A stretch of DNA of 64,000 bases from an uncultured Acidobacteriia bacterium (GTDB taxonomy: Bacteria > Acidobacteriota > Terriglobia > Bryobacterales > Bryobacteraceae), in assembly GCA_903828455.1 (NCBI GenBank), contig CAIKMJ010000040.1:1-64000 (forward strand), in the 5' to 3' direction. Under the pieces are notes generated by a model. The model ran no database searches. It had not been told where the DNA came from and saw only the letters and a list, made by a program, of their open reading frames with translations. Below are positions 1 through 64,000 of this stretch, one piece after another. The position numbers were made by a program, and so were the translations under genes. The stretch's first letter is position 1. Each line of letters opens with the position of its first letter.

Positions 1-125
1 ATAACTTCCAGTGCCTCGCGCCCGTTGCCCGCCTCGCATACTTCATAGCCGAGTTCCCGTAGGATTCGGGCGAGGATCATGCGAACTGCCCGGGAATCAT
101 CCACCACCAGCGCTTTGGCCATCAT
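1..125 (-). CDS. CheY-like response regulator, N-terminal part only (runs off the window)
   Basis: The minus strand from 125 reads MMAKALVVDDSRAVRMILAR and continues off the window edge. The VVDDS stretch is the acidic pocket at the end of strand beta-1 of receiver domains, and the following RAVRMIL is typical of chemotaxis CheY proteins. Two consecutive ATG codons (125 and 122) are possible starts after an AGGTGA Shine-Dalgarno; the second has the better spacing. It is the last visible gene of the chemosensory cluster transcribed leftwards from CheA, so it is the likely phospho-acceptor for that kinase. The phosphorylatable aspartate lies outside the window. Confidence 0.8.
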   Translation of the reverse strand, partial: MMAKALVVDDSRAVRMILARILRELGYEVCEAGNGREALEV

Positions 126-227
126 TCACCTGAGTTTCTTTCTGATTTGCATTTCGATTGTTCAGTCAACATTTGTTCCCTGCGTTTTGCGACGCCGTGA
201 GGACGCGCGATCGTCTGACGCCTGCCT

Positions 228-2237
228 TCAGAAGGAGAACTTCGATATAGCCATCTGCAGCTGCGACGCCATCTGGCTCAGTTCACGCGAGGCCTTCTGG
301 GTGTCGTCGGCGCCTCTGGTTGTGTCTTTGGCCGCCGTGGCAACGCCGCCGATGTTCCGCGCGATGTCGCTGACCCCTTTGGCTGCTTCCGACACACTGC
401 GTCCGATTTCGTTGGTCGTGACCGTCTGCTCTTCTACGGCCGAGGCGATGCTGTTTGAGATATCGTTGATCTGATTAATAATTGAGCCGATCTCTTCAAT
501 GGCCTTCACTGCTCCTTTCGTGTCGCCCTGAATAGCTTCGATCTTCTGCCCGATCTCTTCGGTCGCCCGGGCCGTCTGTTTGGCGAGCTCTTTGACCTCA
601 TTGGCCACGACGGCGAAGCCTTTGCCCGCTTCTCCCGCCCGCGCGGCCTCAATCGTCGCGTTGAGTGCCAGCAAATTGGTCTGTTGCGCGATCGACGTAA
701 TGACCTTGATCACGTTGCCGATTTCCTGACTGGATTCGCCCAGCTTTTTCACCGTCTCATTGGTAGTAGAGGCTACGCTGACCGCGTTTTTTGCGACACG
801 AGCGGATTCGTTGGCATTTTTCGAAATCTCACGAATCGAGGCCTGCATTTCCTCGGAGGCCGACGCCACCGATGCAACATTCCTCGATACCTGCTCTGAC
901 GCCGCCGAGACCACATTTGCCTGTGTGGCGGTCTCCTCCGCATTGCCGGCCATTTGCTGGCTGACCGCGGTAAGTTCTTCGGATGACGATGCCAGCGTCG
1001 TCGCGTTCTGCGCGGTAATCTTTAACGGGCCGACGATCGTCTCCAGTGTCTTGTTGATGCCGTCGACTATGCGGCCGAAATCACCTGGATGCCGCGATGC
1101 GTCGGCGCGCGTTGAAAGTCGGCCCTCTTCGGCGGCCCGCACGAGCAGTTCTGTATCGGCCATCAGCGCCTTCAGGTTTGTACGCACCTTCTCGATGGTT
1201 TCGTTGATGAAGGCCTTTTTGCCCGGGAATTTTTCAAGTGAAGCCTCAAAGTTGCCATTGCCGAATTCGGCCACGCAGGACATGGCTTTTTTTGTCACCG
1301 AAATGTGTCCGGCCACCATGTCGTTCACCCCCTGCGCCATCGTGGCAAAAGCGCCCCGGAATTTCTCCGGCAGGATAGTGACGTCAGTCTCACCTTTGTC
1401 ATGTTCGTCGGCCATTTGTTTCATGCCGGCGATAAACGCGTCCAGTTGTCCGTTGATAACCCGTTTGAGCGTTCCGACCTGTTCGGCCCGGTCCCCGGGG
1501 GCGCAGACGTCTTCAAAGCGGATTCCTGCCGCGCCCAGCATCCGCTCGAGAGTATTCAGCATAAATCCGTCTCCGATGGCCTGGAGATCCAGATTGAAGA
1601 CCCGGCTCACTGCGGTTTCGATTCTGCGTATCTTTTCCTCATCACCGACATCCACGCGGAGGCGCTCAGCAATTATGCGCTGGAATTCCGGATACGACCC
1701 CACGTACCACTTAAACGGCAGGTCGATCCGGTCATGGACGGAGCCAACCTGCAGGCGTTTTTCGAAATAACGCAGATCCCAGCCCACTGATGCGCCGGCA
1801 AATACCTCGATGACATAACCGGTCTGGGCCGCTTCAAGATGTTTGCGCAGCGCCGACAGCGGCATTCCGCGTTCAGTGGCAAGCGAGTCGAAAAAGCGGC
1901 GCGTCGGGGGAAATGCAAACTGCCAGTCATAAAACTCGCGGGCTATGTCGGGCGCCGCCTCCTGCGCCCACGCCGCCATTTCTTCCAGAAGTGCCTGGTC
2001 TTCATCGTCCAGCCGCACAAACTGCCGACGCAATTCCAGACTCTGCTCGTCTATGCCATAACGGCGCACCAGCGAATCAGCAGCGCCGGGCTGCGGCCAG
2101 GAGACGTCGACATGGGCTGCGCGCGAACGCGCTGCGGCGGGCCGAACTTCCTGTGCCCCGTCCGCCACCGCCGAGCTGCTGCCGTTGCTCCGTCGGCCCT
2201 TGGTGCCCGCGTCACTGATTTTTTTAGCGTTGGTCAT
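228..2237 (-). CDS. Globin-coupled soluble methyl-accepting chemotaxis protein
   Basis: A 669-residue cytoplasmic receptor with no transmembrane segment. Residues about 55-215 form a protoglobin sensor domain. The segment [14 protein letters not shown], with H168 as the likely proximal heme ligand, matches the F-helix region of HemAT-type globin-coupled sensors. Residues about 300-410 look like two consecutive HAMP-type linkers. The C-terminal 250 residues are the MCP signalling coiled coil with the hairpin tip around [20 protein letters not shown]. The start at 2237 is chosen over an upstream extension because AGAGGAAAG lies 5 bases before this ATG. There is no C-terminal CheR-binding pentapeptide. 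The family senses oxygen or other heme ligands, so an aerotaxis role for the adjacent CheA/CheW is the simplest inference. Confidence 0.92.
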
Positions 2238-2356
2238 CGTTTCTTTCCTCTGTCTGTTTGAATTCCGGGTTATCGATTTCGAGCTCATCCGTCGCCTGCA
2301 GTGCACTCCCGGTCGGGATTGCGGCACAGTAACAGCCGTGCGCCGCCCGCCGCCGT

Positions 2357-2845
2357 TTACGTCGACGCAAAATCGACGGCCCGCTCCGCATCGAGCACGA
2401 GCAGCAGGCGGTCCTTCAGTTTGTAAACGCCACGCACCAGTTCGCGCGCCACCGGGTTCAGATTCCGCGGCGCTCTTTCGAAAGATGAGGCATCCACATC
2501 CAGTACGTCGCCGATTTCATCCACGAGCAGACTCACCGCGCCGCCGTCGCTGCGCAGCACCATATTCATGGGCGTCCTGTCACCGGCACGCCGCGGCAGC
2601 CGCAGGCGGCGCCGCATGTCGATGGCCGCTACGATCTGGCCCCGCAGGTTAATCAGGCCTTCAATGACCTCCGGTGCCTGCGGCACGCGGGTCATTTGCT
2701 GATAGCGCAGGACTTCCTGGACACGGAGTACATCGACGCCAAAAAAGAGATCCGCGACGAAGAACGTGGAAAACTGGCCGCTGTTTTGCGTTTCGTCCGG
2801 AGCCGCTGCCGAAGCATGCATGGCGGATTGATCGGTTGCGTTCAT
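2357..2845 (-). CDS. cheW: Chemotaxis coupling protein CheW
   Basis: 162 residues, the usual CheW size. The family pattern is clear: a first half with [21 protein letters not shown], then the conserved [20 protein letters not shown] and a final LLLVLDAE strand. CheW links receptor tips to CheA in chemosensory arrays. An AAGGAG Shine-Dalgarno lies eight bases before the ATG. The gene begins 29 bases after the CheA stop codon and is followed after 119 bases by the globin-coupled receptor, so CheA, CheW and the receptor probably form one transcript. Confidence 0.95.
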
Positions 2846-2874
2846 CCTGTCTTACTCCTTTCGCTGATCAGCGC

Positions 2875-5763
2875 TTACGCCCATGACGGTCTGCTCTCTG
2901 TTTCGACAGCAATCCGCGACGGCTGGTCTCCGGAACTGCTTGGCCCGGAATCTTCCTGGCCGGAGCTTTCTCGTCCCGACGCCACCGCGGAAGCAAGTCG
3001 CGCCAGCGATGCCAGCATCGCTTCGCAGTCGAACTTCACCTGGCAGTCTCCGACGCGGCTTCTCTCTTCGCCGCGAAGCCGCAAATGTTCAGCGGAATCG
3101 GCCAGCGCGAGGACCGGGATCGCCTGCCACTCCGGTCGCACGCGCATCGCTGTGATCAGCGCGGCGCTCCCGGATGGCGGTAAATCGAGCGATGCAACGA
3201 CGAGGTCGATCTTCTCCTGTTCGAGGTTGCGCAGCGCGTCATCCAGGCTGGCGGCTTCCAGAACCCGATAGCCAGCCATGTCGAGGCCGCTGCGAATCAG
3301 GCCGCGGGAAAATGCCGAACCCTCGGCAACGAGTACCTTGCGGCCGTGACCCGGTTCCCCCGAACCCTCAAACCAGCCGCGCGAGGCCGCGCGGAGTACA
3401 TGGTTCAGGTCGAGGAAATCCGTGACGCGGTTGCCCACCACGGCCGAGCCAAGCAGGCCCTCACGGACCGATTTCTGACGTACGCTGACGGTCTGCTCGG
3501 CGACATCCAGGATCTGATCTACGACGACCCCTACGCTGCGGCCGCCATCGCTGAACACGACCACCTGAAGGGGATCTGCAATTTCATCCGGGTCCGCCGT
3601 GCCGGGCTCCAGAACGTCGCGCAGCGGCACCAGCGGCAGGATGCGGCTCCGGTATTGAACCACTTTGCATCCGCCCGCCTGTTCGATCAGGCGGCGCGGG
3701 AATTCCTCGAGGCGCGCCACGAGCGAGAGCGGCACGGCAATTCGCTCAAAAGAGCCGGCGCGGAACAGCAACAGCCGCTGCTGCTCCTCTTCCGGGTTTG
3801 TCTTTTCCCCGGCCACTGCCCTCGTTTGCTCTCTCGATTCAACCAGAACGCCCGAACGCTGGCCAATCCCCAGTACATCGAGAATGAGCGCCACCCGGCC
3901 GTCTCCCATGATCGTTGCCCCGGCGTAAACAGACAAGCCCTTCAGTTGCTTGCCCAGCGGTTTGACTACGATTTCCTGCGTGTCGTTGATGCCGTCCACC
4001 ACCAGCCCGAACTGCCGGTCCTCGGCCTGGAGCACCACGATATTTACGGCTTCCTGGAGCACGCCTGAACGATTCCAGCCCGAGGCTCCGAGACCGGCGC
4101 CCTGCCCTTCCGACAATTTCAGTACTTCGTTCAGAGACGCGATGGGCAAGAGGCTGCCTCGCCGCCGCAGAACCGGGGTCCCGTGCACCTGCTCAATATG
4201 CTTATCCGACGAATCGCCTTCCAGCCGGATCAGCTCCAGCAGACTGACCTGCGGGATCACGAAGCGTTCGCCTCCGCTTGTGATTACAAGGCCGGGAATA
4301 ATGGCGAGCGTCAGCGGGATCTTGAGCTTTATCGTGGTGCCCTCGCCCGGTTGCGTGAAGACATCGACCACGCCGCCGATTCTTTCGATGTGTGATTTGA
4401 CCACATCGAGGCCAACGCCTCGGCCTGAAATATTGGTGACGGCCTGCGCCGTTGAGAACCCTGGCTGGAAGATCAGATTCAGTGCTTCGCGATCGCTCAG
4501 CTTTTCCGCCTGCTCCGGGCGCAGAATCCCCTTTTCGATGGCCTTCCTTTTCACCCGGGCCACTTCGATACCGGCCCCGTCGTCGCCGATTTCGATGTTG
4601 ACCTGTCCGCCCTCGTGATAGGCCCGCAGCATCAGCTTGCCCTGCGGTGCCTTGCCGGCGCGGATCCGCGCTTCCGGAGTTTCGATCCCGTGATCGCAGC
4701 TGTTCCGCACCAGGTGCACCAAAGGATCCTTGATCGCCTCGATGATGGTCCGGTCCAGTTCGGTCGCGGTGCCGTCCATCTCCAGCCGGATCTGCTTGCC
4801 GAGCGCCACCGCGATGTCGCGAACCACGCGCGGCAGCTTGTTCCAGACCATCCCGATCGGCTGCATCCGCGTCTTCATCACGCCTTCCTGCAGTTCGCTC
4901 GTGATCAGATTCAGCCGCTGCGCCGTTGCGTTGAGGGCTGCGTCCTCCCGTTCCGAGTTGAACTGGAGGATCTGATTTCTGGTCAGTACCAGCTCGCCAA
5001 CCAGATCCATCAGCTTGTCGAGCAACCCGACCGCAACCCGGATATTGGCATCGGCGGCAGCCGAAGATTTCGCGACCTCGTCCTCCGGCTTCCGGGCGTC
5101 CGGGTGCGCGGGCTCGTCGGTTTTTGGTTCGGCTGGTCTGCTTTCCGGCAATGCGGCGCAATTCGGTGGCACCGCAGCCTCGGAGGCGGCTTCCTCCAGG
5201 GCCTTCGCTGTCGTCACGTTTTTTCCGGACGATTCGGTCCCGGCACTTTCGTTTGTGGCTCGGTCGGTGGCTGTGGCTCGGTCGGTCGTGCCCCGTTCCG
5301 CCCCGTGCCTCGCGGCTCCGGATTCGGCAGTGATAGTCGGCGGGGCCTCCAGCCCGGTCTCCGCCGCTTCCGGTGTCATCTGGGAAGCGGCGCCGAGCCG
5401 GGCGGCGAGTTCCTCGAACTGCTCCGTCCCTTCTTCTCCGCTCCGTTCAATTGACGCCAGAACCTTTCGGGTTGCGTCCACTGTTTCCAGAATCAGCGAC
5501 ACCAGCGCGGGCGTCAGTTCGCGCCGGCCGTCGCGCAACTGGCTGAGCAGGCTCTCGGCGCGATGCGTAATCCTTTCGAGCGTCGTAAACGCGAGGAAGC
5601 CGCACGTTCCTTTAATCGTGTGAATCGTCCGGAAGATGCTCGCCAGCAGCGCTTCGTCCTTCGGATGCTTTTCCAGCTCGACAATCTCCTCGTCGAGCCG
5701 CGACAGGTTTTCGTGACTCTCGACGAGAAATTCGCGAATGACTTCCTGATCCTGATCTTGCAA
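2875..5763 (-). CDS. cheA: Hybrid histidine kinase CheA with two CheW-like domains and a degenerate C-terminal receiver
   Basis: About 962 residues, longer than classical CheA (about 650). In order: an HPt (P1) domain with phospho-acceptor H48 in TIHTIKGTCGF; a poorly conserved linker; the P3 dimerisation helix (LLDKLMDLVGELVLTRNQI); a HATPase domain with N-box LVHLVRNSCDHG, G1 box GDDGAGI and G2 box SGRGVGLDVV; a CheW-like P5 domain; a second CheW-like domain; then a receiver-like domain over about the last 150 residues. That receiver lacks the usual acidic residues (see findings). The start is uncertain: TTG at 5763 has GGAG nine bases upstream and gives a family-like N-terminus, while another TTG at 5823 would add 20 residues. 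It heads the cluster. Confidence 0.93.
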   Translation of the reverse strand: MQDQDQEVIREFLVESHENLSRLDEEIVELEKHPKDEALLASIFRTIHTIKGTCGFLAFTTLERITHRAESLLSQLRDGRRELTPALVSLILETVDATRKVLASIERSGEEGTEQFEELAARLGAASQMTPEAAETGLEAPPTITAESGAARHGAERGTTDRATATDRATNESAGTESSGKNVTTAKALEEAASEAAVPPNCAALPESRPAEPKTDEPAHPDARKPEDEVAKSSAAADANIRVAVGLLDKLMDLVGELVLTRNQILQFNSEREDAALNATAQRLNLITSELQEGVMKTRMQPIGMVWNKLPRVVRDIAVALGKQIRLEMDGTATELDRTIIEAIKDPLVHLVRNSCDHGIETPEARIRAGKAPQGKLMLRAYHEGGQVNIEIGDDGAGIEVARVKRKAIEKGILRPEQAEKLSDREALNLIFQPGFSTAQAVTNISGRGVGLDVVKSHIERIGGVVDVFTQPGEGTTIKLKIPLTLAIIPGLVITSGGERFVIPQVSLLELIRLEGDSSDKHIEQVHGTPVLRRRGSLLPIASLNEVLKLSEGQGAGLGASGWNRSGVLQEAVNIVVLQAEDRQFGLVVDGINDTQEIVVKPLGKQLKGLSVYAGATIMGDGRVALILDVLGIGQRSGVLVESREQTRAVAGEKTNPEEEQQRLLLFRAGSFERIAVPLSLVARLEEFPRRLIEQAGGCKVVQYRSRILPLVPLRDVLEPGTADPDEIADPLQVVVFSDGGRSVGVVVDQILDVAEQTVSVRQKSVREGLLGSAVVGNRVTDFLDLNHVLRAASRGWFEGSGEPGHGRKVLVAEGSAFSRGLIRSGLDMAGYRVLEAASLDDALRNLEQEKIDLVVASLDLPPSGSAALITAMRVRPEWQAIPVLALADSAEHLRLRGEERSRVGDCQVKFDCEAMLASLARLASAVASGRESSGQEDSGPSSSGDQPSRIAVETESRPSWA

Positions 5764-6081
5764 GCGTCGGTTCTCCAGGCTCCGGCCTCCCGGATGCGTC
5801 GGGACGAGTCCGGCTATGCGCAACAGCTGCCGGCGGCTTCGCTCCCTGCGTGCAGAGGCTTGTGCGGCCCGTGCGTCTGCACGAACATTTATCGGTCAGG
5901 ATGCGGGAATCCTTTAGCGCTGCCATATTTTTTGCCGTTACATTTTTCGCCGGATTCCGGATTCCCCAATCATGCGGCTAAAGTAACCGCGGCTTCCGTC
6001 GATAAGCCAGACAGCGACAGAGTTCCCCGCCGCTTTCCTGGCGCTGTCGTCAATAATCTTCCGAATTAAGGACGGTCCCTT
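5764..6081. other. Divergent intergenic region between cheA and the large secreted protein
   Basis: About 320 bases without a convincing gene. It must hold the promoters for the leftward chemosensory cluster and the rightward secreted-protein gene. It is locally AT-richer around 5925-5960 (CATATTTTTTGCCG, ACATTTTTCGCC) and contains a short direct repeat CCGGATTC/CGGATTCC near 5952-5967. No clear -35/-10 pair could be fixed by eye. Confidence 0.4.
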
Positions 6082-9000
6082 ATGGACTTTTCACGATTAC
6101 GACGATACGCCGCGAGTCTCTTCCCCGTTTTGATCGCTTTAACGGCAGGCTCCGGCACACTCCATGCCACTAACCTGCTGACGGCCAGTTCCACCTCGGT
6201 TGCTCTGACGTGCAGCACGGTCGCCGGTCCCGGCACCGCCAGCCTCACGATTAAACCCGCGACGGCGCTGACCGGCAGCAATACTCTTGCCGTGTCGGTC
6301 GGTTCTCTTACCGGCGGCGTTGTGGTCACCGCGCCTTCGAGTCAGACGCTGACCGCGTCCAACTCGACCGCGGGCATCGTTTATACAGTTAGTCTTGCGG
6401 CCGGCTGCGTCGGTGTGAGCAACGGCGCCAGCCCCACATTTCACTTCAATACCGGCGGCAGCACCGCGGACGTCACCATTACGGTCAACACGACGCTGGT
6501 CGCCGCGGCCTCGGGACTGACGGTTTCCCCGTCGGCGCTGACCGTCTCGTGCGTAAAGAGCGGCAACACCTATACACCCGGGCCCGCGCAGACGCTTTCG
6601 GTGACATCGGCGGCGACCGGCGGTACTCCCTTTACGGTGGACACGACAACCAATCCGGCAGCGGCCTGGTTGACTGTGACGCCGACCACCGGCGGCACGG
6701 CCACCGCTTCGGCCGTGACGTTCACCGCGGTGGCGGCATCCGGCTGCGGGGGATTTGCCAGCGGCACCACCAACACAACGACGATCCATCTGCTGAATTC
6801 GCCGGCGCCGGATAAACTCATTACGGTATCGCTGCAGGTAGTTCCGCCGTCGGTGCTGGTCGCCACGCCGAGTCCGGCTTCCATCAGCTACGTCAAAGGA
6901 TCGGGCGCCGCCGCTTACGCGCAGGTGAACGTGACCGCGCCAGGCGTGACGCCGGCTCCGTTCTTCTCGGTCGATACGTCCAGCTTGCCCATCTGGCTGA
7001 CCGTCGATGCGGTCACCGGCACTGTGCCGAAGAGCATCCGTTTCAGCAATACGACGGTGGCGGATACTCTTGCTCCCGGCACCTACAGTACGTCCGTGCG
7101 GCTGAATGTTTCCGGCTACGGGGCGCTCGCGGTACCCATCAGCCTCTTCATCACCAACAGCAGTCCGAAGCTCTCGATTGAAGGCGGAAACGTGGTCAGC
7201 ATGAACTGGACCGTTGGCCAGGCATTGCCCACGCCCACGGTAACCGCAATTTCTACCGACACCCCGATCGCGTACACCGCGACCACGGGCGGGACGCTCC
7301 AGCCAACGATTGCCGCCGGCCAGCAGAATGGCCTTGCCTACAGCTTCGGCACTCCGATCAACGTGTCCTTCAATCCTCTGGTCTTCGCCGCCGCGCAGCC
7401 CGGGACCCAGTTGACCGGAACGCTGTCTCTCACCTGGGGAAGTCCGGCGTCCACCATCGTGGTGACGTTCAGCGTCAACGTGCTGTCGCCTGGCTCCACG
7501 GTCACGGGCCTCAGTCCTGCGTCCTTGCCCACGGCATCGTCGGGAACCTTTACCGTCGCGCTGACCGGCACCGGCTTTGTTACCGGAACCGATCCCACGC
7601 AGCGGACGAAGGTCGGCATCGTGAGCAACGGCTCGCTGATTACCGATACGAATATTTCGAGCACCATCGTCAATCCTTCGAACATGATCCTGACCTTCAC
7701 GGTGCCTGCGACGGCCGACGCGAACCTGCCGTTCTCTCCCTCCGGCACGGGCGGCAACGTTATCATCGGCGTCTGCAATCCGGTGAACGGCACCTGCAGC
7801 ATTCCGACCGGACAGGCCACGCTCTCGATCGGCTCCAATCCGATCATTCAGGCGGTAACGAGCGCGTCTTCGCTGATTCAGGTGACGCCGCCCACGGTGC
7901 CGACCATTGCGCCGTACGACATGATCAGCATCTTCGGCGCGAACTTCTGCTCGTCGGGCGGCACCGGATGCTCCAGCAGTCAGGTGCTCACCGGATCGCC
8001 GGACCCGGTGCTGCTGAGCTATCCCACCTCGCTCAGTCCGGACGCCGCTGGCGCGACGCAGCGCGCGGTCAGCGTCACGTTCCAGACCACGGCCAGCACG
8101 CCGGTATCGCTTGGCACCGCGCCGCTTCTGTTTGCCACCAACGGCCAGATCAACCTGCTGGTGCCGAGCGGCGTTGCCGCCCAGATCGGCAATCAGGTCA
8201 ACATCGTGGTGAATTTCGGCTACGGTTCCGGGGCCACGCTTCACAGCAGCGCTCCGTTCACGGTTAACGTTGCGGCTACCGACCCTGGTATCTTTACCAT
8301 CGGCGCGGACGGCCAGGGGAGTGGCGCGGCGCTCGATCTGAGCTACAATCTGATCGGCAACACCAACCCGGGCGGCATGCGCTCCACAGCCGCCGATTCC
8401 GACACGATCCAGATCTACATGACCGGTCTCGGCGTGCCGGACAGCACGGCGAGCAACGGCAGCACCGGCGGCGGCGTATGGCCCACCGACTGCGTCTCGC
8501 CCGCTTCGTTCCTCTCTTCGTTTAACACCCAGACGGGGAACTCGCTGGCCTCGCTCGATGGGACCCTGCTGCTCTCCTCGGTACTGAACACCGGACGCAT
8601 GGCTCCGTGCATCCTGCAAACCGTCAGCAGCAACCCCGATCCCGATCTGCCGTCCGTGACCATCGGCGGCGTCGCTGGAACCGTGACCTACGCCGGCTGG
8701 GTGCCGAGCGCGGTAGCCGGCCTCTACCAGCTCAACGTCACGCTCCCCGGCAGCGGCGCGGGTCCGTTTACCAATACGGCGGGCGCGGCTGTTTCGACTA
8801 TCACCGCGCCGGTGCAACTTCCGGTCGTCGTCACGTCGAACTCGAAGTCCAGCCAGTCGGGCGTCAGCATCTGGGTCGCTCCGCGGCTCAAAGTGGCGCC
8901 GCCGAGCGGAGCCGGTCTCACCGGGACCGTCGGCGTGACCTGGGGCAGTTCGAACAACTCGGTGGCGGCGACTGAAGGCACCAGCCCCTACCGCTACGCC

Positions 9001-9735
9001 GTGACCAGCGGACTGCTCCCGTCCGGACTGACGCTGAACGCCTCTACCGGCGCCATCAGCGGCGTGCCCGCCGCCAATACCGCCGGTTCCTACACCGTGA
9101 CTGTTACCGCCACCGACTCGGCCAACGTTCCGGTCACCGGTACCACCACGTTCACGCTGACCGTGGCCGGCGGCCTCTATATGACCAGCACCGGCACCGC
9201 GCCTTACCATGCGACGTTCGGCACGGCCAGCGCCTCGCTGACCACCGTCAACGCCACCAGCGGCGTGTATCCCTACAGCTACGCCATCACGGCTCCTGGC
9301 TCCGTGCCCACCGGCATGACGGTCAGCAGTTCTGGTGTTCTCGGCACCACGGCGGCAACTCCGGCCGGTACGTACAACGTCACCGTCCAGGCGACCGATT
9401 CCACCAGCGGTACGCCGCTGACCGGCAGCATCAGCTTCAGCGTTGTGGAGGCTCTGGCGGTCACCCATACGTCGGTGGTCGCCGCCACTCACGGCAGCGC
9501 CAGCAACGTCACCACCGTCTCCGCCACGGGCAATACGGGCACGGTGACCTATTCGCTCGATGCCACAACGCTCGCGCTCGGATGGGTCACCATCAACTCC
9601 GGAACCGTCGCGGTTACCTCCGGCGCGGTCGCCGGCTCGTACCCCGTGACGGTAACGGCGACCGACGGCACGGCTCCGTCCAACGCAGCGGCAGCCGGCA
9701 CCGGTACGACCACCTTTACGCTGGTCGTCAACTAA
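6082..9735 (+). CDS. Very large secreted Ig-like protein with Solibacter C-terminal (TIGR03437-like) segment
   Basis: 1217 residues, rich in Thr, Ser, Ala, Gly and Val and almost free of Lys. It starts with a signal peptide (RLRRYAASLFPVLIALTAGSG, cleavage near LHA). Residues about 30-360 are BACON/Ig-like beta repeats ending in SLFITNSS and SLQVVPPS. Residues about 590-900 resemble the TIGR03437 domain common in Solibacter: YDMISIFGANF, APLLFATNGQINLLVPSG, IQIYMTGLG and VTIGGVAGTVTYAGW. Residues about 950-1130 are two putative-Ig (He_PIG-like) repeats, each with a YSYAI or YRYAV strand followed by LPSGLTLNASTGAISG or a variant. It probably works at or outside the cell surface; ligand unknown. 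AAGGAC precedes the ATG and a strong terminator follows. Confidence 0.85.
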   Translation: MDFSRLRRYAASLFPVLIALTAGSGTLHATNLLTASSTSVALTCSTVAGPGTASLTIKPATALTGSNTLAVSVGSLTGGVVVTAPSSQTLTASNSTAGIVYTVSLAAGCVGVSNGASPTFHFNTGGSTADVTITVNTTLVAAASGLTVSPSALTVSCVKSGNTYTPGPAQTLSVTSAATGGTPFTVDTTTNPAAAWLTVTPTTGGTATASAVTFTAVAASGCGGFASGTTNTTTIHLLNSPAPDKLITVSLQVVPPSVLVATPSPASISYVKGSGAAAYAQVNVTAPGVTPAPFFSVDTSSLPIWLTVDAVTGTVPKSIRFSNTTVADTLAPGTYSTSVRLNVSGYGALAVPISLFITNSSPKLSIEGGNVVSMNWTVGQALPTPTVTAISTDTPIAYTATTGGTLQPTIAAGQQNGLAYSFGTPINVSFNPLVFAAAQPGTQLTGTLSLTWGSPASTIVVTFSVNVLSPGSTVTGLSPASLPTASSGTFTVALTGTGFVTGTDPTQRTKVGIVSNGSLITDTNISSTIVNPSNMILTFTVPATADANLPFSPSGTGGNVIIGVCNPVNGTCSIPTGQATLSIGSNPIIQAVTSASSLIQVTPPTVPTIAPYDMISIFGANFCSSGGTGCSSSQVLTGSPDPVLLSYPTSLSPDAAGATQRAVSVTFQTTASTPVSLGTAPLLFATNGQINLLVPSGVAAQIGNQVNIVVNFGYGSGATLHSSAPFTVNVAATDPGIFTIGADGQGSGAALDLSYNLIGNTNPGGMRSTAADSDTIQIYMTGLGVPDSTASNGSTGGGVWPTDCVSPASFLSSFNTQTGNSLASLDGTLLLSSVLNTGRMAPCILQTVSSNPDPDLPSVTIGGVAGTVTYAGWVPSAVAGLYQLNVTLPGSGAGPFTNTAGAAVSTITAPVQLPVVVTSNSKSSQSGVSIWVAPRLKVAPPSGAGLTGTVGVTWGSSNNSVAATEGTSPYRYAVTSGLLPSGLTLNASTGAISGVPAANTAGSYTVTVTATDSANVPVTGTTTFTLTVAGGLYMTSTGTAPYHATFGTASASLTTVNATSGVYPYSYAITAPGSVPTGMTVSSSGVLGTTAATPAGTYNVTVQATDSTSGTPLTGSISFSVVEALAVTHTSVVAATHGSASNVTTVSATGNTGTVTYSLDATTLALGWVTINSGTVAVTSGAVAGSYPVTVTATDGTAPSNAAAAGTGTTTFTLVVN

Positions 9736-9786
9736 CCGGTTCGGGCGTCCGGCGAATCAGACAAGCCGGGCCCGGACTGGTAACTC

Positions 9787-9822
9787 GAGCGGCGGGAGCA
9801 GCACTCCCGCCGCTCTTTTTTT
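9787..9822 (+). terminator. Rho-independent terminator of the large secreted-protein gene
   Basis: A perfect 12-bp stem (GAGCGGCGGGAG at 9787-9798 and CTCCCGCCGCTC at 9804-9815) with a five-base loop is followed by seven T residues. It lies 51 bases after the stop codon at 9735. Confidence 0.95.
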
Positions 9823-9855
9823 GTTCGGCGGCCTTTGTGCCGCTTCCGCGATGCG

Positions 9856-10773
9856 CTACTTCGTGCAAACGGCCGTTACGTAACGTCCGTCCGCGCTCGG
9901 AATCTCCGCCACAATCTTCAGCCTGGCGTGACGCGTCAGCAGCGAATGAAAACCTTCCCGCGTGAACCGGAACCGGAAGTTCATCACGATCCGTTCCCCG
10001 CGCGCTATCTGAATCTGCCGCCCCATTGACCGGATGCTTAAATCGCGCGCCGTCTGAAAACGCCGCGTCAGCAAATAGAGCCCTTCCCAGCGATCGTCCG
10101 CAGTTTCGGCGAACTTCATCCCGCCGTCTTCCGGCGTGATCCCGACGCTGGCCAGTGGCGAAAAGACCCAGTTTTCGTGCTGCGCCGTGGGGTACTCGGT
10201 CTCCTGTTCGTAAATCTGCCCGTCTACCAGCAGAATATCGCCCGCGTGCAGACACCCCGCCACGTGCCGGATCTGATCCAGCGGATCGAACCCGCCCAGC
10301 GTGTTGCCCACCATCAGGAACAGCCGCGGCGCCTCGCTCACATCGGCCGCCAGCATCAGATGCATCGGGCTGGATATATCGGCCTTGATCCCCAGCACGT
10401 CGCAGTCTTCATCTTCCGCCGCCGCGCAGGCCATCTCCAGCATGTTCTGGCTCGCGTCCACAGGGAAATACTTCACCTCGCGGCCCGCCGCCAGCAACGA
10501 CTTTAAAATCGCCCGGTCCTTAGACCCGTCTCCCGCTCCGAAGCTGATCACCGGGACCCGGCCCGCAAATCCCTTCACCAGGTCTGCCGCCCGCCCCGCC
10601 AGCGCGGCCCACGTCGGCACCAGACTCTCGTGCGACGTCCGCTCAATCTCCTGCCACGCCTTTACCGACGCCGGTTGCCAGTAAAAGAATTTCTCCGGCA
10701 GATCGCGCGCCTCGAGCGACTCGGCAAACTCATCGGCAATCTCCGCCTCGGTGAGAAGAACCTCAATATTCAT
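9856..10773 (-). CDS. EgtD-like SAM-dependent methyltransferase (Methyltransf_33 family)
   Basis: 305 residues. The SAM-binding core shows SFGAGDGSKDRAIL near residue 76, YFPVDASQNML near 103 and LFLMVGNTLGGFDP near 150. This order of motifs is that of the L-histidine N-alpha-methyltransferase (EgtD) family, where the second motif follows the first acidic loop and the third has a G-N-x-x-G-x-F core. EgtD makes hercynine for ergothioneine. No EgtB or other ergothioneine gene is near, and family members with other substrates exist, so the substrate is left open. The ATG at 10773 is directly preceded by GAGGA, which is close for a Shine-Dalgarno. It lies between the secreted-protein terminator and priA, all facing its 3' end or the same way. 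Confidence 0.75.
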   Translation of the reverse strand: MNIEVLLTEAEIADEFAESLEARDLPEKFFYWQPASVKAWQEIERTSHESLVPTWAALAGRAADLVKGFAGRVPVISFGAGDGSKDRAILKSLLAAGREVKYFPVDASQNMLEMACAAAEDEDCDVLGIKADISSPMHLMLAADVSEAPRLFLMVGNTLGGFDPLDQIRHVAGCLHAGDILLVDGQIYEQETEYPTAQHENWVFSPLASVGITPEDGGMKFAETADDRWEGLYLLTRRFQTARDLSIRSMGRQIQIARGERIVMNFRFRFTREGFHSLLTRHARLKIVAEIPSADGRYVTAVCTK

Positions 10774-10817
10774 TCCTCACCAGCTTACTCCGCGCCGCGC
10801 GCCTCTGCCCGGAAGCG

Positions 10818-13244
10818 CTAAAGCAGCGTCAGCGGATCTACGTCGATCACCAGCGCCGTCGCGCTCCACTTCTGTTCCCGCGCAAACTCCTGCGCCCGCC
10901 GCAGCACCGCGTTCAGCGCCTTCCGGCTCCCGGCCTTAATCAGCATCTGATAGCGGAACTCCGCCTTCAACCGCTGTACCGGAGCCTCCGCCGGGCCCAT
11001 GATCCGCATATTCTCCGGCGCCGGCGTCAGATGATGCCCCAGTTCCGCCGACATCCGCAGCGCATCCTCCTGCTTCGCCGCCCGCACCAGTACATTCGCC
11101 ATCGCAGCAAACGGCGGGTACTTCATGAACCTGCGGAACTGCAGTTCCTTTTCGAAGAACCCCGCATAGTCCTGCAGTGCCGCGAGGCGAATCGCGTAAT
11201 GATCCGGATTGATCGTCTGCATGTACACCACGCCCGGCAACTCGCCGCGCCCCGCCCGCCCCGCCACCTGCGTCAGGATCTGAAACGTCCGTTCCGCCGC
11301 CCGGAAGTCCGGCATCCCGATCCCCACGTCCGCCGACACAACGCCCACCAGCGTCACGTTCGGAATATCGTGCCCCTTGGCAATCATCTGCGTGCCCACC
11401 AGAATGTCGAAGTTCCGCTCCCGAAAATTATTCAGGATGTCCTCAAACTGCCGCTTGCCCGATACCGTGTCCCTGTCGAGGCGTGCAACCCTCGCCTCCG
11501 GAAATTCCGCGTGCAGTTCATCCTCCACCCGCTCCGACCCCGACCCCATGAACTGCACATGCTCGCTCCCGCACTTCGGGCACACCGACGGCGGCTTCTC
11601 CGCATACCCGCAGTAATGGCACAGCAACCGCCGGTCGCGCCGGTGGAACGTCATCGTTACCGAACAGTTCCGGCACTGCACGCGCTCGCCGCAGGACCGG
11701 CACGCCACGAACGTCGAATACCCGCGCCGGTTCAGCAGCACCATCGCCTGTTCGTTGTTGGCCAGGCGGTCGCGAATCGCCCCCAGCAGCGCGCGCGAAA
11801 AGATCGCATGCTTGCGCGTCTCCAGAAACTCCTCGCGCATATCCACCACTTCCACCTTCGGCATGGGCCGCTCCGCAATCCGGTCCGGCAGTTCCAGCAG
11901 GGTGTACTTGCCGTTCTCCGCGTTGAAACGGCTCTCAAGGCTCGGCGTTGCCGACCCCAGCACCACGCACGCCCCCGCCGCCTGCGCCCTGACGATCGCC
12001 ACGTCCCGCCCGTGATAGCGCGGCGTCTCTTCCTGCTTGTAGCTGGCGTCGTGCTCTTCGTCCACCACAATCAGCCCCAGGTCCCGCACCGGAGCGAACA
12101 CCCCGGACCGCGTCGCCACCACCACCCGCGCCTCGCCCGCGCGTATCCGCCGCCACTGGTCCGCGCGCTCGGAATCGCTGAAGGCCGAATGCAGGATCGC
12201 CACCTTATCGCCGAACCGCGCGTAGAACTGCCCGGCCACCGCCGGCGTCAGCGCAATCTCCGGCACCAGCATCAGCGCGCTGCGCCCGGCTTCGAGCGTC
12301 CGCTGCATCGCGTTCAGATACACCTCGGTCTTGCCCGACCCCGTCACCCCGTGCAGCAAAAACGTGCAGAACTTCTGCGACGCGATTCCGGCCGCGATCA
12401 GATCGTACGCATTCCTCTGCGTCACATTCAGATCGTGCGGCGCGCGAATCGGCGCGCTGCGAATTTCGACGCGCTCCGGCGTCAGCCGCAGCAGTCCCTT
12501 GCGCCCCAGGCTGCGCGCCGCCGTGCCGGCATTCTTCACCAGCTCTTCGATCTCGCCCAGATTGTGCGAGCCCGGATGCAGCGCCAGATATGCCAGCAAC
12601 TCGCGCTCCGGCTTCGGCAATTTCCCCTCGGCCTCTTTGTCCGTCGCTTCCACACGCAGCTTCGCCGCCGGCGCGCGCATCGGATCGCGATCCCGATCCA
12701 CTTCCTCCACCGCGATCCAGCCCTTGCGCTCCAGCGATTTGATCGCCTTATCGGCCAGCGGCAGTTTCTTCTTCAGATAAGCCGCCGTGAGCGGTCGCGC
12801 CGCCAGCATCTGGATTACTTCATTCAGCGTGTCGCCGGCTTCCTGCACCATGGAAAGCTGCCGCGATGCATCCCGCCCGGCGTCCGTCAGCGAATAGACC
12901 TTACCCTGCTTGTTCTCATGCGCGAGCGGCGTCATCCCCCGCAGCACCTCGCCGAGAGGCGCGCAATAATAGCCGGCGATCCACCGGCCGAGCGCGATCA
13001 GCTCGTCGCCCAGCACAGGCTCGGTATCGAGTACCCGCAACGCTTCTTTGATCGTGGGCGTTCCGCCGCCGGGCTCTGGCGCATCGTCGTGAACCCGCAG
13101 CACCACGCCCACCATCTTGCGCGTGCCGAAGGGCACCAGCATGCGCATGCCCGCGCGCACGCGGTGCTGCAGCGTGAGGGGCAGGGAATAGGTGAACGCC
13201 TGGTCGAGCGGCACCGGCAGGCTGATGTCGCAATAGCGGGGCAA
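10818..13244 (-). CDS. priA: Primosomal protein N' (PriA helicase)
   Basis: 808 residues, close to the family length. The N-terminal DNA-binding part is followed by the helicase motor: Walker A HGVTGSGKTEVY, the DEEH box in VVDEEHDASYKQEE, GSATPS (motif III) and a C-terminal GRAGRG box (motif VI). The zinc region has eight cysteines in four CxxC pairs (CRSCG, CRNCS, CHYCG, CPKCG). PriA restarts stalled replication forks by loading DnaB. The start is a TTG at 13244, giving MPRYCDISLPVPLD; a TACACT hexamer lies only five bases upstream, so the mRNA may be almost leaderless or the start could be revised. Confidence 0.96.
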   Translation of the reverse strand: MPRYCDISLPVPLDQAFTYSLPLTLQHRVRAGMRMLVPFGTRKMVGVVLRVHDDAPEPGGGTPTIKEALRVLDTEPVLGDELIALGRWIAGYYCAPLGEVLRGMTPLAHENKQGKVYSLTDAGRDASRQLSMVQEAGDTLNEVIQMLAARPLTAAYLKKKLPLADKAIKSLERKGWIAVEEVDRDRDPMRAPAAKLRVEATDKEAEGKLPKPERELLAYLALHPGSHNLGEIEELVKNAGTAARSLGRKGLLRLTPERVEIRSAPIRAPHDLNVTQRNAYDLIAAGIASQKFCTFLLHGVTGSGKTEVYLNAMQRTLEAGRSALMLVPEIALTPAVAGQFYARFGDKVAILHSAFSDSERADQWRRIRAGEARVVVATRSGVFAPVRDLGLIVVDEEHDASYKQEETPRYHGRDVAIVRAQAAGACVVLGSATPSLESRFNAENGKYTLLELPDRIAERPMPKVEVVDMREEFLETRKHAIFSRALLGAIRDRLANNEQAMVLLNRRGYSTFVACRSCGERVQCRNCSVTMTFHRRDRRLLCHYCGYAEKPPSVCPKCGSEHVQFMGSGSERVEDELHAEFPEARVARLDRDTVSGKRQFEDILNNFRERNFDILVGTQMIAKGHDIPNVTLVGVVSADVGIGMPDFRAAERTFQILTQVAGRAGRGELPGVVYMQTINPDHYAIRLAALQDYAGFFEKELQFRRFMKYPPFAAMANVLVRAAKQEDALRMSAELGHHLTPAPENMRIMGPAEAPVQRLKAEFRYQMLIKAGSRKALNAVLRRAQEFAREQKWSATALVIDVDPLTLL

Positions 13245-13273
13245 GACTCAGTGTACGGCGGGCTGCCCCGACG

Positions 13274-14062
13274 TTACCGATCGTGCGCCGTATGCCGCCG
13301 CATCGACCCCGGATGCAGGGCCTTCTTGATATCCGGCCAGAACTCTTTCAGGCAGTTTGAAATCGAATCCGACATCAGCTGCACTTCGAGGCGCTGCACG
13401 TTATCGCCCGGCGTTCGGTTGCGCGGGTAGTACGCGTTTGCAATGCTCGCGCTCACCGCGTTGCCCAGAAACTCCGAGTAGTTGAACCGGTACTTATCGC
13501 GATCCGTCCGCGTCACCAGTATGCGCGACAGCGCCCACGCCACCCGCACCGGCACGCTGCCGTAGCCGCGCCGGAAGTAGCGCGGATCTTCGTGCAGCAG
13601 ACTCGGCATCGCCCCTTCCGTCATGATGTTGCCCGCCATCTGGTCCGCATACGTCGTCGCATAACGGTGGGCGTAACCCTTCATCCCCTGGCCGAACTCC
13701 GGATTCGGGTTTTGCAGCTGATAAATCATCGTGTACCATCCGGCGATGAAGTACCCGGGCGGATCGAATGAATCGTGCTCCGCGATCGTGAACTTTTCGA
13801 GCGGACTCAGTGCGCGAAACGCCTGCGTCGGATCCGCCGTCCGGTAATTCGGCAGAATCCCGAACATGTGTTTGTCGGGCGGCTGCGACACCGCCGTATT
13901 CGGCGTCCCCGGCGTGTTCGAAGCGCTGTTTGCCGCGTCTGCGCTGCTTGTCGCGCTGCCGACCGCCAGCGGCGCACCCGCTTCCGGTTCCTGCGCGCAG
14001 CCGCAGCAAGCCATGACGAGGAACGCGAACGTGCCCGCCGCGAATTGTCTGAGCCCTCGCAC
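13274..14062 (-). CDS. Conserved secreted or lipoprotein-like protein of unknown function
   Basis: 262 residues, not assigned to a named family. The N-terminus (RQFAAGTFAFLVMACCGCAQ) is a signal sequence; VMAC could be a weak lipobox. A low-complexity Ala/Ser/Pro linker follows, then a globular part from about residue 65 that contains EKFTIAEHDSFDPPGYF, GMKGYAHRYATTYADQMAGN and HEDPRYFRRG. The Tyr/Arg-rich, helix-like second half resembles acidobacterial proteins seen only as hypotheticals. The start is GTG at 14062; TATGCT lies eight bases upstream and no Shine-Dalgarno is visible. It sits between priA and the Hsp15-like gene, all leftward. Confidence 0.7.
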   Translation of the reverse strand: MRGLRQFAAGTFAFLVMACCGCAQEPEAGAPLAVGSATSSADAANSASNTPGTPNTAVSQPPDKHMFGILPNYRTADPTQAFRALSPLEKFTIAEHDSFDPPGYFIAGWYTMIYQLQNPNPEFGQGMKGYAHRYATTYADQMAGNIMTEGAMPSLLHEDPRYFRRGYGSVPVRVAWALSRILVTRTDRDKYRFNYSEFLGNAVSASIANAYYPRNRTPGDNVQRLEVQLMSDSISNCLKEFWPDIKKALHPGSMRRHTAHDR

Positions 14063-14125
14063 TTACGCCCAGCATAGGTTCATCCCCCGCAACATCCGGT
14101 TACGAACGCGCGAAGTTTCGATGAT

Positions 14126-14515
14126 CTATCCGTTGAACGGGTGAATCCGCCCCCGCAGCCGGTCGATCTCCCGCCGGTCGCGCTTCGACGGCCGGCCCTC
14201 ATGCAGAAAATCGAAGGTCGCCGCTGACTTCTTCATCTCCGCCGCCGCCGCCCGCGCCGCGCGGCTCGCTTCGGTCTCGCGATACAACCCCTGCGCCACC
14301 GCCGCCGGCCCGCGCATCTCGCTCAGCCCCAGCACTTCCACCACGAACTCCGCCGCGTCGTTCTTCACTCGCAGCGTATCGCCCACCCGCACCTCGCGCG
14401 CCGGTTTCGCAGTCTGCCCGCCCGATTCGATGCGCCCCATCTCGCATGCCTTCGCCGCCATCGACCGCGTCTTGAAGAACCGCGCCGCCCACAGCCACTT
14501 GTCGATCCTCACCAA
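14126..14515 (-). CDS. hslR: S4-domain RNA-binding protein, Hsp15 (HslR)-like
   Basis: 129 residues, the usual Hsp15 length. The N-terminal S4 domain reads RIDKWLWAARFFKTRSMAA and continues to a GDTLRV strand; the C-terminal tail is basic (RPSKRDRREIDRLRG), as in Hsp15. The E. coli homologue binds 50S subunits that carry a nascent chain and helps recycle them. Starts are TTG 14515 or GTG 14512; GAGGGGG lies 5 bases before the GTG. The start and its ribosome-binding site are part of a 20-bp exact tandem duplication (14509-14548). Confidence 0.9.
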   Translation of the reverse strand: MVRIDKWLWAARFFKTRSMAAKACEMGRIESGGQTAKPAREVRVGDTLRVKNDAAEFVVEVLGLSEMRGPAAVAQGLYRETEASRAARAAAAEMKKSAATFDFLHEGRPSKRDRREIDRLRGRIHPFNG

Positions 14516-14548
14516 TCCCCCTCGCGCCTCACCAATCCCCCTCGCGCC
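14509..14548. repeat. Exact 20-bp tandem duplication covering the Hsp15-like gene start
   Basis: Two identical, adjacent 20-base units (14509-14528 and 14529-14548). Read on the minus strand each unit carries GAGGGGG followed by ATTGGTGA, so the Shine-Dalgarno and GTG start signal of the Hsp15-like gene are duplicated. Translation from the upstream copy would run in a different frame, because 20 is not a multiple of three. Confidence 0.9.
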
Positions 14549-14592
14549 GCACCACTCCCATTCTTGCGCTAACCTGAGTTCACCGTCACCGG

Positions 14593-14973
14593 ATGCCCAC
14601 CGACCCCACGCTCGCCGCCGCCGAACTGGCCGTCGCCAACGCCGTCCTTTGGCTTCGTCTCATTGTCGAAGTCACCGGCGCAGCCGTCATCGCCGCCGGC
14701 ATCCTCGCCACCGCCCTCACGTTTTTTGCCGGCCTGCGCGGCTCCCGCGGCAATCCGCACGGCGACCTCTTCGGCGCCACCCGCCTCTGCTTCGCCCGCT
14801 ATCTCGCGCTCGCCCTCGAACTCCAGCTCGGCGCCGACATCCTCTCCACCGCCGTCGCCCCCAGCTGGGATCAGATTGGCAAGCTCGGCGCCATCGCCGT
14901 CATCCGGACCGCGCTAAATTACTTTCTGAAGAAGGAACTTTCCGAGGAACGCCCGCATGCTCACGTGGAATGA
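14593..14973 (+). CDS. DUF1622 family membrane protein
   Basis: 126 residues with three predicted membrane segments: about 15-45 (LRLIVEVTGAAVIAAGILATALTFF), 68-90 and 95-115. The family pattern RYLALALELQLGADIL followed by LGAIAVIRTALNYFL is clear. Function of the family is unknown. The 3' end overlaps the msrB start by 17 bases, so the two are probably cotranscribed and translationally coupled. Confidence 0.85.
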   Translation: MPTDPTLAAAELAVANAVLWLRLIVEVTGAAVIAAGILATALTFFAGLRGSRGNPHGDLFGATRLCFARYLALALELQLGADILSTAVAPSWDQIGKLGAIAVIRTALNYFLKKELSEERPHAHVE

Positions 14974-15403
14974 CATCCTGCGCACCGCCAAAACCGGCAA
15001 CCCCGCGCCCGCAACGAAAGTCGTGCGCACCGACGCCGAATGGCGCAGCCAGCTGACGCCCGAACAGTACCGCGTCACCCGCCAGGCCGGCACCGAGCGC
15101 CCCTTCAGTTCGCCTATGTGCGAACTCTTCGAGCCCGGCCTCTACTCGTGCCTCTGCTGCGACACCCTGCTCTTCGATGCCTCGCAGAAGTTCGATTCCG
15201 GCACCGGCTGGCCGTCCTTCACGCAGCCCGTTGCCGACAACGCCATCGCCTATAACGTCGACACCAGCTACGGCATGACGCGCGTCGAAACCGTCTGCAA
15301 CACCTGCGACGCGCACCTCGGCCACGTCTTCCCCGACGGCCCTCCGCCCGGCGGCCTCCGCTACTGCATGAATGCCGTCGCGCTGAAAAAGCGCAAAGAG
15401 TAA
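14957..15403 (+). CDS. msrB: Peptide-methionine (R)-S-oxide reductase MsrB
   Basis: 148 residues. It has the MsrB fold signature: FSSPMCELFEPGLYSCLCC, the FDSGTGWPSFTQP stretch, CNTCDAHLGHVFPDG and the catalytic cysteine in LRYCMN. The two CxxC pairs (CLCC and CNTC) bind a structural zinc. It reduces the R epimer of methionine sulfoxide in proteins using thioredoxin. It overlaps the upstream DUF1622 gene and converges on the MFS/spermidine-synthase-like gene, with only five bases between the stop codons. Confidence 0.96.
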   Translation: MLTWNDILRTAKTGNPAPATKVVRTDAEWRSQLTPEQYRVTRQAGTERPFSSPMCELFEPGLYSCLCCDTLLFDASQKFDSGTGWPSFTQPVADNAIAYNVDTSYGMTRVETVCNTCDAHLGHVFPDGPPPGGLRYCMNAVALKKRKE

Positions 15404-15408
15404 CTCGC

Positions 15409-17682
15409 CTACCGCAGGATCTTATACAGATTGCTGTAATCGTCGGTCCACGGCTTCAGCCCCGCAATCGGCTTGATCTGCGTCACTGCCGCCGCCACGC
15501 CCGGCTGATCGAAGAAGCCCGCGCGGCTGGTCACGATCACCCAGTCCGACATCGCTTCTTCTTCCTCGTCTTCTTCGCCGTTCACCACAAGGCGCGCCGT
15601 CTTGCCGTTCGCCTCCGCGCCCAGCGCCACCACCGGCGCCAGCCGCAGATAGCGGTTGGAAACGTGTACCACCAGCACTCCGTCCGGCTTCAGATGCTTC
15701 CAGTACAGCTTCCATGCTTCTGCCGTCAGCAGATGCACCGGAATCGCATCGCCCGAAAACGCGTCCACCACCAGCACGTCGTACTGATTCGACGGCTCCT
15801 GCTCCAGCACCAGCCGCGCATCGCCCAGCACCACTTCATTCGCCGCCGGACAATCCCGCAGGAAGTAGAACTGACTCTCCGCCACCTGCTTCACCAGCGG
15901 ATTGATGTCGTAAAACCGCATCGTGTCGCCGCCGCGCCCGTATGCCGCCAGCGTCCCCGCGCCCAGCCCGATCACTCCCACCTTCTTCGGCCCCAGCTTA
16001 TCCACCGCCAGCATCGCCACGCCCACGCCCGAATGATGCGTGAAGTACGCCGTGGCCTCGCGCCGGTAGCGCATGTCGAGGAACTGCTCGCCGTGATCGA
16101 TCGTGCCGTGCTTCAGGATCCGCACCGCGCCCTTGGTTTCGGCCTGCGTGTCGTAGACCTTCAGCGCGCCGTAAAAATTGCGCACCATCACCCGCGCATC
16201 GGCATCCCGCTGCCACTCGTCGCGCACCAGCGCTGTCGTCACTGAGGTCGCAACCGCCGCCCCGGCCACAAACGCCAGCAGCCGCCGGTCGAAAGACGCC
16301 CTCGTCCGCGTGATCAGATACGCCGCCGCCGCGCCCGCCAGCCCGAACAGACACATCGTGTCGTAAGTGGTCGAAAGGAACTTCGGCGCGCCGAACTTCA
16401 TCGCCGCGATTTCGCGGATCCCCACGAATCCCAGCAGCAGCGCCGCCACCACTCCCGTCATCCGGTTATCTTTTGCCGATTCCTTCGATGCCGGCGTCCC
16501 GCCCCGGTTCTGGCCCTTCCACAACAGGCCCAGCAGCAGCACCGACGTCAGCGTCACCACCAGCGGCAGATCGTACAGCGCGTTGAACAGATGCGGCGCC
16601 GCCAGCCCGATCAGCAGTCCGCCGATCGCGCCGCCGAGCGACACCATCAGGAAGAAGCCCGTCAGATGTTTCGGCGCCGGCTTCCTGCGCGCCAGTTCGC
16701 CATGGCAAACCATGAAGAGGATAAACATCACGGCGCTGAAAAACGCCACTGCCATCCGGATGTTGCCGATCCGCACCTCCACCATTTCGAACGCCATCCA
16801 CGCCAGCGCAATCCCCGCCGCCGTGCCGAACAGGCCGCGCCGGTACCACTTATCGCTGTCGAAGCAGAGAATGAAGCTCAGCAAATACAGCACCAGCGGC
16901 AACACCCACAGGAACGGAATCGGCGCAATGTTCTGCGTCAGATGATTCGTCATCGCCAGCAGCAGCGCTGAAGGACACGCCGCCAGCGCCATCCACAGCA
17001 GCCTGTCGCTCATGCGCGGAGCCGGCCCGCTGTCTTCGCTCTTCGCCTGCTGTTCGGCCGCCACGCGCGTGCTCCGCGACGTCAGCGCCACCGTCGCGCA
17101 AACCGCCACGAACAGCACATATCCGCCCGACCACATCCACGCCTGCTCCTGATTCCGCAGCCACGGCTCCACGAAGATCGGATAGCTCAGCAGCCCCACC
17201 ATGGACCCGATATTCGACAGCGCGAAGAACCGGTACGGCATCGCCCCGCCCGTCGACCGCGAGTACCACGACTGCAGCAGCGGGCTCGTCGACGACAACA
17301 GAAAATACGGCAGCCCCACCGTCGCCGTCAGCAGCCCCAGAATCGGCCACAGCGGATCCGCCCCCGGCGCCGGCTTCCACCATGCCGATGGCAGAATCGG
17401 CAGCGCCGCAAGGCTCAGCACCATCAGGCCCACGTGAATAAACGTCTGCCGCTTCCCCGGATGATCGATCAGCCAGTGCGCATAAGCGTATCCGCCCAGC
17501 AGCGCCAGCTGGAAGAACAGCATGCACGTGGTCCACACCGCCGCCGAACCGCCGAACCACGGCAGAATCAGCTTCGCAATCAGCGGCTGCACCTGGAAGA
17601 GAAGGAATGCGCTCAGCAGAATCGTGAGGCCAAAAAGCAGCGTGGAGACGCCGCCAGTGCGTTCAGAAGAAGAAGATGTCAC
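15409..17682 (-). CDS. Fused MFS-type membrane protein with spermidine-synthase-like domain
   Basis: 757 residues. The first about 480 contain many hydrophobic helices; the segment STLLFGLTILLSAFLLFQVQPL is typical of the 'fused MFS/spermidine synthase' family. The soluble C-terminal part has a SAM-type fold with VGVIGLGAGTLAAYG, a D at strand 2 (MRFYDINP) and VLVVDAFSGDAIPVHL. Whether these proteins make or carry polyamines is not known. The GTG start at 17682 forms a GTGA overlap with the eutC stop, which both supports this start and implies translational coupling. TATAAT is present nine bases upstream, so an internal promoter is possible. Confidence 0.88.
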   Translation of the reverse strand: MTSSSSERTGGVSTLLFGLTILLSAFLLFQVQPLIAKLILPWFGGSAAVWTTCMLFFQLALLGGYAYAHWLIDHPGKRQTFIHVGLMVLSLAALPILPSAWWKPAPGADPLWPILGLLTATVGLPYFLLSSTSPLLQSWYSRSTGGAMPYRFFALSNIGSMVGLLSYPIFVEPWLRNQEQAWMWSGGYVLFVAVCATVALTSRSTRVAAEQQAKSEDSGPAPRMSDRLLWMALAACPSALLLAMTNHLTQNIAPIPFLWVLPLVLYLLSFILCFDSDKWYRRGLFGTAAGIALAWMAFEMVEVRIGNIRMAVAFFSAVMFILFMVCHGELARRKPAPKHLTGFFLMVSLGGAIGGLLIGLAAPHLFNALYDLPLVVTLTSVLLLGLLWKGQNRGGTPASKESAKDNRMTGVVAALLLGFVGIREIAAMKFGAPKFLSTTYDTMCLFGLAGAAAAYLITRTRASFDRRLLAFVAGAAVATSVTTALVRDEWQRDADARVMVRNFYGALKVYDTQAETKGAVRILKHGTIDHGEQFLDMRYRREATAYFTHHSGVGVAMLAVDKLGPKKVGVIGLGAGTLAAYGRGGDTMRFYDINPLVKQVAESQFYFLRDCPAANEVVLGDARLVLEQEPSNQYDVLVVDAFSGDAIPVHLLTAEAWKLYWKHLKPDGVLVVHVSNRYLRLAPVVALGAEANGKTARLVVNGEEDEEEEAMSDWVIVTSRAGFFDQPGVAAAVTQIKPIAGLKPWTDDYSNLYKILR

Positions 17683-18428
17683 GGTTCCCGAATTATACCT
17701 GGCACGGCCCCCGCCTTCAGCGCCACCCCCGACAGGCACCGCCTTCGCGACTCCCGCATCAGGAACACCAGCAGCTCACACGCCGCACCCGTCGACAAGC
17801 CCTCCGCCCGGATATTCGAGATGCAGTTCCGCTCCGCATCCGTCCGTCCCGCCCGCGGCGACCATGTCAGATACACCCCCATGCTGTCCGCCGCGCTGAG
17901 TCCGGGCCGCTCCCCGACCAGCATCACCGTCAGCGCCGCCCCCATCGCCTCGCCAATTTCATCTCCCAGCGCCACCCGTCCCTGCGACGCGATCGCCACC
18001 GGCCCGATGCGCCACTCCGCGCGGTCCAGCCGCTCCGCCACCGCACGCAACAGCGCCGCTGCCTGCGTCTGCACCGCGAGCGGCGAAAGTCCGTCGGCCA
18101 CCACGAACACGACATCCCACGGGCCACCCGTCTCGCCCACGGCCCTTCTCGATGCTCCGTCGAGCCGCCGCCCCAGGTCAGGCCGCCGCAGATACTCCGG
18201 ACGGTCCCGCGCCGCGCTCGCCACCGCCAGCGTCTGCATCCCCGCCGCTTCAATCTCCGTCGCCAGCGCGCCGGTATCGAATGGCCCGTGCACCGCGTCG
18301 CGAGCCCGCGCATGCGCCAGCTGGAACGCCAGCAACTCGCGCGTCCCGATGGCGTTCCCCGCGCGCTCCAGCCCCACGCGCGCCGGAGTGAACCGCCTCA
18401 GCTCAAGCACGGAACAACTCCTCCGCAT
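17679..18428 (-). CDS. eutC: Ethanolamine ammonia-lyase small subunit (EutC)
   Basis: 249 residues, normal for EutC. Family landmarks include RFTPARVGLERAGN, the HARARDAVHGPFD stretch, VVFVVADGLSP, VMLVGERPGLSAADSMGVYLTW and ERNCISNIR. With EutB it forms the B12-dependent enzyme that splits ethanolamine into acetaldehyde and ammonia. The ATG at 18428 overlaps the end of eutB by 26 bases; GTG at 18410 is an alternative. No eut microcompartment shell genes are near. Confidence 0.95.
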   Translation of the reverse strand: MRRSCSVLELRRFTPARVGLERAGNAIGTRELLAFQLAHARARDAVHGPFDTGALATEIEAAGMQTLAVASAARDRPEYLRRPDLGRRLDGASRRAVGETGGPWDVVFVVADGLSPLAVQTQAAALLRAVAERLDRAEWRIGPVAIASQGRVALGDEIGEAMGAALTVMLVGERPGLSAADSMGVYLTWSPRAGRTDAERNCISNIRAEGLSTGAACELLVFLMRESRRRCLSGVALKAGAVPGIIREP

Positions 18429-19791
18429 TTCCTCCGCTTGCCAGCAGACTCACCGCCCGCGGCAGTTCCGGCCTGTGCCGCTCCAGCCACGCCTCGAACT
18501 CCGGCGCCGGACGCAGCCCCAGCAGCCCCCGCACATACAGCGCATCGTGGAAGGACGTGCTCTGGTAGTTCAGCATGACGTCGTCCGCGCCCGGCACGCC
18601 CATAATGAAGTTCACGCCCGCCGTGCCGAGCAGCGTGAGCAGCGCGTCCATATCGTCCTGATCCGCTTCCGCGTGATTCGTGTAGCAGATGTCGCACCCC
18701 ATCGGCAGCCCCAGCAGCTTGCCGCAGAAGTGATCTTCGAGGCCCGCCCGCATAATCTGCTTGCCGTCGTACAAATATTCCGGCCCGATGAACCCCACTA
18801 CCGTGTTCACCAGCATCGGCCGGAAATGCCGCGCCACCCCGTACGCCCGCGCCTCGCACGTCTGCTGATCCATCCCGTGATGCGCGTTCGCCGAAAGCGC
18901 GCTCCCCTGGCCGGTCTCGAAGTACATGATGTTGTTGCCGCCTTCGTCGCCCGGCGCCCCGCGCTTCAGGTCACGCGCCGCCTGCCACGCCTCCTCCAGC
19001 ATCCCGAGGTTCACCCCGAACGACGCATTCGCCGCCTCAGTCCCCGCAATCGACTGGAACACCAGGTCCACCGGAGCGCCCCGCCGCATCGCTTCCATCT
19101 GCGTCGTCACATGCGCCAGCACGCAACTCTGCGCCGGAATCCGCAGCGTCGTCCTCACCCGGTCGATCATCCGCAGCAGCGTCACCACGCTCTCCACGCT
19201 GTCCGATGCCGGATTGATCCCGATCACCGCATCGCCGCTCTCCAGCAGCAGCCCGTCGAGAATACTCGCCGCAATGCCCGCCGGATCGTCCGTCGGATGA
19301 TTCGGTTGCAGCCGCGTCGAAAGCCGCCCCGCCAGCCCCACCGTCGTGCGGAAGCGCGTCACCACCCGGATCTTCGCCGCCACCGCGATCAGATCCTGCA
19401 CCCGCATGATCTTGCTCACCGCCGCTGCCATCTCCGGCATCAGCCCGGGCGCGAGTTCCGCCAGCGCAGCCGGTGTCGCCTGTTCGCCGAGCAGCCAGTC
19501 GCGGAACTCCCCCACCGTGAAATGCGCCACATTCGCCAGCGCCGCGCCGTCGAGTTCATCGACAATCAGCCGCGTCACTTCATCGGTTTCGTAAGGAACA
19601 AGCAGTTCCCGGCGGAACTCCCCCAGCGGCAAATCGGCCAGCGCCATCTGCGCCGCCACGCGTTCTTTCGCCGTCCGCGCCGCCACCCCGGCCAGTTCAT
19701 CGCCGGACCGCCGCGGCGTCGCCCGCGCCAGCAGCGTCTTCAGATCGTCAAAGCGATGCGTGACCGAACCGACCGTGTGTGCGTAGCTCAT
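18403..19791 (-). CDS. eutB: Ethanolamine ammonia-lyase large subunit (EutB)
   Basis: 462 residues, the family length. It has the TIM-barrel sequence of EutB with VGLAGRLSTRLQPNHPTDDP, GDAVIGINPASDS, VFQSIAGTEAANASFG, YFETGQGSALSANAHHG and MGCDICYTNHAEADQDD. The barrel binds ethanolamine and adenosylcobalamin. It is 60 bases downstream of the FAH-family gene and overlaps eutC, so these form one leftward transcription unit. There is no visible cobalamin riboswitch or EutR-type regulator in the window. Confidence 0.96.
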   Translation of the reverse strand: MSYAHTVGSVTHRFDDLKTLLARATPRRSGDELAGVAARTAKERVAAQMALADLPLGEFRRELLVPYETDEVTRLIVDELDGAALANVAHFTVGEFRDWLLGEQATPAALAELAPGLMPEMAAAVSKIMRVQDLIAVAAKIRVVTRFRTTVGLAGRLSTRLQPNHPTDDPAGIAASILDGLLLESGDAVIGINPASDSVESVVTLLRMIDRVRTTLRIPAQSCVLAHVTTQMEAMRRGAPVDLVFQSIAGTEAANASFGVNLGMLEEAWQAARDLKRGAPGDEGGNNIMYFETGQGSALSANAHHGMDQQTCEARAYGVARHFRPMLVNTVVGFIGPEYLYDGKQIMRAGLEDHFCGKLLGLPMGCDICYTNHAEADQDDMDALLTLLGTAGVNFIMGVPGADDVMLNYQSTSFHDALYVRGLLGLRPAPEFEAWLERHRPELPRAVSLLASGGNAEELFRA

Positions 19792-19851
19792 CCCGCGCTC
19801 TCGCCGACCCCGTCGCCTCTCCGTTGCGCCCGAGCCGCAATCCCGCCGGAT

Positions 19852-20628
19852 CTACCCCGCCACCACCCGGTTCCGCAGGACTCCGATCCCTTCGATCTCC
19901 ACCTCCACCACGTCCCCCGGCTTCATCGCCTTCGTCACTCCCGGCGTCCCGGTGTACAAAATGTCGCCCGGTTCGAGCGTCACGTAGCGGCTCGCAAACG
20001 CCAGCACTTCCGCCACGCTGAAGATCAGCTCGCTCGTCCGCCCGCACTGCACGGTCTCGCCGTTCACCCGGGTATCCAGCCGCAGGTTATCCGGATTCAG
20101 CCCCGTCACCACCCACGGCCCCACCGGCCCGAAAGTGTCGCAGCCCTTCGCGCGCCACCACTGCACGTCCTTGCCCGCCCCGTCCGGCCCCTTGCCCTTC
20201 TGCCAAACGCGCTCGCTTACGTCGTTGCCGCACGTCAGCCCGAACACAGCCTCCGCCGCTTCCTCCTTCGACGCATTCCGCAGCCGCTTGCCCACCATCA
20301 CCACCAGCTCGCCCTCGTAGTGCGCGTCCGTCGCATCCGGCGGCAGCACAATCTCCGCTTCCGTCCCCACAATGCAGCTCACCGGCTTATAAAAGATCGG
20401 CGGAACCGTCGGCACCGGCCGCCCCTGCAGGTGGCTGGCATAATTCTGCCCCACCGCCAGCACCTTCGAGGGTTCGCACGGCGGCAACATCTTTACCGCC
20501 CCCACCGCGAAATCGCGTCCCGTCCGCTGCCGGAGGCCGAAGATGTCCCGGATCTCCATCACCCAGCCGTCTTCCAGCTCGCCCCACGCCGTCTCTCCGT
20601 CCTGTTCAAACCGTCCGTACACTGCCAT
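19852..20628 (-). CDS. Fumarylacetoacetate hydrolase (FAH) family protein
   Basis: 258 residues from the ATG at 20628 (AGGT four bases upstream). The catalytic FAH core is seen: VLAVGQNYASH, the metal-binding acidic residues in HYEGELVVMVGKR and TCGNDVSERVWQ, then VTGLNPDNLRL and LEPGDILYTGTPGV. These enzymes cleave or isomerise 2-oxo-acid derivatives such as 2-hydroxyhepta-2,4-diene-1,7-dioate or acylpyruvates; the substrate here is not predictable. It is the first gene of the unit that continues into eutB, eutC and the MFS/spermidine-synthase-like gene. TATACT lies ten bases before the start. A longer N-terminus from 20691 is less likely. Confidence 0.9.
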   Translation of the reverse strand: MAVYGRFEQDGETAWGELEDGWVMEIRDIFGLRQRTGRDFAVGAVKMLPPCEPSKVLAVGQNYASHLQGRPVPTVPPIFYKPVSCIVGTEAEIVLPPDATDAHYEGELVVMVGKRLRNASKEEAAEAVFGLTCGNDVSERVWQKGKGPDGAGKDVQWWRAKGCDTFGPVGPWVVTGLNPDNLRLDTRVNGETVQCGRTSELIFSVAEVLAFASRYVTLEPGDILYTGTPGVTKAMKPGDVVEVEIEGIGVLRNRVVAG

Positions 20629-20711
20629 ATACCTCAGGAGTATACGATCCCCTCTTGAACTTTCACCCGGGAACAACGTATTTCTTATCACAAAAGGTAC
20701 TACTTTTGCGT

Positions 20712-20717
20712 TACAAT
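20712..20717 (+). promoter_or_regulatory. Candidate -10 element for hfq
   Basis: TACAAT at 20712-20717 lies in an AT-rich patch (ACTACTTTTGCGTTACAATG) 58 bases before the hfq ATG. No convincing -35 was found. The region is shared with the divergent FAH-family gene. Confidence 0.45.
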
Positions 20718-20775
20718 GCTATCGGTCCGCCTCCGATCTGCTTGCAACCCTAATTACGGACCCTGGAACGAAGCT

Positions 20776-21057
20776 ATGGACAAACCGGCGCAAAATATAC
20801 AAGACAGCTTTTTAAACAATGCGCGCAAGGAAAAAGGTGTTGTCACAATTTATCTTCTGAGCGGCGTGAAGCTTTCCGGCCGCATCCGAAGCTTTGACAA
20901 ATATTCGCTGGTGCTCGAAACCAACAATCAGGAACAGCTGATTTTCAAGCACGCGATTTCCACCGTCGTCACCTTGCGCAGCGCTCACCCCGTGCACGCG
21001 CCTGCGCACAGCGGGGCCCCCGGACCGGTTGCTGTCGCTGTCGGCAGCGGCGAATAA
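20776..21057 (+). CDS. hfq: RNA chaperone Hfq
   Basis: 93 residues. Sm1 and Sm2 motifs are intact: [21 protein letters not shown] with FDKYSLVLE, and the diagnostic FKHAISTV near the end of the core. The C-terminal tail is short and rich in Pro, Ala and Gly. Hfq hexamers bind U-rich and A-rich RNA and assist small-RNA regulation. The ATG at 20776 has GGAAC eight bases upstream. It is followed 17 bases later by hflX, the same hfq-hflX order found in many bacteria. Confidence 0.97.
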
Positions 21058-21074
21058 CCGGATCGCTGCATTGA

Positions 21075-22469
21075 TTGCTTTCGGAGTGCCGTGCCTCGCG
21101 GCGCTCCGATAAACTATATCCAGCGGAGCTCCTCCTCACGATATCGCTTGAACACACGCCCGAACGGGCCATCCTCGCCGGTTTCGAACGCCGCCGCGGC
21201 GCAGCGTCTTCCTCGGCCACCGAGTCCTTTCAGGAACTCGCCGAACTTGCCGTCTCCGCCGGCGCCGAAATCGCCGCTCAGCTCTTTCAGGTCCGCCCCG
21301 ACGCCGAAGCCGCCACTCTCATCGGCCACGGCAAAGTCCAGGAGCTCAAGGAACTCACCGACGCCGCCCACGCCGACGTCATCATCTTCGATCACGACCT
21401 CACCCCCACCCAGCAGCGCAATCTCGAAGCCGCCACCGGCGTCAAAGTCATCGACCGCACCCAGCTCATCCTCGACATTTTCGCCTCCCGCGCCCGCACC
21501 GCCGAAGGCCGCCTCCAGGTCGAGCTCGCCCAGCTCAAATACATCCTGCCGCGCCTCACCGGGCAGGGCAAATCGCTCTCCCGGCTCGGCGGCGGCATCG
21601 GCACCCGCGGCCCCGGCGAAACCAAGCTTGAAACCGACCGCCGCCGCATCGCCGTAAAAATCAAAAAGCTCGAACAGGAACTCGAACACGTCCGCTCCGG
21701 CCGCGCCCTCCATCGCCGCCGCCGCGACGCCGTCCCCGTCCCCACCGTCTCTCTCGCCGGCTACACCAACGCAGGCAAGTCAACGCTCTTCAACCGCCTC
21801 ACCTCCGCCGGCGTCCTCGCCGACGCCAAAATGTTCGCCACGCTCGACCCCACCCTGCGCGCCATCGCTCTGCCCTCCAACCGCCGCGTCATCCTCAGCG
21901 ACACCGTCGGCTTCATCCGCAACCTCCCCACCACGCTCATCGAAGCCTTCCGCGCCACTCTCGAAGAGGTCGCCGACGCCGCCCTCATCCTCCACGTCGT
22001 CGACGTCTCCTCCGACCGCGCCCCGCGCCACGTCGCCGAAGTCTTCCGCGTGCTCTCCGAAATCGGCGCCTCCGGCACCCCCCAAATCCTCGTCCTCAAC
22101 AAGGCCGATTGTCTTCCTCCCGAAGAACGCGACGCCGGCATCCTCGGCCCCCGCCTCCTCGGCGAAGCCGGCCAAAGCCCCCTCACTCCCGCCGTCCTCG
22201 TCAGCGGACTCACCGGCGCCGGACTCCCCGATCTCTTCCGCCTCATCGATCAGGCCGTCCCCTTCGACGCCGTCGAAAAGGTCCGCTTCCGCATCCCTCT
22301 CCGCGACGGCGCCTCCATCGCTTTGTTGCATCAATGTGGCAAAGTCCTCGCCGAGGATTATGATGGAAACTTATGCGAAATGGAGGTCGACGCGCCCGAA
22401 TCTCTCCGCCGCCGCCTCCGGCGCTATCTTATTCGAACCCCCGGTTTGCCTGTGGAAAAATCTGTGTAG
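21075..22469 (+). CDS. hflX: GTPase HflX
   Basis: 464 residues. The N-terminal HflX domain has [29 protein letters not shown] and the conserved [20 protein letters not shown]; a helical linker follows, then the G domain with G1 [13 protein letters not shown]3 DTVGFI and G4 NKAD. HflX splits stalled or hibernating ribosomes. The only start codon that keeps the whole conserved N-terminus is the TTG at 21075, and it lacks a clear Shine-Dalgarno, so the exact start is uncertain. The coding sequence is unusually uniform in C-ending codons. Confidence 0.94.
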
Positions 22470-22659
22470 AATTGCCCATGACACTCCGGAAACCATTGCG
22501 CCGATTCAGCTTGGCTCACTTTGAACCGAAACGCAGCAGTCCGTCTAAGCAATTAGAATTAAACGTCTTGACCGTTAATTCAAACGAAAATTCACGTCAA
22601 TGTAATTTTCTGTCAGCGCGCCCGTTTCTTTTCCTGATTTCCACAATTGGAGTAGATCG
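22470..22659 (+). promoter_or_regulatory. AT-rich leader/promoter region of pgsA
   Basis: About 190 bases between hflX and pgsA. The stretch 22545-22630 is clearly AT-richer than its surroundings and contains TTGACC at 22568-22573 and TGTAAT near 22600. GGAG lies seven bases before the pgsA ATG. No gene is visible. Confidence 0.4.
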
Positions 22660-23379
22660 ATGAATCTGCCCAACTCCCTCACTCTCGTCCGCATCTTCTT
22701 CATCCCCCTCATCGTCGCCGTCCTCGTCGAGGAGCGCATTGCCCTCCATTGGAACGGTCTCCTCATCACCAACGACCTCATCGCCCTGCTCATCTTCTGG
22801 GTCGCCGCCACCACCGATCTTCTCGACGGCTACCTCGCCCGCCGCTGGGGCCAGGTCACCACTATTGGCACCCTCATGGACCCCATTGCCGATAAGCTCC
22901 TCGTCTCCGCCGCCCTCATTGCCCTCGTTGAAGAACGCGTCGTTGCCAGCTGGCTGGTCGTGCTCATCATCGGCCGCGAATTCGCCGTCTCCGGCCTGCG
23001 CGCCATTGCCGCCGCCGAAGGCTACACCATCAGCGCCAACGAACTTGGCAAGACCAAGACATTCTTCCAGGTTGTGGCGATTTCCCTGCTTGTGCTTTCC
23101 ATCCACCACCCGGCGTTCCTGCAGTGGGCCACCTGGTCGCTGTACGTTGTTGTTTTTTTCTCGATCTGGTCGGCGATTTCTTACTTCCGCAAATTCTGGC
23201 GCAAGATCGATATCCGCGTGAAGCAGCGTTCCCGCCGTGAACTTCTCGATGCCGAACGCGACCGCCGCCGCGCCCTGCTTGCCGACCGCCGCGAAGCCCG
23301 TCTGCTCCGCCGTCGTGAACGCGCCGCCGTCCGCGCGGCTCGTACCTCGGGCGCCTCCGAAACCCCGCCCGCTGCCTGA
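22660..23379 (+). CDS. pgsA: CDP-diacylglycerol-glycerol-3-phosphate 3-phosphatidyltransferase (PgsA)
   Basis: 239 residues. The CDP-alcohol phosphotransferase signature D-x2-DG-x2-AR-x8-G-x3-D-x3-D is complete (TDLLDGYLARR ... GTLMDPIADK). It has NSLTLVRIFFIPL at the N-terminus and several membrane helices. The enzyme makes phosphatidylglycerophosphate, the precursor of phosphatidylglycerol and cardiolipin, at the inner membrane. The last 50 residues form an Arg-rich soluble tail (many RR pairs), which is longer than in typical PgsA of about 180-190 residues. Confidence 0.95.
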   Translation: MNLPNSLTLVRIFFIPLIVAVLVEERIALHWNGLLITNDLIALLIFWVAATTDLLDGYLARRWGQVTTIGTLMDPIADKLLVSAALIALVEERVVASWLVVLIIGREFAVSGLRAIAAAEGYTISANELGKTKTFFQVVAISLLVLSIHHPAFLQWATWSLYVVVFFSIWSAISYFRKFWRKIDIRVKQRSRRELLDAERDRRRALLADRREARLLRRRERAAVRAARTSGASETPPAA

Positions 23380-23386
23380 CTCGCTT

Positions 23387-24313
23387 TTACAGCGGATCCG
23401 CCGCCGGCGCTTCCGTCTTTGCTGCCGGAAACTCCGGACCATCCACCGTCAGCCGCACCGAGCGCACCTGTCCATCCTCGCCCAGTGGATCGAGCATCCG
23501 TCCGTTCAGCGAAATCGTCACGCCGCCCGCATTGCCCGTCAGCACGCGAACCGCTCCGTCCGCCGAGATCGTCTTCGTCTCATTCGGCCGCAGTGTGCCC
23601 GTGTAGGCCGGCTTGCCGTCCGCCGTCACCTGCAGCCACGATGCCGCATGTGCCTTCACCACCACCTGCACCGGCCGGCTCGCCGCCGCCGGATCCGGCG
23701 CGGCGATCGCAGTCTGCGGCGCCGCCGGCGGAACTGCGGCATCAGCCATCACCACCGGTGCTGCCGGAACCGCCGTGTTCTGCTGCGCTGCCGCGCTCTG
23801 CTCCGCCGCCCCGGCACCTGCTGGCAACTGCGGAGCCGCCGCCACGCTCTTCACTTCCGCCGCCTGATGCGTCGCCACCGCTGCTGCCTGCGTCGTGCGC
23901 CACATCTCCGGCAGCTTTTCCCGAACCCACGGAAATCCGTTGAAGTGATAATAAGCGGCCACGCCCGCAACCATCAGCACCGCCAGCCACGCAGCCGAGG
24001 CGAACGCCGGATTGCTGCGCAGATGCCATTGCCGTCTTCTCACGCGTGCCGGCGGATCGGGCAGCGGCACCATCGATTCATCCAGCTTCGGCATCTGATT
24101 CAGCAGCTGCTCTGCATCTATCTCCAGCAGCTTCGCGTACTGCCTGACGAAGTTCCGCGTGAACACCAGCCCCGGCAGCTTTGCGTAATCTTCCGCTTCG
24201 ATCGCCTGCAGATAGCGGGAGGAAATGCGCGTCTCTCGTGCGATATCGTCGAGCGCAAGTTTCCGCCTGAGTCTTTCCTCACGCAGCTGCGCGCCGATTC
24301 CGTACAACGCCAT
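23387..24313 (-). CDS. RodZ-like protein: HTH domain, one membrane segment, DUF4115-like C-terminus
   Basis: 308 residues from the ATG at 24313, directly preceded by AGGAGGA. Residues about 4-70 are the HTH_25-type helix-turn-helix typical of RodZ (GAQLREERLRRKLALDDIARET, with YLQAIEAEDYAKLPG and FTRNFVRQYAKLL). A membrane helix follows at about 108-128, then an Ala/Pro-rich linker, then a beta-rich domain (WLQVTADGKPAYTGTL, with a RVLTGNAGGVTISLNG strand pair). In E. coli RodZ anchors MreB and helps set rod shape. No mreB is in the window. Confidence 0.88.
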   Translation of the reverse strand: MALYGIGAQLREERLRRKLALDDIARETRISSRYLQAIEAEDYAKLPGLVFTRNFVRQYAKLLEIDAEQLLNQMPKLDESMVPLPDPPARVRRRQWHLRSNPAFASAAWLAVLMVAGVAAYYHFNGFPWVREKLPEMWRTTQAAAVATHQAAEVKSVAAAPQLPAGAGAAEQSAAAQQNTAVPAAPVVMADAAVPPAAPQTAIAAPDPAAASRPVQVVVKAHAASWLQVTADGKPAYTGTLRPNETKTISADGAVRVLTGNAGGVTISLNGRMLDPLGEDGQVRSVRLTVDGPEFPAAKTEAPAADPL

Positions 24314-24334
24314 TCCTCCTTTTCGCTTATGGTA

Positions 24335-24357
24335 CAACACTTGTTGGGCAAGTTGTT
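24335..24357. promoter_or_regulatory. Imperfect inverted repeat upstream of the RodZ-like gene
   Basis: CAACACTTG and CAAGTTGTTG face each other across TTGGG, making an imperfect dyad 20-40 bases before the RodZ-like start. TACCAT follows it on the minus strand. It could be an operator overlapping the promoter; no factor can be named. Confidence 0.35.
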
Positions 24358-24629
24358 GCTGTTAAGCGAGTTATGTGTTAAGCGAGTTAACATAGCGTGA
24401 CGATCCCCGGCTCCCCCTCCGTCACCGTCGTCAATCGCAACCGCCGCCTGCCGGAAGTGGCTCCTGTTCCCCTTCGCCGCCCTCCTCCTCGGCCCGCCGC
24501 GCTGCTCGCCCCGCTGCCCGATCGCCTCGACACAAAGCGAGACCTTACTCTGGGATATATATGTCTCGCTCGCCGGAACTCTCCGGCGTCCTGATCGCAG
24601 TCCCCAATCAACGCACCGGAAAGGCAGAA
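24358..24629. other. Intergenic region before truB
   Basis: The first 30 bases hold a direct repeat TTAAGCGAGTTA (24361-24372 and 24378-24389). The rest is Pro/Arg-codon-like sequence in several frames with no supported gene. An ATG at 24561 with GGGA upstream is in frame with truB and could be an alternative start that adds 23 residues. Confidence 0.4.
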
Positions 24630-25520
24630 GTGAATCTGGACGGAATTATCGTAGTCAATAAGCCGCGCACCTGGACGTCGCACGACGTCGTCAACAAAAT
24701 GCGCGGCATCGCCGGCACCCGCCGCGTCGGCCATCTCGGCACGCTCGACCCTCTCGCCACCGGCGTCCTCCCCGTCATGATCGGCCAGGCCACGCGCCTC
24801 GCGCAGTTCTTCGATAAAGCCGATAAAGCCTACGATGCCGTCGTCCGCTTCGGCTTCGCTACCTCGACCTACGATGCCGATGGCGAACCAGTCGGCGATC
24901 CCGTCGAACCCGCCCTCCTCGCCGACCACATCGAAGCCTGCCTCGCCCCCATGCGCGGCGAAATCCTCCAAACGCCTCCGCCCGTCTCCGCAAAAAAAAT
25001 CGGCGGCGTCCCCGCGTACAAACTTGCGCGCAAAAACATCCCCGTCGAACTGGCGCCGGTGAAAGTCACCATCTACGAACTGTCGCTGCTCGGCATCGAT
25101 GGCTGCCGTGCGCGCCTCCGCGTCCGCTGCTCGGCCGGAACCTACGTCCGCACCATCGCCCACCAGCTCGGCCAGTCGCTCGGCTGCGGCGCCCACATCG
25201 AAGAACTGGAGCGCACCGCATCCGGCCCCTTTCGCCTCGCCCAGGCCCGCACTTTGGAAGAACTGCAGTTGTTGAAGGATGAAGGCCGCCTCGCCGATGC
25301 TCTTCTCGCCGGCAGCGATCTTCTCCCCGACTTCCCCGCCGTCTACGTCGACGACACCACGCTCGCGCAGATCCGCCAGGGCCGCGACTTCGCCGTCTCA
25401 CCCTTCCGCGTCAACGCCGGCTCCGAGCATGTGAAAGCCATTGGCCCCGATGGACGCCTCGCGGCAATCGGCAAAATCGCCCTGCCGCACGTCTATCATC
25501 CGATGGTGGTTTTAGCTTAA
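24630..25520 (+). CDS. truB: tRNA pseudouridine(55) synthase TruB
   Basis: 296 residues. TruB landmarks: DGIIVVNKPRTWTSHDVV at the N-terminus, catalytic aspartate in GHLGTLDPLATGVLP, then AYDAVVRFG, QTPPPVSAKKIGG and the CSAGTYVRTIAHQLG motif, with a PUA-like C-terminal region. It makes pseudouridine 55 in the T-loop of tRNAs. The GTG at 24630 (AAAGG five to six bases upstream) gives the normal family start; ATG 24561 would add an atypical 23-residue extension. The stop codon lies inside a 16-bp tandem duplication. Confidence 0.94.
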   Translation: MNLDGIIVVNKPRTWTSHDVVNKMRGIAGTRRVGHLGTLDPLATGVLPVMIGQATRLAQFFDKADKAYDAVVRFGFATSTYDADGEPVGDPVEPALLADHIEACLAPMRGEILQTPPPVSAKKIGGVPAYKLARKNIPVELAPVKVTIYELSLLGIDGCRARLRVRCSAGTYVRTIAHQLGQSLGCGAHIEELERTASGPFRLAQARTLEELQLLKDEGRLADALLAGSDLLPDFPAVYVDDTTLAQIRQGRDFAVSPFRVNAGSEHVKAIGPDGRLAAIGKIALPHVYHPMVVLA

Positions 25521-25539
25521 AGCGGTTTTAGCTTAAAGC
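25508..25539. repeat. 16-bp tandem duplication containing the truB stop codon
   Basis: Two exact copies of GGTTTTAGCTTAAAGC (25508-25523, 25524-25539). The first contains the truB TAA at 25518-25520, so the second copy repeats the stop-codon context downstream. Confidence 0.9.
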
Positions 25540-25558
25540 GGTTCTCGTCTGAACCGCC

Positions 25559-26182
25559 CTACTTCGCGTCCTCGATCGGCATGTCCTCGCCCTTCGGATC
25601 GTCCGCGAACATCTTCGCCGCATCGTAAAAACCGGCCGTCACCAGGTGGAACGTGACCACCTTCTTCGTCTTGTTCTGCCAGAACCAGCCGTGAACGCCC
25701 GTCGTCGGCGCCGTGAACGACCCGTACATGTGGTCTGTCCCCACCTTGTTGTCGAGCAGGTAGCTTTCGTAGTACTTCGGCTTCGGCTTCACATCCGGCT
25801 CGCCGTGGAACTCATACCGCAGCAGCCCGTTCGCATTCCAGCCGTACACCATCACCGCGCCCTTCTGCATGTGGTACTTCCACTCCACCCCTTCGCCCGG
25901 CGCCAGATTCAGATCCTCCGAATCCACCTTGTAGATCTTGTCGTGCGGCGTGTAAATTCCCGCCTGCGCCGGAATCGCCACGCCCACCGCCGTCGGTTCC
26001 GACTGCGCAATTCCCGTCAGCCCCAGCAGCTTGCCCGTCTTCAGCGGATCGATCCCATACTCGGCCGGCAGCACCGCCACCAGCAGAATCACTCCCGCCG
26101 CCAGCAGCGCAATCAGCGTCGCTTTGAAAATCTTCGCGCCCGAAGGCCCCTGTCCCGGTTGCATGTTTTGTCCCGTGGCCAT
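25559..26182 (-). CDS. Membrane-anchored protein found next to HupE/UreJ-type proteins
   Basis: 207 residues. One membrane helix near the N-terminus (FKATLIALLAAGVILLVAVLP) is followed by a soluble, aromatic-rich domain with EGVEWKYHMQKGAVMVYGW, RYEFHGEPD and TGVHGWFWQNKT. Proteins of this type are usually annotated as 'transmembrane anchor protein' beside HupE/UreJ homologues. The start is three bases after the stop of the HupE/UreJ-like gene, so the two are cotranscribed. Function unknown; the pairing suggests a shared complex. Confidence 0.75.
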   Translation of the reverse strand: MATGQNMQPGQGPSGAKIFKATLIALLAAGVILLVAVLPAEYGIDPLKTGKLLGLTGIAQSEPTAVGVAIPAQAGIYTPHDKIYKVDSEDLNLAPGEGVEWKYHMQKGAVMVYGWNANGLLRYEFHGEPDVKPKPKYYESYLLDNKVGTDHMYGSFTAPTTGVHGWFWQNKTKKVVTFHLVTAGFYDAAKMFADDPKGEDMPIEDAK

Positions 26183-26185
26183 TTT

Positions 26186-26905
26186 TTACGCAGCCCCCAC
26201 AAAGTATCCGGTCACCTGATAACCCACCAGCACGAACCCCACCGTCATCAGCACGGTATTGGTCGCGAACGCGTACTTATAAAATCCGCTCTTCGTCCGC
26301 CAGTAGCTCAGCGCCAGCAGCACTACCGTCAGCGCCATCACCTGCCCGATCTCCACGCCCACGTTGAAGCTCACGATATTCGTCACCAATCCGTTCTTCG
26401 CCAGCTCAAGCTCCTGCAGCTTCGTCGCCAGCCCGAACCCATGGAACAGTCCGAATATCAGCACCGCGATCTTCGTGTTCGGCGTGAATCCCAGCATCCG
26501 CTTAAACCCGTCCATGTTGTCGAACGCCTTGTACACCACCGACAGCCCGATAATCGCGTCGATCACATTCGAATTCGCGTGGATCCCGCCCAGCACTCCC
26601 GCCAGCAGCGTAATACTATGCCCCAGCGTGAACAGACTCACGTACGCCACAATGTCTTTCATCCTGTAGAGGAAGAAAATCACACCCACCAGAAACGCCA
26701 GATGGTCGTAGCCGGTGACCATATGCTTCGCCCCCAGATACAGAAACGGAGCCACCGCCGCCCCCGTCGTCGACTGTACGAAACTCGCGTCGCGCTTCGA
26801 AACGTTATGCGCGCTCGCCCCCGGCGGGAACAGCAGTCCCGCGATCACGATCATCACCGTCAGCAGCAGCGCCGCCCGGCTCCACACCACTCGCCTTCCG
26901 TTCAT
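26186..26905 (-). CDS. HupE/UreJ_2-like membrane protein
   Basis: 239 residues with a signal-like first helix and about six membrane segments. His-rich family motifs are visible: LGAKHMVTGYDHLAFLVG, FTLGHSITLL and FGLFHGFGLA. Relatives of HupE and UreJ are thought to move nickel or cobalt, but the HupE/UreJ_2 branch has not been proved to do so, so the substrate is open. TACTAT lies seven bases before the ATG and no Shine-Dalgarno is seen. It is the middle gene of a leftward trio. Confidence 0.82.
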   Translation of the reverse strand: MNGRRVVWSRAALLLTVMIVIAGLLFPPGASAHNVSKRDASFVQSTTGAAVAPFLYLGAKHMVTGYDHLAFLVGVIFFLYRMKDIVAYVSLFTLGHSITLLAGVLGGIHANSNVIDAIIGLSVVYKAFDNMDGFKRMLGFTPNTKIAVLIFGLFHGFGLATKLQELELAKNGLVTNIVSFNVGVEIGQVMALTVVLLALSYWRTKSGFYKYAFATNTVLMTVGFVLVGYQVTGYFVGAA

Positions 26906-26927
26906 GCCCGATATAGTATCGAACGCC

Positions 26928-27323
26928 TCACTGCACGAACATCTGCCACATCAGCCGCCCCGGATAAAACGTCAGCGCCCCCGCAATCACCAGCGCGCCA
27001 ATGTACAGCCCCCACATCGCCCGCTGATGCCCTTTGATGTCTCCTTCGCGAATCGTCCGGATCGCCCCGAACACACCGAAGTACGTCAGCGGAATAAACA
27101 AGTGGATCCACGTGAAATGCCCCGGCCGCAGCGACTGCACGAAGATCGCCGCCGTCGCCGTCACCGTCATCAGCGTCAGATACACGAACCCCGCCGCCCG
27201 GTGCGCGCGGCTCCCTTTCTTCGATGCCACGAGCAGCCATGTCCCCAGAAAGAACGACGGCACCACCGTCGCCACATGAATCTTCACCGCCGCCGATTGT
27301 CCGGCAAGTAGTTCAAGGTGCAT
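26928..27323 (-). CDS. DUF2306-like small membrane protein
   Basis: 131 residues with four predicted membrane helices: about 12-32, 45-65, 72-90 and 105-125. The pattern IHVATVVPSFFLGTWLL, KGSRAHRAAGFVYL and KGHQRAMWGLYIGALVIAG is that of the DUF2306 family (an H-R pair between helices 1 and 2, and H-x2-M before the last helix). Function unknown. First gene of the trio with the HupE/UreJ-like and anchor proteins, 22 bases apart. Confidence 0.75.
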   Translation of the reverse strand: MHLELLAGQSAAVKIHVATVVPSFFLGTWLLVASKKGSRAHRAAGFVYLTLMTVTATAAIFVQSLRPGHFTWIHLFIPLTYFGVFGAIRTIREGDIKGHQRAMWGLYIGALVIAGALTFYPGRLMWQMFVQ

Positions 27324-27441
27324 GCCACCAGACTCGCATAACTACCTGTCCGCGCCGGCCGTCACCTTCGCTTCTGCCACACGCCCTGCCAGCCACAACC
27401 GATCTTCTGCGCCACGCGCGCAAACGTTATAGAATCCGCCT

Positions 27442-28359
27442 ATGCCTGACAGCTCTTCGCTTCTCCGCCGGACATTTCTCGGGATCGGCGGCGCCGCCGC
27501 GGCCGTCCACGCCAGCCGCGCCTTTGCGTTCGCCCCGCAGTCCGCTGCTGTCTCCGCCGCTGGCTCCGCCGCAACGGGCATCAAGGTCGAAAAAAATGTC
27601 GTCGTCGGCAAAGCCGGCGATACCGATCTGCATTGCGACATCTACCGTCCGCCCGCCGGCACCGAGAAGCGCATGGCCCTCATCCACTTTCACGGCGGCG
27701 GCTTTGTCGGAGGCAACAAAGAGCTGCTCGCCAACCGCGTTACGCAGATCACCGGCCGCGGCTACGTCTCCGTCACCGCGCAGTACCGCCTCGCCGGCGT
27801 CGCGAAGTGGCCGTCTCAGATCGATGACGCCGTCACCCACATCCGCTGGGTGCGCAGCCACGCCGATTCCCTCGGCATCGACCCCAACCGCATCGCCCTC
27901 GTCGGCTACTCCGCCGGCGGTCACATCGCCCTCTTCGCCGCCGGCCAGCCCGACCTCGGCCTCGCCGCCTGCGTCGCCTTCTACCCGGCAACGAATCTGG
28001 AGAAGGCCGCCGCCCAGCTCATGCCCCCCGGCAGCGATGCCGAGGCCCTGAAAAACGCCAGCCCCCTGTCCCGCATCCGCGAAGGCTACCCGCCCACCGT
28101 TCTGTTCCACGGCCTCGCCGACACCACCGTCGAGCCCGCAAACAGCCAGCGCCTCCTGCAGACACTTCGCGCCGCCAAAGTCCCCTCCGAACTGCATACC
28201 TTCGACGGCGCGATTCACGCCTTCGATGTCGACCCCACCTTCGCCGAGGCCTGCGCCGGCCTCACCGACTTCTTCCTCGACCGCCAGGTGCTGCATCCTC
28301 GCACCCACCCCTCGGGGATGCCGATTGCCGCTGATTTGAGGAAGCAAACGCTCGCCTGA
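27442..28359 (+). CDS. Secreted alpha/beta hydrolase (esterase/lipase-like)
   Basis: 305 residues. The N-terminus has a Tat-like signal (RRTFLGIGGAAAAVHASRA). The hydrolase core shows the oxyanion motif IHFHGGGFVGG, nucleophile elbow GYSAGGH, acid in FHGLADTTVEP and catalytic histidine in GAIHAFD. This is the hormone-sensitive-lipase/BD-FAE-like branch of carboxylesterases. TAGAAT ends six bases before the ATG and there is no Shine-Dalgarno, which fits a leaderless mRNA. It diverges from the DUF2306 gene and converges on the cupin gene. Confidence 0.88.
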   Translation: MPDSSSLLRRTFLGIGGAAAAVHASRAFAFAPQSAAVSAAGSAATGIKVEKNVVVGKAGDTDLHCDIYRPPAGTEKRMALIHFHGGGFVGGNKELLANRVTQITGRGYVSVTAQYRLAGVAKWPSQIDDAVTHIRWVRSHADSLGIDPNRIALVGYSAGGHIALFAAGQPDLGLAACVAFYPATNLEKAAAQLMPPGSDAEALKNASPLSRIREGYPPTVLFHGLADTTVEPANSQRLLQTLRAAKVPSELHTFDGAIHAFDVDPTFAEACAGLTDFFLDRQVLHPRTHPSGMPIAADLRKQTLA

Positions 28360-28365
28360 GCGGCA

Positions 28366-28396
28366 CCGCTTTACTGCTGCGCCAGCCGCTTTACTG
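28366..28396. repeat. Short direct repeat around the cupin stop codon
   Basis: CCGCTTTACTG occurs at 28366-28376 and 28386-28396. On the minus strand each copy contains CAGTAAAG, and the second copy holds the cupin gene's TAA stop. Confidence 0.7.
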
Positions 28397-28921
28397 TTTC
28401 ACCGGGATGCGCGCCGTCGGGCCCATCCCCATCATTTCGATGACCGCGCCCTCCGGCCCCGTGCCGTCGTAATGCGCCTGCCCGGCAATATCGTGGATCA
28501 TGCTGCCCGGCCCCAGCGCCACCGTGTTTTTCTTATCGAGCTTCGTCCCGGTGCCGATCAGCATTGTCCCCGACACCACCGTGATGTAGCTGTCATTCGG
28601 ATGCGTATGCGGCTCGCTCCAGTCGTTCGGCGCGCGCCGCAACAGCTGAACGTACATCCCCGCCTTCGCCGGATCGCCGAAGATCATCGCCGTCTGGCTC
28701 AGCGAGCCCGGCACGCTCTTCCACTCCACCTGATCGAGCGACCGGTAATCCCTCACCGCGCGGTCGATCGTCACCGCCTCGGCGCCATAAGCCGCCAGCC
28801 GCCGCTCTCCGGCCGCAGCCGGACCGTGCAGCGCGGCGTGGTCGCTCCACAACAGCAACGCAAAAATTCCCGTCGCGACCGCCAGCCGCCGAAATGCTTT
28901 TGGAATGGATTGAGATGACAC
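28391..28921 (-). CDS. Secreted or membrane-anchored cupin-domain protein
   Basis: 176 residues from the GTG at 28921, which has AGGAGG six bases upstream. An N-terminal hydrophobic helix (LAVATGIFALLLW) is followed by a small cupin barrel. Metal ligands are likely in PHTHPNDSYITVVSGTM (H-x-H) and later in GSMIHDIAGQAHYDG. Function unknown; the fold is shared by dioxygenases, isomerases and binding proteins. The stop codon lies in one copy of a 20-bp-spaced direct repeat (28366-28396). Confidence 0.82.
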   Translation of the reverse strand: MSSQSIPKAFRRLAVATGIFALLLWSDHAALHGPAAAGERRLAAYGAEAVTIDRAVRDYRSLDQVEWKSVPGSLSQTAMIFGDPAKAGMYVQLLRRAPNDWSEPHTHPNDSYITVVSGTMLIGTGTKLDKKNTVALGPGSMIHDIAGQAHYDGTGPEGAVIEMMGMGPTARIPVKQ

Positions 28922-29054
28922 TCTAAGCCTCCTGCCCGAAAAGTACAAACGCGCCGCGACCGCGGATTCTGTATTCTACTTCTCCCCGCCGCAAGGCACG
29001 CTCCGCGCGTCCGTTCCCGGCATCGAAGACGGCCGCATCAAATTCGCCCCCGCC

Positions 29055-29096
29055 AAAAAAAAGGCGCCCGAGCAGCTCTCCCCGCTGCCGGACGCC
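29055..29096 (-). terminator. Strong Rho-independent terminator on the minus strand
   Basis: On the minus strand GGCGTCCGGCAGC (29096-29084) pairs with GCTGCTCGGGCGCC (29076-29063) across a seven-base loop, with one bulge and a G-T pair, followed by eight T residues (29062-29055). It lies 128 bases after the stop codon of the TPR gene. Confidence 0.9.
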
Positions 29097-29223
29097 TCAA
29101 AGTTGGCCGCTCGTGATCGGCCCTCTCCCCTGTTCGGGGTTAACCAGCTGCTGCCGTGCCTCCGTTCGTCACAGCGCCGCCTTCACCCACTATGTGTGGC
29201 GTCCCGCCGTTTTGTTTCAGGGC
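29097..29223 (-). ncRNA. Candidate structured RNA or long 3' leader ahead of the terminator
   Basis: This 127-base stretch between the fabD/TPR unit and the terminator contains several short self-complementary segments on the minus strand: CCCCGAACAGGGG, GGCCGATCACGAGCGGCC and CACACATAGTGGGTG. With the terminator it would give an RNA of about 170 bases. It could be an independent small RNA or simply a structured 3' untranslated region. I could not match it to SRP RNA (the conserved GGAAGG loop is absent), tmRNA or a tRNA. Confidence 0.35.
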
Positions 29224-30054
29224 CTAATTTCGCGATGCAATCCAGAACGCGATATTGCGCAGCTGCTCTTCAATGTCCTCGCGGTCCGTCGCCCCCGGCG
29301 CCAGATTCAGATACCGCACGAACGCCGCCCGCGCTTCGTCGATCCGCCGCAGCTGCAGCAGTGCCACGCCGCGCTGTTTATGCTCTTCGGCGCTCTCCGG
29401 ATTCGCCGCCACCAGCAGATCCAGCACCGCCAGCGCCTTCGCCCCGTCCTTCCGCGAAAAGTAAATGCCGCGCAGATTATTCACCATCCGCACCATCACC
29501 TGCTGCTTGCTGACCGGCGCCATCATCCACGGCTCCAGCGACTCCACTCCGGCCACCCGGCAGCAGCCCGCCTCGTCCAGCAGCGCCCCGGCATGAAACG
29601 GATCGATCACCGCCCGGTACTCCTCGTCCTCGTACCGCACCACGAAATGCCCCGGCAGCCCCACGCCGCTCACCGGCTTCGCCAGCCGCCGCGCGATCTC
29701 CATATACAGCAGCGAAAGCGTGATCGGAATCCCGAACCCCGTCTCCAGTACGCGGTTCAGGCAGCTGTTCGCCGGATCGTAGTAGTCTTCCTGATTCCCC
29801 CGGAAGCCGCCCGTGCTGAACAGATGCGCGCTGAACAGGTACTCGTTCGCCGTCTCCACGAAGCACTGCCCGTCGGAGAGATCCTCCGCCCGGTCCGCAA
29901 TCGCCAGCGCGTGACGATCCAGTTCGCCGATCGCCCGCTCCGCATCCAGCTCCGGATACTCCACCCGCGCCAGCTCCAGCGCCGCCCGGTCCAGTTCCAT
30001 CTCCTCCGAACGGCCCGCCAGCAGCTCGATCAGCGCCTGTCTCTCGTCCGTCAT
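29224..30054 (-). CDS. SirB1-like transglutaminase-fold protein with C-terminal TPR
   Basis: 276 residues. The N-terminal two thirds match the SirB1/transglutaminase-like family (NSCLNRVLETGFGIPITLSLLYMEIARR and VGLPGHFVVRY); the last about 90 residues form TPR-like helices (KALAVLDLLVAANPESAEEHKQRGVALLQL). In the SirB1 branch the catalytic triad of true transglutaminases is usually incomplete, so enzymatic activity is doubtful. The ATG at 30054 forms an ATGA overlap with the fabD stop, which fixes the start and implies translational coupling. Confidence 0.85.
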   Translation of the reverse strand: MTDERQALIELLAGRSEEMELDRAALELARVEYPELDAERAIGELDRHALAIADRAEDLSDGQCFVETANEYLFSAHLFSTGGFRGNQEDYYDPANSCLNRVLETGFGIPITLSLLYMEIARRLAKPVSGVGLPGHFVVRYEDEEYRAVIDPFHAGALLDEAGCCRVAGVESLEPWMMAPVSKQQVMVRMVNNLRGIYFSRKDGAKALAVLDLLVAANPESAEEHKQRGVALLQLRRIDEARAAFVRYLNLAPGATDREDIEEQLRNIAFWIASRN

Positions 30055-30977
30055 GCAGAAGCCGTCAGCTTCTCCACGTCCTTCGCCTCGCCGAACGCAA
30101 TCCCCTTCGCCCCCGGCACAATCGTCCGGATCAGCCCCGTCAGCACCGCCCCCTGGCCCACTTCGAACCACCGCTCCACGCCCTTTGACGCCAGCAGCTG
30201 CATCGATTCGCTCCACCGCACCGGACTCGGGATCTGCTGCAGCAGCCCCTCGCGCGCCTCGCTGCCCTTGTGGATCTCCCGCGCCTGCCAGTTATTCACC
30301 AGCGGAATCGTCAGGTCCGTGAACACCGTCGCTTCCAGGTCCGCCCGCAGCCACTCCTGCGCCGGCTTCATCAGCGGGCAATGGAACGGCGCGCTCACCT
30401 GCAGCAGCACCGCGCGCTTCGCTCCGGCCGCCTTGGCCAGCTCGATCGCCCGCTCCACCGCGCCCTTGTGTCCGGCAATCACCACCTGCTCCGGCGAGTT
30501 CATATTCGCCGCCGTCACCACTTCGCCCTGTGCCGCCTCCGCCAGCACACCGGCCAGCGCGCTTTCCGGCATCTTCAGGATCGCCGCCATCGCGCCCACC
30601 CCGAGCGGCGTCGCCTCCTGCATGAACCGGCCGCGCCGCCGCACCAGCCGCAGCGCATCGCCGAAGTCCAGCGCGCCCGCCGCCACCAGCGCCGCATATT
30701 CGCCCACGCTGTGCCCGGCCACGAAATCCGGCTCGCCCACCAGCCCCTTCAGCACGGTGTGCGCAGCAATGGAAACGGCCAGCAGCGCCGGCTGCGTGTT
30801 CTCCGTCTTCTTCAGTTCCTCGTCCGGCCCTTCGAAACAGAGCTTCGAAAGCGCGAATCCCAGCGCGTCATCGGCGGCTTCGAAACATTGTTTGGCGGCC
30901 GGAAAAGTCTCGGCCAGCGACTTGCCCATGCCCGTTGTCTGTGAGCCTTGTCCGGGAAAAAGAAACGCAGTTTTCAT
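30051..30977 (-). CDS. fabD: Malonyl-CoA:acyl carrier protein transacylase (FabD)
   Basis: 308 residues. FabD motifs are complete: FLFPGQGSQTTGMG, the serine nucleophile in GHSVGEYAAL, the arginine in RRRGRFMQ, and the histidine in VSAPFHCPLM. It loads malonyl groups on ACP for fatty-acid synthesis. It stands apart from other fab genes and is coupled to a SirB1-like/TPR gene. TATATT lies 19-24 bases before the ATG and there is no Shine-Dalgarno; instead CCTCC is present on the coding strand. Confidence 0.96.
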   Translation of the reverse strand: MKTAFLFPGQGSQTTGMGKSLAETFPAAKQCFEAADDALGFALSKLCFEGPDEELKKTENTQPALLAVSIAAHTVLKGLVGEPDFVAGHSVGEYAALVAAGALDFGDALRLVRRRGRFMQEATPLGVGAMAAILKMPESALAGVLAEAAQGEVVTAANMNSPEQVVIAGHKGAVERAIELAKAAGAKRAVLLQVSAPFHCPLMKPAQEWLRADLEATVFTDLTIPLVNNWQAREIHKGSEAREGLLQQIPSPVRWSESMQLLASKGVERWFEVGQGAVLTGLIRTIVPGAKGIAFGEAKDVEKLTASA

Positions 30978-31081
30978 TTGGAGGTTATGAACCCAATATA
31001 AGCGAATGCCCCGGCTCGCCCGCCCATCGCCGGATGGAACGGATGCGCCCGCATTCTCGTACCATAGGGAGAGAGAGAACC

Positions 31082-31843
31082 ATGAACGAACAGGAACAGC
31101 AGCTGATCTCCGGCCTCGCCGAACGCGTCCGCAACGCCCCCGTCCAGCAGGTCGACCGCGACGCCGACGATCTCATCCGCCGCACCATCGGCGCCCGCCC
31201 CGACGGGTTGTACATCCTCACCCAGACCGTCCTGCTTCAGGAAATGGCGCTCGATCATCTCAAAGCCCAGGTCGCCGAACTCCAGCAGCAACTCGCCGCC
31301 CAGTCCGCCCCGGCCCGCGGCAGCTTCCTGCCTGCCACGCCGCCGCCCTCCGACTGGGGCCGCGACAACCGCGTCCAGCAGGCCGCATACCAGCCGCAAT
31401 ACGCCCAACAGAATTACGCCCAGCCGGCTTACGCTCCGCAACCCGCCGCCGGCATTGGCAGCGGCATCGGCGGCTTCCTGCGCAGCGCCGCCAGCGCCGC
31501 GGCCGGAGTCGTCGCCGGTGAGATCGCCTTCGACAGCCTCGCGTCCATCTTCGGCCATCGCGGCGGCGGTTTCTTTGGTGGAGGCGGAGGCGGCTTCTTC
31601 GGCGGAGGCGGCGGCGAAACCATCGTCAATAACTACTACGGCGAGGAAGGCGTCACCGGCGGCGGCGATTCCCGCTTCGCCGCGGCGGCCGCCGGCAGCG
31701 ACGACAACATCAGTCCCGATATCGACGACGAACGCGGCAATTCCGGCAGCGGCTTCTTCGGCGGCGACGACAGCTCTTCGGGCGACGACGGTGGCAGTTT
31801 CGATGATGGCGGAAGCTTCGACGGCGGCGGCTCCGACAGCTAG
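31082..31843 (+). CDS. DUF2076 family protein with Gly/Ser-rich tail
   Basis: 253 residues. The first 75 residues carry the DUF2076 pattern (QQLISGLAERVRNAP, DRDADDLIRRTI and LTQTVLLQEMALDHL). A Gln/Pro/Tyr linker, an Ala/Gly-rich hydrophobic segment (about 120-145) and a tail of Gly-Gly-Gly-Phe-Phe and Gly-Ser-Asp repeats follow. The family is widespread in proteobacteria and acidobacteria and is thought to be periplasmic; function unknown. The ATG at 31082 has a GGGAGAGAGAG tract upstream. It shares a 104-bp divergent promoter region with fabD. Confidence 0.85.
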   Translation: MNEQEQQLISGLAERVRNAPVQQVDRDADDLIRRTIGARPDGLYILTQTVLLQEMALDHLKAQVAELQQQLAAQSAPARGSFLPATPPPSDWGRDNRVQQAAYQPQYAQQNYAQPAYAPQPAAGIGSGIGGFLRSAASAAAGVVAGEIAFDSLASIFGHRGGGFFGGGGGGFFGGGGGETIVNNYYGEEGVTGGGDSRFAAAAAGSDDNISPDIDDERGNSGSGFFGGDDSSSGDDGGSFDDGGSFDGGGSDS

Positions 31844-31850
31844 CCCGCCC

Positions 31851-33104
31851 CTACTGCCGCCACTTCCGCAACTGCGGCCACATCCCCGCGCACACAGCCA
31901 CCACGGCCAGCGTCGCCACCCCGCCGCCCACCACGCTCGCGACGGCCCCGAACCACGCCGCCGTCCAGCCCGACTCCACCGCGCCCAGCTGATTCGAGCT
32001 GCTGATGAAGATGCTGTTCACCGCAAACACCCGCCCCTTCAGCCGGTCCGGCGTCTGCATCTGCGTCAGCGACTGCCGCAGCACCACGCTCACGTTGTCG
32101 AACGCGCCCACCAGCAGCAGCATCGCCATCGACAGCCAGAACGAACGTGAAATCCCGAACACGATCGTCGCCGCCCCGAAGCCGGCCACCGCCAGCAGCA
32201 GTGTCCTCCCCGCCGCGTGAACCTTCGGCCGGTGCGCCGTGATCACCGCCATCGAGACCGCGCCCACCGACGGCGCCGCCCGCAGCCACCCCAGCCCCGC
32301 CGCTCCCACGTGCAGAATCTCCACCGCGTAAATCGGCAGCAGCGCCACCGCGCCGCCGAACAGCACCCCGAACAGATCGAGCGTAATCGCCGAAAGAATC
32401 AGCTTGTTCTCGCGCACGAAGTGCATCCCTTCGAGCAGCGACTTCATCGTCCGCGGCTCCGGATGCGGATTCGGCTCGGACCGGTACCGCATCCCGAGAA
32501 AGCACAGCACCGTCAGGATCGCGCAAACCGTCTGCAGGATATAAACCACGTGCGCGCCCCTCCACGCAATCAGCAGCCCCGCAATCGCCGGCCCGCTCAC
32601 CGCCGCAATCTCGTTCGAACTGCTGCTCCACGTGATCGCGTTGTTGAGCACCTCCGGCGGCACCAGATGCGGCAGCGTCGCCTGCCGCGCCGGCCACTGA
32701 AACGCCCGCGCCGCCGCCATCAGGAACAGGCACGTGTAAATCGGCCCCACCGAATGGAAGCCCGCCATCAGCAGCGACGACGCCGCCACGAACACAATCT
32801 GCGTCAGGATCAGAATCCGCCGCCGGTCGCCGCGGTCCACCGCCTGCCCCGCAAACAGCGCGAACATCAGGAACGGCGCCACCTGCGCAAACCCCACGGT
32901 GCCCAGCACCACCGCCGACTTCGTCTGTTCGTACAGATCCCAGCTCACCGCAACAGAGAGCATCTGCGCCCCGAACTGGCTGAGAATCATGCCGCTCAGC
33001 AGCAGCCGGTAATCACGGTATCGAAATGCAGCGTACGCGCCCAGATTCAGGCTCCGAACTGCCTCAGATGATGGTCGAGATGCAGGTATCCCCAGCGCTG
33101 CCAC
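31851..33104 (-). CDS. MFS exporter (MFS_3/enterobactin-exporter type)
   Basis: 417 residues with about 12 membrane helices. The pattern FRYRDYRLLLSGMILSQFGAQM, QAVDRGDRRRILI and ARAFQWPARQATLPHLVPP is typical of the MFS_3 group of drug and siderophore exporters. The GTG at 33104 overlaps the end of the DUF1569 gene by 58 bases; no later start keeps the first membrane helix. Substrate unknown. Confidence 0.85.
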   Translation of the reverse strand: MAALGIPASRPSSEAVRSLNLGAYAAFRYRDYRLLLSGMILSQFGAQMLSVAVSWDLYEQTKSAVVLGTVGFAQVAPFLMFALFAGQAVDRGDRRRILILTQIVFVAASSLLMAGFHSVGPIYTCLFLMAAARAFQWPARQATLPHLVPPEVLNNAITWSSSSNEIAAVSGPAIAGLLIAWRGAHVVYILQTVCAILTVLCFLGMRYRSEPNPHPEPRTMKSLLEGMHFVRENKLILSAITLDLFGVLFGGAVALLPIYAVEILHVGAAGLGWLRAAPSVGAVSMAVITAHRPKVHAAGRTLLLAVAGFGAATIVFGISRSFWLSMAMLLLVGAFDNVSVVLRQSLTQMQTPDRLKGRVFAVNSIFISSSNQLGAVESGWTAAWFGAVASVVGGGVATLAVVAVCAGMWPQLRKWRQ

Positions 33105-33505
33105 TCCAGGTACGTCATCCTGCCGAAGATCGGATGCTTCGCCTTGCTGAGGTACTCTTCCGCTTTGCGAAAATCATAGATCGACCGGATCAGCGCCGAA
33201 CGGTCCGCCTCAAACTCTTCCGGCGATGTTCCGCCCTCGCCCTGCGCCAGTTCCGGCCGCGACGGAATGCCGTGCGGCCACGGCAACGGCGAATGCAGCG
33301 CGAACCACTTGACCACCGTTTGCTGCAGGATTCCCGTTGCCGGCGTCACCGGCTTCTCTCCCAGCGACGCGCGGAACCAGTCCGTCAGATGACAGATTGC
33401 CCCGTGCGCGGTCATCGTTCCCCAGTGGCGCCGGCTGCGCGGCTCGAGGAAGCGAACCCGGATCAGAATCGAGTCGCAAACACTGTCGTCCCGTAGTGTG
33501 GTCAT
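33047..33505 (-). CDS. DUF1569/DinB-like protein
   Basis: 152 residues of helical-bundle type. The region [22 protein letters not shown] and the C-terminal [13 protein letters not shown] match the DUF1569 branch of the DinB/YfiT superfamily, whose histidines bind a metal. Members include thiol-dependent transferases, but the substrate here is unknown. TACAAT lies ten bases before the ATG. The 3' end overlaps the MFS exporter gene, so they are probably cotranscribed. Confidence 0.75.
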
Positions 33506-33571
33506 CTGATTCCAGATTGTAGCGGGCCCGCGCTGTTACAAATACGAGCCGCTGAACGATCATGGAAATAT

Positions 33572-33877
33572 ATGCTCATCGTTCACGTCCACGTGCTGGT
33601 CAGGCCGGAGTGCATCGAGGCCTTTCGCGCCGCCTCTGTTGAGAACGCCCGCCACAGCGTCGGCGAGCCCGGCATCGCCCGCTTCGATGTGTTGCAGCAG
33701 GCCGATGACCCCGCCCGCTTTGTACTCACGGAAGTCTACCGCGACGCCGGCGCCCCGGCCCGCCACAAGGAAACCGCCCACTACGCCGCCTGGCGCGATG
33801 CCGTCGCCGGCATGATGGCCGAGCCCCGCACCAGCGTGAAGTACGCGGCCGTCTTCCCGGCGGACGGCGGCTGGTAG
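33572..33877 (+). CDS. Antibiotic biosynthesis monooxygenase (ABM) domain protein
   Basis: 101 residues. The single ABM ferredoxin-like fold is clear ([52 protein letters not shown] and HYAAWRD). Similar small proteins such as LsrG or YgiN act on quinones or furanone-like compounds. Its stop codon shares one base with the GTG of the next gene (TAGTG), so the pair is translationally coupled with an iron-type alcohol dehydrogenase. Confidence 0.88.
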
Positions 33878-35019
33878 TGTCGCCGGTTGCGCCGTTCGAA
33901 TTCGCCACCGCCGGCCGCATCCTGTTCGGCGCCGGAACTTCGGCCGGCCTCGAAGCCCTCGTGGCCTCGTTCGGCCGCCGTGCCTTTCTCGTCACCGGCC
34001 GGTCGCCTCGCGGCAGCCTCGGCGCCTTCGCCGCTGCCGTGTATCGCGTCGCCAAAGAACCCACCATCGGGATGATGCGCGATGCCGCCGCCGCCTTTCG
34101 TGCCGCCTCGTGCGATGTGGTCGTCGCCATCGGCGGCGGCAGCGCCATCGATGCAGGCAAGGCCATCGCCGCTCTGGCGGCCAATGACGGCGATCCGCTC
34201 AATTACGTGGAAGTCATCGGCCGCGGCCTGCCCCTCGAACGCGCGCCATTCCCTTTCATCGCCGTCCCCACCACCGCCGGCACCGGTTCGGAAGTCACCC
34301 GCAACGCCGTGCTCGGCTCGCCGGAACACAGCGTCAAAGTCAGTCTGCGCAGCCCGCTGATGCTGCCGCGCGTGGCGATCGTCGATCCCGGCCTCACGCT
34401 CGGCCTGCCCCCCGCCGTTACCGCAAGCACGGGTCTCGATGCCCTCACGCAGGTCATTGAACCCTACGTCTGCACGCGCGCCAACCCCATGACGGATGCT
34501 CTCTGCCTCGCCGGCATGCGCGCCGTAGCCGGCAATCTTCGCACCGCCTGTCGCAGCGGCGGCGGCCTCCCCGCGCGTGAAGCCATGTGCCGCGCCAGCC
34601 TGTTCGGCGGACTCGCGCTCGCCAACGCCGGCCTCGGCGTCGTCCACGGCTTCGCCGCTCCCATCGGCGGCATGTTCGATGCTCCCCACGGCGCCGTCTG
34701 CGCCGCGCTGTTGCCCTTCGGCGTGGAAGCCAACATCCGCGCGCTGCGCGAGCGTGCCCCCGAAAGCGAGTCGCTTGCGCGCTACACCGAAATCGCGCGT
34801 CTGCTCACCGGGTCGCCCGGCGCCGCCGCCGAAGATGCCGTCGGGTGGCTGCGCGATCTGGCCGGTGAACTCGGCATTCCGCCGCTCCGCGCTTACGGGA
34901 TCGCCCCGGAGCATGTCGGCGATCTGGTCGCCAGGGCCACGCGCGCCAGCAGCATGAAGGCCAATCCGCTGCCGCTCACGCCGGACGAACTGGCTGGCAC
35001 GTTGCAACAGGCGCTATGA
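33877..35019 (+). CDS. Iron-containing alcohol dehydrogenase family protein
   Basis: 380 residues. The nucleotide site is visible in AIGGGSAIDAGKA and PTTAGTGSEVT. Family metal-site regions are STGLDALTQVIEPYV, VVHGFAAPIGG and DAPHGAVCAALLP. Two histidines in HGF and PHG are retained, but the position that is histidine in FucO (GMDALTHAIE) is glutamine here. The enzyme likely oxidises an alcohol or reduces an aldehyde with NAD(P); substrate unknown. The 3' end is followed by a 14-bp tandem repeat. Confidence 0.88.
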   Translation: MSPVAPFEFATAGRILFGAGTSAGLEALVASFGRRAFLVTGRSPRGSLGAFAAAVYRVAKEPTIGMMRDAAAAFRAASCDVVVAIGGGSAIDAGKAIAALAANDGDPLNYVEVIGRGLPLERAPFPFIAVPTTAGTGSEVTRNAVLGSPEHSVKVSLRSPLMLPRVAIVDPGLTLGLPPAVTASTGLDALTQVIEPYVCTRANPMTDALCLAGMRAVAGNLRTACRSGGGLPAREAMCRASLFGGLALANAGLGVVHGFAAPIGGMFDAPHGAVCAALLPFGVEANIRALRERAPESESLARYTEIARLLTGSPGAAAEDAVGWLRDLAGELGIPPLRAYGIAPEHVGDLVARATRASSMKANPLPLTPDELAGTLQQAL

Positions 35020-35023
35020 CGGC

Positions 35024-35093
35024 GCTCTTATAACTGAGCTCTCATAACTGAGCTCTTGTAACTGAGCACTCACAACTGAGCACTCACAACTGA
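35024..35093. repeat. Five tandem 14-bp units overlapping the KirBac stop codon
   Basis: Units start at 35024, 35038, 35052, 35066 and 35080, with the form GCTCTTATAACTGA varying to GCACTCACAACTGA. They fill the space between the converging alcohol dehydrogenase and KirBac genes; the last unit contains the KirBac TGA (35086-35084 on the minus strand). Confidence 0.92.
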
Positions 35094-36010
35094 GCTTCGG
35101 TATGTGCGCTGATCCGGTTCACGTGAACCTCCATGCCGCCGGCGTGGTCCACCTGAAAGGCCGGCGTGAAGCGGCGGCCCCAGACAATCTCGCTGTAGCG
35201 GTACGAAAAGCGCTGGTGAACGGTCTGTCCGAACGTCTCGTCAAACGCTTTGACCAGCACCATCAGTTCGGCCTGCAGTTCTTCCAGATCCCGCGCCGTC
35301 TTGCCGTAAAGCGGGCTCTCCGCGTCGATCGGGTGCACCACCGTCCACGTCAGCGGAAACAGCATCACCCTGTCGCGCTCCAGATGCAGAATCCGGAAAT
35401 CGCGCCGGTGTTCCGCGCCCGAACGGTCCACCGTCATCAGCATCAGCGTCACCGCCGGTTCGATCAGCGTATTGGCGCGCCGGTTGACCATGCGGAACTG
35501 CAGGCTCGCGCCGTCCTGATAGGGCGCGACAATCGCGTGTTCGCTGAAACCGATTCGCGCCGAAGGTCGCGAGACGCGTCCAAACAGTAGCCCGGTCGCG
35601 ACGGCAAACCCCAGCAGCCCCGTCAGCGCCTCCGCCGCCGCAATCAGATTGGCCGCGCCGCTGTGCGGAGCAACCGCGCCGAACCCCACCGTCGTCAGGG
35701 TCTGGGAACTGAAGAAGAAGCATTCGAGAAAGCGCGTCGTCGCCGCGGCGCCGGCCGTGCCGCCCTTCAGCGCATCCGGCCCTGCCGCATAATACGCGGC
35801 GGCGAAAACAGAGTTGACGATGCAATAGAACGCCACGATGGTCGCAAAGAATCGCGTCCACGACATGCTGATCAGATACAGGTACGCGTTCACATCCCGC
35901 CAGTCCGTGCCCTTGCGCTGCACGTTGAAACTGCCGTCGGGATTGATGACGCGGCGCAGGTCGCCGCTGTATTGCTGGGTCAGCCCGGGATCGAACGTCG
36001 GCTTCCGCAT
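35084..36010 (-). CDS. Inward-rectifier potassium channel (KirBac-like)
   Basis: 308 residues. A slide-helix region (DWRDVNAYLYLISMSWTRFF) leads to TM1, a pore helix with SSQTLTTVGFGAVAP and TM2 (AEALTGLLGFAVATGLLFGR), followed by the cytoplasmic Ig-like Kir domain (RPSARIGFSEHAIV, FRMVNRRANTLIEP and SYRYSEIVWGRRF). The selectivity filter is TVGFG rather than TVGYG. TAAACT ends six bases before the ATG and no Shine-Dalgarno is present. The neighbour upstream is a TMEM175-type potassium channel. Confidence 0.93.
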   Translation of the reverse strand: MRKPTFDPGLTQQYSGDLRRVINPDGSFNVQRKGTDWRDVNAYLYLISMSWTRFFATIVAFYCIVNSVFAAAYYAAGPDALKGGTAGAAATTRFLECFFFSSQTLTTVGFGAVAPHSGAANLIAAAEALTGLLGFAVATGLLFGRVSRPSARIGFSEHAIVAPYQDGASLQFRMVNRRANTLIEPAVTLMLMTVDRSGAEHRRDFRILHLERDRVMLFPLTWTVVHPIDAESPLYGKTARDLEELQAELMVLVKAFDETFGQTVHQRFSYRYSEIVWGRRFTPAFQVDHAGGMEVHVNRISAHTEAQL

Positions 36011-36034
36011 GCAACGAGTTTAGCCGCAGCCGGG

Positions 36035-36721
36035 CTATTGGTGCGGCTGTGCCGGATTCCGGTGCCGGTGGTGCCCCAGCCAGTGGCGGTCCACACCGCC
36101 CGGCAGCGCATAGGCGAGCGGAACAATCGAGTAGCACGCCATGCTGATCGCCGGTTGCCACACCGCAATCGCCATCGCCACCACGTAAATCACCGTGCCG
36201 ATGATGATGCGCCGCGCCTGCAGGTGTACCACCGCATCGCTCAGCGCCGGACTGGTCAGCCGGTGATTCTTCGTGGCGTACAGCCAGTGCCAGAGCAGCA
36301 CGAGCAAAGTCACCACCATGTTCAGGCCGTAGATCACCACCGTGAACGAATACGTCGGATACCGTCCCACCAGCGCCGTCACGAACGGAATGATGCTCAC
36401 AAACAACAGGAAGATGATGTTGATCCAGAGCAGTTGCCTGTTGGTGCCGCGAATATAGTGATACTGCCCCCGGTGCGCCACCCAAAGCGCCCCCGCGGTG
36501 ATAAAGCTGAGCGCGAATACGGCGGTCTGCGGCCAAAGGTCGAGCACCCCGCTGAGCAGCGCCGCCGCCGGGGCCCCCGGCGGGAGTTCCGGCACTTTCA
36601 GGTTAAAGATCAGCAGCGTCATCGCGATGGCGAAAACGCCGTCGCTCAGCGCCTCAATTCGCGACGCGCCGAGCCCCGCCGCCGTGCTTCTTTCGCTGGA
36701 ACGTGCTTCTTCGTCCGCCAC
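36035..36721 (-). CDS. TMEM175-family (DUF1211) potassium channel
   Basis: 228 residues with six predicted membrane helices. The N-terminal motif SRIEALSDGVFAIAMTLLIF matches the family (R-x-E-x-[FL]-SDGVxAIAxTLL), which forms the pore-lining helix 1. Bacterial members have one six-helix unit and assemble as tetramers; they conduct potassium. The start is GTG at 36721. It lies 24 bases before the KirBac gene in the same direction. The C-terminus is His/Arg-rich. Confidence 0.88.
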   Translation of the reverse strand: MADEEARSSERSTAAGLGASRIEALSDGVFAIAMTLLIFNLKVPELPPGAPAAALLSGVLDLWPQTAVFALSFITAGALWVAHRGQYHYIRGTNRQLLWINIIFLLFVSIIPFVTALVGRYPTYSFTVVIYGLNMVVTLLVLLWHWLYATKNHRLTSPALSDAVVHLQARRIIIGTVIYVVAMAIAVWQPAISMACYSIVPLAYALPGGVDRHWLGHHRHRNPAQPHQ

Positions 36722-36950
36722 GCTTTGAGGTTACCGCACCCTGCTTTCGCAGCGCTGCGCGCCGGGCCTGCAATCGTCGCGATGATATATTGAACCTTCC
36801 CGCCGGCTGCGGGCCGAACGCGGCAAAGCACCCGCAGTCGTTGCATCCCGCGACGCCATCGCGCCGCATCCCTTTTCTCCGCTGCCGGACGGTACCCGAA
36901 AGCCGCCGCCGGATTCGATACTGTAGATATGGAACCGCTCCACACTCACC

Positions 36951-37487
36951 ATGGCAACCAGGGATTCAAACTCGCGTAAGGCCGCTAAAAAACCCGCTCC
37001 CCCCGCTCCGCCGCTGGTCTCCGTCATCATGGGCAGCAAGTCGGACTGGGAGACCATGCGTGCGGCGAGCGAAATGCTGACCGAATTCGGCGTGCCCCAC
37101 GAGTGCCGCGTCGTCTCCGCCCATCGCACCCCCGAACTCATGGCCGAATTCGCCGCCGCCGCCGAAGGCCGCGGCATTCAGGTCATCGTCGCCGGCGCCG
37201 GCGGCGCAGCTCATCTGCCCGGCATGACCGCCGCCCACACCACGCTGCCCGTGCTCGGCGTGCCCATCGAAAGCCGCGCGCTCAAGGGCCTCGATTCGCT
37301 GCTCTCCATCGTCCAGATGCCCGCCGGCGTGCCCGTGGCGACGCTGGCCATCGGGACCGCGGGCGCCAAAAACGCCGCCCTGCTGGCCGTTTCCATACTG
37401 GCCGGCAAACGTGCCCCTCTGCGCGCCAGGCTGAAGGCCTTCCGCGAAGAACAAAAACGCAAAGTCATGCTGGACGAACTCGATTGA
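36951..37487 (+). CDS. purE: N5-carboxyaminoimidazole ribonucleotide mutase (PurE)
   Basis: 178 residues. The class I PurE sequence is complete: [48 protein letters not shown] and [14 protein letters not shown]. It has a 20-residue basic/Pro-rich N-terminal extension. It converts N5-CAIR to CAIR in purine synthesis. Its stop overlaps the purK TTG start. Confidence 0.97.
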
Positions 37488-38632
37488 AGCCCGTCCGCCC
37501 CGATTCCGTCATTCTCCCGGGTTCGATCATCGGCGTGCTCGGCAGCGGCCAGCTCGGGCGCATGTTCGCCATCGCCGCGCGCCGCATGGGTTACCGCGTC
37601 CATACGTATTCGCCGGATCGCGATTCGCCCACCGGACAGATTGCCGACGTCGAGATCGACGCCCCCTACGAAGACCTCGACCGCGTGCGCCAGTTCGCCG
37701 CGGCCGTCGACGTCGTCACCTTCGAGTTCGAAAATGTGCCTGCGGCAACGGCCGCGGCCGCCGCGGAACATGCCCTCGTGCGGCCGGCCGGCAACGTCCT
37801 GCACGTCACGCAGCATCGTCTGCGCGAAAAATCCTGGCTGCGCGACAACGGCTTTCCGGTCACGCGCTTCGAACCTATCCGCGGCGAGGAAGATATCGCC
37901 CGCGTGGCGCCGCAATTCGGCCCGGCAATCCTCAAGACGGCCGGCTTCGGCTACGACGGCAAAGGCCAGTACCGCGTCAACTCCGCCGCCGAAACGAAAT
38001 CCGCATGGGAAGCCATGGGCCGTCAGGAAGCCGTCCTCGAAGCCATTGTCGATTTCGAGGCCGAGCTTTCCGTCGTCGCGGTGCGCGATCCGCGCGGCGT
38101 CTGCGTGTTCTACGAGCCCTCGTGCAACCACCACGTGGGCGGCATTCTCGATGTCTGCTACGCTCCTCAGCCCTTCGGCGCCGACGTCGCCAAAGCCGCG
38201 CGGGAAATCGCGCGCGGCATCCTCGAAGCGCTCGACGTCACCGGCGTCATGTGCGTCGAGTTCTTCCTCACCCGCAACCGCCAGTTGCTGGTGAACGAAC
38301 TGGCCCCGCGCCCGCACAACTCCGGCCATCTCACCATCGATGCCTGCGTCACCAGCCAGTTCGAACAGCAACTGCGCTCGGTCTGCGGCCTCCCGCTCGG
38401 CAGCGCCGAAATGTTCCGCCCGGCGGCGATGGCGAATCTGCTCGGCGATCTCTGGGCGGGTGGCGAGCCCGACTGGGCCGCGGCCTGTTCCGTCCCCGAA
38501 GTGAAGCTCCACCTCTACGGCAAGCTCGCCCCGCGCGCCGGCCGCAAGATGGGCCACATTACCGCCACCGCGCACACCGCGGCCGAGGCCGGGCAGGTCG
38601 TTCGCGCCGCCCGTGCGCGGCTCACCCGCTGA
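37484..38632 (+). CDS. purK: N5-carboxyaminoimidazole ribonucleotide synthase (PurK)
   Basis: 382 residues with an ATP-grasp fold: [67 protein letters not shown]. It makes N5-CAIR from AIR, ATP and bicarbonate. The start is a TTG at 37484 within a TTGA overlap with the purE stop; no ATG or GTG in this frame keeps the N-terminus. Confidence 0.96.
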
Positions 38633-38639
38633 TACGCCC

Positions 38640-39122
38640 ATGGCGAGGCGCGCGGCAGCCCGACGCACACACGCCGGCCACGGCGGCCGCTGGCTGATCG
38701 CCATCGGACTGTTCAAACTGGCCAAGGGCGCAGCGCTCCTGCTCCTCGCCTTCGGCCTGCTGAGCCTTCTCCACAAGGACGTCGCCGCCGCGGCCGAGCA
38801 CTGGGTCCGTTTGCTGCGTGTCGATCCCGACAACCGCCTGATCCACAGCCTGCTGGTGCGCATCTTCAACGTCACCCCGAAACAGCTCAGGGAGTTCAGC
38901 GTGGGGTCGTTCCTCTACTCGGCCATCTTTCTCACCGAAGGCGTAGGTTTGCTCGGCCGCCGCCACTGGGCCGAGTACATGGCGCTCATCAGCACCGGCC
39001 TCTTCATCCCGGTGGAAGCCTTCGAGCTTTCCCTCCACTTCACGCTCGTGAAGCTGGCGGTGACGCTCGTCAATTTCGGAATCGTCTGGTATCTGGCGGC
39101 GGGAATTCGCCGCGGCAACTGA
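38640..39122 (+). CDS. DUF2127 family membrane protein
   Basis: 160 residues with four membrane helices. The family pattern is clear: WLIAIGLFKLAKGAALLLLAFGLL, the extracytoplasmic loop with DPDNRLIHSLLVRI, LYSAIFLTEGVGLLGRRHWAEYM and the final hydrophobic helix. Function unknown. It begins seven bases after purK in the same direction. Confidence 0.88.
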   Translation: MARRAAARRTHAGHGGRWLIAIGLFKLAKGAALLLLAFGLLSLLHKDVAAAAEHWVRLLRVDPDNRLIHSLLVRIFNVTPKQLREFSVGSFLYSAIFLTEGVGLLGRRHWAEYMALISTGLFIPVEAFELSLHFTLVKLAVTLVNFGIVWYLAAGIRRGN

Positions 39123-39127
39123 TCGGC

Positions 39128-39583
39128 TCAGGCCGGCTTGCTCAGGTCGCGCAGTTCCTTCAGAAACTCCTGCTCGTCCTGAAAATTGCGGTACACCGAA
39201 GCAAACCGCACGTAGGCGATCTTATCGAGGCCCTTCAGCCCGTCCATCAGCATTTCGCCGATCTCGGTCGTGGCAATCTCGCGGTCCGGCGAATCGGTCA
39301 CCAGCGCCTCCACCCGGTTCACCATCTCCGAAAGCTTGCCGTTGCTCACCGGCCGCTTTTCACAGGCCCGCAGCAGTCCCCCGAGGACCTTCTGGCGGTC
39401 GAACTTCTCCCGCCGTCCGTCCTTCTTGATCACCATGTAAGGGATTTCGTCGATGCGCTCGTACGTGGTAAACCGCTTTTCGCACGCCACGCACTGCCGC
39501 CGGCGCCGGATCGAATCGCCCTCGCGGCTCTCCCTCGAATCGATGACGCGGTCTTCGAGGTGGCCGCAGAACGGGCAGATCAT
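39128..39583 (-). CDS. nrdR: Transcriptional repressor NrdR
   Basis: 151 residues. The zinc ribbon has two CxxC pairs (MICPFCG and CVACEKRFTTYER) with the basic SIRRRRQC stretch between them, followed by an ATP-cone (VIKKDGRREKFDRQKVLGGLLRAC). NrdR binds NrdR boxes before ribonucleotide reductase genes and represses them when dATP is high. The ATG at 39583 follows GGGGGAGG and overlaps the upstream flippase gene stop (ATGA). Confidence 0.97.
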   Translation of the reverse strand: MICPFCGHLEDRVIDSRESREGDSIRRRRQCVACEKRFTTYERIDEIPYMVIKKDGRREKFDRQKVLGGLLRACEKRPVSNGKLSEMVNRVEALVTDSPDREIATTEIGEMLMDGLKGLDKIAYVRFASVYRNFQDEQEFLKELRDLSKPA

Positions 39584-40593
39584 GCGCCTCCCCCGGACTG
39601 CGCCTCGGCCTCGCGCAGCCGCGCCCAGCTCAGCCCCTCGTGAACCGCCAGCAGCGCCCCGGCCGGAGCCACCGACAGGAAAAGCATCACCCAGATCGTG
39701 AGCGCCAGGCTGGTCGCCAGTTCCACGGGCAGCGAAAATATTTCGGTCAGTACCAGCATCGCCACAACCTGTGTCCCGCCGCCCACGCCGGGCAGTTGCA
39801 CCACCGAGCCGAACGAGACGAATCCCATCAAAATCAATACGTTGGCGAGCGAAATCGGCACCACGCCGCCAAACGCCCGCAAAACACAAGCATAACAGGC
39901 GGCGATGATCAGCCATTCCAGAATCGAGTACCCGATCAGCCGCGCCGTCGCCGACTGGCTCTTCGTCCGCTGCACGCTTTCGAGAAACGACCCGATCGAC
40001 TTTTCCACCCGGCTCAGATGGTGCGCCGAAAGAAACCGCAGCGTGCGCAGCACCCAGCTCTGGATCTGCTCGCCCCGGTAATTCATCGCCAACAGCACTC
40101 CGAGGCAGCCCGCCGAAAGCAGCCCGATCGCGAACCCGCCCACATGCAGCGCCCACGTCAGCCCGGCGCTCAGCCCGGGCCGCCCCTCGAAGCCCGAACT
40201 CTGCAGCCAGAACAGCGCGAATCCGAAGGCGGCCATCGCCACCAGAACGTCGTAGAGCCGCTCCACCACCCACGCCGCAATCTGCGACGCCAGCGGCACA
40301 TCTTCCCTGCTGGCAATCAGATACGGGCGCACGAACTCACCGGCGCGGCCCAGCGCAATCACCGCCGTAAAGCCGATCATGTTCGCCGTAATCAGCGGCC
40401 AGATCCGCGCGTGCGGCCGCAGCGGACGCAGCAGGATCGCCCACCGGTACGCCCGAACTACATAAGTCGCATACGCGAAAAACAGCGCCGCGCCGAGCCA
40501 CCACGCGTCGAGCCGGGCGAAGGCTTCCCAAAACGCGCCCACGTCGAAATGGTGCCCGTCGTGGGCGAACGCCGCCCAGCCTGCCACAACCAC
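39580..40593 (-). CDS. Lysylphosphatidylglycerol-synthase-TM/UPF0104-type membrane protein (flippase-like)
   Basis: 337 residues and about eight membrane helices. It fits the LPG_synthase_TM family (RAYRWAILLRPL, NMIGFTAVIALGRAGEFVRPYLIA, WVVERLYDVL and the late VSFGSVVQLPGVGGGTQVVAML). Members such as AglD or the MprF flippase part move lipid-linked substrates; the substrate here is unknown. The start is GTG at 40593, but the frame stays open upstream, so the N-terminus may be longer. Coupled to nrdR by an ATGA overlap. Confidence 0.85.
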   Translation of the reverse strand: MVVAGWAAFAHDGHHFDVGAFWEAFARLDAWWLGAALFFAYATYVVRAYRWAILLRPLRPHARIWPLITANMIGFTAVIALGRAGEFVRPYLIASREDVPLASQIAAWVVERLYDVLVAMAAFGFALFWLQSSGFEGRPGLSAGLTWALHVGGFAIGLLSAGCLGVLLAMNYRGEQIQSWVLRTLRFLSAHHLSRVEKSIGSFLESVQRTKSQSATARLIGYSILEWLIIAACYACVLRAFGGVVPISLANVLILMGFVSFGSVVQLPGVGGGTQVVAMLVLTEIFSLPVELATSLALTIWVMLFLSVAPAGALLAVHEGLSWARLREAEAQSGGGA

Positions 40594-40698
40594 CAGTCCG
40601 GTTGCCGCGAGGCCGACTTTGACCTTGTGTGAGATCTTGACTCCTTTTTTGGATCGAGCCCCGGCTTCCGCGTCCGCCGCGAAAGTTTCCGCGCCAGG

Positions 40699-40743
40699 CC
40701 TGATTTGAATAAACCTGATTTCAACAAACCTGATTTCAGTAAA
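40699..40743. repeat. Three tandem 15-bp units upstream of the flippase-like gene
   Basis: Units start at 40699, 40714 and 40729, each CCTGATTT followed by a variable middle and AAA. They lie in the divergent region between the flippase-like gene and the ECF sigma operon. Confidence 0.88.
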
Positions 40744-40813
40744 CCCAGTCCCGGCGGCCCGGACCAGAACCTAAACTACCAGATCGCGCCGCATTCTGGC
40801 GCCGCCAAAAAAA

Positions 40814-40839
40814 TGAACCTATCATGAGAATGCCTCGTC
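40814..40839 (+). promoter_or_regulatory. Candidate ECF sigma promoter (TGAACC-N16-CGTC) of the sigma operon
   Basis: TGAACC at 40814-40819 and CGTC at 40836-40839 are separated by exactly 16 bases. This is the geometry of ECF-type promoters such as Bacillus SigW (TGAAAC-N16-CGTA). It is 26 bases before the sigma-factor ATG, which has GGAAGGA nine bases upstream. An autoregulated promoter is the natural reading. Confidence 0.65.
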
Positions 40840-40864
40840 CTAATCACTGGAAGGACTGTACAGA

Positions 40865-41503
40865 ATGGCTATTGGGGCGTTAGCGGCGGTCTGGGGCCGG
40901 GAGCAATCCGGGCACCGGGCTTTCGGGCAGAGGCCGGGGGGCGAACTGGACGTCGACAGCACAATCGTCGGGCGGTGTCTCAGCGGCGACGACGCGGCGT
41001 GGGAGGAACTGGTCCGGACCCACACGCGCCGGGTCTACGGGCTCTGCTACCGCTTCACCGGCCGCGAATCGGAGGCCCAGGACCTCACGCAGGAAGTCTT
41101 CCTCCGCGTCTTCCGCGCCCTCGGAAGCTTCCGTTCCGACGAAGGTTCGTTCGTCACCTGGCTCACGCGTCTGACCCGCAATCTGCTGATCGATCACTAC
41201 CGGCGGACCCGCAACGAGCGCATCACCGAGTCCATCGAACAGGAAACGCCGCGCTTCGACGAAGGCTTCCGTTCCACCAGCCGCCCCGAAGCCATGCTGG
41301 CGGGCCGCGAGGCGAGCGAAATCCTCCAGTCGGCGCTGAGCCGCCTCACGCCCGAACTGCGGGAGACGGTCATCCTCCGCGATCTGCAGGAAATGGATTA
41401 TAAGGAAATCGCCGGCGTGCTGGCGATTCCCGAAGGCACGGTGAAATCGCGGCTCAACCGCGGGCGCGCCGAACTGGGCCGCCTTCTGAAGAAGTACCGG
41501 TGA
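40865..41503 (+). CDS. ECF-type RNA polymerase sigma factor
   Basis: 212 residues. Region 2 is clear (YGLCYRFTGRESEAQDLTQEVFLRVFRALGSF, then WLTRLTRNLLIDHYRR), as is region 4 (LTPELRETVILRDLQEMDYKEIAGVLAIPEGTVKSRLNRGR). The first 28 residues are an unusual extension. It ends with a GTGA overlap into the anti-sigma gene. The operon content suggests control of an envelope response. Confidence 0.96.
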   Translation: MAIGALAAVWGREQSGHRAFGQRPGGELDVDSTIVGRCLSGDDAAWEELVRTHTRRVYGLCYRFTGRESEAQDLTQEVFLRVFRALGSFRSDEGSFVTWLTRLTRNLLIDHYRRTRNERITESIEQETPRFDEGFRSTSRPEAMLAGREASEILQSALSRLTPELRETVILRDLQEMDYKEIAGVLAIPEGTVKSRLNRGRAELGRLLKKYR

Positions 41504-42102
41504 GCGACTTGCTGAACTGCGCACAATTCGGGATCCTGCTGGCCGATTACCTCGACGGCACGCTCGCCGCCGGGGAGCGCGACGCCCTGCTGCGCCATCG
41601 CGACAGCTGCCCGGAGTGCGCCATGCTCGCCGAAGATGCCGAAGCGGCTCTGGCGCTGATGGAGCGCGTGGCCGAGGCCGACCCCCCGCCGGTGCTCTGC
41701 GCGCAGATCCTGGCGGCAACCACCGGCAGCTGGACTTTGAAACTCCGCAGCGGCGGCGTACGCGGATGGATCAACCGTACCTTCGCCCCGGTCCTGCAGC
41801 CGCGCGTGGTGATGGGCGTCCTGCTCGCCGCCATGTCCGTGGCGATTCTGCTGCTGGGTCCGCTGCTGCACGGCGACCCGCGGCAGAACGCCGCGCCTCT
41901 GCAGGCCGATCTGTCGCCGGCCCGCGTGTGGAATGCGCTCGACAACCGCACGAACCGCATTGTGGATCGCGCGCTGCACGGCTACGAGAGTATGCGGCTG
42001 GTGTATGAGGTTCGGACGCAGCTCGAAGACTGGCGGCTCCAGTGGCAGGGCGAAGAAGAGGCTACGGCCGATCTGCCGGCTTCCGAAAGGGGCCGGCCAT
42101 GA
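41500..42102 (+). CDS. Anti-sigma factor with zf-HC2 domain and one membrane helix
   Basis: 200 residues. The N-terminal zinc-binding anti-sigma domain reads FGILLADYLDGTLAAGERDALLRHRDSCPECAMLAED (H-x3-C-x2-C). A membrane helix follows at about 104-122 (VMGVLLAAMSVAILLLGPLL) and the C-terminal part is outside. It would hold the sigma factor at the membrane until a signal acts. The GTG start overlaps the sigma stop and its own stop overlaps the next ATG, both by four bases. Confidence 0.93.
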   Translation: MSDLLNCAQFGILLADYLDGTLAAGERDALLRHRDSCPECAMLAEDAEAALALMERVAEADPPPVLCAQILAATTGSWTLKLRSGGVRGWINRTFAPVLQPRVVMGVLLAAMSVAILLLGPLLHGDPRQNAAPLQADLSPARVWNALDNRTNRIVDRALHGYESMRLVYEVRTQLEDWRLQWQGEEEATADLPASERGRP

Positions 42103-42869
42103 ACTGCGCCACACACCCGGAAGCCGCCGCCGCCGCCTACTGCCGCGAGTGCGGCAGGCCCCTGTGCGAACAGTGCCGCCGGCCCGCCCTCGGCTCCATT
42201 TTTTGCGACGAACATCTGCCGGCCGCCCCCGAGCCTGAGCCCTCGTCCATCCCGCCCGTCAGCTTTCTGCCGCCCCTCGGCGCCCACGGTTCGCCCTGCG
42301 CGGGCGCGCCCCCTGACTCTGGCGGAACCGGTCCAGCCGCCGCTCCCGCCGGGCCCTCTGCGCAAACCTGGCCGCCGCCGCCCGATCACGGCCCGAATCC
42401 GGCGCTGGCCTTCGCGCTCGGCTTCATTCCCGGCGTCGGGGCCATCTACAACGGCCAGTACGCCAAGGGGCTGATTCACGCGGTCATTTTCGGCTTGCTT
42501 GTCAGCATTGCCGACACCTCGCACGGGCCGCTCGAAACCGTGAGCGGAATCGGCATCGCAGTCTGGATTTTCTATATGGCTTTTGAGGCGTATCACACGG
42601 CGCGGAACCGGCGGCGCGGCTTGCCGGTCGAGGAATTCTCCGGCTTCGATTTCGGCAGTCCCGCCGCCGGCGGACGCGCGCCCTCGCGCCTGCCGGGCGG
42701 GCCGCTGATTCTCATCGGCGTCGGCACGCTCTTACTGCTCGACACCACCGGGATTCTCAGCTTCGATGAACTGGGCCGCTACTGGCCCGTCGCTCTCATC
42801 GCCCTGGGCTTTTACCTGCTGTTCGAACGGCTCAGCGCCGAACGTGGCCGCCGGGAGGCCGGACGATGA
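42099..42869 (+). CDS. B-box zinc finger protein with LiaI/LiaF-like transmembrane hairpin
   Basis: 256 residues. The first 40 residues are a B-box-type zinc finger (C-x5-H, CRECG, CEQCRR and a final C-x2-H). A Pro-rich linker leads to two or three membrane helices (ALAFALGFIPGVGAIYNGQ, a TM2-like segment, and IGIAVWIFYMAFEAY), then a DUF5668-type hairpin (GGPLILIGVGTLLLLD and YWPVALIALGFYLLFERL). Function unknown. The N-terminal finger is probably cytoplasmic and may bind a partner. ATGA overlaps on both sides. Confidence 0.85.
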   Translation: MNCATHPEAAAAAYCRECGRPLCEQCRRPALGSIFCDEHLPAAPEPEPSSIPPVSFLPPLGAHGSPCAGAPPDSGGTGPAAAPAGPSAQTWPPPPDHGPNPALAFALGFIPGVGAIYNGQYAKGLIHAVIFGLLVSIADTSHGPLETVSGIGIAVWIFYMAFEAYHTARNRRRGLPVEEFSGFDFGSPAAGGRAPSRLPGGPLILIGVGTLLLLDTTGILSFDELGRYWPVALIALGFYLLFERLSAERGRREAGR

Positions 42870-43189
42870 ACGAACAAAGCCAGTGCCTCATGCGCTCCAT
42901 CACCGGTCCGGTGATCATGATCACCGTGGGCGTGCTGTTTGCTCTCGATCATTTCACGGAATTTAGTTTTCACCAGACCTGGCCGGTGCTGCTGATCGTG
43001 CTCGGGCTGCTGCGTCTCGGCGGCGGGGGCCGGCGCCGACGCTGGGATCGCCATCCCCATTACCCGCCGCCTCCACCGCCGCCTCCTCCACCACCTCCGC
43101 CGCCCCCGCCGCCCGCGTGGCATGACACGGGAGCGCATGACACGGGAGCGCATGACACGGGAGCGCATGACACGGGAGCCCCCCGGTGA
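42866..43189 (+). CDS. Small LiaI-like membrane protein with poly-Pro and pentapeptide-repeat tail
   Basis: 107 residues. A DUF5668-type hairpin (ITGPVIMITVGVLFALDHF and WPVLLIVLGLLRLGG) is followed by RRRRWDRHPHY, a run of 17 prolines and four copies of HDTGA, each coded by one unit of a 15-bp tandem repeat. ATG in an ATGA overlap with the preceding gene; the stop overlaps the next GTG. Function unknown. Confidence 0.85.
   Translation: MNEQSQCLMRSITGPVIMITVGVLFALDHFTEFSFHQTWPVLLIVLGLLRLGGGGRRRRWDRHPHYPPPPPPPPPPPPPPPPPAWHDTGAHDTGAHDTGAHDTGAPR
43121..43180. repeat. Four tandem 15-bp units coding for HDTGA
   Basis: CATGACACGGGAGCG at 43121, 43136 and 43151, and the same with a final C at 43166. 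The units are in frame and nearly identical at DNA level, so this is a young expansion. Confidence 0.95.
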
Positions 43190-44544
43190 GGCAGCGCAGC
43201 ATCGGCGGACCGCTTCTCCTCATCCTCCTCGGCACGGCGTTTCTGCTGCACAACTTTCGCCCCGAACTTCTGCCGCTTGCCCTGCTGGCCCGCTACTGGC
43301 CGATCCTGCTCATCGCCGCCGGTCTGCTCGGCCTCGTCGAAGCGCTGTTCCGCGCCGGACGCGGCCAGCCGCCAGGTCCCCGGCCCGGTGGCTTCGGCCG
43401 GGCCTGCTGGTGGATCGCCATCGCCGTCGTCTGCCTCGCCGTGTTCGGCCGCCGCGTGAGCTGGAACACATCGCGCCTCGACGCCCCGCGCTTCGCCATG
43501 TTCGGCAACGACTGGGATTACGACGTCAACCTCACCAGCAACGCCACCGGCGTGAAGCGCATCGTGTTCGACGGTCTGCGCGGCAACCTGGCAATCCGCG
43601 GCGAGGAAGCGAGCGGCGACGTCCGCGCCACCGGCCGCAAGACCATTCGCGCCCTGAGCCGCGGCGCCGCCGACCTGGCCGACCGCCGCTTCTCCCTCCG
43701 CATGGACCGCGAAGGCGACACCCTCTTTATCCGCGCCGCTGCCCCAGCCATTCCCGTTCTGCCCATCCCCGATTCCGCCCAGTTCTCCGCCGACCTGCAG
43801 GTCGTCGCTCCCAAGGGCGTCGCCGTCGAATCGCGCGCCCGGTCGGGCGAATTTTCGGTGGACGATCTGGACGGGCCCGTCAGCGTCGCCGCCGGCCGCG
43901 GCGATGTCCGCCTGAACCACATCGGCGGGGACGTGCGGATCACCGGTTCGCGCGGCGGCCTGCTCCATGCCTCCGACGTGAAGGGCGCCCTCTTCATGCA
44001 GGGCAGGGGAAGCGACCTCGAACTGATCACCGTCGCCGGGCCGGTGACGATCGAAGGCGAATACTCGGGCTCTCTGGAATTTCGCGCCCTCGCCGCCGCG
44101 CTGCGGTTTAAATCCTCCCGCACCGAACTGCGCGCCGAAGCCGTGCCGGGCAGCGTCACGCTCGACCTCGGCGACCTGCATCTCAACAACGTCGCCGGCC
44201 CCGTTTACTTCCAGACCACTTCGCGCGACGTTCACGCGGTGGACGTCTCCGGCTCGCTCGAACTCAGCGTAAACCGCGGCGACCTTGAAATTACCGCAAC
44301 CCGCGCGCCCCTTGCGCGGATCGAGGCGAAGACCGGCAATGGCGATATCGAGCTAACCCTGCCCGCCGCCGCCCCGTTCGACCTCAACGCCACCACCGCC
44401 CAGGGGGACATCGACAACGGCTTCGGCGGCGGCCTCGGGACACGCACCGAGGGGCGGCGGAAGACGCTGCTCGGGCGCAGCGGCAACGGCCCGCGAATCT
44501 CCGTTTCCACCGAACGCGGCGCGATTTCCTTGAAGAGGGGCTGA
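43186..44544 (+). CDS. LiaI/LiaF-like hairpin plus DUF4097 beta-helix domain protein
   Basis: 452 residues. The N-terminus is a DUF5668-type hairpin (IGGPLLLILLGTAFLLHNF and YWPILLIAAGLLGLVEALF) followed by another helix (CWWIAIAVVCLAVFG). The rest is a repetitive beta-structure of the DUF4097 (putative adhesin) type with strands such as GDVRLNHIGGDVRITGSRG, AKTGNGDIELTLP and STERGAISLKRG. The homologous LiaF/toastrack-type proteins take part in envelope-stress sensing. Last of the five genes joined by 4-base overlaps (GTG at 43186). Confidence 0.88.
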   Translation: MRQRSIGGPLLLILLGTAFLLHNFRPELLPLALLARYWPILLIAAGLLGLVEALFRAGRGQPPGPRPGGFGRACWWIAIAVVCLAVFGRRVSWNTSRLDAPRFAMFGNDWDYDVNLTSNATGVKRIVFDGLRGNLAIRGEEASGDVRATGRKTIRALSRGAADLADRRFSLRMDREGDTLFIRAAAPAIPVLPIPDSAQFSADLQVVAPKGVAVESRARSGEFSVDDLDGPVSVAAGRGDVRLNHIGGDVRITGSRGGLLHASDVKGALFMQGRGSDLELITVAGPVTIEGEYSGSLEFRALAAALRFKSSRTELRAEAVPGSVTLDLGDLHLNNVAGPVYFQTTSRDVHAVDVSGSLELSVNRGDLEITATRAPLARIEAKTGNGDIELTLPAAAPFDLNATTAQGDIDNGFGGGLGTRTEGRRKTLLGRSGNGPRISVSTERGAISLKRG

Positions 44545-44574
44545 AGTTTTTCGGCCAACCGGCCGATCAGACAC

Positions 44575-46032
44575 GTGGAAAGGCAGCGCGCCGCCGCCCG
44601 GCACAGGTCTCGGGAAAAGCGGCTGACTCTCGTCGAACCCGTGTCTGAATCTTTGCTCGATAAATCGCCCGATCAATCGCCCGATCAATCGCCCGACGCC
44701 TTGCTCCCCGCCACGCCCGGCGTCACGCCCGGCGCCGAGTCGGCTGCATCGCCGGCGTCGCCCGCCGGGCCCCCCGCGCACGATCCCCGGAAACACGACA
44801 ACATCCTGCCCCTGCTCGGCCTGTTGGGCAAGAGCGATGAGGCGCGAGCGGGCGACTCCGGCAAAGCCGGCCACGCGCACGCCGAGCACGCGCACGCCGA
44901 GCACGAGCACGCCGAGCACGAGCACGCCGAGCACGAAAAAGCCGAGCACGAAAAGGCCGAAAAAGAAGCCGAGCGCGAACTCGCGCGACTCCGCCACATG
45001 CTGGAAGAGCAGCGTCGGGCCATGCTCCAGGCCATCCAGGCGTCGGCGGAGCTGGAAAATCAGCTCAACCAGACACGCGGCCAACTCGCCAGCGCGCAGA
45101 GCGAACTGGATCAGAAAAAGAGCCAGTACGCCGCCGCCCCGCCGAGAGAGTTTCGTCAGAACATCGCCACCCAGTCCGCCGAGATTGCCACGTTGCGGGC
45201 AAACCTGCAGCAGACTGAGAAGCAGATGGCGCGGCTTCGGCACATCCGCGAGACGGAACAGCGCAAGGCGTCGCACCGGGTGGAGGAACTGGCGGCCGAA
45301 CTGGCGTCGGTTCAGTCACAGACGCGGCTGAATCGCGGTTTCTGGAGCCGGCGCGGCTGGCTCACGGCGATGCTCGCCGTGGCGACGGGCGGTGCCATAG
45401 TCGCGGGCGCAATCGCCTGGTATCAGAAGGCCTGGGTCCCGGCGGGCAGGGAAGCGGCAACAGCGGCGGTGACGGCCGGTTCGTCGTCCGGAGGCAGCGG
45501 GGCAACGGACAACGTTTCCGAGGGCAGTGTCTCAAACGGCAGTGTGTCACCGGGCGGTGTGTCACCGGGCAGTGTGTCGCCCGGCAGTGTGTCACCCGTT
45601 CCTGGATCGCAGCTCAGCGCCGCGCAGGTCGCAGGCGGGCCGTCTTCCGGTTCTCCCGCCAGCCCGGCCGGGGCCGCAGCGGAGATTCGGGTGGCGCGGG
45701 GCACTGGTGCCGCCGGGGCGGCAGCCGGCGCGCCGAACGTTGCCGCGCTGCGCCGCGCGCGCACTTCGACACCGGGCCGTCCTCCGCCGCCCGCCGCCAG
45801 CGGACACCCCGATTTTTCCGGCGCGCTCGACCGTCTGGATTACGCCCTGCAGGCCTTTCCCGGCGTCAAACCGGAAACCGTTCTCCACGCCGTCTACCAG
45901 AGCAACCGGCAGTGCGCCCTGTTGTGGAATCAGGGACATCCGGCTCTCATTTACGGCAGCGGATCGGTGACGAAGGATTCGCTTGCCTCGGCGCTGTCGA
46001 ACTGCGCCGACGCTGTCGAAAATCTGCGCTAA
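44575..46032 (+). CDS. Single-pass membrane protein with His/Glu repeats, coiled coil and unknown two-cysteine C-terminal domain
   Basis: 485 residues, family not recognised. Order: three DQSP-type units (residues about 29-40), six His-rich pentapeptides of the HAHAE/HEHAE/HEKAE type (about 100-129), a long coiled coil (to about 250), one membrane helix (GWLTAMLAVATGGAIVAGAIAWY, about 262-284), five GSVSP-type units (about 317-341), a Gly/Ala/Pro linker and a globular C-terminus of about 80 residues with C447 and C477. That last part can be aligned with the protein coded next. The N-terminal half should be cytoplasmic and the C-terminus outside. The start is GTG 44575 without a clear Shine-Dalgarno; it lies 30 bases after the sigma operon. 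Confidence 0.75.
   Translation: MERQRAAARHRSREKRLTLVEPVSESLLDKSPDQSPDQSPDALLPATPGVTPGAESAASPASPAGPPAHDPRKHDNILPLLGLLGKSDEARAGDSGKAGHAHAEHAHAEHEHAEHEHAEHEKAEHEKAEKEAERELARLRHMLEEQRRAMLQAIQASAELENQLNQTRGQLASAQSELDQKKSQYAAAPPREFRQNIATQSAEIATLRANLQQTEKQMARLRHIRETEQRKASHRVEELAAELASVQSQTRLNRGFWSRRGWLTAMLAVATGGAIVAGAIAWYQKAWVPAGREAATAAVTAGSSSGGSGATDNVSEGSVSNGSVSPGGVSPGSVSPGSVSPVPGSQLSAAQVAGGPSSGSPASPAGAAAEIRVARGTGAAGAAAGAPNVAALRRARTSTPGRPPPPAASGHPDFSGALDRLDYALQAFPGVKPETVLHAVYQSNRQCALLWNQGHPALIYGSGSVTKDSLASALSNCADAVENLR
44872..44961. repeat. Six tandem 15-bp units coding for His-rich pentapeptides
   Basis: Units start at 44872, 44887, 44902, 44917, 44932 and 44947 and code for HAHAE, HAHAE, HEHAE, HEHAE, HEKAE and HEKAE. 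The ten histidines could bind metal, but this is only a possibility. Confidence 0.93.
45523..45597. repeat. Five tandem 15-bp units coding for GSVSP-type pentapeptides
   Basis: Units start at 45523, 45538, 45553, 45568 and 45583; consensus GGCAGTGTGTCACCG. They lie just outside the membrane helix of the same protein. Confidence 0.93.
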
Positions 46033-46098
46033 GGCGTTCCGCTGGCTCAATTTTTGCTCTAAGCCTCACCCGCCGGTCCGATAAGTCTTCAACAAGAC

Positions 46099-47064
46099 AT
46101 GCAGACCGGCGCCGGCAACGGCACTGAATCCGTCCTGCGCCCCGCCCGCGCGGGGAGGGCGGGGAAACGCCTCGCAGCAGCAATCGCGCCCTGCCCTGCG
46201 CTCCACAGCGCCGCCGGTGCCGGCAGCGGTAACGATGACCGCGTGTTGCGGAAGCGGCCTGGAAAGGGGAATCGCAGGAGGCTGGGCGTGGCGGTGCTCG
46301 TGGTGGCCGCCGGAGTCCTGCTGCAGACGCTGCGCGAGGCGCTCCCCCGCAACGCCGCACCCGAGCAACTCTTTCCCCCGCTGGCCACCGAACCGCCCGA
46401 TCTCGAACGGGCCGGCGGCGCGGAGGGCGACTCGGGGCTGCGCCGGTTCGCCCTCCTGCCTGCCCAAAGGCCGCCGGAGCCTACGCCTCAACCGCTGCCG
46501 AACAGCGTTGCGGGCGGAGCAGAAAGGCTCGGCGAGGCTCTGTCCGTCTATCCCCAGCCGCAGTGGCCGGAAATCCTGGGGAAAATCCGAAAAATGCTCG
46601 GCCCGCAAACCTGCCCCTTCCTTTGGGTCGACGGCGGTTTTACCTTTATCCTCCCGGAAGCCGCTCCCGGCGCATTTGCTTCAGCACCAGCCGCTTCCGC
46701 AGCAGTCCGGCCCGAAAACGCCGCGCCAGAGAATGCCGCGCCCGCAGCAGCTCCGCCCGCGACAGCCCCGCCCGCGACAGCCTCGCCCGCAACAGCCCAG
46801 CCCGCAACAGCCCAGCCCGCAACAGCCCAGCCCGCAACAGCCCAGCCCGCAACAGCCCAGCCAGGACAAGCCCAGCCAGAAGCAACCCAGCCAGCAGCAA
46901 CCCAGCGAAGCAAAGCCGGTTCCGGAATTGCGTCGCTGCCCGCCAGTCTCGGCCGCTGCGCGCAGGCGGTGGCCCGCGCTCCCTACTGGAACGCCGTGTC
47001 GCCGAGTCCCGCCACGCCCGACCGGTCGAAGACCGCCACCAGCAGCCCTCCCGAAACCCGGTAG
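46099..47064 (+). CDS. Single-pass membrane protein with (PATAQ)n tract inside a two-cysteine domain
   Basis: 321 residues, family not recognised. A basic N-terminus leads to a membrane helix (RRLGVAVLVVAAGVLLQTL, about 60-80), a Pro-rich linker, and a domain with ALSVYPQPQWPEIL, C172 in TCPFLW, then a tract of 15-bp repeats, then SLPASLGRCAQAV with C287. Both cysteine segments match the C-terminus of the preceding protein, which supports this reading frame over competing frames. The 3' end overlaps the converging glycosyltransferase gene by 82 bases. No clear Shine-Dalgarno; the start could be a little different. Confidence 0.6.
   Translation: MQTGAGNGTESVLRPARAGRAGKRLAAAIAPCPALHSAAGAGSGNDDRVLRKRPGKGNRRRLGVAVLVVAAGVLLQTLREALPRNAAPEQLFPPLATEPPDLERAGGAEGDSGLRRFALLPAQRPPEPTPQPLPNSVAGGAERLGEALSVYPQPQWPEILGKIRKMLGPQTCPFLWVDGGFTFILPEAAPGAFASAPAASAAVRPENAAPENAAPAAAPPATAPPATASPATAQPATAQPATAQPATAQPATAQPGQAQPEATQPAATQRSKAGSGIASLPASLGRCAQAVARAPYWNAVSPSPATPDRSKTATSSPPETR
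46741..46905. repeat. Eleven tandem 15-bp units coding for PATAQ-type pentapeptides
   Basis: Five exact copies of CCCGCAACAGCCCAG (46786-46860) are flanked by three diverged units before (from 46741) and three after (to 46905). The exact core with diverged edges is the usual sign of slippage-driven expansion from the middle. Confidence 0.93.
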
Positions 47065-48554
47065 TTCATGTGCCAGCCCGCCAGTTCCGGCAGGCCGAGC
47101 AGGAACTTCAGCCAGACGTTGGCATTTTCCCCGCCGCCGAACAGAATAAACCGGTCGCCGCGCGTCAGCGTATCGGCCGCCAGTTGTTTCATGTAGGTTT
47201 GGTCCTCCGGCAACGTGCTGAACGGGAACGGAATAATCCGGCCCCTCACGGGGTAGACGTAAAGCTGGCTGTAGAGAAACCCGGGCACCTTGTAGTCCGG
47301 CGTCCAGTTGGGGCGGATGGCTTCGGCGAAACCGGACGGCACCACGACCGGCGTATCCGGCCGCGTCGCCGCCAGATCGGCCAGGGTTGCCATGCCGCGC
47401 CAGTCTTCAAACTGGGCATGATTCGGCCACACCGCCTCCCAGTGTCCCGCCACGGCCAGCGCCGCGAGCGCCAGTGCCGCGGCGGCAGGCTTCCACAATC
47501 GCGCGGGCAGGAATGCGGCCGCCAGTGCCGTCGCCGCCAGCGCGGCTCCGGGCAGGGCGGGGGACACGTACCTCACCAGGAACATGCCTGTCCCCGTCAC
47601 CCGCGACGCCCCAAATACCAGCACCGGCATCGCGAGCCACCAAACCGCCACCACCCCCAGCGAGTTGAACGGCGCCGACCGCGCCCTCTCCAACCGGTAC
47701 AACAGGCTCGCCACCACCGCCACCGCGCCCACTCCGGCAACCTCCTCCCACGCCAGCGACGTGCCGAAGTAGTGCAGTCCAACCACGCGGGCCACAATAT
47801 GCGTCTCGGCATTTCGGAAAAGCCCCAGTGCCCGGATCGCCACCGGGATCAGTGACGCCGACGTGACGGCCAGCAGCACCAGCGCCTGCGTCCACGTTGC
47901 CCGGCGTTCCCTGCGCGCCATCCTCAAAAGGCCGCACAGCAGGTAAACCGGGTAGAACGCCCAGAACGCCAGGTGCACGCGCCACAGCAGCGCCGCCATC
48001 AGCCAGAACAGCCCGGCGTCGAGCCACTCGCCCGAATCGATCCACCGGAGCAGCAGCCACATGCTGGCCGTCGCGATGAAGATCCCCAGCGCATACGGGC
48101 GCGCGTCGCCCGCGTAGAAATTGAAATCCGCGATGCAAAGGCAGCCGAACACCGCAAACCACGCCGCTTCCGGCGCAATGAGGCGCGCCGCGATGCGGGC
48201 CGTAAACCACAGCGCCATCGCCGCCAGCAACAGCGAGGGCAGCCGGTAGGCGATCTCCGAATCTCCAACCATCCGGTGGATGGCCTGCGGCGCGTAGTTG
48301 TAGATCGTGGCCGAAAGCTGCGGCGCCACGTTGAACGACGGGTCGTCGGGATGCTGCGCCAGCATCACCGTCGCGGCTTCATCCAGCCAGAAACTGCTCG
48401 GCAGCGGCATGATCCACATCCGCCCCAAACAAACGGCCAGCAACAACACCAGGTACCAGTCGGATCGCAGTCGGCCTCGCCAGCCACCCGGTACCGCTTC
48501 CACGGTTGCGGCCGATCCGGAGCCCGTCGGCGTAGACGTCACCGATATTTCCAT
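46983..48554 (-). CDS. GT-C-fold glycosyltransferase (GT39/ArnT-like, PMT_2 type)
   Basis: 523 residues with about ten membrane helices. The first external loop has the acidic motif FWLDEAATVML; later YRLPSLLLAAMALWF and a D-A-R-P-Y-A-L segment in NFYAGDARPYAL fit family 39-like mannosyl or aminoarabinose transferases that use lipid-linked sugar donors. The C-terminal 130 residues are periplasmic. Acceptor unknown. It converges on and overlaps the repeat protein gene. Confidence 0.85.
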   Translation of the reverse strand: MEISVTSTPTGSGSAATVEAVPGGWRGRLRSDWYLVLLLAVCLGRMWIMPLPSSFWLDEAATVMLAQHPDDPSFNVAPQLSATIYNYAPQAIHRMVGDSEIAYRLPSLLLAAMALWFTARIAARLIAPEAAWFAVFGCLCIADFNFYAGDARPYALGIFIATASMWLLLRWIDSGEWLDAGLFWLMAALLWRVHLAFWAFYPVYLLCGLLRMARRERRATWTQALVLLAVTSASLIPVAIRALGLFRNAETHIVARVVGLHYFGTSLAWEEVAGVGAVAVVASLLYRLERARSAPFNSLGVVAVWWLAMPVLVFGASRVTGTGMFLVRYVSPALPGAALAATALAAAFLPARLWKPAAAALALAALAVAGHWEAVWPNHAQFEDWRGMATLADLAATRPDTPVVVPSGFAEAIRPNWTPDYKVPGFLYSQLYVYPVRGRIIPFPFSTLPEDQTYMKQLAADTLTRGDRFILFGGGENANVWLKFLLGLPELAGWHMNYRVSGGLLVAVFDRSGVAGLGDTAFQ

Positions 48555-48642
48555 GCAGCTCTCATCTTAAACCTTCCGGCGCGAACGCACCGGAGGATTC
48601 GGATGCCGCCGCGGTCGCTCGGCAGCCGGACTGTTTCGCGCC

Positions 48643-49344
48643 TTAACCTGCTCCGGTGACTGCGACTTCGGGTGCTTTTTCTGTAGGCGTTTGTTCTGTC
48701 ACCTCCTGCCCGCTGCCCGCCGCCTCCGGCGTTTCCGCCGCTTGCTCGGTCAACTCCGGCGCGCTGCCGGCATCGCTCGCTGCCGGACTGCCGCTGCTTC
48801 CCTCTTCGCCGCTTGCCGCTTCGCCTCTTCCCTCGTCGCCGCGTCCCTCTTCGCCGCTTGCCGCTTCGCTGCTTCTCGCGTCGCCGCTTGCCGCTTCGCT
48901 GCCGGACTGCCCAGTCCCGGCATCCCGGCCCTCGGCGCTCGTTTCCTCTGCGTTCGTTCCCGGCTGCGGAGATCCGAGAAACCCATTCACCCGTTCCGCG
49001 AGGCGCGAGAACAATATCGGTTTCGTCTCATATCCGCTGAAGCCGGCCGAAACGGCATCGGTAATATTCTTCTGTCCTTTGAATCCGGTCAACGCCACGA
49101 TCGGAATCTTCGAAAGGCCCGATTCCGATCGGATCCGCCGCGCCGCTTCCCACCCGTCCATCTCCGGCATGTCCAGATCCATCAGGATCAGATCCGGCTT
49201 TTCGGCGATCGCCATTTCCACGGCGCACATGCCGTCCGCCGCCTGGATCACGCGGTAGCCTTCGCGCTTGATGTAGGTGGACACCAGCGCGCGATTCACC
49301 GCATTGTCGTCCACTACGAGAATGCTTTTCATCGCTGTAGTCAT
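48643..49344 (-). CDS. CheY-like response regulator with long low-complexity tail
   Basis: 233 residues. The receiver (1-125) is intact: VVDDNAVNRAL, the phospho-acceptor aspartate in LILMDLDMPEMDG, the threonine in IVALTGFKG and the lysine in YETKPILFSRL. The last about 105 residues are acidic and repetitive, made of Glu, Ala, Ser and Gly in units such as EAASGEEGRGDEG. No output domain follows. Tail function unknown; its DNA has short repeats around 48780-48900. Confidence 0.9.
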   Translation of the reverse strand: MTTAMKSILVVDDNAVNRALVSTYIKREGYRVIQAADGMCAVEMAIAEKPDLILMDLDMPEMDGWEAARRIRSESGLSKIPIVALTGFKGQKNITDAVSAGFSGYETKPILFSRLAERVNGFLGSPQPGTNAEETSAEGRDAGTGQSGSEAASGDARSSEAASGEEGRGDEGRGEAASGEEGSSGSPAASDAGSAPELTEQAAETPEAAGSGQEVTEQTPTEKAPEVAVTGAG

Positions 49345-49498
49345 GCAACGGATCGGCGATTCCCGGCCAAAACTTTAGTCCCGGCCCGCCAAACGCCCGC
49401 CCCCCCGGGGCTGCGCCGGAGGCACGTTCCGCATAGAATGATGAACGATTCTCCAGCTACGCAAAGACAACACTAAGGACACCACACAAGGAAACACC

Positions 49499-49984
49499 AT
49501 GAAACTCGCAAAATTCGCCGCACTTCCCGCCGTCTTCGTCGCCCTCTCCTCCAGCGCCTTTGCCCAGCTCCCGCAGTCGCGCATCCTCACCGCCGAAGTC
49601 GCCCAGGCCATCGCCGTCGACGCCGTCGCCAACTGCAAGGCCGCCGGCTACGCCGTCACCGCTCTGGTGGTCGACGCCATGAACGCCCCCAAATTCCTCC
49701 TGCGTGCCGATGGCGCCGCCGCCTCCACCACCAAGATGGCCGAGATGAAAGCCTACTCCGCCCTCCTCTTCAACCGCCCGAGCGGACCCACCACCCCCGT
49801 TCCCGCCGGCCAGACCGCGCCCCCCACCGTCATCGCCGGCACCGTCAACAACTACGGCGGCATCCCGATTAAAGTCGGCGACGCCACCATCGGAGCCATC
49901 GCCGTCAGCGGCGCTCCGGGCGGCGACAAAGACGCCGTCTGCGCCAACGCCGCCCTCGCCAAATTTGCCGACAAACTGAAGTAG
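49499..49984 (+). CDS. Secreted GlcG/HbpS (haem-degrading) family protein
   Basis: 161 residues with a signal peptide (KFAALPAVFVALSSSAFAQ). The GlcG/HbpS fold is seen in LTAEVAQAIAVDAVANCKAAGY, VVDAMNAPKFLLRADGA and the C-terminal GGIPIKVGDATIGAIAVSGAPGG. Family members bind haem or small acids. AAGGAAACACC precedes the ATG; TAGAAT near 49433 is a possible -10. Confidence 0.9.
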   Translation: MKLAKFAALPAVFVALSSSAFAQLPQSRILTAEVAQAIAVDAVANCKAAGYAVTALVVDAMNAPKFLLRADGAAASTTKMAEMKAYSALLFNRPSGPTTPVPAGQTAPPTVIAGTVNNYGGIPIKVGDATIGAIAVSGAPGGDKDAVCANAALAKFADKLK

Positions 49985-50021
49985 TTTCCCGCGCCCCGCC
50001 GGCGGGCACCGCGCAGCGCCT

Positions 50022-52013
50022 TCAGTTGGCCGCCACGCTGTGCTCGCCGCGCGGCAGCAGCACCGCGCATTCGCCCGCTTCGCCGCAGCTCACCGCCATC
50101 GCCGCGCCGTCCACTTCGAGCCGCGCCGGCCTGCGGTCGAACCGCGCAATCGCCCGGCTCTCGCTCGCGTATTCGAACACCATCCCTCGCCCCGCCGCCG
50201 CGGCCGACCGCAGCGTCGCGTTCAAATCCGCCAGCACGATGCCCTCCCGCTTCGGCGCGCTTTCCACCTGGTGCGTGCCAGCCGGCAGCCGCACGATTCC
50301 CGCCGCCTGCGCCGGCCACGGCTTGCCGTCCACCAGCGCCCCCGCCCCGTTCCACCGCAGCTCAACGCCCGCCGGCGACTCCACCGTCGTCCGCCCCTTC
50401 CCCGCCGTAAACTTCGTCACCACCGCCGACGCCGCCGCCAGCAGCTCCAGATCCGGCTTCAGAATGCTGTTCTCGAAATACAGCGCCACCCGCGGGAACG
50501 CCTCCGACGCCAGATGCACCAGTTCGAACAGCTCCGTACCCGTCTGCTGCTTGGTCGGATACACGTCCTGGTAGCGCTCCACAATGTTGATGTCGATCGC
50601 CAGCTTCTCCCCGTGCCCCGTCAGCGGCGCATACCGTTTCGCAATCTCCGGATACCTCTGCGGCCCGAGGTTCCACACCGTCGCCGGATCTTCGATTAAG
50701 AACGAGAACGAGTGGCTCCCCAGCAACGGCAGCACCCGCGCCGCATCCGCTCCGATCGCATCTTTCATCCCCGCATCGAACCGGTCGTCCACATGCGTCA
50801 GCACCACGTCCAGATCCGGCCGGAACGCGCGGAAGCTCTCCACCGTCTGCAGCCACTCTTCCTGCATGCGGCGCGCCGCCTCCGCCCTGTAGTCCAGAAA
50901 CGCCCGCAGCGACGCCGCATCGCTCCGCCCGTGCCAGATCTCCAGCGGATCCCAGCCGCTCTGCCGCCGGAACCCGGCGCGCACATCGTCGTTCATCGGC
51001 GTGAAGCGCGCCGGATTGCCCGCCCCCTCCAGCGATTCGAAATACAGCTCGGCCAGATTCACGCCGTCCCAGTCGAAACGCTCCGCCATCGCCTTCAGAC
51101 CCTGCCGCACCGCCGCCGCGCACTCCGGATTCTGCAGATTCATCAGCTTCCGCCAGTCGAGCTGCGCATCCTGCAGCACCGCCGTTCTCTCCCGCCACTC
51201 CGGATGGTCGTTCCAGAACTTCTCGCTCACGTGCGGCAGTTCCACCCACGCGTAAACCAGCACGCCATGACGGTGCGCCGCCTCAATCAGCCGCGTCAGA
51301 TACTCGTCCCGCGCCGCGTCCCGATCGTAGAAATGCCACGACGCCACATGCAGCGCGCTGATCCCCGCCCTGCGCCACCGTTCCGCCAGATACTCCACAT
51401 CCGCCCGCGTCCGGTACGAATAATCGAAAAACGCCCACAGCCGCGACGACCGAAACTGCGGCGTCACCCCCAAATCCCCCAGCGCCTGCATCAGATAGGG
51501 GAACCGCTCGTAGCCCGATGGACCCGGACTCACCGCCACCCACAACACAGCCCCCGCCCCCGCCTTCATCCCCGCCACCAGCGGCGCCCCCGTCCACCGG
51601 TCTCTTGCGAACAGCCGCGCCCCCGCCGGAACCTCGTATCGCGGAATGTTCACCGCCTTGCTCCAGATCACCGGCAGCTGTTCGTTATGCGTATCCACCA
51701 CGTGGATGACCGGCACCGCCTCCGCTCCCGCCCGGAATCCAAAGCTTGCAGCCAGCGGCGAGGAGCCTTCCACAATCAGCGTCGCGCCGCCCCGCACCTT
51801 CGCGTGCCAATCGGCCGCGTCCGGCGTTCCCGGCAGCGCCACGAAAATCTCCGCCTCCGCCGCCGGCCCCGCTATATGACCCACCGAACCCAGAATGCCC
51901 GGCCACGCCCCCGGCTGCGCGCCCACTATCGCGAACGTCCCGCCCCGGCACGCCGCCGCGCAACACAGCACCCCGCCAAACAGCGCCGCCGCCGCCCTAG
52001 CGCGTAAACGCAT
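50022..52013 (-). CDS. Secreted TIM-barrel glycoside-hydrolase-like protein (GHL10/PgaB-C-terminal-like)
   Basis: 663 residues. A signal peptide (ARAAAALFGGVLCCAAACRGG) leads to an N-terminal Rossmann-like part and then a TIM-barrel-like centre: GISALHVASWHFYD, LIEAAHRHGVLVYAWVELP, LMNLQNPECAAAVRQG and ERFDWDGVNLAELYFE. This strand order resembles GHL10 proteins and the hydrolase part of PgaB. A beta-rich C-terminus (about 560-663) could bind carbohydrate. It begins 17 bases inside the end of the TPR/beta-barrel gene (GGAG six bases before the ATG), so the two act together. Exact substrate unknown. Confidence 0.65.
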   Translation of the reverse strand: MRLRARAAAALFGGVLCCAAACRGGTFAIVGAQPGAWPGILGSVGHIAGPAAEAEIFVALPGTPDAADWHAKVRGGATLIVEGSSPLAASFGFRAGAEAVPVIHVVDTHNEQLPVIWSKAVNIPRYEVPAGARLFARDRWTGAPLVAGMKAGAGAVLWVAVSPGPSGYERFPYLMQALGDLGVTPQFRSSRLWAFFDYSYRTRADVEYLAERWRRAGISALHVASWHFYDRDAARDEYLTRLIEAAHRHGVLVYAWVELPHVSEKFWNDHPEWRERTAVLQDAQLDWRKLMNLQNPECAAAVRQGLKAMAERFDWDGVNLAELYFESLEGAGNPARFTPMNDDVRAGFRRQSGWDPLEIWHGRSDAASLRAFLDYRAEAARRMQEEWLQTVESFRAFRPDLDVVLTHVDDRFDAGMKDAIGADAARVLPLLGSHSFSFLIEDPATVWNLGPQRYPEIAKRYAPLTGHGEKLAIDINIVERYQDVYPTKQQTGTELFELVHLASEAFPRVALYFENSILKPDLELLAAASAVVTKFTAGKGRTTVESPAGVELRWNGAGALVDGKPWPAQAAGIVRLPAGTHQVESAPKREGIVLADLNATLRSAAAAGRGMVFEYASESRAIARFDRRPARLEVDGAAMAVSCGEAGECAVLLPRGEHSVAAN

Positions 52014-54021
52014 ACCAGACTCCAATCCGCAAATCGTTGTAGTTCGGCCCCCGCGGATTCCCCGCATTCACCAGGTACACCCCGCGGATCAGACTCACCG
52101 TCACCGTCGTCGCCGCCGGCGTCCCCGGCGGATGCACCCGAACGCCCGGCCCCGTCTCCGCGAAATTCGCCCAGTACTGCCGCCGCGCATCGAACGTCAG
52201 GTTGTTCGACCAGAACACCTGCGCCTTCACCCCGCCGAGCGTCGATGTAACGCCCGTACGGCTCTGCGTGTAATTCAGCAGATCGTTGTCGAAGCGGCTC
52301 ACAAACACGCTGTCGGCCAGCGTCTCGATAAACCATCCCCCGCGCCCGGCCGCCATCGACGCGCCATGCGTGTGGGCATACGAAACGCCGCCGCGAAAAT
52401 CCCTCTGCCCCGCGCCATTCAGATAACTCACCGCCGTTCCCGCCTCGCCCCACGCCATCGCCCCGTGCCACTGCGCCGTCGCCAGCCCGGCGCCGAAGAT
52501 GAACGAACTCTCCGACAGCGCCTGCGGCATCGCGCCGCTGGTCTCCACGCGCGCATCGCCCACGAACCGCACCGTCACGTAGGGCCGCACCTTCGCCGTC
52601 TTCAGCCGGATCTCCGTCTTCGCCTGCCCGTAGCCGAACGTATCGTGCCAGCGCGTCGAAAACGACGGCGCCAGCCAGACCGTCGTCCGGAACAACTCCA
52701 CGCCCGGCCGCAGACTCTCGTACGCCTTCGCCGCCTCCGCCGCAATCGCCGCATCGGAACTGGCGCGCGCCAGGCCGAACCAGCGCATCGCCGCCGCGTC
52801 GTCGTGCAGCATGTTATTCGTCCACCCCAGCTTCAGCAGCACCGAACTGTCCACCGGATTCTGCTCGTGCGCGGCCAGGTAATAGCGGCGCGCGTCTTTG
52901 AGAAAGCCCGCGTCGTAGCTGCGGTCGGCCAGCATCCGCGGGTCCAGTGGCTCGGCCTCCGGCTTCCGCTCTTCGAGCACCAGCGGCAGCTTCAGCGCCA
53001 TGCGCGCGCGATTCGCCGTCGCCGCGTCGCCATGCTCCAGCACGGCTTTCAGATAAGGCATCGCCTGCGCTTCGTCGCGATCCGCCAGGTACAACAGCCC
53101 AAGCTGCGCGGCCGCCAGATAATCCTCCGGCGAACTCGTCACAATCGCGCGAAACTCCTCTTCCGCCTCGCCGCGCGTCGCCTGCGCCTGCTCCGACATG
53201 CTGAGCAGCAGATAAGCCAGCTCCCGGTGCAGCTCCGCGCTCTTCGGATCCAGCTCCAGCGCCTGCCGGAATTCGTACACGTACGGATATCGCTCCGGCA
53301 GTTGTTCGCGCGCCAGTTCCGCCGCCCGCGGCTCGCCGCCCCGCGATGCCGCCACCAGCGCCGCCATCCACCCCTCCGCATTGCCCCGCGCCTTCTCCAC
53401 CCGCGCCAGTTCCAGCAGCACGGACTTCCGCTCCGGCAGCAGCCGGAACGCCGCCTTGTAGCTCGACGCCGCCAGCTCCCGCTCATCGCGCTGCTCGGCC
53501 AGCTGCGCCAGCTCGTAGTAAGCGCTGAAGCTCGGCGCGGAACCCGCCAGCACCTGCTGCCCGCGCGCAATGCCGCTTTCGAGCGGCGCATCCACATTGC
53601 GAAATGCCTGCGCGGCCGTCGCCTGTGTCTCGCCCGCCGCCGCCTCGCGGATGCGTGCAAAAATCCGCCGCGCCTCCGCCTTGCGGGCCGGCGCCTCCTC
53701 GCGCGCTTCGTAGCAAAGGAACGCGTACTCCAGCGCCACATGGTCGTCGCCCGGCTCGATCCGCATCGCCTCGCCGAACTCTTCCCGCGCCGCGTCCGTC
53801 TCGCCGGTCTTCAGCAGCGTGTAGGCCAGGTTCTTGCGGATGTCGGCCCGCCGCGGCTCGAGCGCCGCCGCATCGCGGAACAGCGCGATCGCCTCATCGT
53901 AGCCCCGCGCCGCCAGCGCGCTGTACGCCCGCGCCAGCTTCTCGTACGCCGGCCCCGGCTGTTGCGCGAAGGCCCGGCTCAGCGCGGCCAGTGCCAGCAG
54001 TCCGGTGATTCGTATCCGCAT
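51997..54021 (-). CDS. TPR protein with C-terminal outer-membrane beta-barrel (PgaA/PelB/NfrA-like)
   Basis: 674 residues. A signal peptide (RITGLLALAALSRAFAQ) is followed by about 420 residues of TPR helices (RGYDEAIALFRDAAALEPRRADIRKN, etc.) and a C-terminal region of alternating strands ending in DLRIGVWYAFTR, a terminal aromatic pattern of outer-membrane barrels. This architecture is that of exopolysaccharide exporters PgaA and PelB, and of NfrA. The 54021 ATG has GGAG seven bases upstream; an upstream in-frame extension consists only of repeats. Neighbour downstream is a hydrolase-like protein. Confidence 0.72.
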   Translation of the reverse strand: MRIRITGLLALAALSRAFAQQPGPAYEKLARAYSALAARGYDEAIALFRDAAALEPRRADIRKNLAYTLLKTGETDAAREEFGEAMRIEPGDDHVALEYAFLCYEAREEAPARKAEARRIFARIREAAAGETQATAAQAFRNVDAPLESGIARGQQVLAGSAPSFSAYYELAQLAEQRDERELAASSYKAAFRLLPERKSVLLELARVEKARGNAEGWMAALVAASRGGEPRAAELAREQLPERYPYVYEFRQALELDPKSAELHRELAYLLLSMSEQAQATRGEAEEEFRAIVTSSPEDYLAAAQLGLLYLADRDEAQAMPYLKAVLEHGDAATANRARMALKLPLVLEERKPEAEPLDPRMLADRSYDAGFLKDARRYYLAAHEQNPVDSSVLLKLGWTNNMLHDDAAAMRWFGLARASSDAAIAAEAAKAYESLRPGVELFRTTVWLAPSFSTRWHDTFGYGQAKTEIRLKTAKVRPYVTVRFVGDARVETSGAMPQALSESSFIFGAGLATAQWHGAMAWGEAGTAVSYLNGAGQRDFRGGVSYAHTHGASMAAGRGGWFIETLADSVFVSRFDNDLLNYTQSRTGVTSTLGGVKAQVFWSNNLTFDARRQYWANFAETGPGVRVHPPGTPAATTVTVSLIRGVYLVNAGNPRGPNYNDLRIGVWYAFTR

Positions 54022-54210
54022 CGAACGCTCCCGTCGCCTCTCATCCCGTCGCCTCTCATACCAGGCACCTCTCATCCCTGGCGCCTCTCATCCCACGATG
54101 TTTAGTGGCCGCAGGCGGAGAAAATCTCACCGCTTTGCCGCGTTTTTCACCACCCGCGCCAAAGGCCCGTGAATACAGGGGTTCGGAAGGCTGTCCGCTA
54201 TACTTGGAAG

Positions 54211-54570
54211 GTGCCCAAAGTGACCTTCCTCCCCGCCGGCGAATCCTTCGATGTCGATCTCGCAACGCTCCCTTATAAAGGGCACGGCAAGCCCGGCTCG
54301 CTGCTCGATATCGCCATGAACCACGGCTTCCATCTCGAGCATGCCTGCGGCGGCAGTTGCGCCTGCACCACCTGCCATGTCGTCGTGAAGGAAGGCGCCC
54401 TCAATCTCTCCGAAATGGAAGACGACGAAATGGATCGCGTCGAGCAGGCCGCCGACTATCAGCTGCACTCCCGCCTCGGCTGTCAGGCCGTCCTGAAGAA
54501 CAACGCAAAGGGCGATGTCGTTGTCGTCATCCCCGAGTGGAACCGCAACTACGTCAGCGAAGGTCACTAA
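54211..54570 (+). CDS. 2Fe-2S ferredoxin (adrenodoxin/ISC type)
   Basis: 119 residues. The cluster ligands are C-x5-C-x2-C in HACGGSCACTTCHVV plus the fourth cysteine in LGCQAV. The N-terminus PKVTFLPAGE fits the Isc-type ferredoxins (E. coli Fdx starts MPKIVILP). No other isc gene is near. The start is GTG 54211; TATACT ends six bases before it, so the mRNA is likely leaderless. The stop is inside a 15-bp tandem repeat. Confidence 0.92.
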   Translation: MPKVTFLPAGESFDVDLATLPYKGHGKPGSLLDIAMNHGFHLEHACGGSCACTTCHVVVKEGALNLSEMEDDEMDRVEQAADYQLHSRLGCQAVLKNNAKGDVVVVIPEWNRNYVSEGH

Positions 54571-54616
54571 ACCGAAAGCCACTAAACCGAAAGCCACCAA
54601 ACCGAAAGCCACCAAT
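54565..54616. repeat. Tandem 15-bp units containing the ferredoxin stop codon
   Basis: Units begin at 54565, 54580 and 54595 (CACTAAACCGAAAGC, then the same again, then CACC in place of CACT) with a partial fourth. The first includes the TAA at 54568-54570. Confidence 0.92.
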
Positions 54617-54642
54617 CCGGCAACCGCCCGGCCCGCTTCCGC

Positions 54643-55818
54643 TCAGCTGCCCGCGCTGCCCGCCCACACGTCGTCGTAGCCTTCGTGGACCGCGGTGAAC
54701 ACCGCATCCCAGGACCGCTTCTCCGCCGCCCGCCGCGCCGCCTGCCGCATCCCCGCGAGCCGGCCCCGGTCCCGGTACAGCGTGAGGATCGCCGCCGCGA
54801 ACTCCTCCGCATCGCCCGCCACCAGCCCCTCCGTCTCGTGTTCGAACAAAAACTTCGGCCCGCCGCCCGAAGCCACAATCGGCGGCACGCCCGACGCCAT
54901 CGCTTCCACCACCACATTGCCAAACGTATCGGTGAACGAAGGAAACACGAAAACATCCATCGACGCAAACGCCCGCGCCAGCTCCTCGCCCCGCTTCACG
55001 CCCGGCAACTCCGCGCTCTTCATCGTTGAGCGCAGCCAGTTCCGCTCCGCCCCTTCGCCAATGATGAGGAAGCGGTAATCGCCAACCCCCGCCCGCCGCA
55101 GCTTTTCTTCGATCGCCGCCAGCATCCGCACATTCTTCTCCGTGCTGAGCCGCCCCACGTAGCCGATCACGAACGCCTCATCGCCGCGCGCGCGCTTCGC
55201 CGGATCGAACAGCACCGTGTCGATCCCGCGGCTCATCCCGTGTACCGGCCGCCGCGTCTTCTCCCGCAGCATCTGCACCAGCTCCGGATTCGGCGCGTAA
55301 ATCACCTTCGCATAGCTGTACAGTTTCGCCGTCATCTCCAGCGTCGCCGCTTCCGTCGCTTTGCCGGCCTTCCGGCGGCCCGGCGCATGCAGAAAGCCCA
55401 GCGTGCGAATCAGCCTCCGGCCCGCGTACTCGTGAACGTTGGTGTGCCACGACGCCGCCAGCGGCACCTTGCATCGCCACGCCGCCACCGCCCCGAGGAT
55501 GCCCGCATCGCCCGGTCCCGTAATGTGGATCAGTTCCGGCCCGAACTCCCGCAGCGCCGCCATCAGCTGTGCGTTATGACGCCACGCCATGAAGTCCACC
55601 GCCAGATCGTGTTCCAGATTCCACCGCACCGGCCCGCGCCGGAATTCGAACGTCGTGATCGAACCCTCGCGCGTCACCCGCGTCTCCGGCCCCGCATGCA
55701 CCGAAAACACCGGTATGCCCTGCCGCCGCGCGAAGTTTACATACTCGCGGCTGGTCAGCGCCACTCCGTTCACTTCGTGGAAACTGTCCGTGAAAAATGC
55801 TACGCGGCGATGTCTCAT
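54643..55818 (-). CDS. Family 4 glycosyltransferase
   Basis: 391 residues. The GT-B fold is seen: N-terminal VAFFTDSFHEVNGVALTS, then SWHTNVHEYAGRR, VIYAPNPEL and the donor-binding domain with VIGYVGRLSTEKNVRML, LIIGEGAERN and the E-x7-E motif in FGNVVVEAMASGVPPIV. Related enzymes make mannosylated or glucuronosyl lipids. The ATG at 55818 is preceded by a weak GCGGG; an upstream start at 55884 is less likely. Confidence 0.9.
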   Translation of the reverse strand: MRHRRVAFFTDSFHEVNGVALTSREYVNFARRQGIPVFSVHAGPETRVTREGSITTFEFRRGPVRWNLEHDLAVDFMAWRHNAQLMAALREFGPELIHITGPGDAGILGAVAAWRCKVPLAASWHTNVHEYAGRRLIRTLGFLHAPGRRKAGKATEAATLEMTAKLYSYAKVIYAPNPELVQMLREKTRRPVHGMSRGIDTVLFDPAKRARGDEAFVIGYVGRLSTEKNVRMLAAIEEKLRRAGVGDYRFLIIGEGAERNWLRSTMKSAELPGVKRGEELARAFASMDVFVFPSFTDTFGNVVVEAMASGVPPIVASGGGPKFLFEHETEGLVAGDAEEFAAAILTLYRDRGRLAGMRQAARRAAEKRSWDAVFTAVHEGYDDVWAGSAGS

Positions 55819-56031
55819 CCCGCGGCGCCGCTCCCGCTGCGGGTCGAAGCACGCCATCCGCATCGCATGGCCCGAGTCTGGCACCGCAGATTTACGGATG
55901 CGTGCCGATTGTGTGACCGTTCTGTGAAATATCGCTTCCCCGCGCCCGCTTCGTTTGACACTTCCTTACATCCCGATCCGTAACCGTTCATCGCTCCGGT
56001 CGTCTTTACCGGTGTGAGGAATTTTACAGGC

Positions 56032-56370
56032 ATGAATGCAAAATCATTTATCTTATTTGGCGCGCTGAGTCTTTCGACGCTGGGCATCGCGGTAGCCGGA
56101 GTCAAATCCTATGACTTCACCGTCAGCATCCCCATCCAGGCGGGAACCACGCAGCTCAAGCCGGGTCAGTACAAAGTGAAGGTGGATGGCGGCCAGGCCG
56201 TTATCACCAACACCGATACGTCGAAGTCGTTCACCGTTCCCGTTACCGTCGAGCAGAACGAGAAAAAGTTCGATGGCACCGTCGTCCGCGGCGTCGATAA
56301 GAACGGCGTCAACACCATCGGCGAAATCGATCTCGGCGGTTCCACCACGAAAGTCATCTTCGGCAAGTAG
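56032..56370 (+). CDS. Small secreted beta-rich protein
   Basis: 112 residues. A signal peptide (KSFILFGALSLSTLGIAVAG) is followed by a short Ig-like or carboxypeptidase-regulatory-like beta domain (FTVSIPIQAGTTQLKPGQYKV ... KVIFGK). Family not recognised; small proteins of this kind are common in acidobacteria. The ATG at 56032 is preceded by GAGGA at a long spacing. It ends at a bidirectional terminator. Confidence 0.78.
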   Translation: MNAKSFILFGALSLSTLGIAVAGVKSYDFTVSIPIQAGTTQLKPGQYKVKVDGGQAVITNTDTSKSFTVPVTVEQNEKKFDGTVVRGVDKNGVNTIGEIDLGGSTTKVIFGK

Positions 56371-56423
56371 CTTTCACTCAAAGCCCGTCCGGTTAAACGC
56401 ACTTCGGGCCGCCGAAAAAAATC

Positions 56424-56466
56424 GGGGCGGGACCGCCACCCAACGGTCCCGCCCCTTTTGTTTTTT
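56424..56466. terminator. Bidirectional Rho-independent terminator
   Basis: A perfect 12-bp stem (GGGGCGGGACCG 56424-56435, CGGTCCCGCCCC 56444-56455) with an eight-base loop is followed by TTTTGTTTTTT, and preceded by AAAAAAA. It lies between two converging small secreted-protein genes. Confidence 0.95.
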
Positions 56467-56489
56467 CGCCTCCTGACTGCCGCGAAACT

Positions 56490-56957
56490 TTACTTCTGTT
56501 TCGGCATGCAGGTCAGGTACTCGCTCTTTATTTCCGAATTATCCTGATACATCTTCACGTACGCTTTCCACGCTTCGTCTCCGCGCTTCGGCGTCCGCGC
56601 CGGATCCGGAGTGTTCAGGTGATAGGTCAACACCTGCTTTTCCGAATTCGCCCACACGCCCGTCTTTTCGTCTTTCACCAGAACCCGCGCCGCGAAGATT
56701 TCGTTATCGGTGATCCCGTTCGCCCTGTACCACGCCTTGTGCGCGGCCACCGCGGCGAGGAACCCTTTCATCGTGCCGCCGGGTTTGATTTCCGATACCC
56801 GGACCATGGCCAGCGTCCCGTCGCACGCGGGCCCCGCGGCGGCCTTTGCCTGTGCGGGATTGCTTTGTGCGGGATTGCTCTGGACAGTGCCAGTCTGTGA
56901 AAAGCCGGGCGTAGCCAGAACGGCCAGCCACAGTGTGAGGATGAGCAGTTTTCTCAT
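56490..56957 (-). CDS. Small secreted protein of unknown family
   Basis: 155 residues. A signal peptide (KLLILTLWLAVLATPGFSQ) is followed by a short SNPAQ-type repeat and a domain with MVRVSEIKPGGTMKGFLAAVAAHKAWYRANG and VLTYHLNTPD, ending EYLTCMPKQK. Two cysteines are outside the signal. The family is not recognised. TATGCT lies 13 bases before the ATG and no Shine-Dalgarno is present. Confidence 0.78.
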   Translation of the reverse strand: MRKLLILTLWLAVLATPGFSQTGTVQSNPAQSNPAQAKAAAGPACDGTLAMVRVSEIKPGGTMKGFLAAVAAHKAWYRANGITDNEIFAARVLVKDEKTGVWANSEKQVLTYHLNTPDPARTPKRGDEAWKAYVKMYQDNSEIKSEYLTCMPKQK

Positions 56958-57001
56958 AGGTGAAAACTTTAGCATAAGTTTGGCGCCATCGCCCCCGTCC
57001 G

Positions 57002-57071
57002 CCACCCGCGCTCTGCCGCCCGCATTCCGCCGCCCGCGCTCCGCTAGCCGCACCCCGCCACCCGCACCCCG
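57002..57071. repeat. Five tandem 14-bp units in a divergent intergenic region
   Basis: Units start at 57002, 57016, 57030, 57044 and 57058; consensus CCgCCCGCrCTCCG with variants. They separate the two divergent genes starting at 56957 and 57134. Confidence 0.88.
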
Positions 57072-57133
57072 CCACCCCGACTCTTGCATCGCCGCCACCC
57101 CCCGCGCTACCATTTGATTTCCCCTGACAAGCA

Positions 57134-57526
57134 ATGTCCGCACAGGCCAAAAAGGTCCTTGCCGTGATGACCGATCTCTTCTTCTCGGCCAAGGTAATGG
57201 ATACAGCAAAGAGATTCGGTATGACCGTTGAGATCGTCCGCGATCACGACGTCGCGCTGGAGAAGATCCGCGAAAAACCCTCCGTCGTCGTCCTCGATCT
57301 CAATTGCGACGCCGCCGACCCCATCGGTCTCATCCAGGCCATCAAGAGCAACCCCGAAACCAGGCGCATCAGCACCATCGGCTTCGTCTCGCACGTCCAG
57401 ACCGAACTCAAGCTGAAGGCCCAGCAATCGGGTTGCGACATGGTTGTCGCCCGTTCGGTCTTCGCCCAGAATCTGCCCGATATCTTCCGCCGCCACGCTA
57501 CCATTCAGCCCAGCCGCGCCATCTAG
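57134..57526 (+). CDS. Degenerate CheY-like receiver protein
   Basis: 130 residues. The length and alternating pattern are those of a receiver (KKVLAVMTDLFFSAKV ... PSVVVLDLNCDAADPIGLIQAIK ... STIGFVSHV ... CDMVVARSVF). The aspartate in VVLDLN is at the phosphorylation position, but the beta-1 acidic pair is reduced to one aspartate (MTD), and the conserved Lys of beta-5 is missing (ARS). It may therefore not be phosphorylated in the usual way. Confidence 0.72.
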   Translation: MSAQAKKVLAVMTDLFFSAKVMDTAKRFGMTVEIVRDHDVALEKIREKPSVVVLDLNCDAADPIGLIQAIKSNPETRRISTIGFVSHVQTELKLKAQQSGCDMVVARSVFAQNLPDIFRRHATIQPSRAI

Positions 57527-57571
57527 CCGCGCCGCGCGCGCGCACGCTTCCCCCGCGACGGCAAACTGCCT

Positions 57572-58786
57572 CTACAGGTAGCTCAGCCACGCCGCATGAT
57601 TGCGGTTCTTGAAGTTCATGTACCAGCGGCACGGGAAGTACAGCGCCACCACCAGCACCAGCCAGACCGCGTAGACCACGCCCAGGCTATAGCCGTAATC
57701 TTTCGGGAAATCCGGCGTCGGAATTCCCAGCCCCGCCGCCGGAAACTGAAACAGAAAGCCCCACTTGCCGTAGTAAAATCCGCCCACCACCACCGCCGCC
57801 GCATGCAGCGCGTAGAAGTGCGCCAGGTAGTAGAACATCGGCACCCGGCCAAACACGCGGAAGAAATTCTCCGGCCCCACCCGCACCGAATCGAGCGCCG
57901 CCAGCATCAGCATCGCCGGCCCCAGCGTCATCAGCAGGTAGAGCAGCGACGGCGGATACTTCGTCACATTGAAGAACGACGCCGCCGTCATCGCCACGCT
58001 GCCCTGCACCGCCCAGTGCCGCGCGTCGCCATAAACATTCACCGCGCGAATCACGAAGAACGCCGCCGTCGCCGCCCCGCCCATCCGCCACAGCATCCGC
58101 CGCCTCTGCGCCGGCTCCATCTGCATCACCGGCCCGAAACAATAGCCCGCCGCCATCACGCCGATCCACGGCACCAGCGGATACAGGAACAGAATCATCG
58201 CGTCGCCGTTCCGCACCATCGTCGGCACATGCAGCAGCTTCCACAGCCATCCCGCCATGCCCGCCGACTCCACCGCCACGCCGTCAAACAGGTTGTGCAG
58301 CCCGATCATCGCCAGCGCAATCCCCAGCACCGCCCGCCTTGGCAGCCAAATCAGCCCCGCCAGCGCGATCATCGACCATCCCATCGCCCACAGCACCTGC
58401 AGCAGCGTAAACCGAAAGGAAAAATTAAACGACTCGGCAACGTTCACCGCCGTCGCATCCAGCACAATCAGCCACAGCCCGCGCGTGATCAGAAACCGCG
58501 ACACCACCGCTCGGCTCCCGCGCCGCGGCGCGAAGAAATGCACGCTCACGCCCGCCAGGAACATAAACACCGGCGCGCAGAAATGCGTGATCCACCGCGT
58601 GAAGAACAGCAGCGCATTCGTCCGCGTCAGATCGTCCGGCGAAAACAACTGCGCGTCCGCGTGAAAGTAATCGCGCACGTGGTCGAGCGCCATGATCACC
58701 ATCACCAGGCCCCGCAGCAGATCGATCGAATCCACCCGCTGCCGCCCTGCCTTCACCTGCGGCGATACTTCCTCTTCGGCAGCCAT
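57572..58786 (-). CDS. DUF1624 (heparan-alpha-glucosaminide N-acetyltransferase-like) membrane protein
   Basis: 404 residues with about ten membrane helices. The family motif SIDLLRGLVMVIMALDHVRDYF is at the N-terminus, with WITHFCAPVFMFLAGVSVHFF and VLDATAVNVAE following. The family is related to membrane acyltransferases; the acceptor is unknown. TATACT is exactly seven bases before the ATG and there is no Shine-Dalgarno, which makes it a good leaderless candidate. Confidence 0.88.
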   Translation of the reverse strand: MAAEEEVSPQVKAGRQRVDSIDLLRGLVMVIMALDHVRDYFHADAQLFSPDDLTRTNALLFFTRWITHFCAPVFMFLAGVSVHFFAPRRGSRAVVSRFLITRGLWLIVLDATAVNVAESFNFSFRFTLLQVLWAMGWSMIALAGLIWLPRRAVLGIALAMIGLHNLFDGVAVESAGMAGWLWKLLHVPTMVRNGDAMILFLYPLVPWIGVMAAGYCFGPVMQMEPAQRRRMLWRMGGAATAAFFVIRAVNVYGDARHWAVQGSVAMTAASFFNVTKYPPSLLYLLMTLGPAMLMLAALDSVRVGPENFFRVFGRVPMFYYLAHFYALHAAAVVVGGFYYGKWGFLFQFPAAGLGIPTPDFPKDYGYSLGVVYAVWLVLVVALYFPCRWYMNFKNRNHAAWLSYL

Positions 58787-58855
58787 GCGGGCCAGTATAC
58801 GTGAATACAGGCGAACCCGCTGAAACGAAACCCGGCCGCTGAAACCCCTGCCAGC

Positions 58856-59884
58856 TTAAATCTTTGCCAGCCGCCGCAGCGCATCCAGCCGCGCCCGCGC
58901 CGCGCCCGTGTCGATCGACTCCTCCGCCAGCCGCACGCCCTCCCGGAACCCCGACGCCTTCTCCGCCGCCACCAGCGCCAGCCCCGCGTTCATCACCACA
59001 ATGTCCCTCTGCGCCCCGCGCTCGCCGCTCAGCACCGCCTCCGCAATCGCCGCGTTCTCCTTCGCGTCGCCGCCCTTCAGCGCCTCGCCCCGCGCCCTCC
59101 GCAGCCCGAAATCCTCCGGCGTCACTTCCAGCCGCTCCACCGCTCCGTTCCGCACCCCGAACACCGTCGACGCTCCCGTCAGCGTCAGCTCGTCCAGCCC
59201 GTCCGATCCGTTCACCACAAACGCCCTGTGCGACCCCAGCCGCGCCAGCGCCCCCGCAATCTTCTCCGCCGCCGCTTCCGACCACGTCCCCGCCACCTGA
59301 ATCTCCGCCCGCGCCGGATTCGTCAGCGGCCCCAGGAAATTGAACACCGTCTTCATCTTCAGTTCCACCCGCACCGGCTGCACATGCTTCGTCGCCCCGT
59401 GATACGCCGGCGCGAAGAAGAATCCGATCCCCGCCTCCCGCACGCACCGCGCCGCCAGTTCCGGCTCCGCCGCCGCCCGCACGCCCAGCGCCTCCAGCAC
59501 ATCCGCGCTCCCGCACCGGCTCGAAATCGAACGGTTCCCGTGCTTGGCCACCCGCACCCCGGCGCCCGCAATCACCAGCGCCGCCACCGTCGAGATGTTG
59601 AACGTCTGCATCCCGTCGCCGCCCGTGCCGCACGTATCGAGCAGCGGCCGCGACTCTTCTCCGATCGGCACCGTCACCGCCGCCGCCCTCATCGCCCGCG
59701 CGAATCCCGCCAGCTCTTCCACCGTTTCGCCCCGCACCCGCAGCGCCGTCAGCAGCGCCGCCGTCAGCACCGGCGTCGATTCCCCCGCCAGCAGCGCCTC
59801 CATTGCCGACTGCGCCTCGCCCTCCGTCAGCGTGCGCCCCCCCGCCGCGGCGTGGACGAAGTCGAGGATGGTCGGGGAGGGCAT
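58856..59884 (-). CDS. trpD: Anthranilate phosphoribosyltransferase (TrpD)
   Basis: 342 residues, the family length. PRPP-binding and catalytic motifs are complete: [58 protein letters not shown] and [11 protein letters not shown]. It makes phosphoribosyl-anthranilate in tryptophan synthesis. It stands alone, divergent from sucC by 79 bases. The ATG at 59884 has no clear Shine-Dalgarno. Confidence 0.97.
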
Positions 59885-59963
59885 GATAAAGTTGATCTTT
59901 GAAACTTCGCGCGCTCTCGCTTTTTCAAGGCGCAATTCCAAGCATAGTAGCAACCAGTTCCAA

Positions 59964-62005
<2,042 letters not shown>

Positions 62006-62007
62006 AA

Positions 62008-62436
62008 ATGAGCGACCTTCAGAAGACGTTTTCCATCGTCAAACCCGACGCTGTTGCCACCGGCAAGGCGGGCAAAATTCTTGCTCACCTCGAAGGCGAA
62101 GGCTTCCGCATCGTGGCGCTGCGTATGACGCGCCTCAGCCAGTCGCAGGCGGAAGGCTTCTACGCCGTCCATCGCGAACGGCCCTTCTTCGGCAGCCTCG
62201 TGAAGTTCATGACCGAAGGTCCGGTCATCGTCATGGCTCTCGAACGCGAAGATGCGGTGAAGAAGCTGCGCGAAGTCATGGGCGCAACCAATCCCGCCAA
62301 CGCCGCCGATGGCACCATCCGCAAGCTGTACGCGGAAAGCATCGAACGCAACTCCATCCATGGTTCGGATGCGCCGGAAACCGCGGCCGACGAGCTGAAG
62401 TACTTCTTCACCTCGATCGAACTGAACCAGCTCTAA
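62008..62436 (+). CDS. ndk: Nucleoside diphosphate kinase
   Basis: 142 residues. The family motif with the phospho-histidine is [13 protein letters not shown]; the N-terminus reads [17 protein letters not shown]. It balances NTP pools. It begins two bases after the sucD stop and ends before a terminator, so sucC-sucD-ndk forms one unit. Confidence 0.97.
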
Positions 62437-62481
62437 GAACGCACAGCGCCAAAAACGCCCCGGCGTTTCCCGTTCCAACGA

Positions 62482-62514
62482 AAAAGGCTGCCCCGTAAGG
62501 GAGCAGCCTTTTTT
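62482..62514. terminator. Bidirectional terminator after ndk
   Basis: AAAAGGCTGC and GCAGCCTTTT pair around CCCCGTAAGGGA and are flanked by A and T runs, so the element can stop transcription from both sides. It lies between the converging ndk and DUF3300 genes. Confidence 0.93.
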
Positions 62515-62531
62515 GTTTTGCTGTCGATTCT

Positions 62532-63458
62532 TTAACGGTGCTGTTCACGTCCGCCCGTGCTGCCGCCGCGCTGCGGAGCAGCCGGTGCGGCATTTCGCGG
62601 TGCCGGAGTGTATTGCCGCAGTTCATGCCGTTCCATCCGCGGCGCCGGCGCCGGTACCGGAGTCGGAACTCCCGGCCGCGCGATCTGCCGCGACGGGTTC
62701 GGCCGCAGCCCCTCGTACGGATGCACATACACCCCGCGGTTCACCCACGTCCGCTCCCACGGCCGGCCGCCGATGACGATGCTGTGCGCCCGCCACCCGA
62801 AGCTGATTCCGCCCCATCCCCACGGCAGGAACGAGCCGATGAAGATGCGCGGCCCGAACGTGATCGCCCCGCCGATAAAGAACCCCGGTCTCGGCCGGTA
62901 AAACACCACGAACGGATCGTAATACGGCACGTACAGCAGATTCGGATCCACCGGCAGGATGTCGATCTCCCCCGCCGCCGGCGTCAGCACGCGGTACTGC
63001 GGCCCGGTCCGCAGATAGCCGTACGAATAAGCCTTCTGCCGCTGATCCTGAATCGCGTCCATCACGCTGGCCCGGTCGGCCAGCACCGCGTCGCCCAGTT
63101 GCTGCGTCCACGCCATGTCGCCGGCCATCAGATCCAGCACGCCCGGAAACGGCAGCAGCGCCTGCACGCTCGGATCCCACGGCAAATTATCTTCCCGGAT
63201 CGCGCCGGCCAGCTGATCGCCCGACAAATACGCGTGCGCCCGCGCCCACCCGTCGGCATCCGGAATCTCGCTGTAAAACGTTGCAGCCGTCAAAGTCTGC
63301 GCCAGCAGCGGATCCGGATACAGCGCAATCCGCGCCACCAGCGTCTCCAGTTGTTGCGCGTTATACGTTGGCACCGCCGGAACCTGCTGCGCCCACACGG
63401 CGCTGCACCACATTCCGCCAAGGGCGGCCGCCAGAAACACTGTTTGAAGTCTTTTCAT
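62532..63458 (-). CDS. DUF3300 family secreted protein
   Basis: 308 residues. A signal peptide (RLQTVFLAAALGGMWCSAVWAQ) precedes the DUF3300 pattern: LETLVARIALYPDPLLAQTLTAATF, LPWDPSVQALLPFPGVLDLMAGDMAWTQQLGDAVL and VYVPYYDP-like LLYVPYYDPFVVFYRP. A Pro/Arg-rich C-terminus follows. Function unknown. GGGAGG lies five bases before the ATG. Confidence 0.92.
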   Translation of the reverse strand: MKRLQTVFLAAALGGMWCSAVWAQQVPAVPTYNAQQLETLVARIALYPDPLLAQTLTAATFYSEIPDADGWARAHAYLSGDQLAGAIREDNLPWDPSVQALLPFPGVLDLMAGDMAWTQQLGDAVLADRASVMDAIQDQRQKAYSYGYLRTGPQYRVLTPAAGEIDILPVDPNLLYVPYYDPFVVFYRPRPGFFIGGAITFGPRIFIGSFLPWGWGGISFGWRAHSIVIGGRPWERTWVNRGVYVHPYEGLRPNPSRQIARPGVPTPVPAPAPRMERHELRQYTPAPRNAAPAAPQRGGSTGGREQHR

Positions 63459-63656
63459 CGCTACCTCCCGTCCATACGGACGTTGCGTGCGGGAAAAGGT
63501 TGCCCGCGCCGTCGGTATCGGGTCGAATCACCTTCGCGCCGGATGTTCACATCGGCCCGTTCAAACAGGTGGTTGCAACTCAGTGCCCGTTTGCCGGCCA
63601 GCGCCGGTTCCTGCCCGCCAGCCAGTCCGCCGCCCCGTACTTCCGCCAGCGCGGCT

Positions 63657-64000
63657 TCAGTTGTACTTCGAATTCACCAGGTACGAAACGTACGATGTCG
63701 CCACCCCGAAATCCAGCCCCGGTGCCGTGAACGTCTGATACGGTGCATAGTTGTTCACCACCAGCGTCCCCGTCCCCGCCGGCATCGCCGCCGTAATGTA
63801 CGCCGGCACCGTCAGCTGAATCGCGCTCGCCGGCGTGATGCACTGGAACGTCCCCGTCACGCTCTGCCCGTTCACCAGCCCCGTCGACGTCCCGATCACG
63901 CTCACGAACGACCCCGCCGCTCCCCCGTTCCACGTCACCTGCACTCCCGCCGACCGCGTGACCGCCGCCCCCGCGCTCTGATTCGTCCACTGCAGCACCG
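63657..64000 (-). CDS. C-terminal end of a secreted-type protein (partial, runs off the window)
   Basis: The minus-strand frame from the window edge to the stop at 63657 reads like a Thr/Gly/Val-rich beta domain (WTNQSAGAAVTRSAGVQVTW, FQCITPASAIQLTVPAYI, GTLVVNNYAPYQTFTAPGLDFG and YLVNSKYN). The composition is like the secreted protein at 6082. The start and the rest of the gene are outside the window. The 198 bases up to the DUF3300 start hold no gene that I can see. Confidence 0.75.
   Translation of the reverse strand, partial: VLQWTNQSAGAAVTRSAGVQVTWNGGAAGSFVSVIGTSTGLVNGQSVTGTFQCITPASAIQLTVPAYITAAMPAGTGTLVVNNYAPYQTFTAPGLDFGVATSYVSYLVNSKYN

Follow-up and report, generated by a model that had tools for sequence, protein, structure and literature searches.

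A previously unnamed two-cysteine domain in two neighbouring reading frames of a Bryobacterales genome, interrupted by a 15-bp tandem repeat in the second

Analysis of the window, a stretch of 64,000 nucleotides from a contig of an uncultured Acidobacteriia bacterium, identified a new and narrowly distributed two-cysteine domain in the C-terminal parts of two neighbouring frames, ORF1 and ORF2, and the repeat that lies inside the second copy makes this domain more telling. Profile comparisons place both frames in one protein family of Bryobacterales. The observation had been made in a sequence-only reading of the window; it is confirmed as real and its interpretation mostly holds, apart from the idea that the two frames form a conserved pair. 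Both frames are present in the sequence as first described, with the following features.

44575-46032, forward strand: ORF1, 485 aa (147.5 bits against a profile of 20 frames of relatives)
44881-45342, forward strand: probable coiled-coil region of ORF1, residues about 103-256, aligned with relatives
45361-45417, forward strand: membrane helix of ORF1 at residues 263-281, with a 19-residue hydropathy of 1.94 (second-best segment 0.67)
45805-46029, forward strand: two-cysteine domain of ORF1, located by profile matches and modelled as helix-helix-strand-strand-helix
45913-45915 and 46003-46005, forward strand: cysteine codons of ORF1 (C447 and C477)
46099-47064, forward strand: ORF2, 321 aa
46288-46344, forward strand: membrane helix of ORF2 at residues 64-82, with a 19-residue hydropathy of 1.82, aligned with the family profile
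46504-46671, forward strand: first piece of the ORF2 domain (helices 1 and 2 and the hairpin), with a cysteine codon at 46612-46614
46740-46906, forward strand: repeat of ORF2, (PATAQ)n and variants, a 15-bp tandem in the loop that joins strand 2 to helix 3
46921-46983, forward strand: second piece of the ORF2 domain (helix 3; 8.2 bits; helix 153-173 of the model), with a cysteine codon at 46957-46959

ORF1 consists of a charged helical N-terminal part, one membrane helix, a linker rich in Gly, Ser and Pro, and the C-terminal two-cysteine domain. The N-terminal part is probably a coiled coil, as suggested by its composition and by SMC and MscS_porin profiles, which match weakly over 44881-45342. 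ORF2 has a short N-terminus, one membrane helix, a Pro/Ala linker and the domain split by the repeat, in which TRF found a period of 15 with 8.2 copies at 46740-46862 and 3.5 copies at 46854-46906. The single membrane helix proposed to precede the domain in each protein was confirmed by hydropathy. The motifs that had been aligned by eye are found in the translations, namely ALQAFPGVKPETVL in ORF1 and ALSVYPQPQWPEIL in ORF2, followed around the first cysteine by CALLWNQG-HPAL-I and CPFLWVDG-GFTF-I, and around the second cysteine by SLASALSNCADAV and SLPASLGRCAQAV, respectively. The cysteine spacing is also as described, 30 residues between C447 and C477 in ORF1 and 115 residues between C172 and C287 in ORF2.

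To avoid circularity, the relationship of the two C-termini was assessed with an 18-row alignment and profile of domain copies (A1) that includes ORF1 and not ORF2. The sequence-only reading had set a significant profile-profile match as one test of its alignment, and such a match was obtained: A1 scored 24.5 bits on ORF2, as two pieces in the expected order, residues 136-181 and 275-294, flanking the repeat tract, with 7.7 bits as the best score among 20,000 shuffled ORF2 sequences, and hhalign gave a probability of 90% (E 1.6e-6) for the first piece, the second being left unaligned. The profile matches both pieces in order in ORF2 as in ORF1. On its own the second piece of ORF2 is weak, but it is convincing since its order and place fit. 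ORF2 reached E 9.5e-6 in the round of an iterated search preceding its inclusion, and 46504-46647 of its first piece was matched at E 1.7e-4 in a search of this one genome. A longer profile, made from 20 stop-to-stop frames of relatives, one of them cut by a contig end, scored 39.9 bits on ORF2 from its membrane helix through the linker to the first piece, and 6.8 bits on its last helix; the best whole-sequence score in 5,000 ORF2 shuffles was 5.0 bits, and among the 58 genes called in the window the next best after ORF1 was 1.1 bits. The A5 alignment (24 rows, with divergent copies added and the cut fragments L039 and G017 left out) found two places at E <= 0.001 in the genome itself, ORF1 and the first piece of ORF2, in a search that scored 21 of 40 first-look candidates; an earlier A1 search had reported ORF1 alone.

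The family has a narrow distribution. With the ORF1 domain alone as the query, 16 of 101 genomes matched, 15 of them, including the genome itself, in the genus of the window. At the family level A1 matched 21 of 237 genomes: 17 of the 19 from this genus (one, G017, counted by a 24-residue piece at a contig end alone), one from another genus and three from a third. At the order level A5 matched 20 of 257 genomes (16 in the genus of the window), and among 396 genomes sampled across the phylum the window's own was the sole match. A search with a DNA pattern returned 16 stretches, seven of which hold the domain, all from acidobacterial MAGs by title. The other nine are taken as chance: two have a profile match (E 0.0018 and 0.0043) that is confined to 17 positions, roughly the pattern used for the search, and the remaining seven gave none at E 1. 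The relatives are recorded as MAGs under the labels uncultured Acidobacteriia, Bryobacterales or Terriglobia.

That the domain is unnamed, as first stated, was borne out for Pfam and NCBIfam. No fitting family was found in Pfam among 18 members (best E 0.023, in one member), in NCBIfam among 24 members (best E 0.062, in one member) or in PHROGs among 24 members (best E 0.034, in one member). In sequence searches of the PDB the best E-value was 0.74 for the ORF1 domain as query and 0.17 for the A1 profile. None of the 66 Foldseek matches of the ORF1 model in the PDB reached E 0.001 or better, nor did any match of this model in the BFVD, and the fold search of the PDB with the ORF2 model returned zero matches. 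Titles and abstract openings of the papers listed in literature searches contained nothing on the two-cysteine family or on 15-bp repeats in these bacteria, which does not prove that either is unpublished.

The N-terminal part of the family varies in length. ORF1 aligns with relatives in the coiled-coil region, while ORF2 and the divergent copy L066 align only from about the membrane region on; a coiled coil is probably present in ORF1 and its closer relatives, and the family as defined here does not require it. One membrane helix precedes the domain in both ORF1 and ORF2; the open frame of L071 has none, and in L069 and L070 the simple helix scan misplaced it. In L071 the frame with the domain (L071:2996-3573) adjoins a PilZ-like frame, a response regulator and a sensor-like gene, all named by eye.

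The domain comprises about 75 residues with two invariant cysteines and is predicted to fold as helix-helix-hairpin-helix. AlphaFold, given nine aligned sequences for ORF1 and ten for ORF2, placed the ORF1 elements at H14-25, H33-44, E49-52, E55-58 and H67-84 (mean pLDDT 74.6, pTM 0.60) and those of ORF2 at H8-21, H26-40, E47-50, E53-56 and H153-173 (mean pLDDT 65.1, pTM 0.45), with the repeat tract as low-confidence coil. The helix and strand blocks have mean pLDDT 75-88 in both models, and the ORF1 block with the loop before helix 3 has 58. The first cysteine lies just ahead of the first strand (C47 in the ORF1 model, C45 in the ORF2 model) and the second one inside the last helix (C77 and C160, respectively). 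The expected agreement is seen in the predicted order of elements and in the matching places of the cysteines, but the two models are not independent, as they share relatives and the alignment for ORF2 had already placed the last helix.

Both cysteines and the alanine following the second one are invariant in all 24 A5 rows and are kept in ORF2. We found no other cysteine C-terminal of the membrane helix in any of 25 uncut rows (26 listed, L039 excluded; our own reading, for which the membrane helix of L069 and L070 was located by eye, while the L071 frame contains none); some relatives have a cysteine inside the membrane helix itself. The loop before helix 3, which holds the repeat in ORF2, is one of two length-variable places in the aligned domains, and L066 and L067, which are closest to ORF2, lack the conserved tryptophan (both from A5). 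We infer that the two cysteines form a disulfide. Metal or cofactor binding or redox activity without a disulfide would agree with the finding of no DsbB or VKOR match in this genome and with weak matches to AhpC (E 0.062, one of 24 members) and 2-Cys peroxiredoxins (E 0.17). This alternative is nevertheless improbable: histidine is absent among the invariant and nearly invariant columns, the two cysteines are not arranged as CxxC, and the peroxiredoxin look-alike covers the region of the first cysteine only, with no thioredoxin-like model resulting. The profile of Thioredoxin_4, a DsbA-like family, has five matches in this genome.

The match between the two C-termini had also been taken to argue that both frames are real genes; homology upholds the genic origin of ORF2, while its functional state today does not follow. 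The true start of ORF2 is uncertain, the ATG having no clear ribosome-binding site by eye and an in-frame GTG being present at 46243. Its G+C contents by codon position (0.751, 0.664 and 0.726) give a weak codon signature, and the antisense frame over its first half (0.767, 0.578 and 0.783) looks more gene-like. A simple gene caller picked this antisense frame and not ORF2, and for this reason the 58 called genes include ORF1 and not ORF2. The end of ORF2 overlaps a convergent gene (46983-48554) by 82 bases (46983-47064). The product of that gene has 523 aa and a PMT_2-like match below the cut-off. Homology outweighs the evidence from codons, ribosome-binding site and overlap as far as genic origin is concerned, though it does not establish function.

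ORF2 could therefore be a decaying paralogue that lacks the coil, has a repeat in its domain, runs into the convergent gene and yields no working protein, which we consider rather unlikely. The ATG without a clear ribosome-binding site, the 82-base overlap, the weak codon signature beside a more gene-like antisense frame, the lack of matches to the first piece in 18 other genomes of the genus and the long ORF2 branch in the tree would all be expected from decay; however, the frame is open through 321 codons, the profile still recognises its membrane helix, its linker and the two domain pieces (39.9 and 6.8 bits), both cysteines and the C-A-x-A-V motif are kept, and the core blocks are predicted at pLDDT 75-88.

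The sequence-only reading had proposed to search related genomes for the pair, and there the idea failed: ORF1 and ORF2 are not a conserved unit, and a separate tandem pair occurs in one other genome. As for the second frame alone, its 43-aa first piece was not matched in the 18 other genomes of the genus (E <= 0.1), but divergent copies are present in two. Fourteen of the 20 genomes matched by A5 show one place and six show two, the latter being the window's own genome, G032 with the tandem pair, and G008, G011, G012 and G105, in which the copies lie on different contigs. These genomes are fragmented, and one G011 copy lies at the end of its contig, where a neighbour could be hidden.

In the tree ORF2 groups not with ORF1 but with the divergent copies L066 and L067 of two genomes of the same genus (support 81; 91 for L066 with L067). 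The tree rests on 80 columns, the ORF2 branch is long and the deep nodes have support of 27-59, so this placement is a lead and may be an artefact. A recent tandem duplication of ORF1 is a somewhat unlikely origin of ORF2. The two frames are 66 bases apart and are the sole two copies found in this genome, and the tandem copies of G032 are sisters (support 91), as such a duplication would predict; the grouping with L066 and L067 speaks against it, as does the alignment of ORF2 with the family only from the membrane region onward.

A constant functional partner was sought in the gene neighbourhoods and none was found: the neighbours differ among loci (for example, one set has glutamine synthetase with a sugar kinase, another a GTP-cyclohydrolase-like gene, and there are many others, all named by eye) and hence give no hint of function. 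Upstream of ORF1, 40865-44544 encodes an ECF sigma factor, a zf-HC2 protein, a B-box/LiaF-type membrane protein and a DUF4097 protein. A small LiaI-like protein encoded there contains (AHDTG)n repeats and an extended run of prolines. The ECF sigma factor, zf-HC2, LiaF-type and DUF4097 genes had no match at E 1e-15 in the loci of 23 relatives; the sole window gene matched there at this threshold lies elsewhere in the window (27442-28356).

The insert of ORF2 fits a repeat habit of this genome, in which arrays of the 15-bp type are several-fold denser than in the sampled relatives. In 344 kb of it, 53 tandem arrays were counted, and 26 of these have a period of 15, 30 or 45 (7.6 per 100 kb); without the window, 280 kb contain 36 arrays, 17 of them of this type (6.1 per 100 kb), taken from 14 of 15 fetched stretches, one 1.5-kb stretch being left out. 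Four samples from the same genus gave 1 of 5 arrays (98 kb), 1 of 3 (100 kb), 2 of 12 (140 kb) and 3 of 7 (209 kb), which is 1.0-1.4 per 100 kb, and samples of 140 kb each from another genus and another family gave 0 of 0 and 1 of 1, so that the six comparison samples together range from 0 to 1.4; the sampled stretches were hand-picked, not random. A first same-genus sample, which overlaps the others, had 5 of 12 arrays in 260 kb (1.9 per 100 kb), and the preference for period 15 may thus predate this species. ORF1 and several neighbouring genes also carry such arrays, the positions in the window being as follows.

43120-43179, 44872-44960 and 45523-45598 (both in ORF1), 46740-46906 (in ORF2), 48799-48899, 54565-54612 and others: arrays with periods of 15, 30 or 45 bp

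Only three of the 26 arrays lie outside called frames; others of this genome are in L119-L132. The array units are unrelated in sequence, which suggests a process favouring length rather than one spreading element. In the response regulator at 48643-49344 (reverse strand) 15- and 45-bp repeats encode a long repetitive C-terminal tail rich in Glu, Gly, Ala and Ser.

In 17 of 23 rows the membrane helix has more lysine and arginine on its N-terminal flank than on its C-terminal one (equal in three and fewer in three; L069-L071, where the scan missed the helix, were left out). This points to a cytoplasmic N-terminus and a periplasmic two-cysteine domain. We favour a protein that is anchored in the inner membrane and serves docking or binding in the periplasm: the coiled coil would oligomerise in the cytoplasm, the membrane helix would anchor the protein, the linker would reach into the periplasm, and the clamped domain would be the docking or binding module at the end of the tether. 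The disulfide would fasten the last helix to the beginning of the hairpin, and we propose that the domain may for this reason tolerate a long insert between the cysteines. ORF2 would be a coil-less paralogue from an old divergent branch, the loop of which grew by repeat slippage. The explanation as a whole, with a shared family, a periplasmic disulfide-clamped binding module and a loop of ORF2 grown by slippage, seems to us about evenly poised between right and wrong. A further-reaching version, which we regard as unlikely, is a periplasmic module born in this lineage, in which the disulfide clamps a variable loop and 15-bp growth extends a disordered arm with the fold intact, giving a display or tether length that could be tuned between species or strains.

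These results add a domain family that has no name so far, that A5 detects in 16 of the 19 genomes of one genus and that has no relative detected in the libraries searched, and a definite structural prediction that is easily testable. If the disulfide is true, ORF2 is a clear case of a tandem repeat grown within a folded domain between disulfide partners. They also indicate that one genome is unusually rich in 15-bp repeats.

Among known domains, the SpoIIE phosphatase domain (PF07228) matches the ORF1 domain weakly (E 0.016; 15.6 bits against a curated cut-off of 25) in one of 18 members, and this is taken as chance. The 2-Cys peroxiredoxins and AhpC share a short resemblance around the first cysteine, C-x-x-x-W-x-x-G, with an AhpC model match in one of 24 members, but the E-values are 0.06-0.7 and no thioredoxin fold is predicted for the two-cysteine domain.

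A terminal domain of the TolA/TonB type, belonging to a single-pass inner-membrane protein that spans the periplasm as in energy transduction, would have the same general plan from the membrane helix onward. The end of Escherichia coli TolA also has two cysteines, 25 residues apart; one lies in a strand and the other in a helix, and a disulfide joins them. We consider this identity very improbable, since hhalign against E. coli TolA gave a probability of 0.3%, TolA and TonB are absent among the best 50 of the 66 PDB Foldseek matches of the ORF1 model (a model of moderate confidence), and the probable coiled coil precedes the membrane helix instead of following it. The sequence profiles of TolA (PF06519) and TonB_C (PF03544) did not match the family, with no Pfam hit of either kind in the 18 A1 members, and the seven places matched by PF03544 in this genome are all outside the contig of the window. 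A weak TolA match in G010, below the cut-off, belongs to an ordinary TonB-like frame beside ExbB/ExbD-like genes (by eye) and not to a family member. The likeness to TolA domain III and the TonB C-terminal domain lies in the architecture, a single-pass membrane protein with a linker and a small terminal domain; the two-cysteine domain itself is predicted to differ in beginning with two helices and ending with its last helix.
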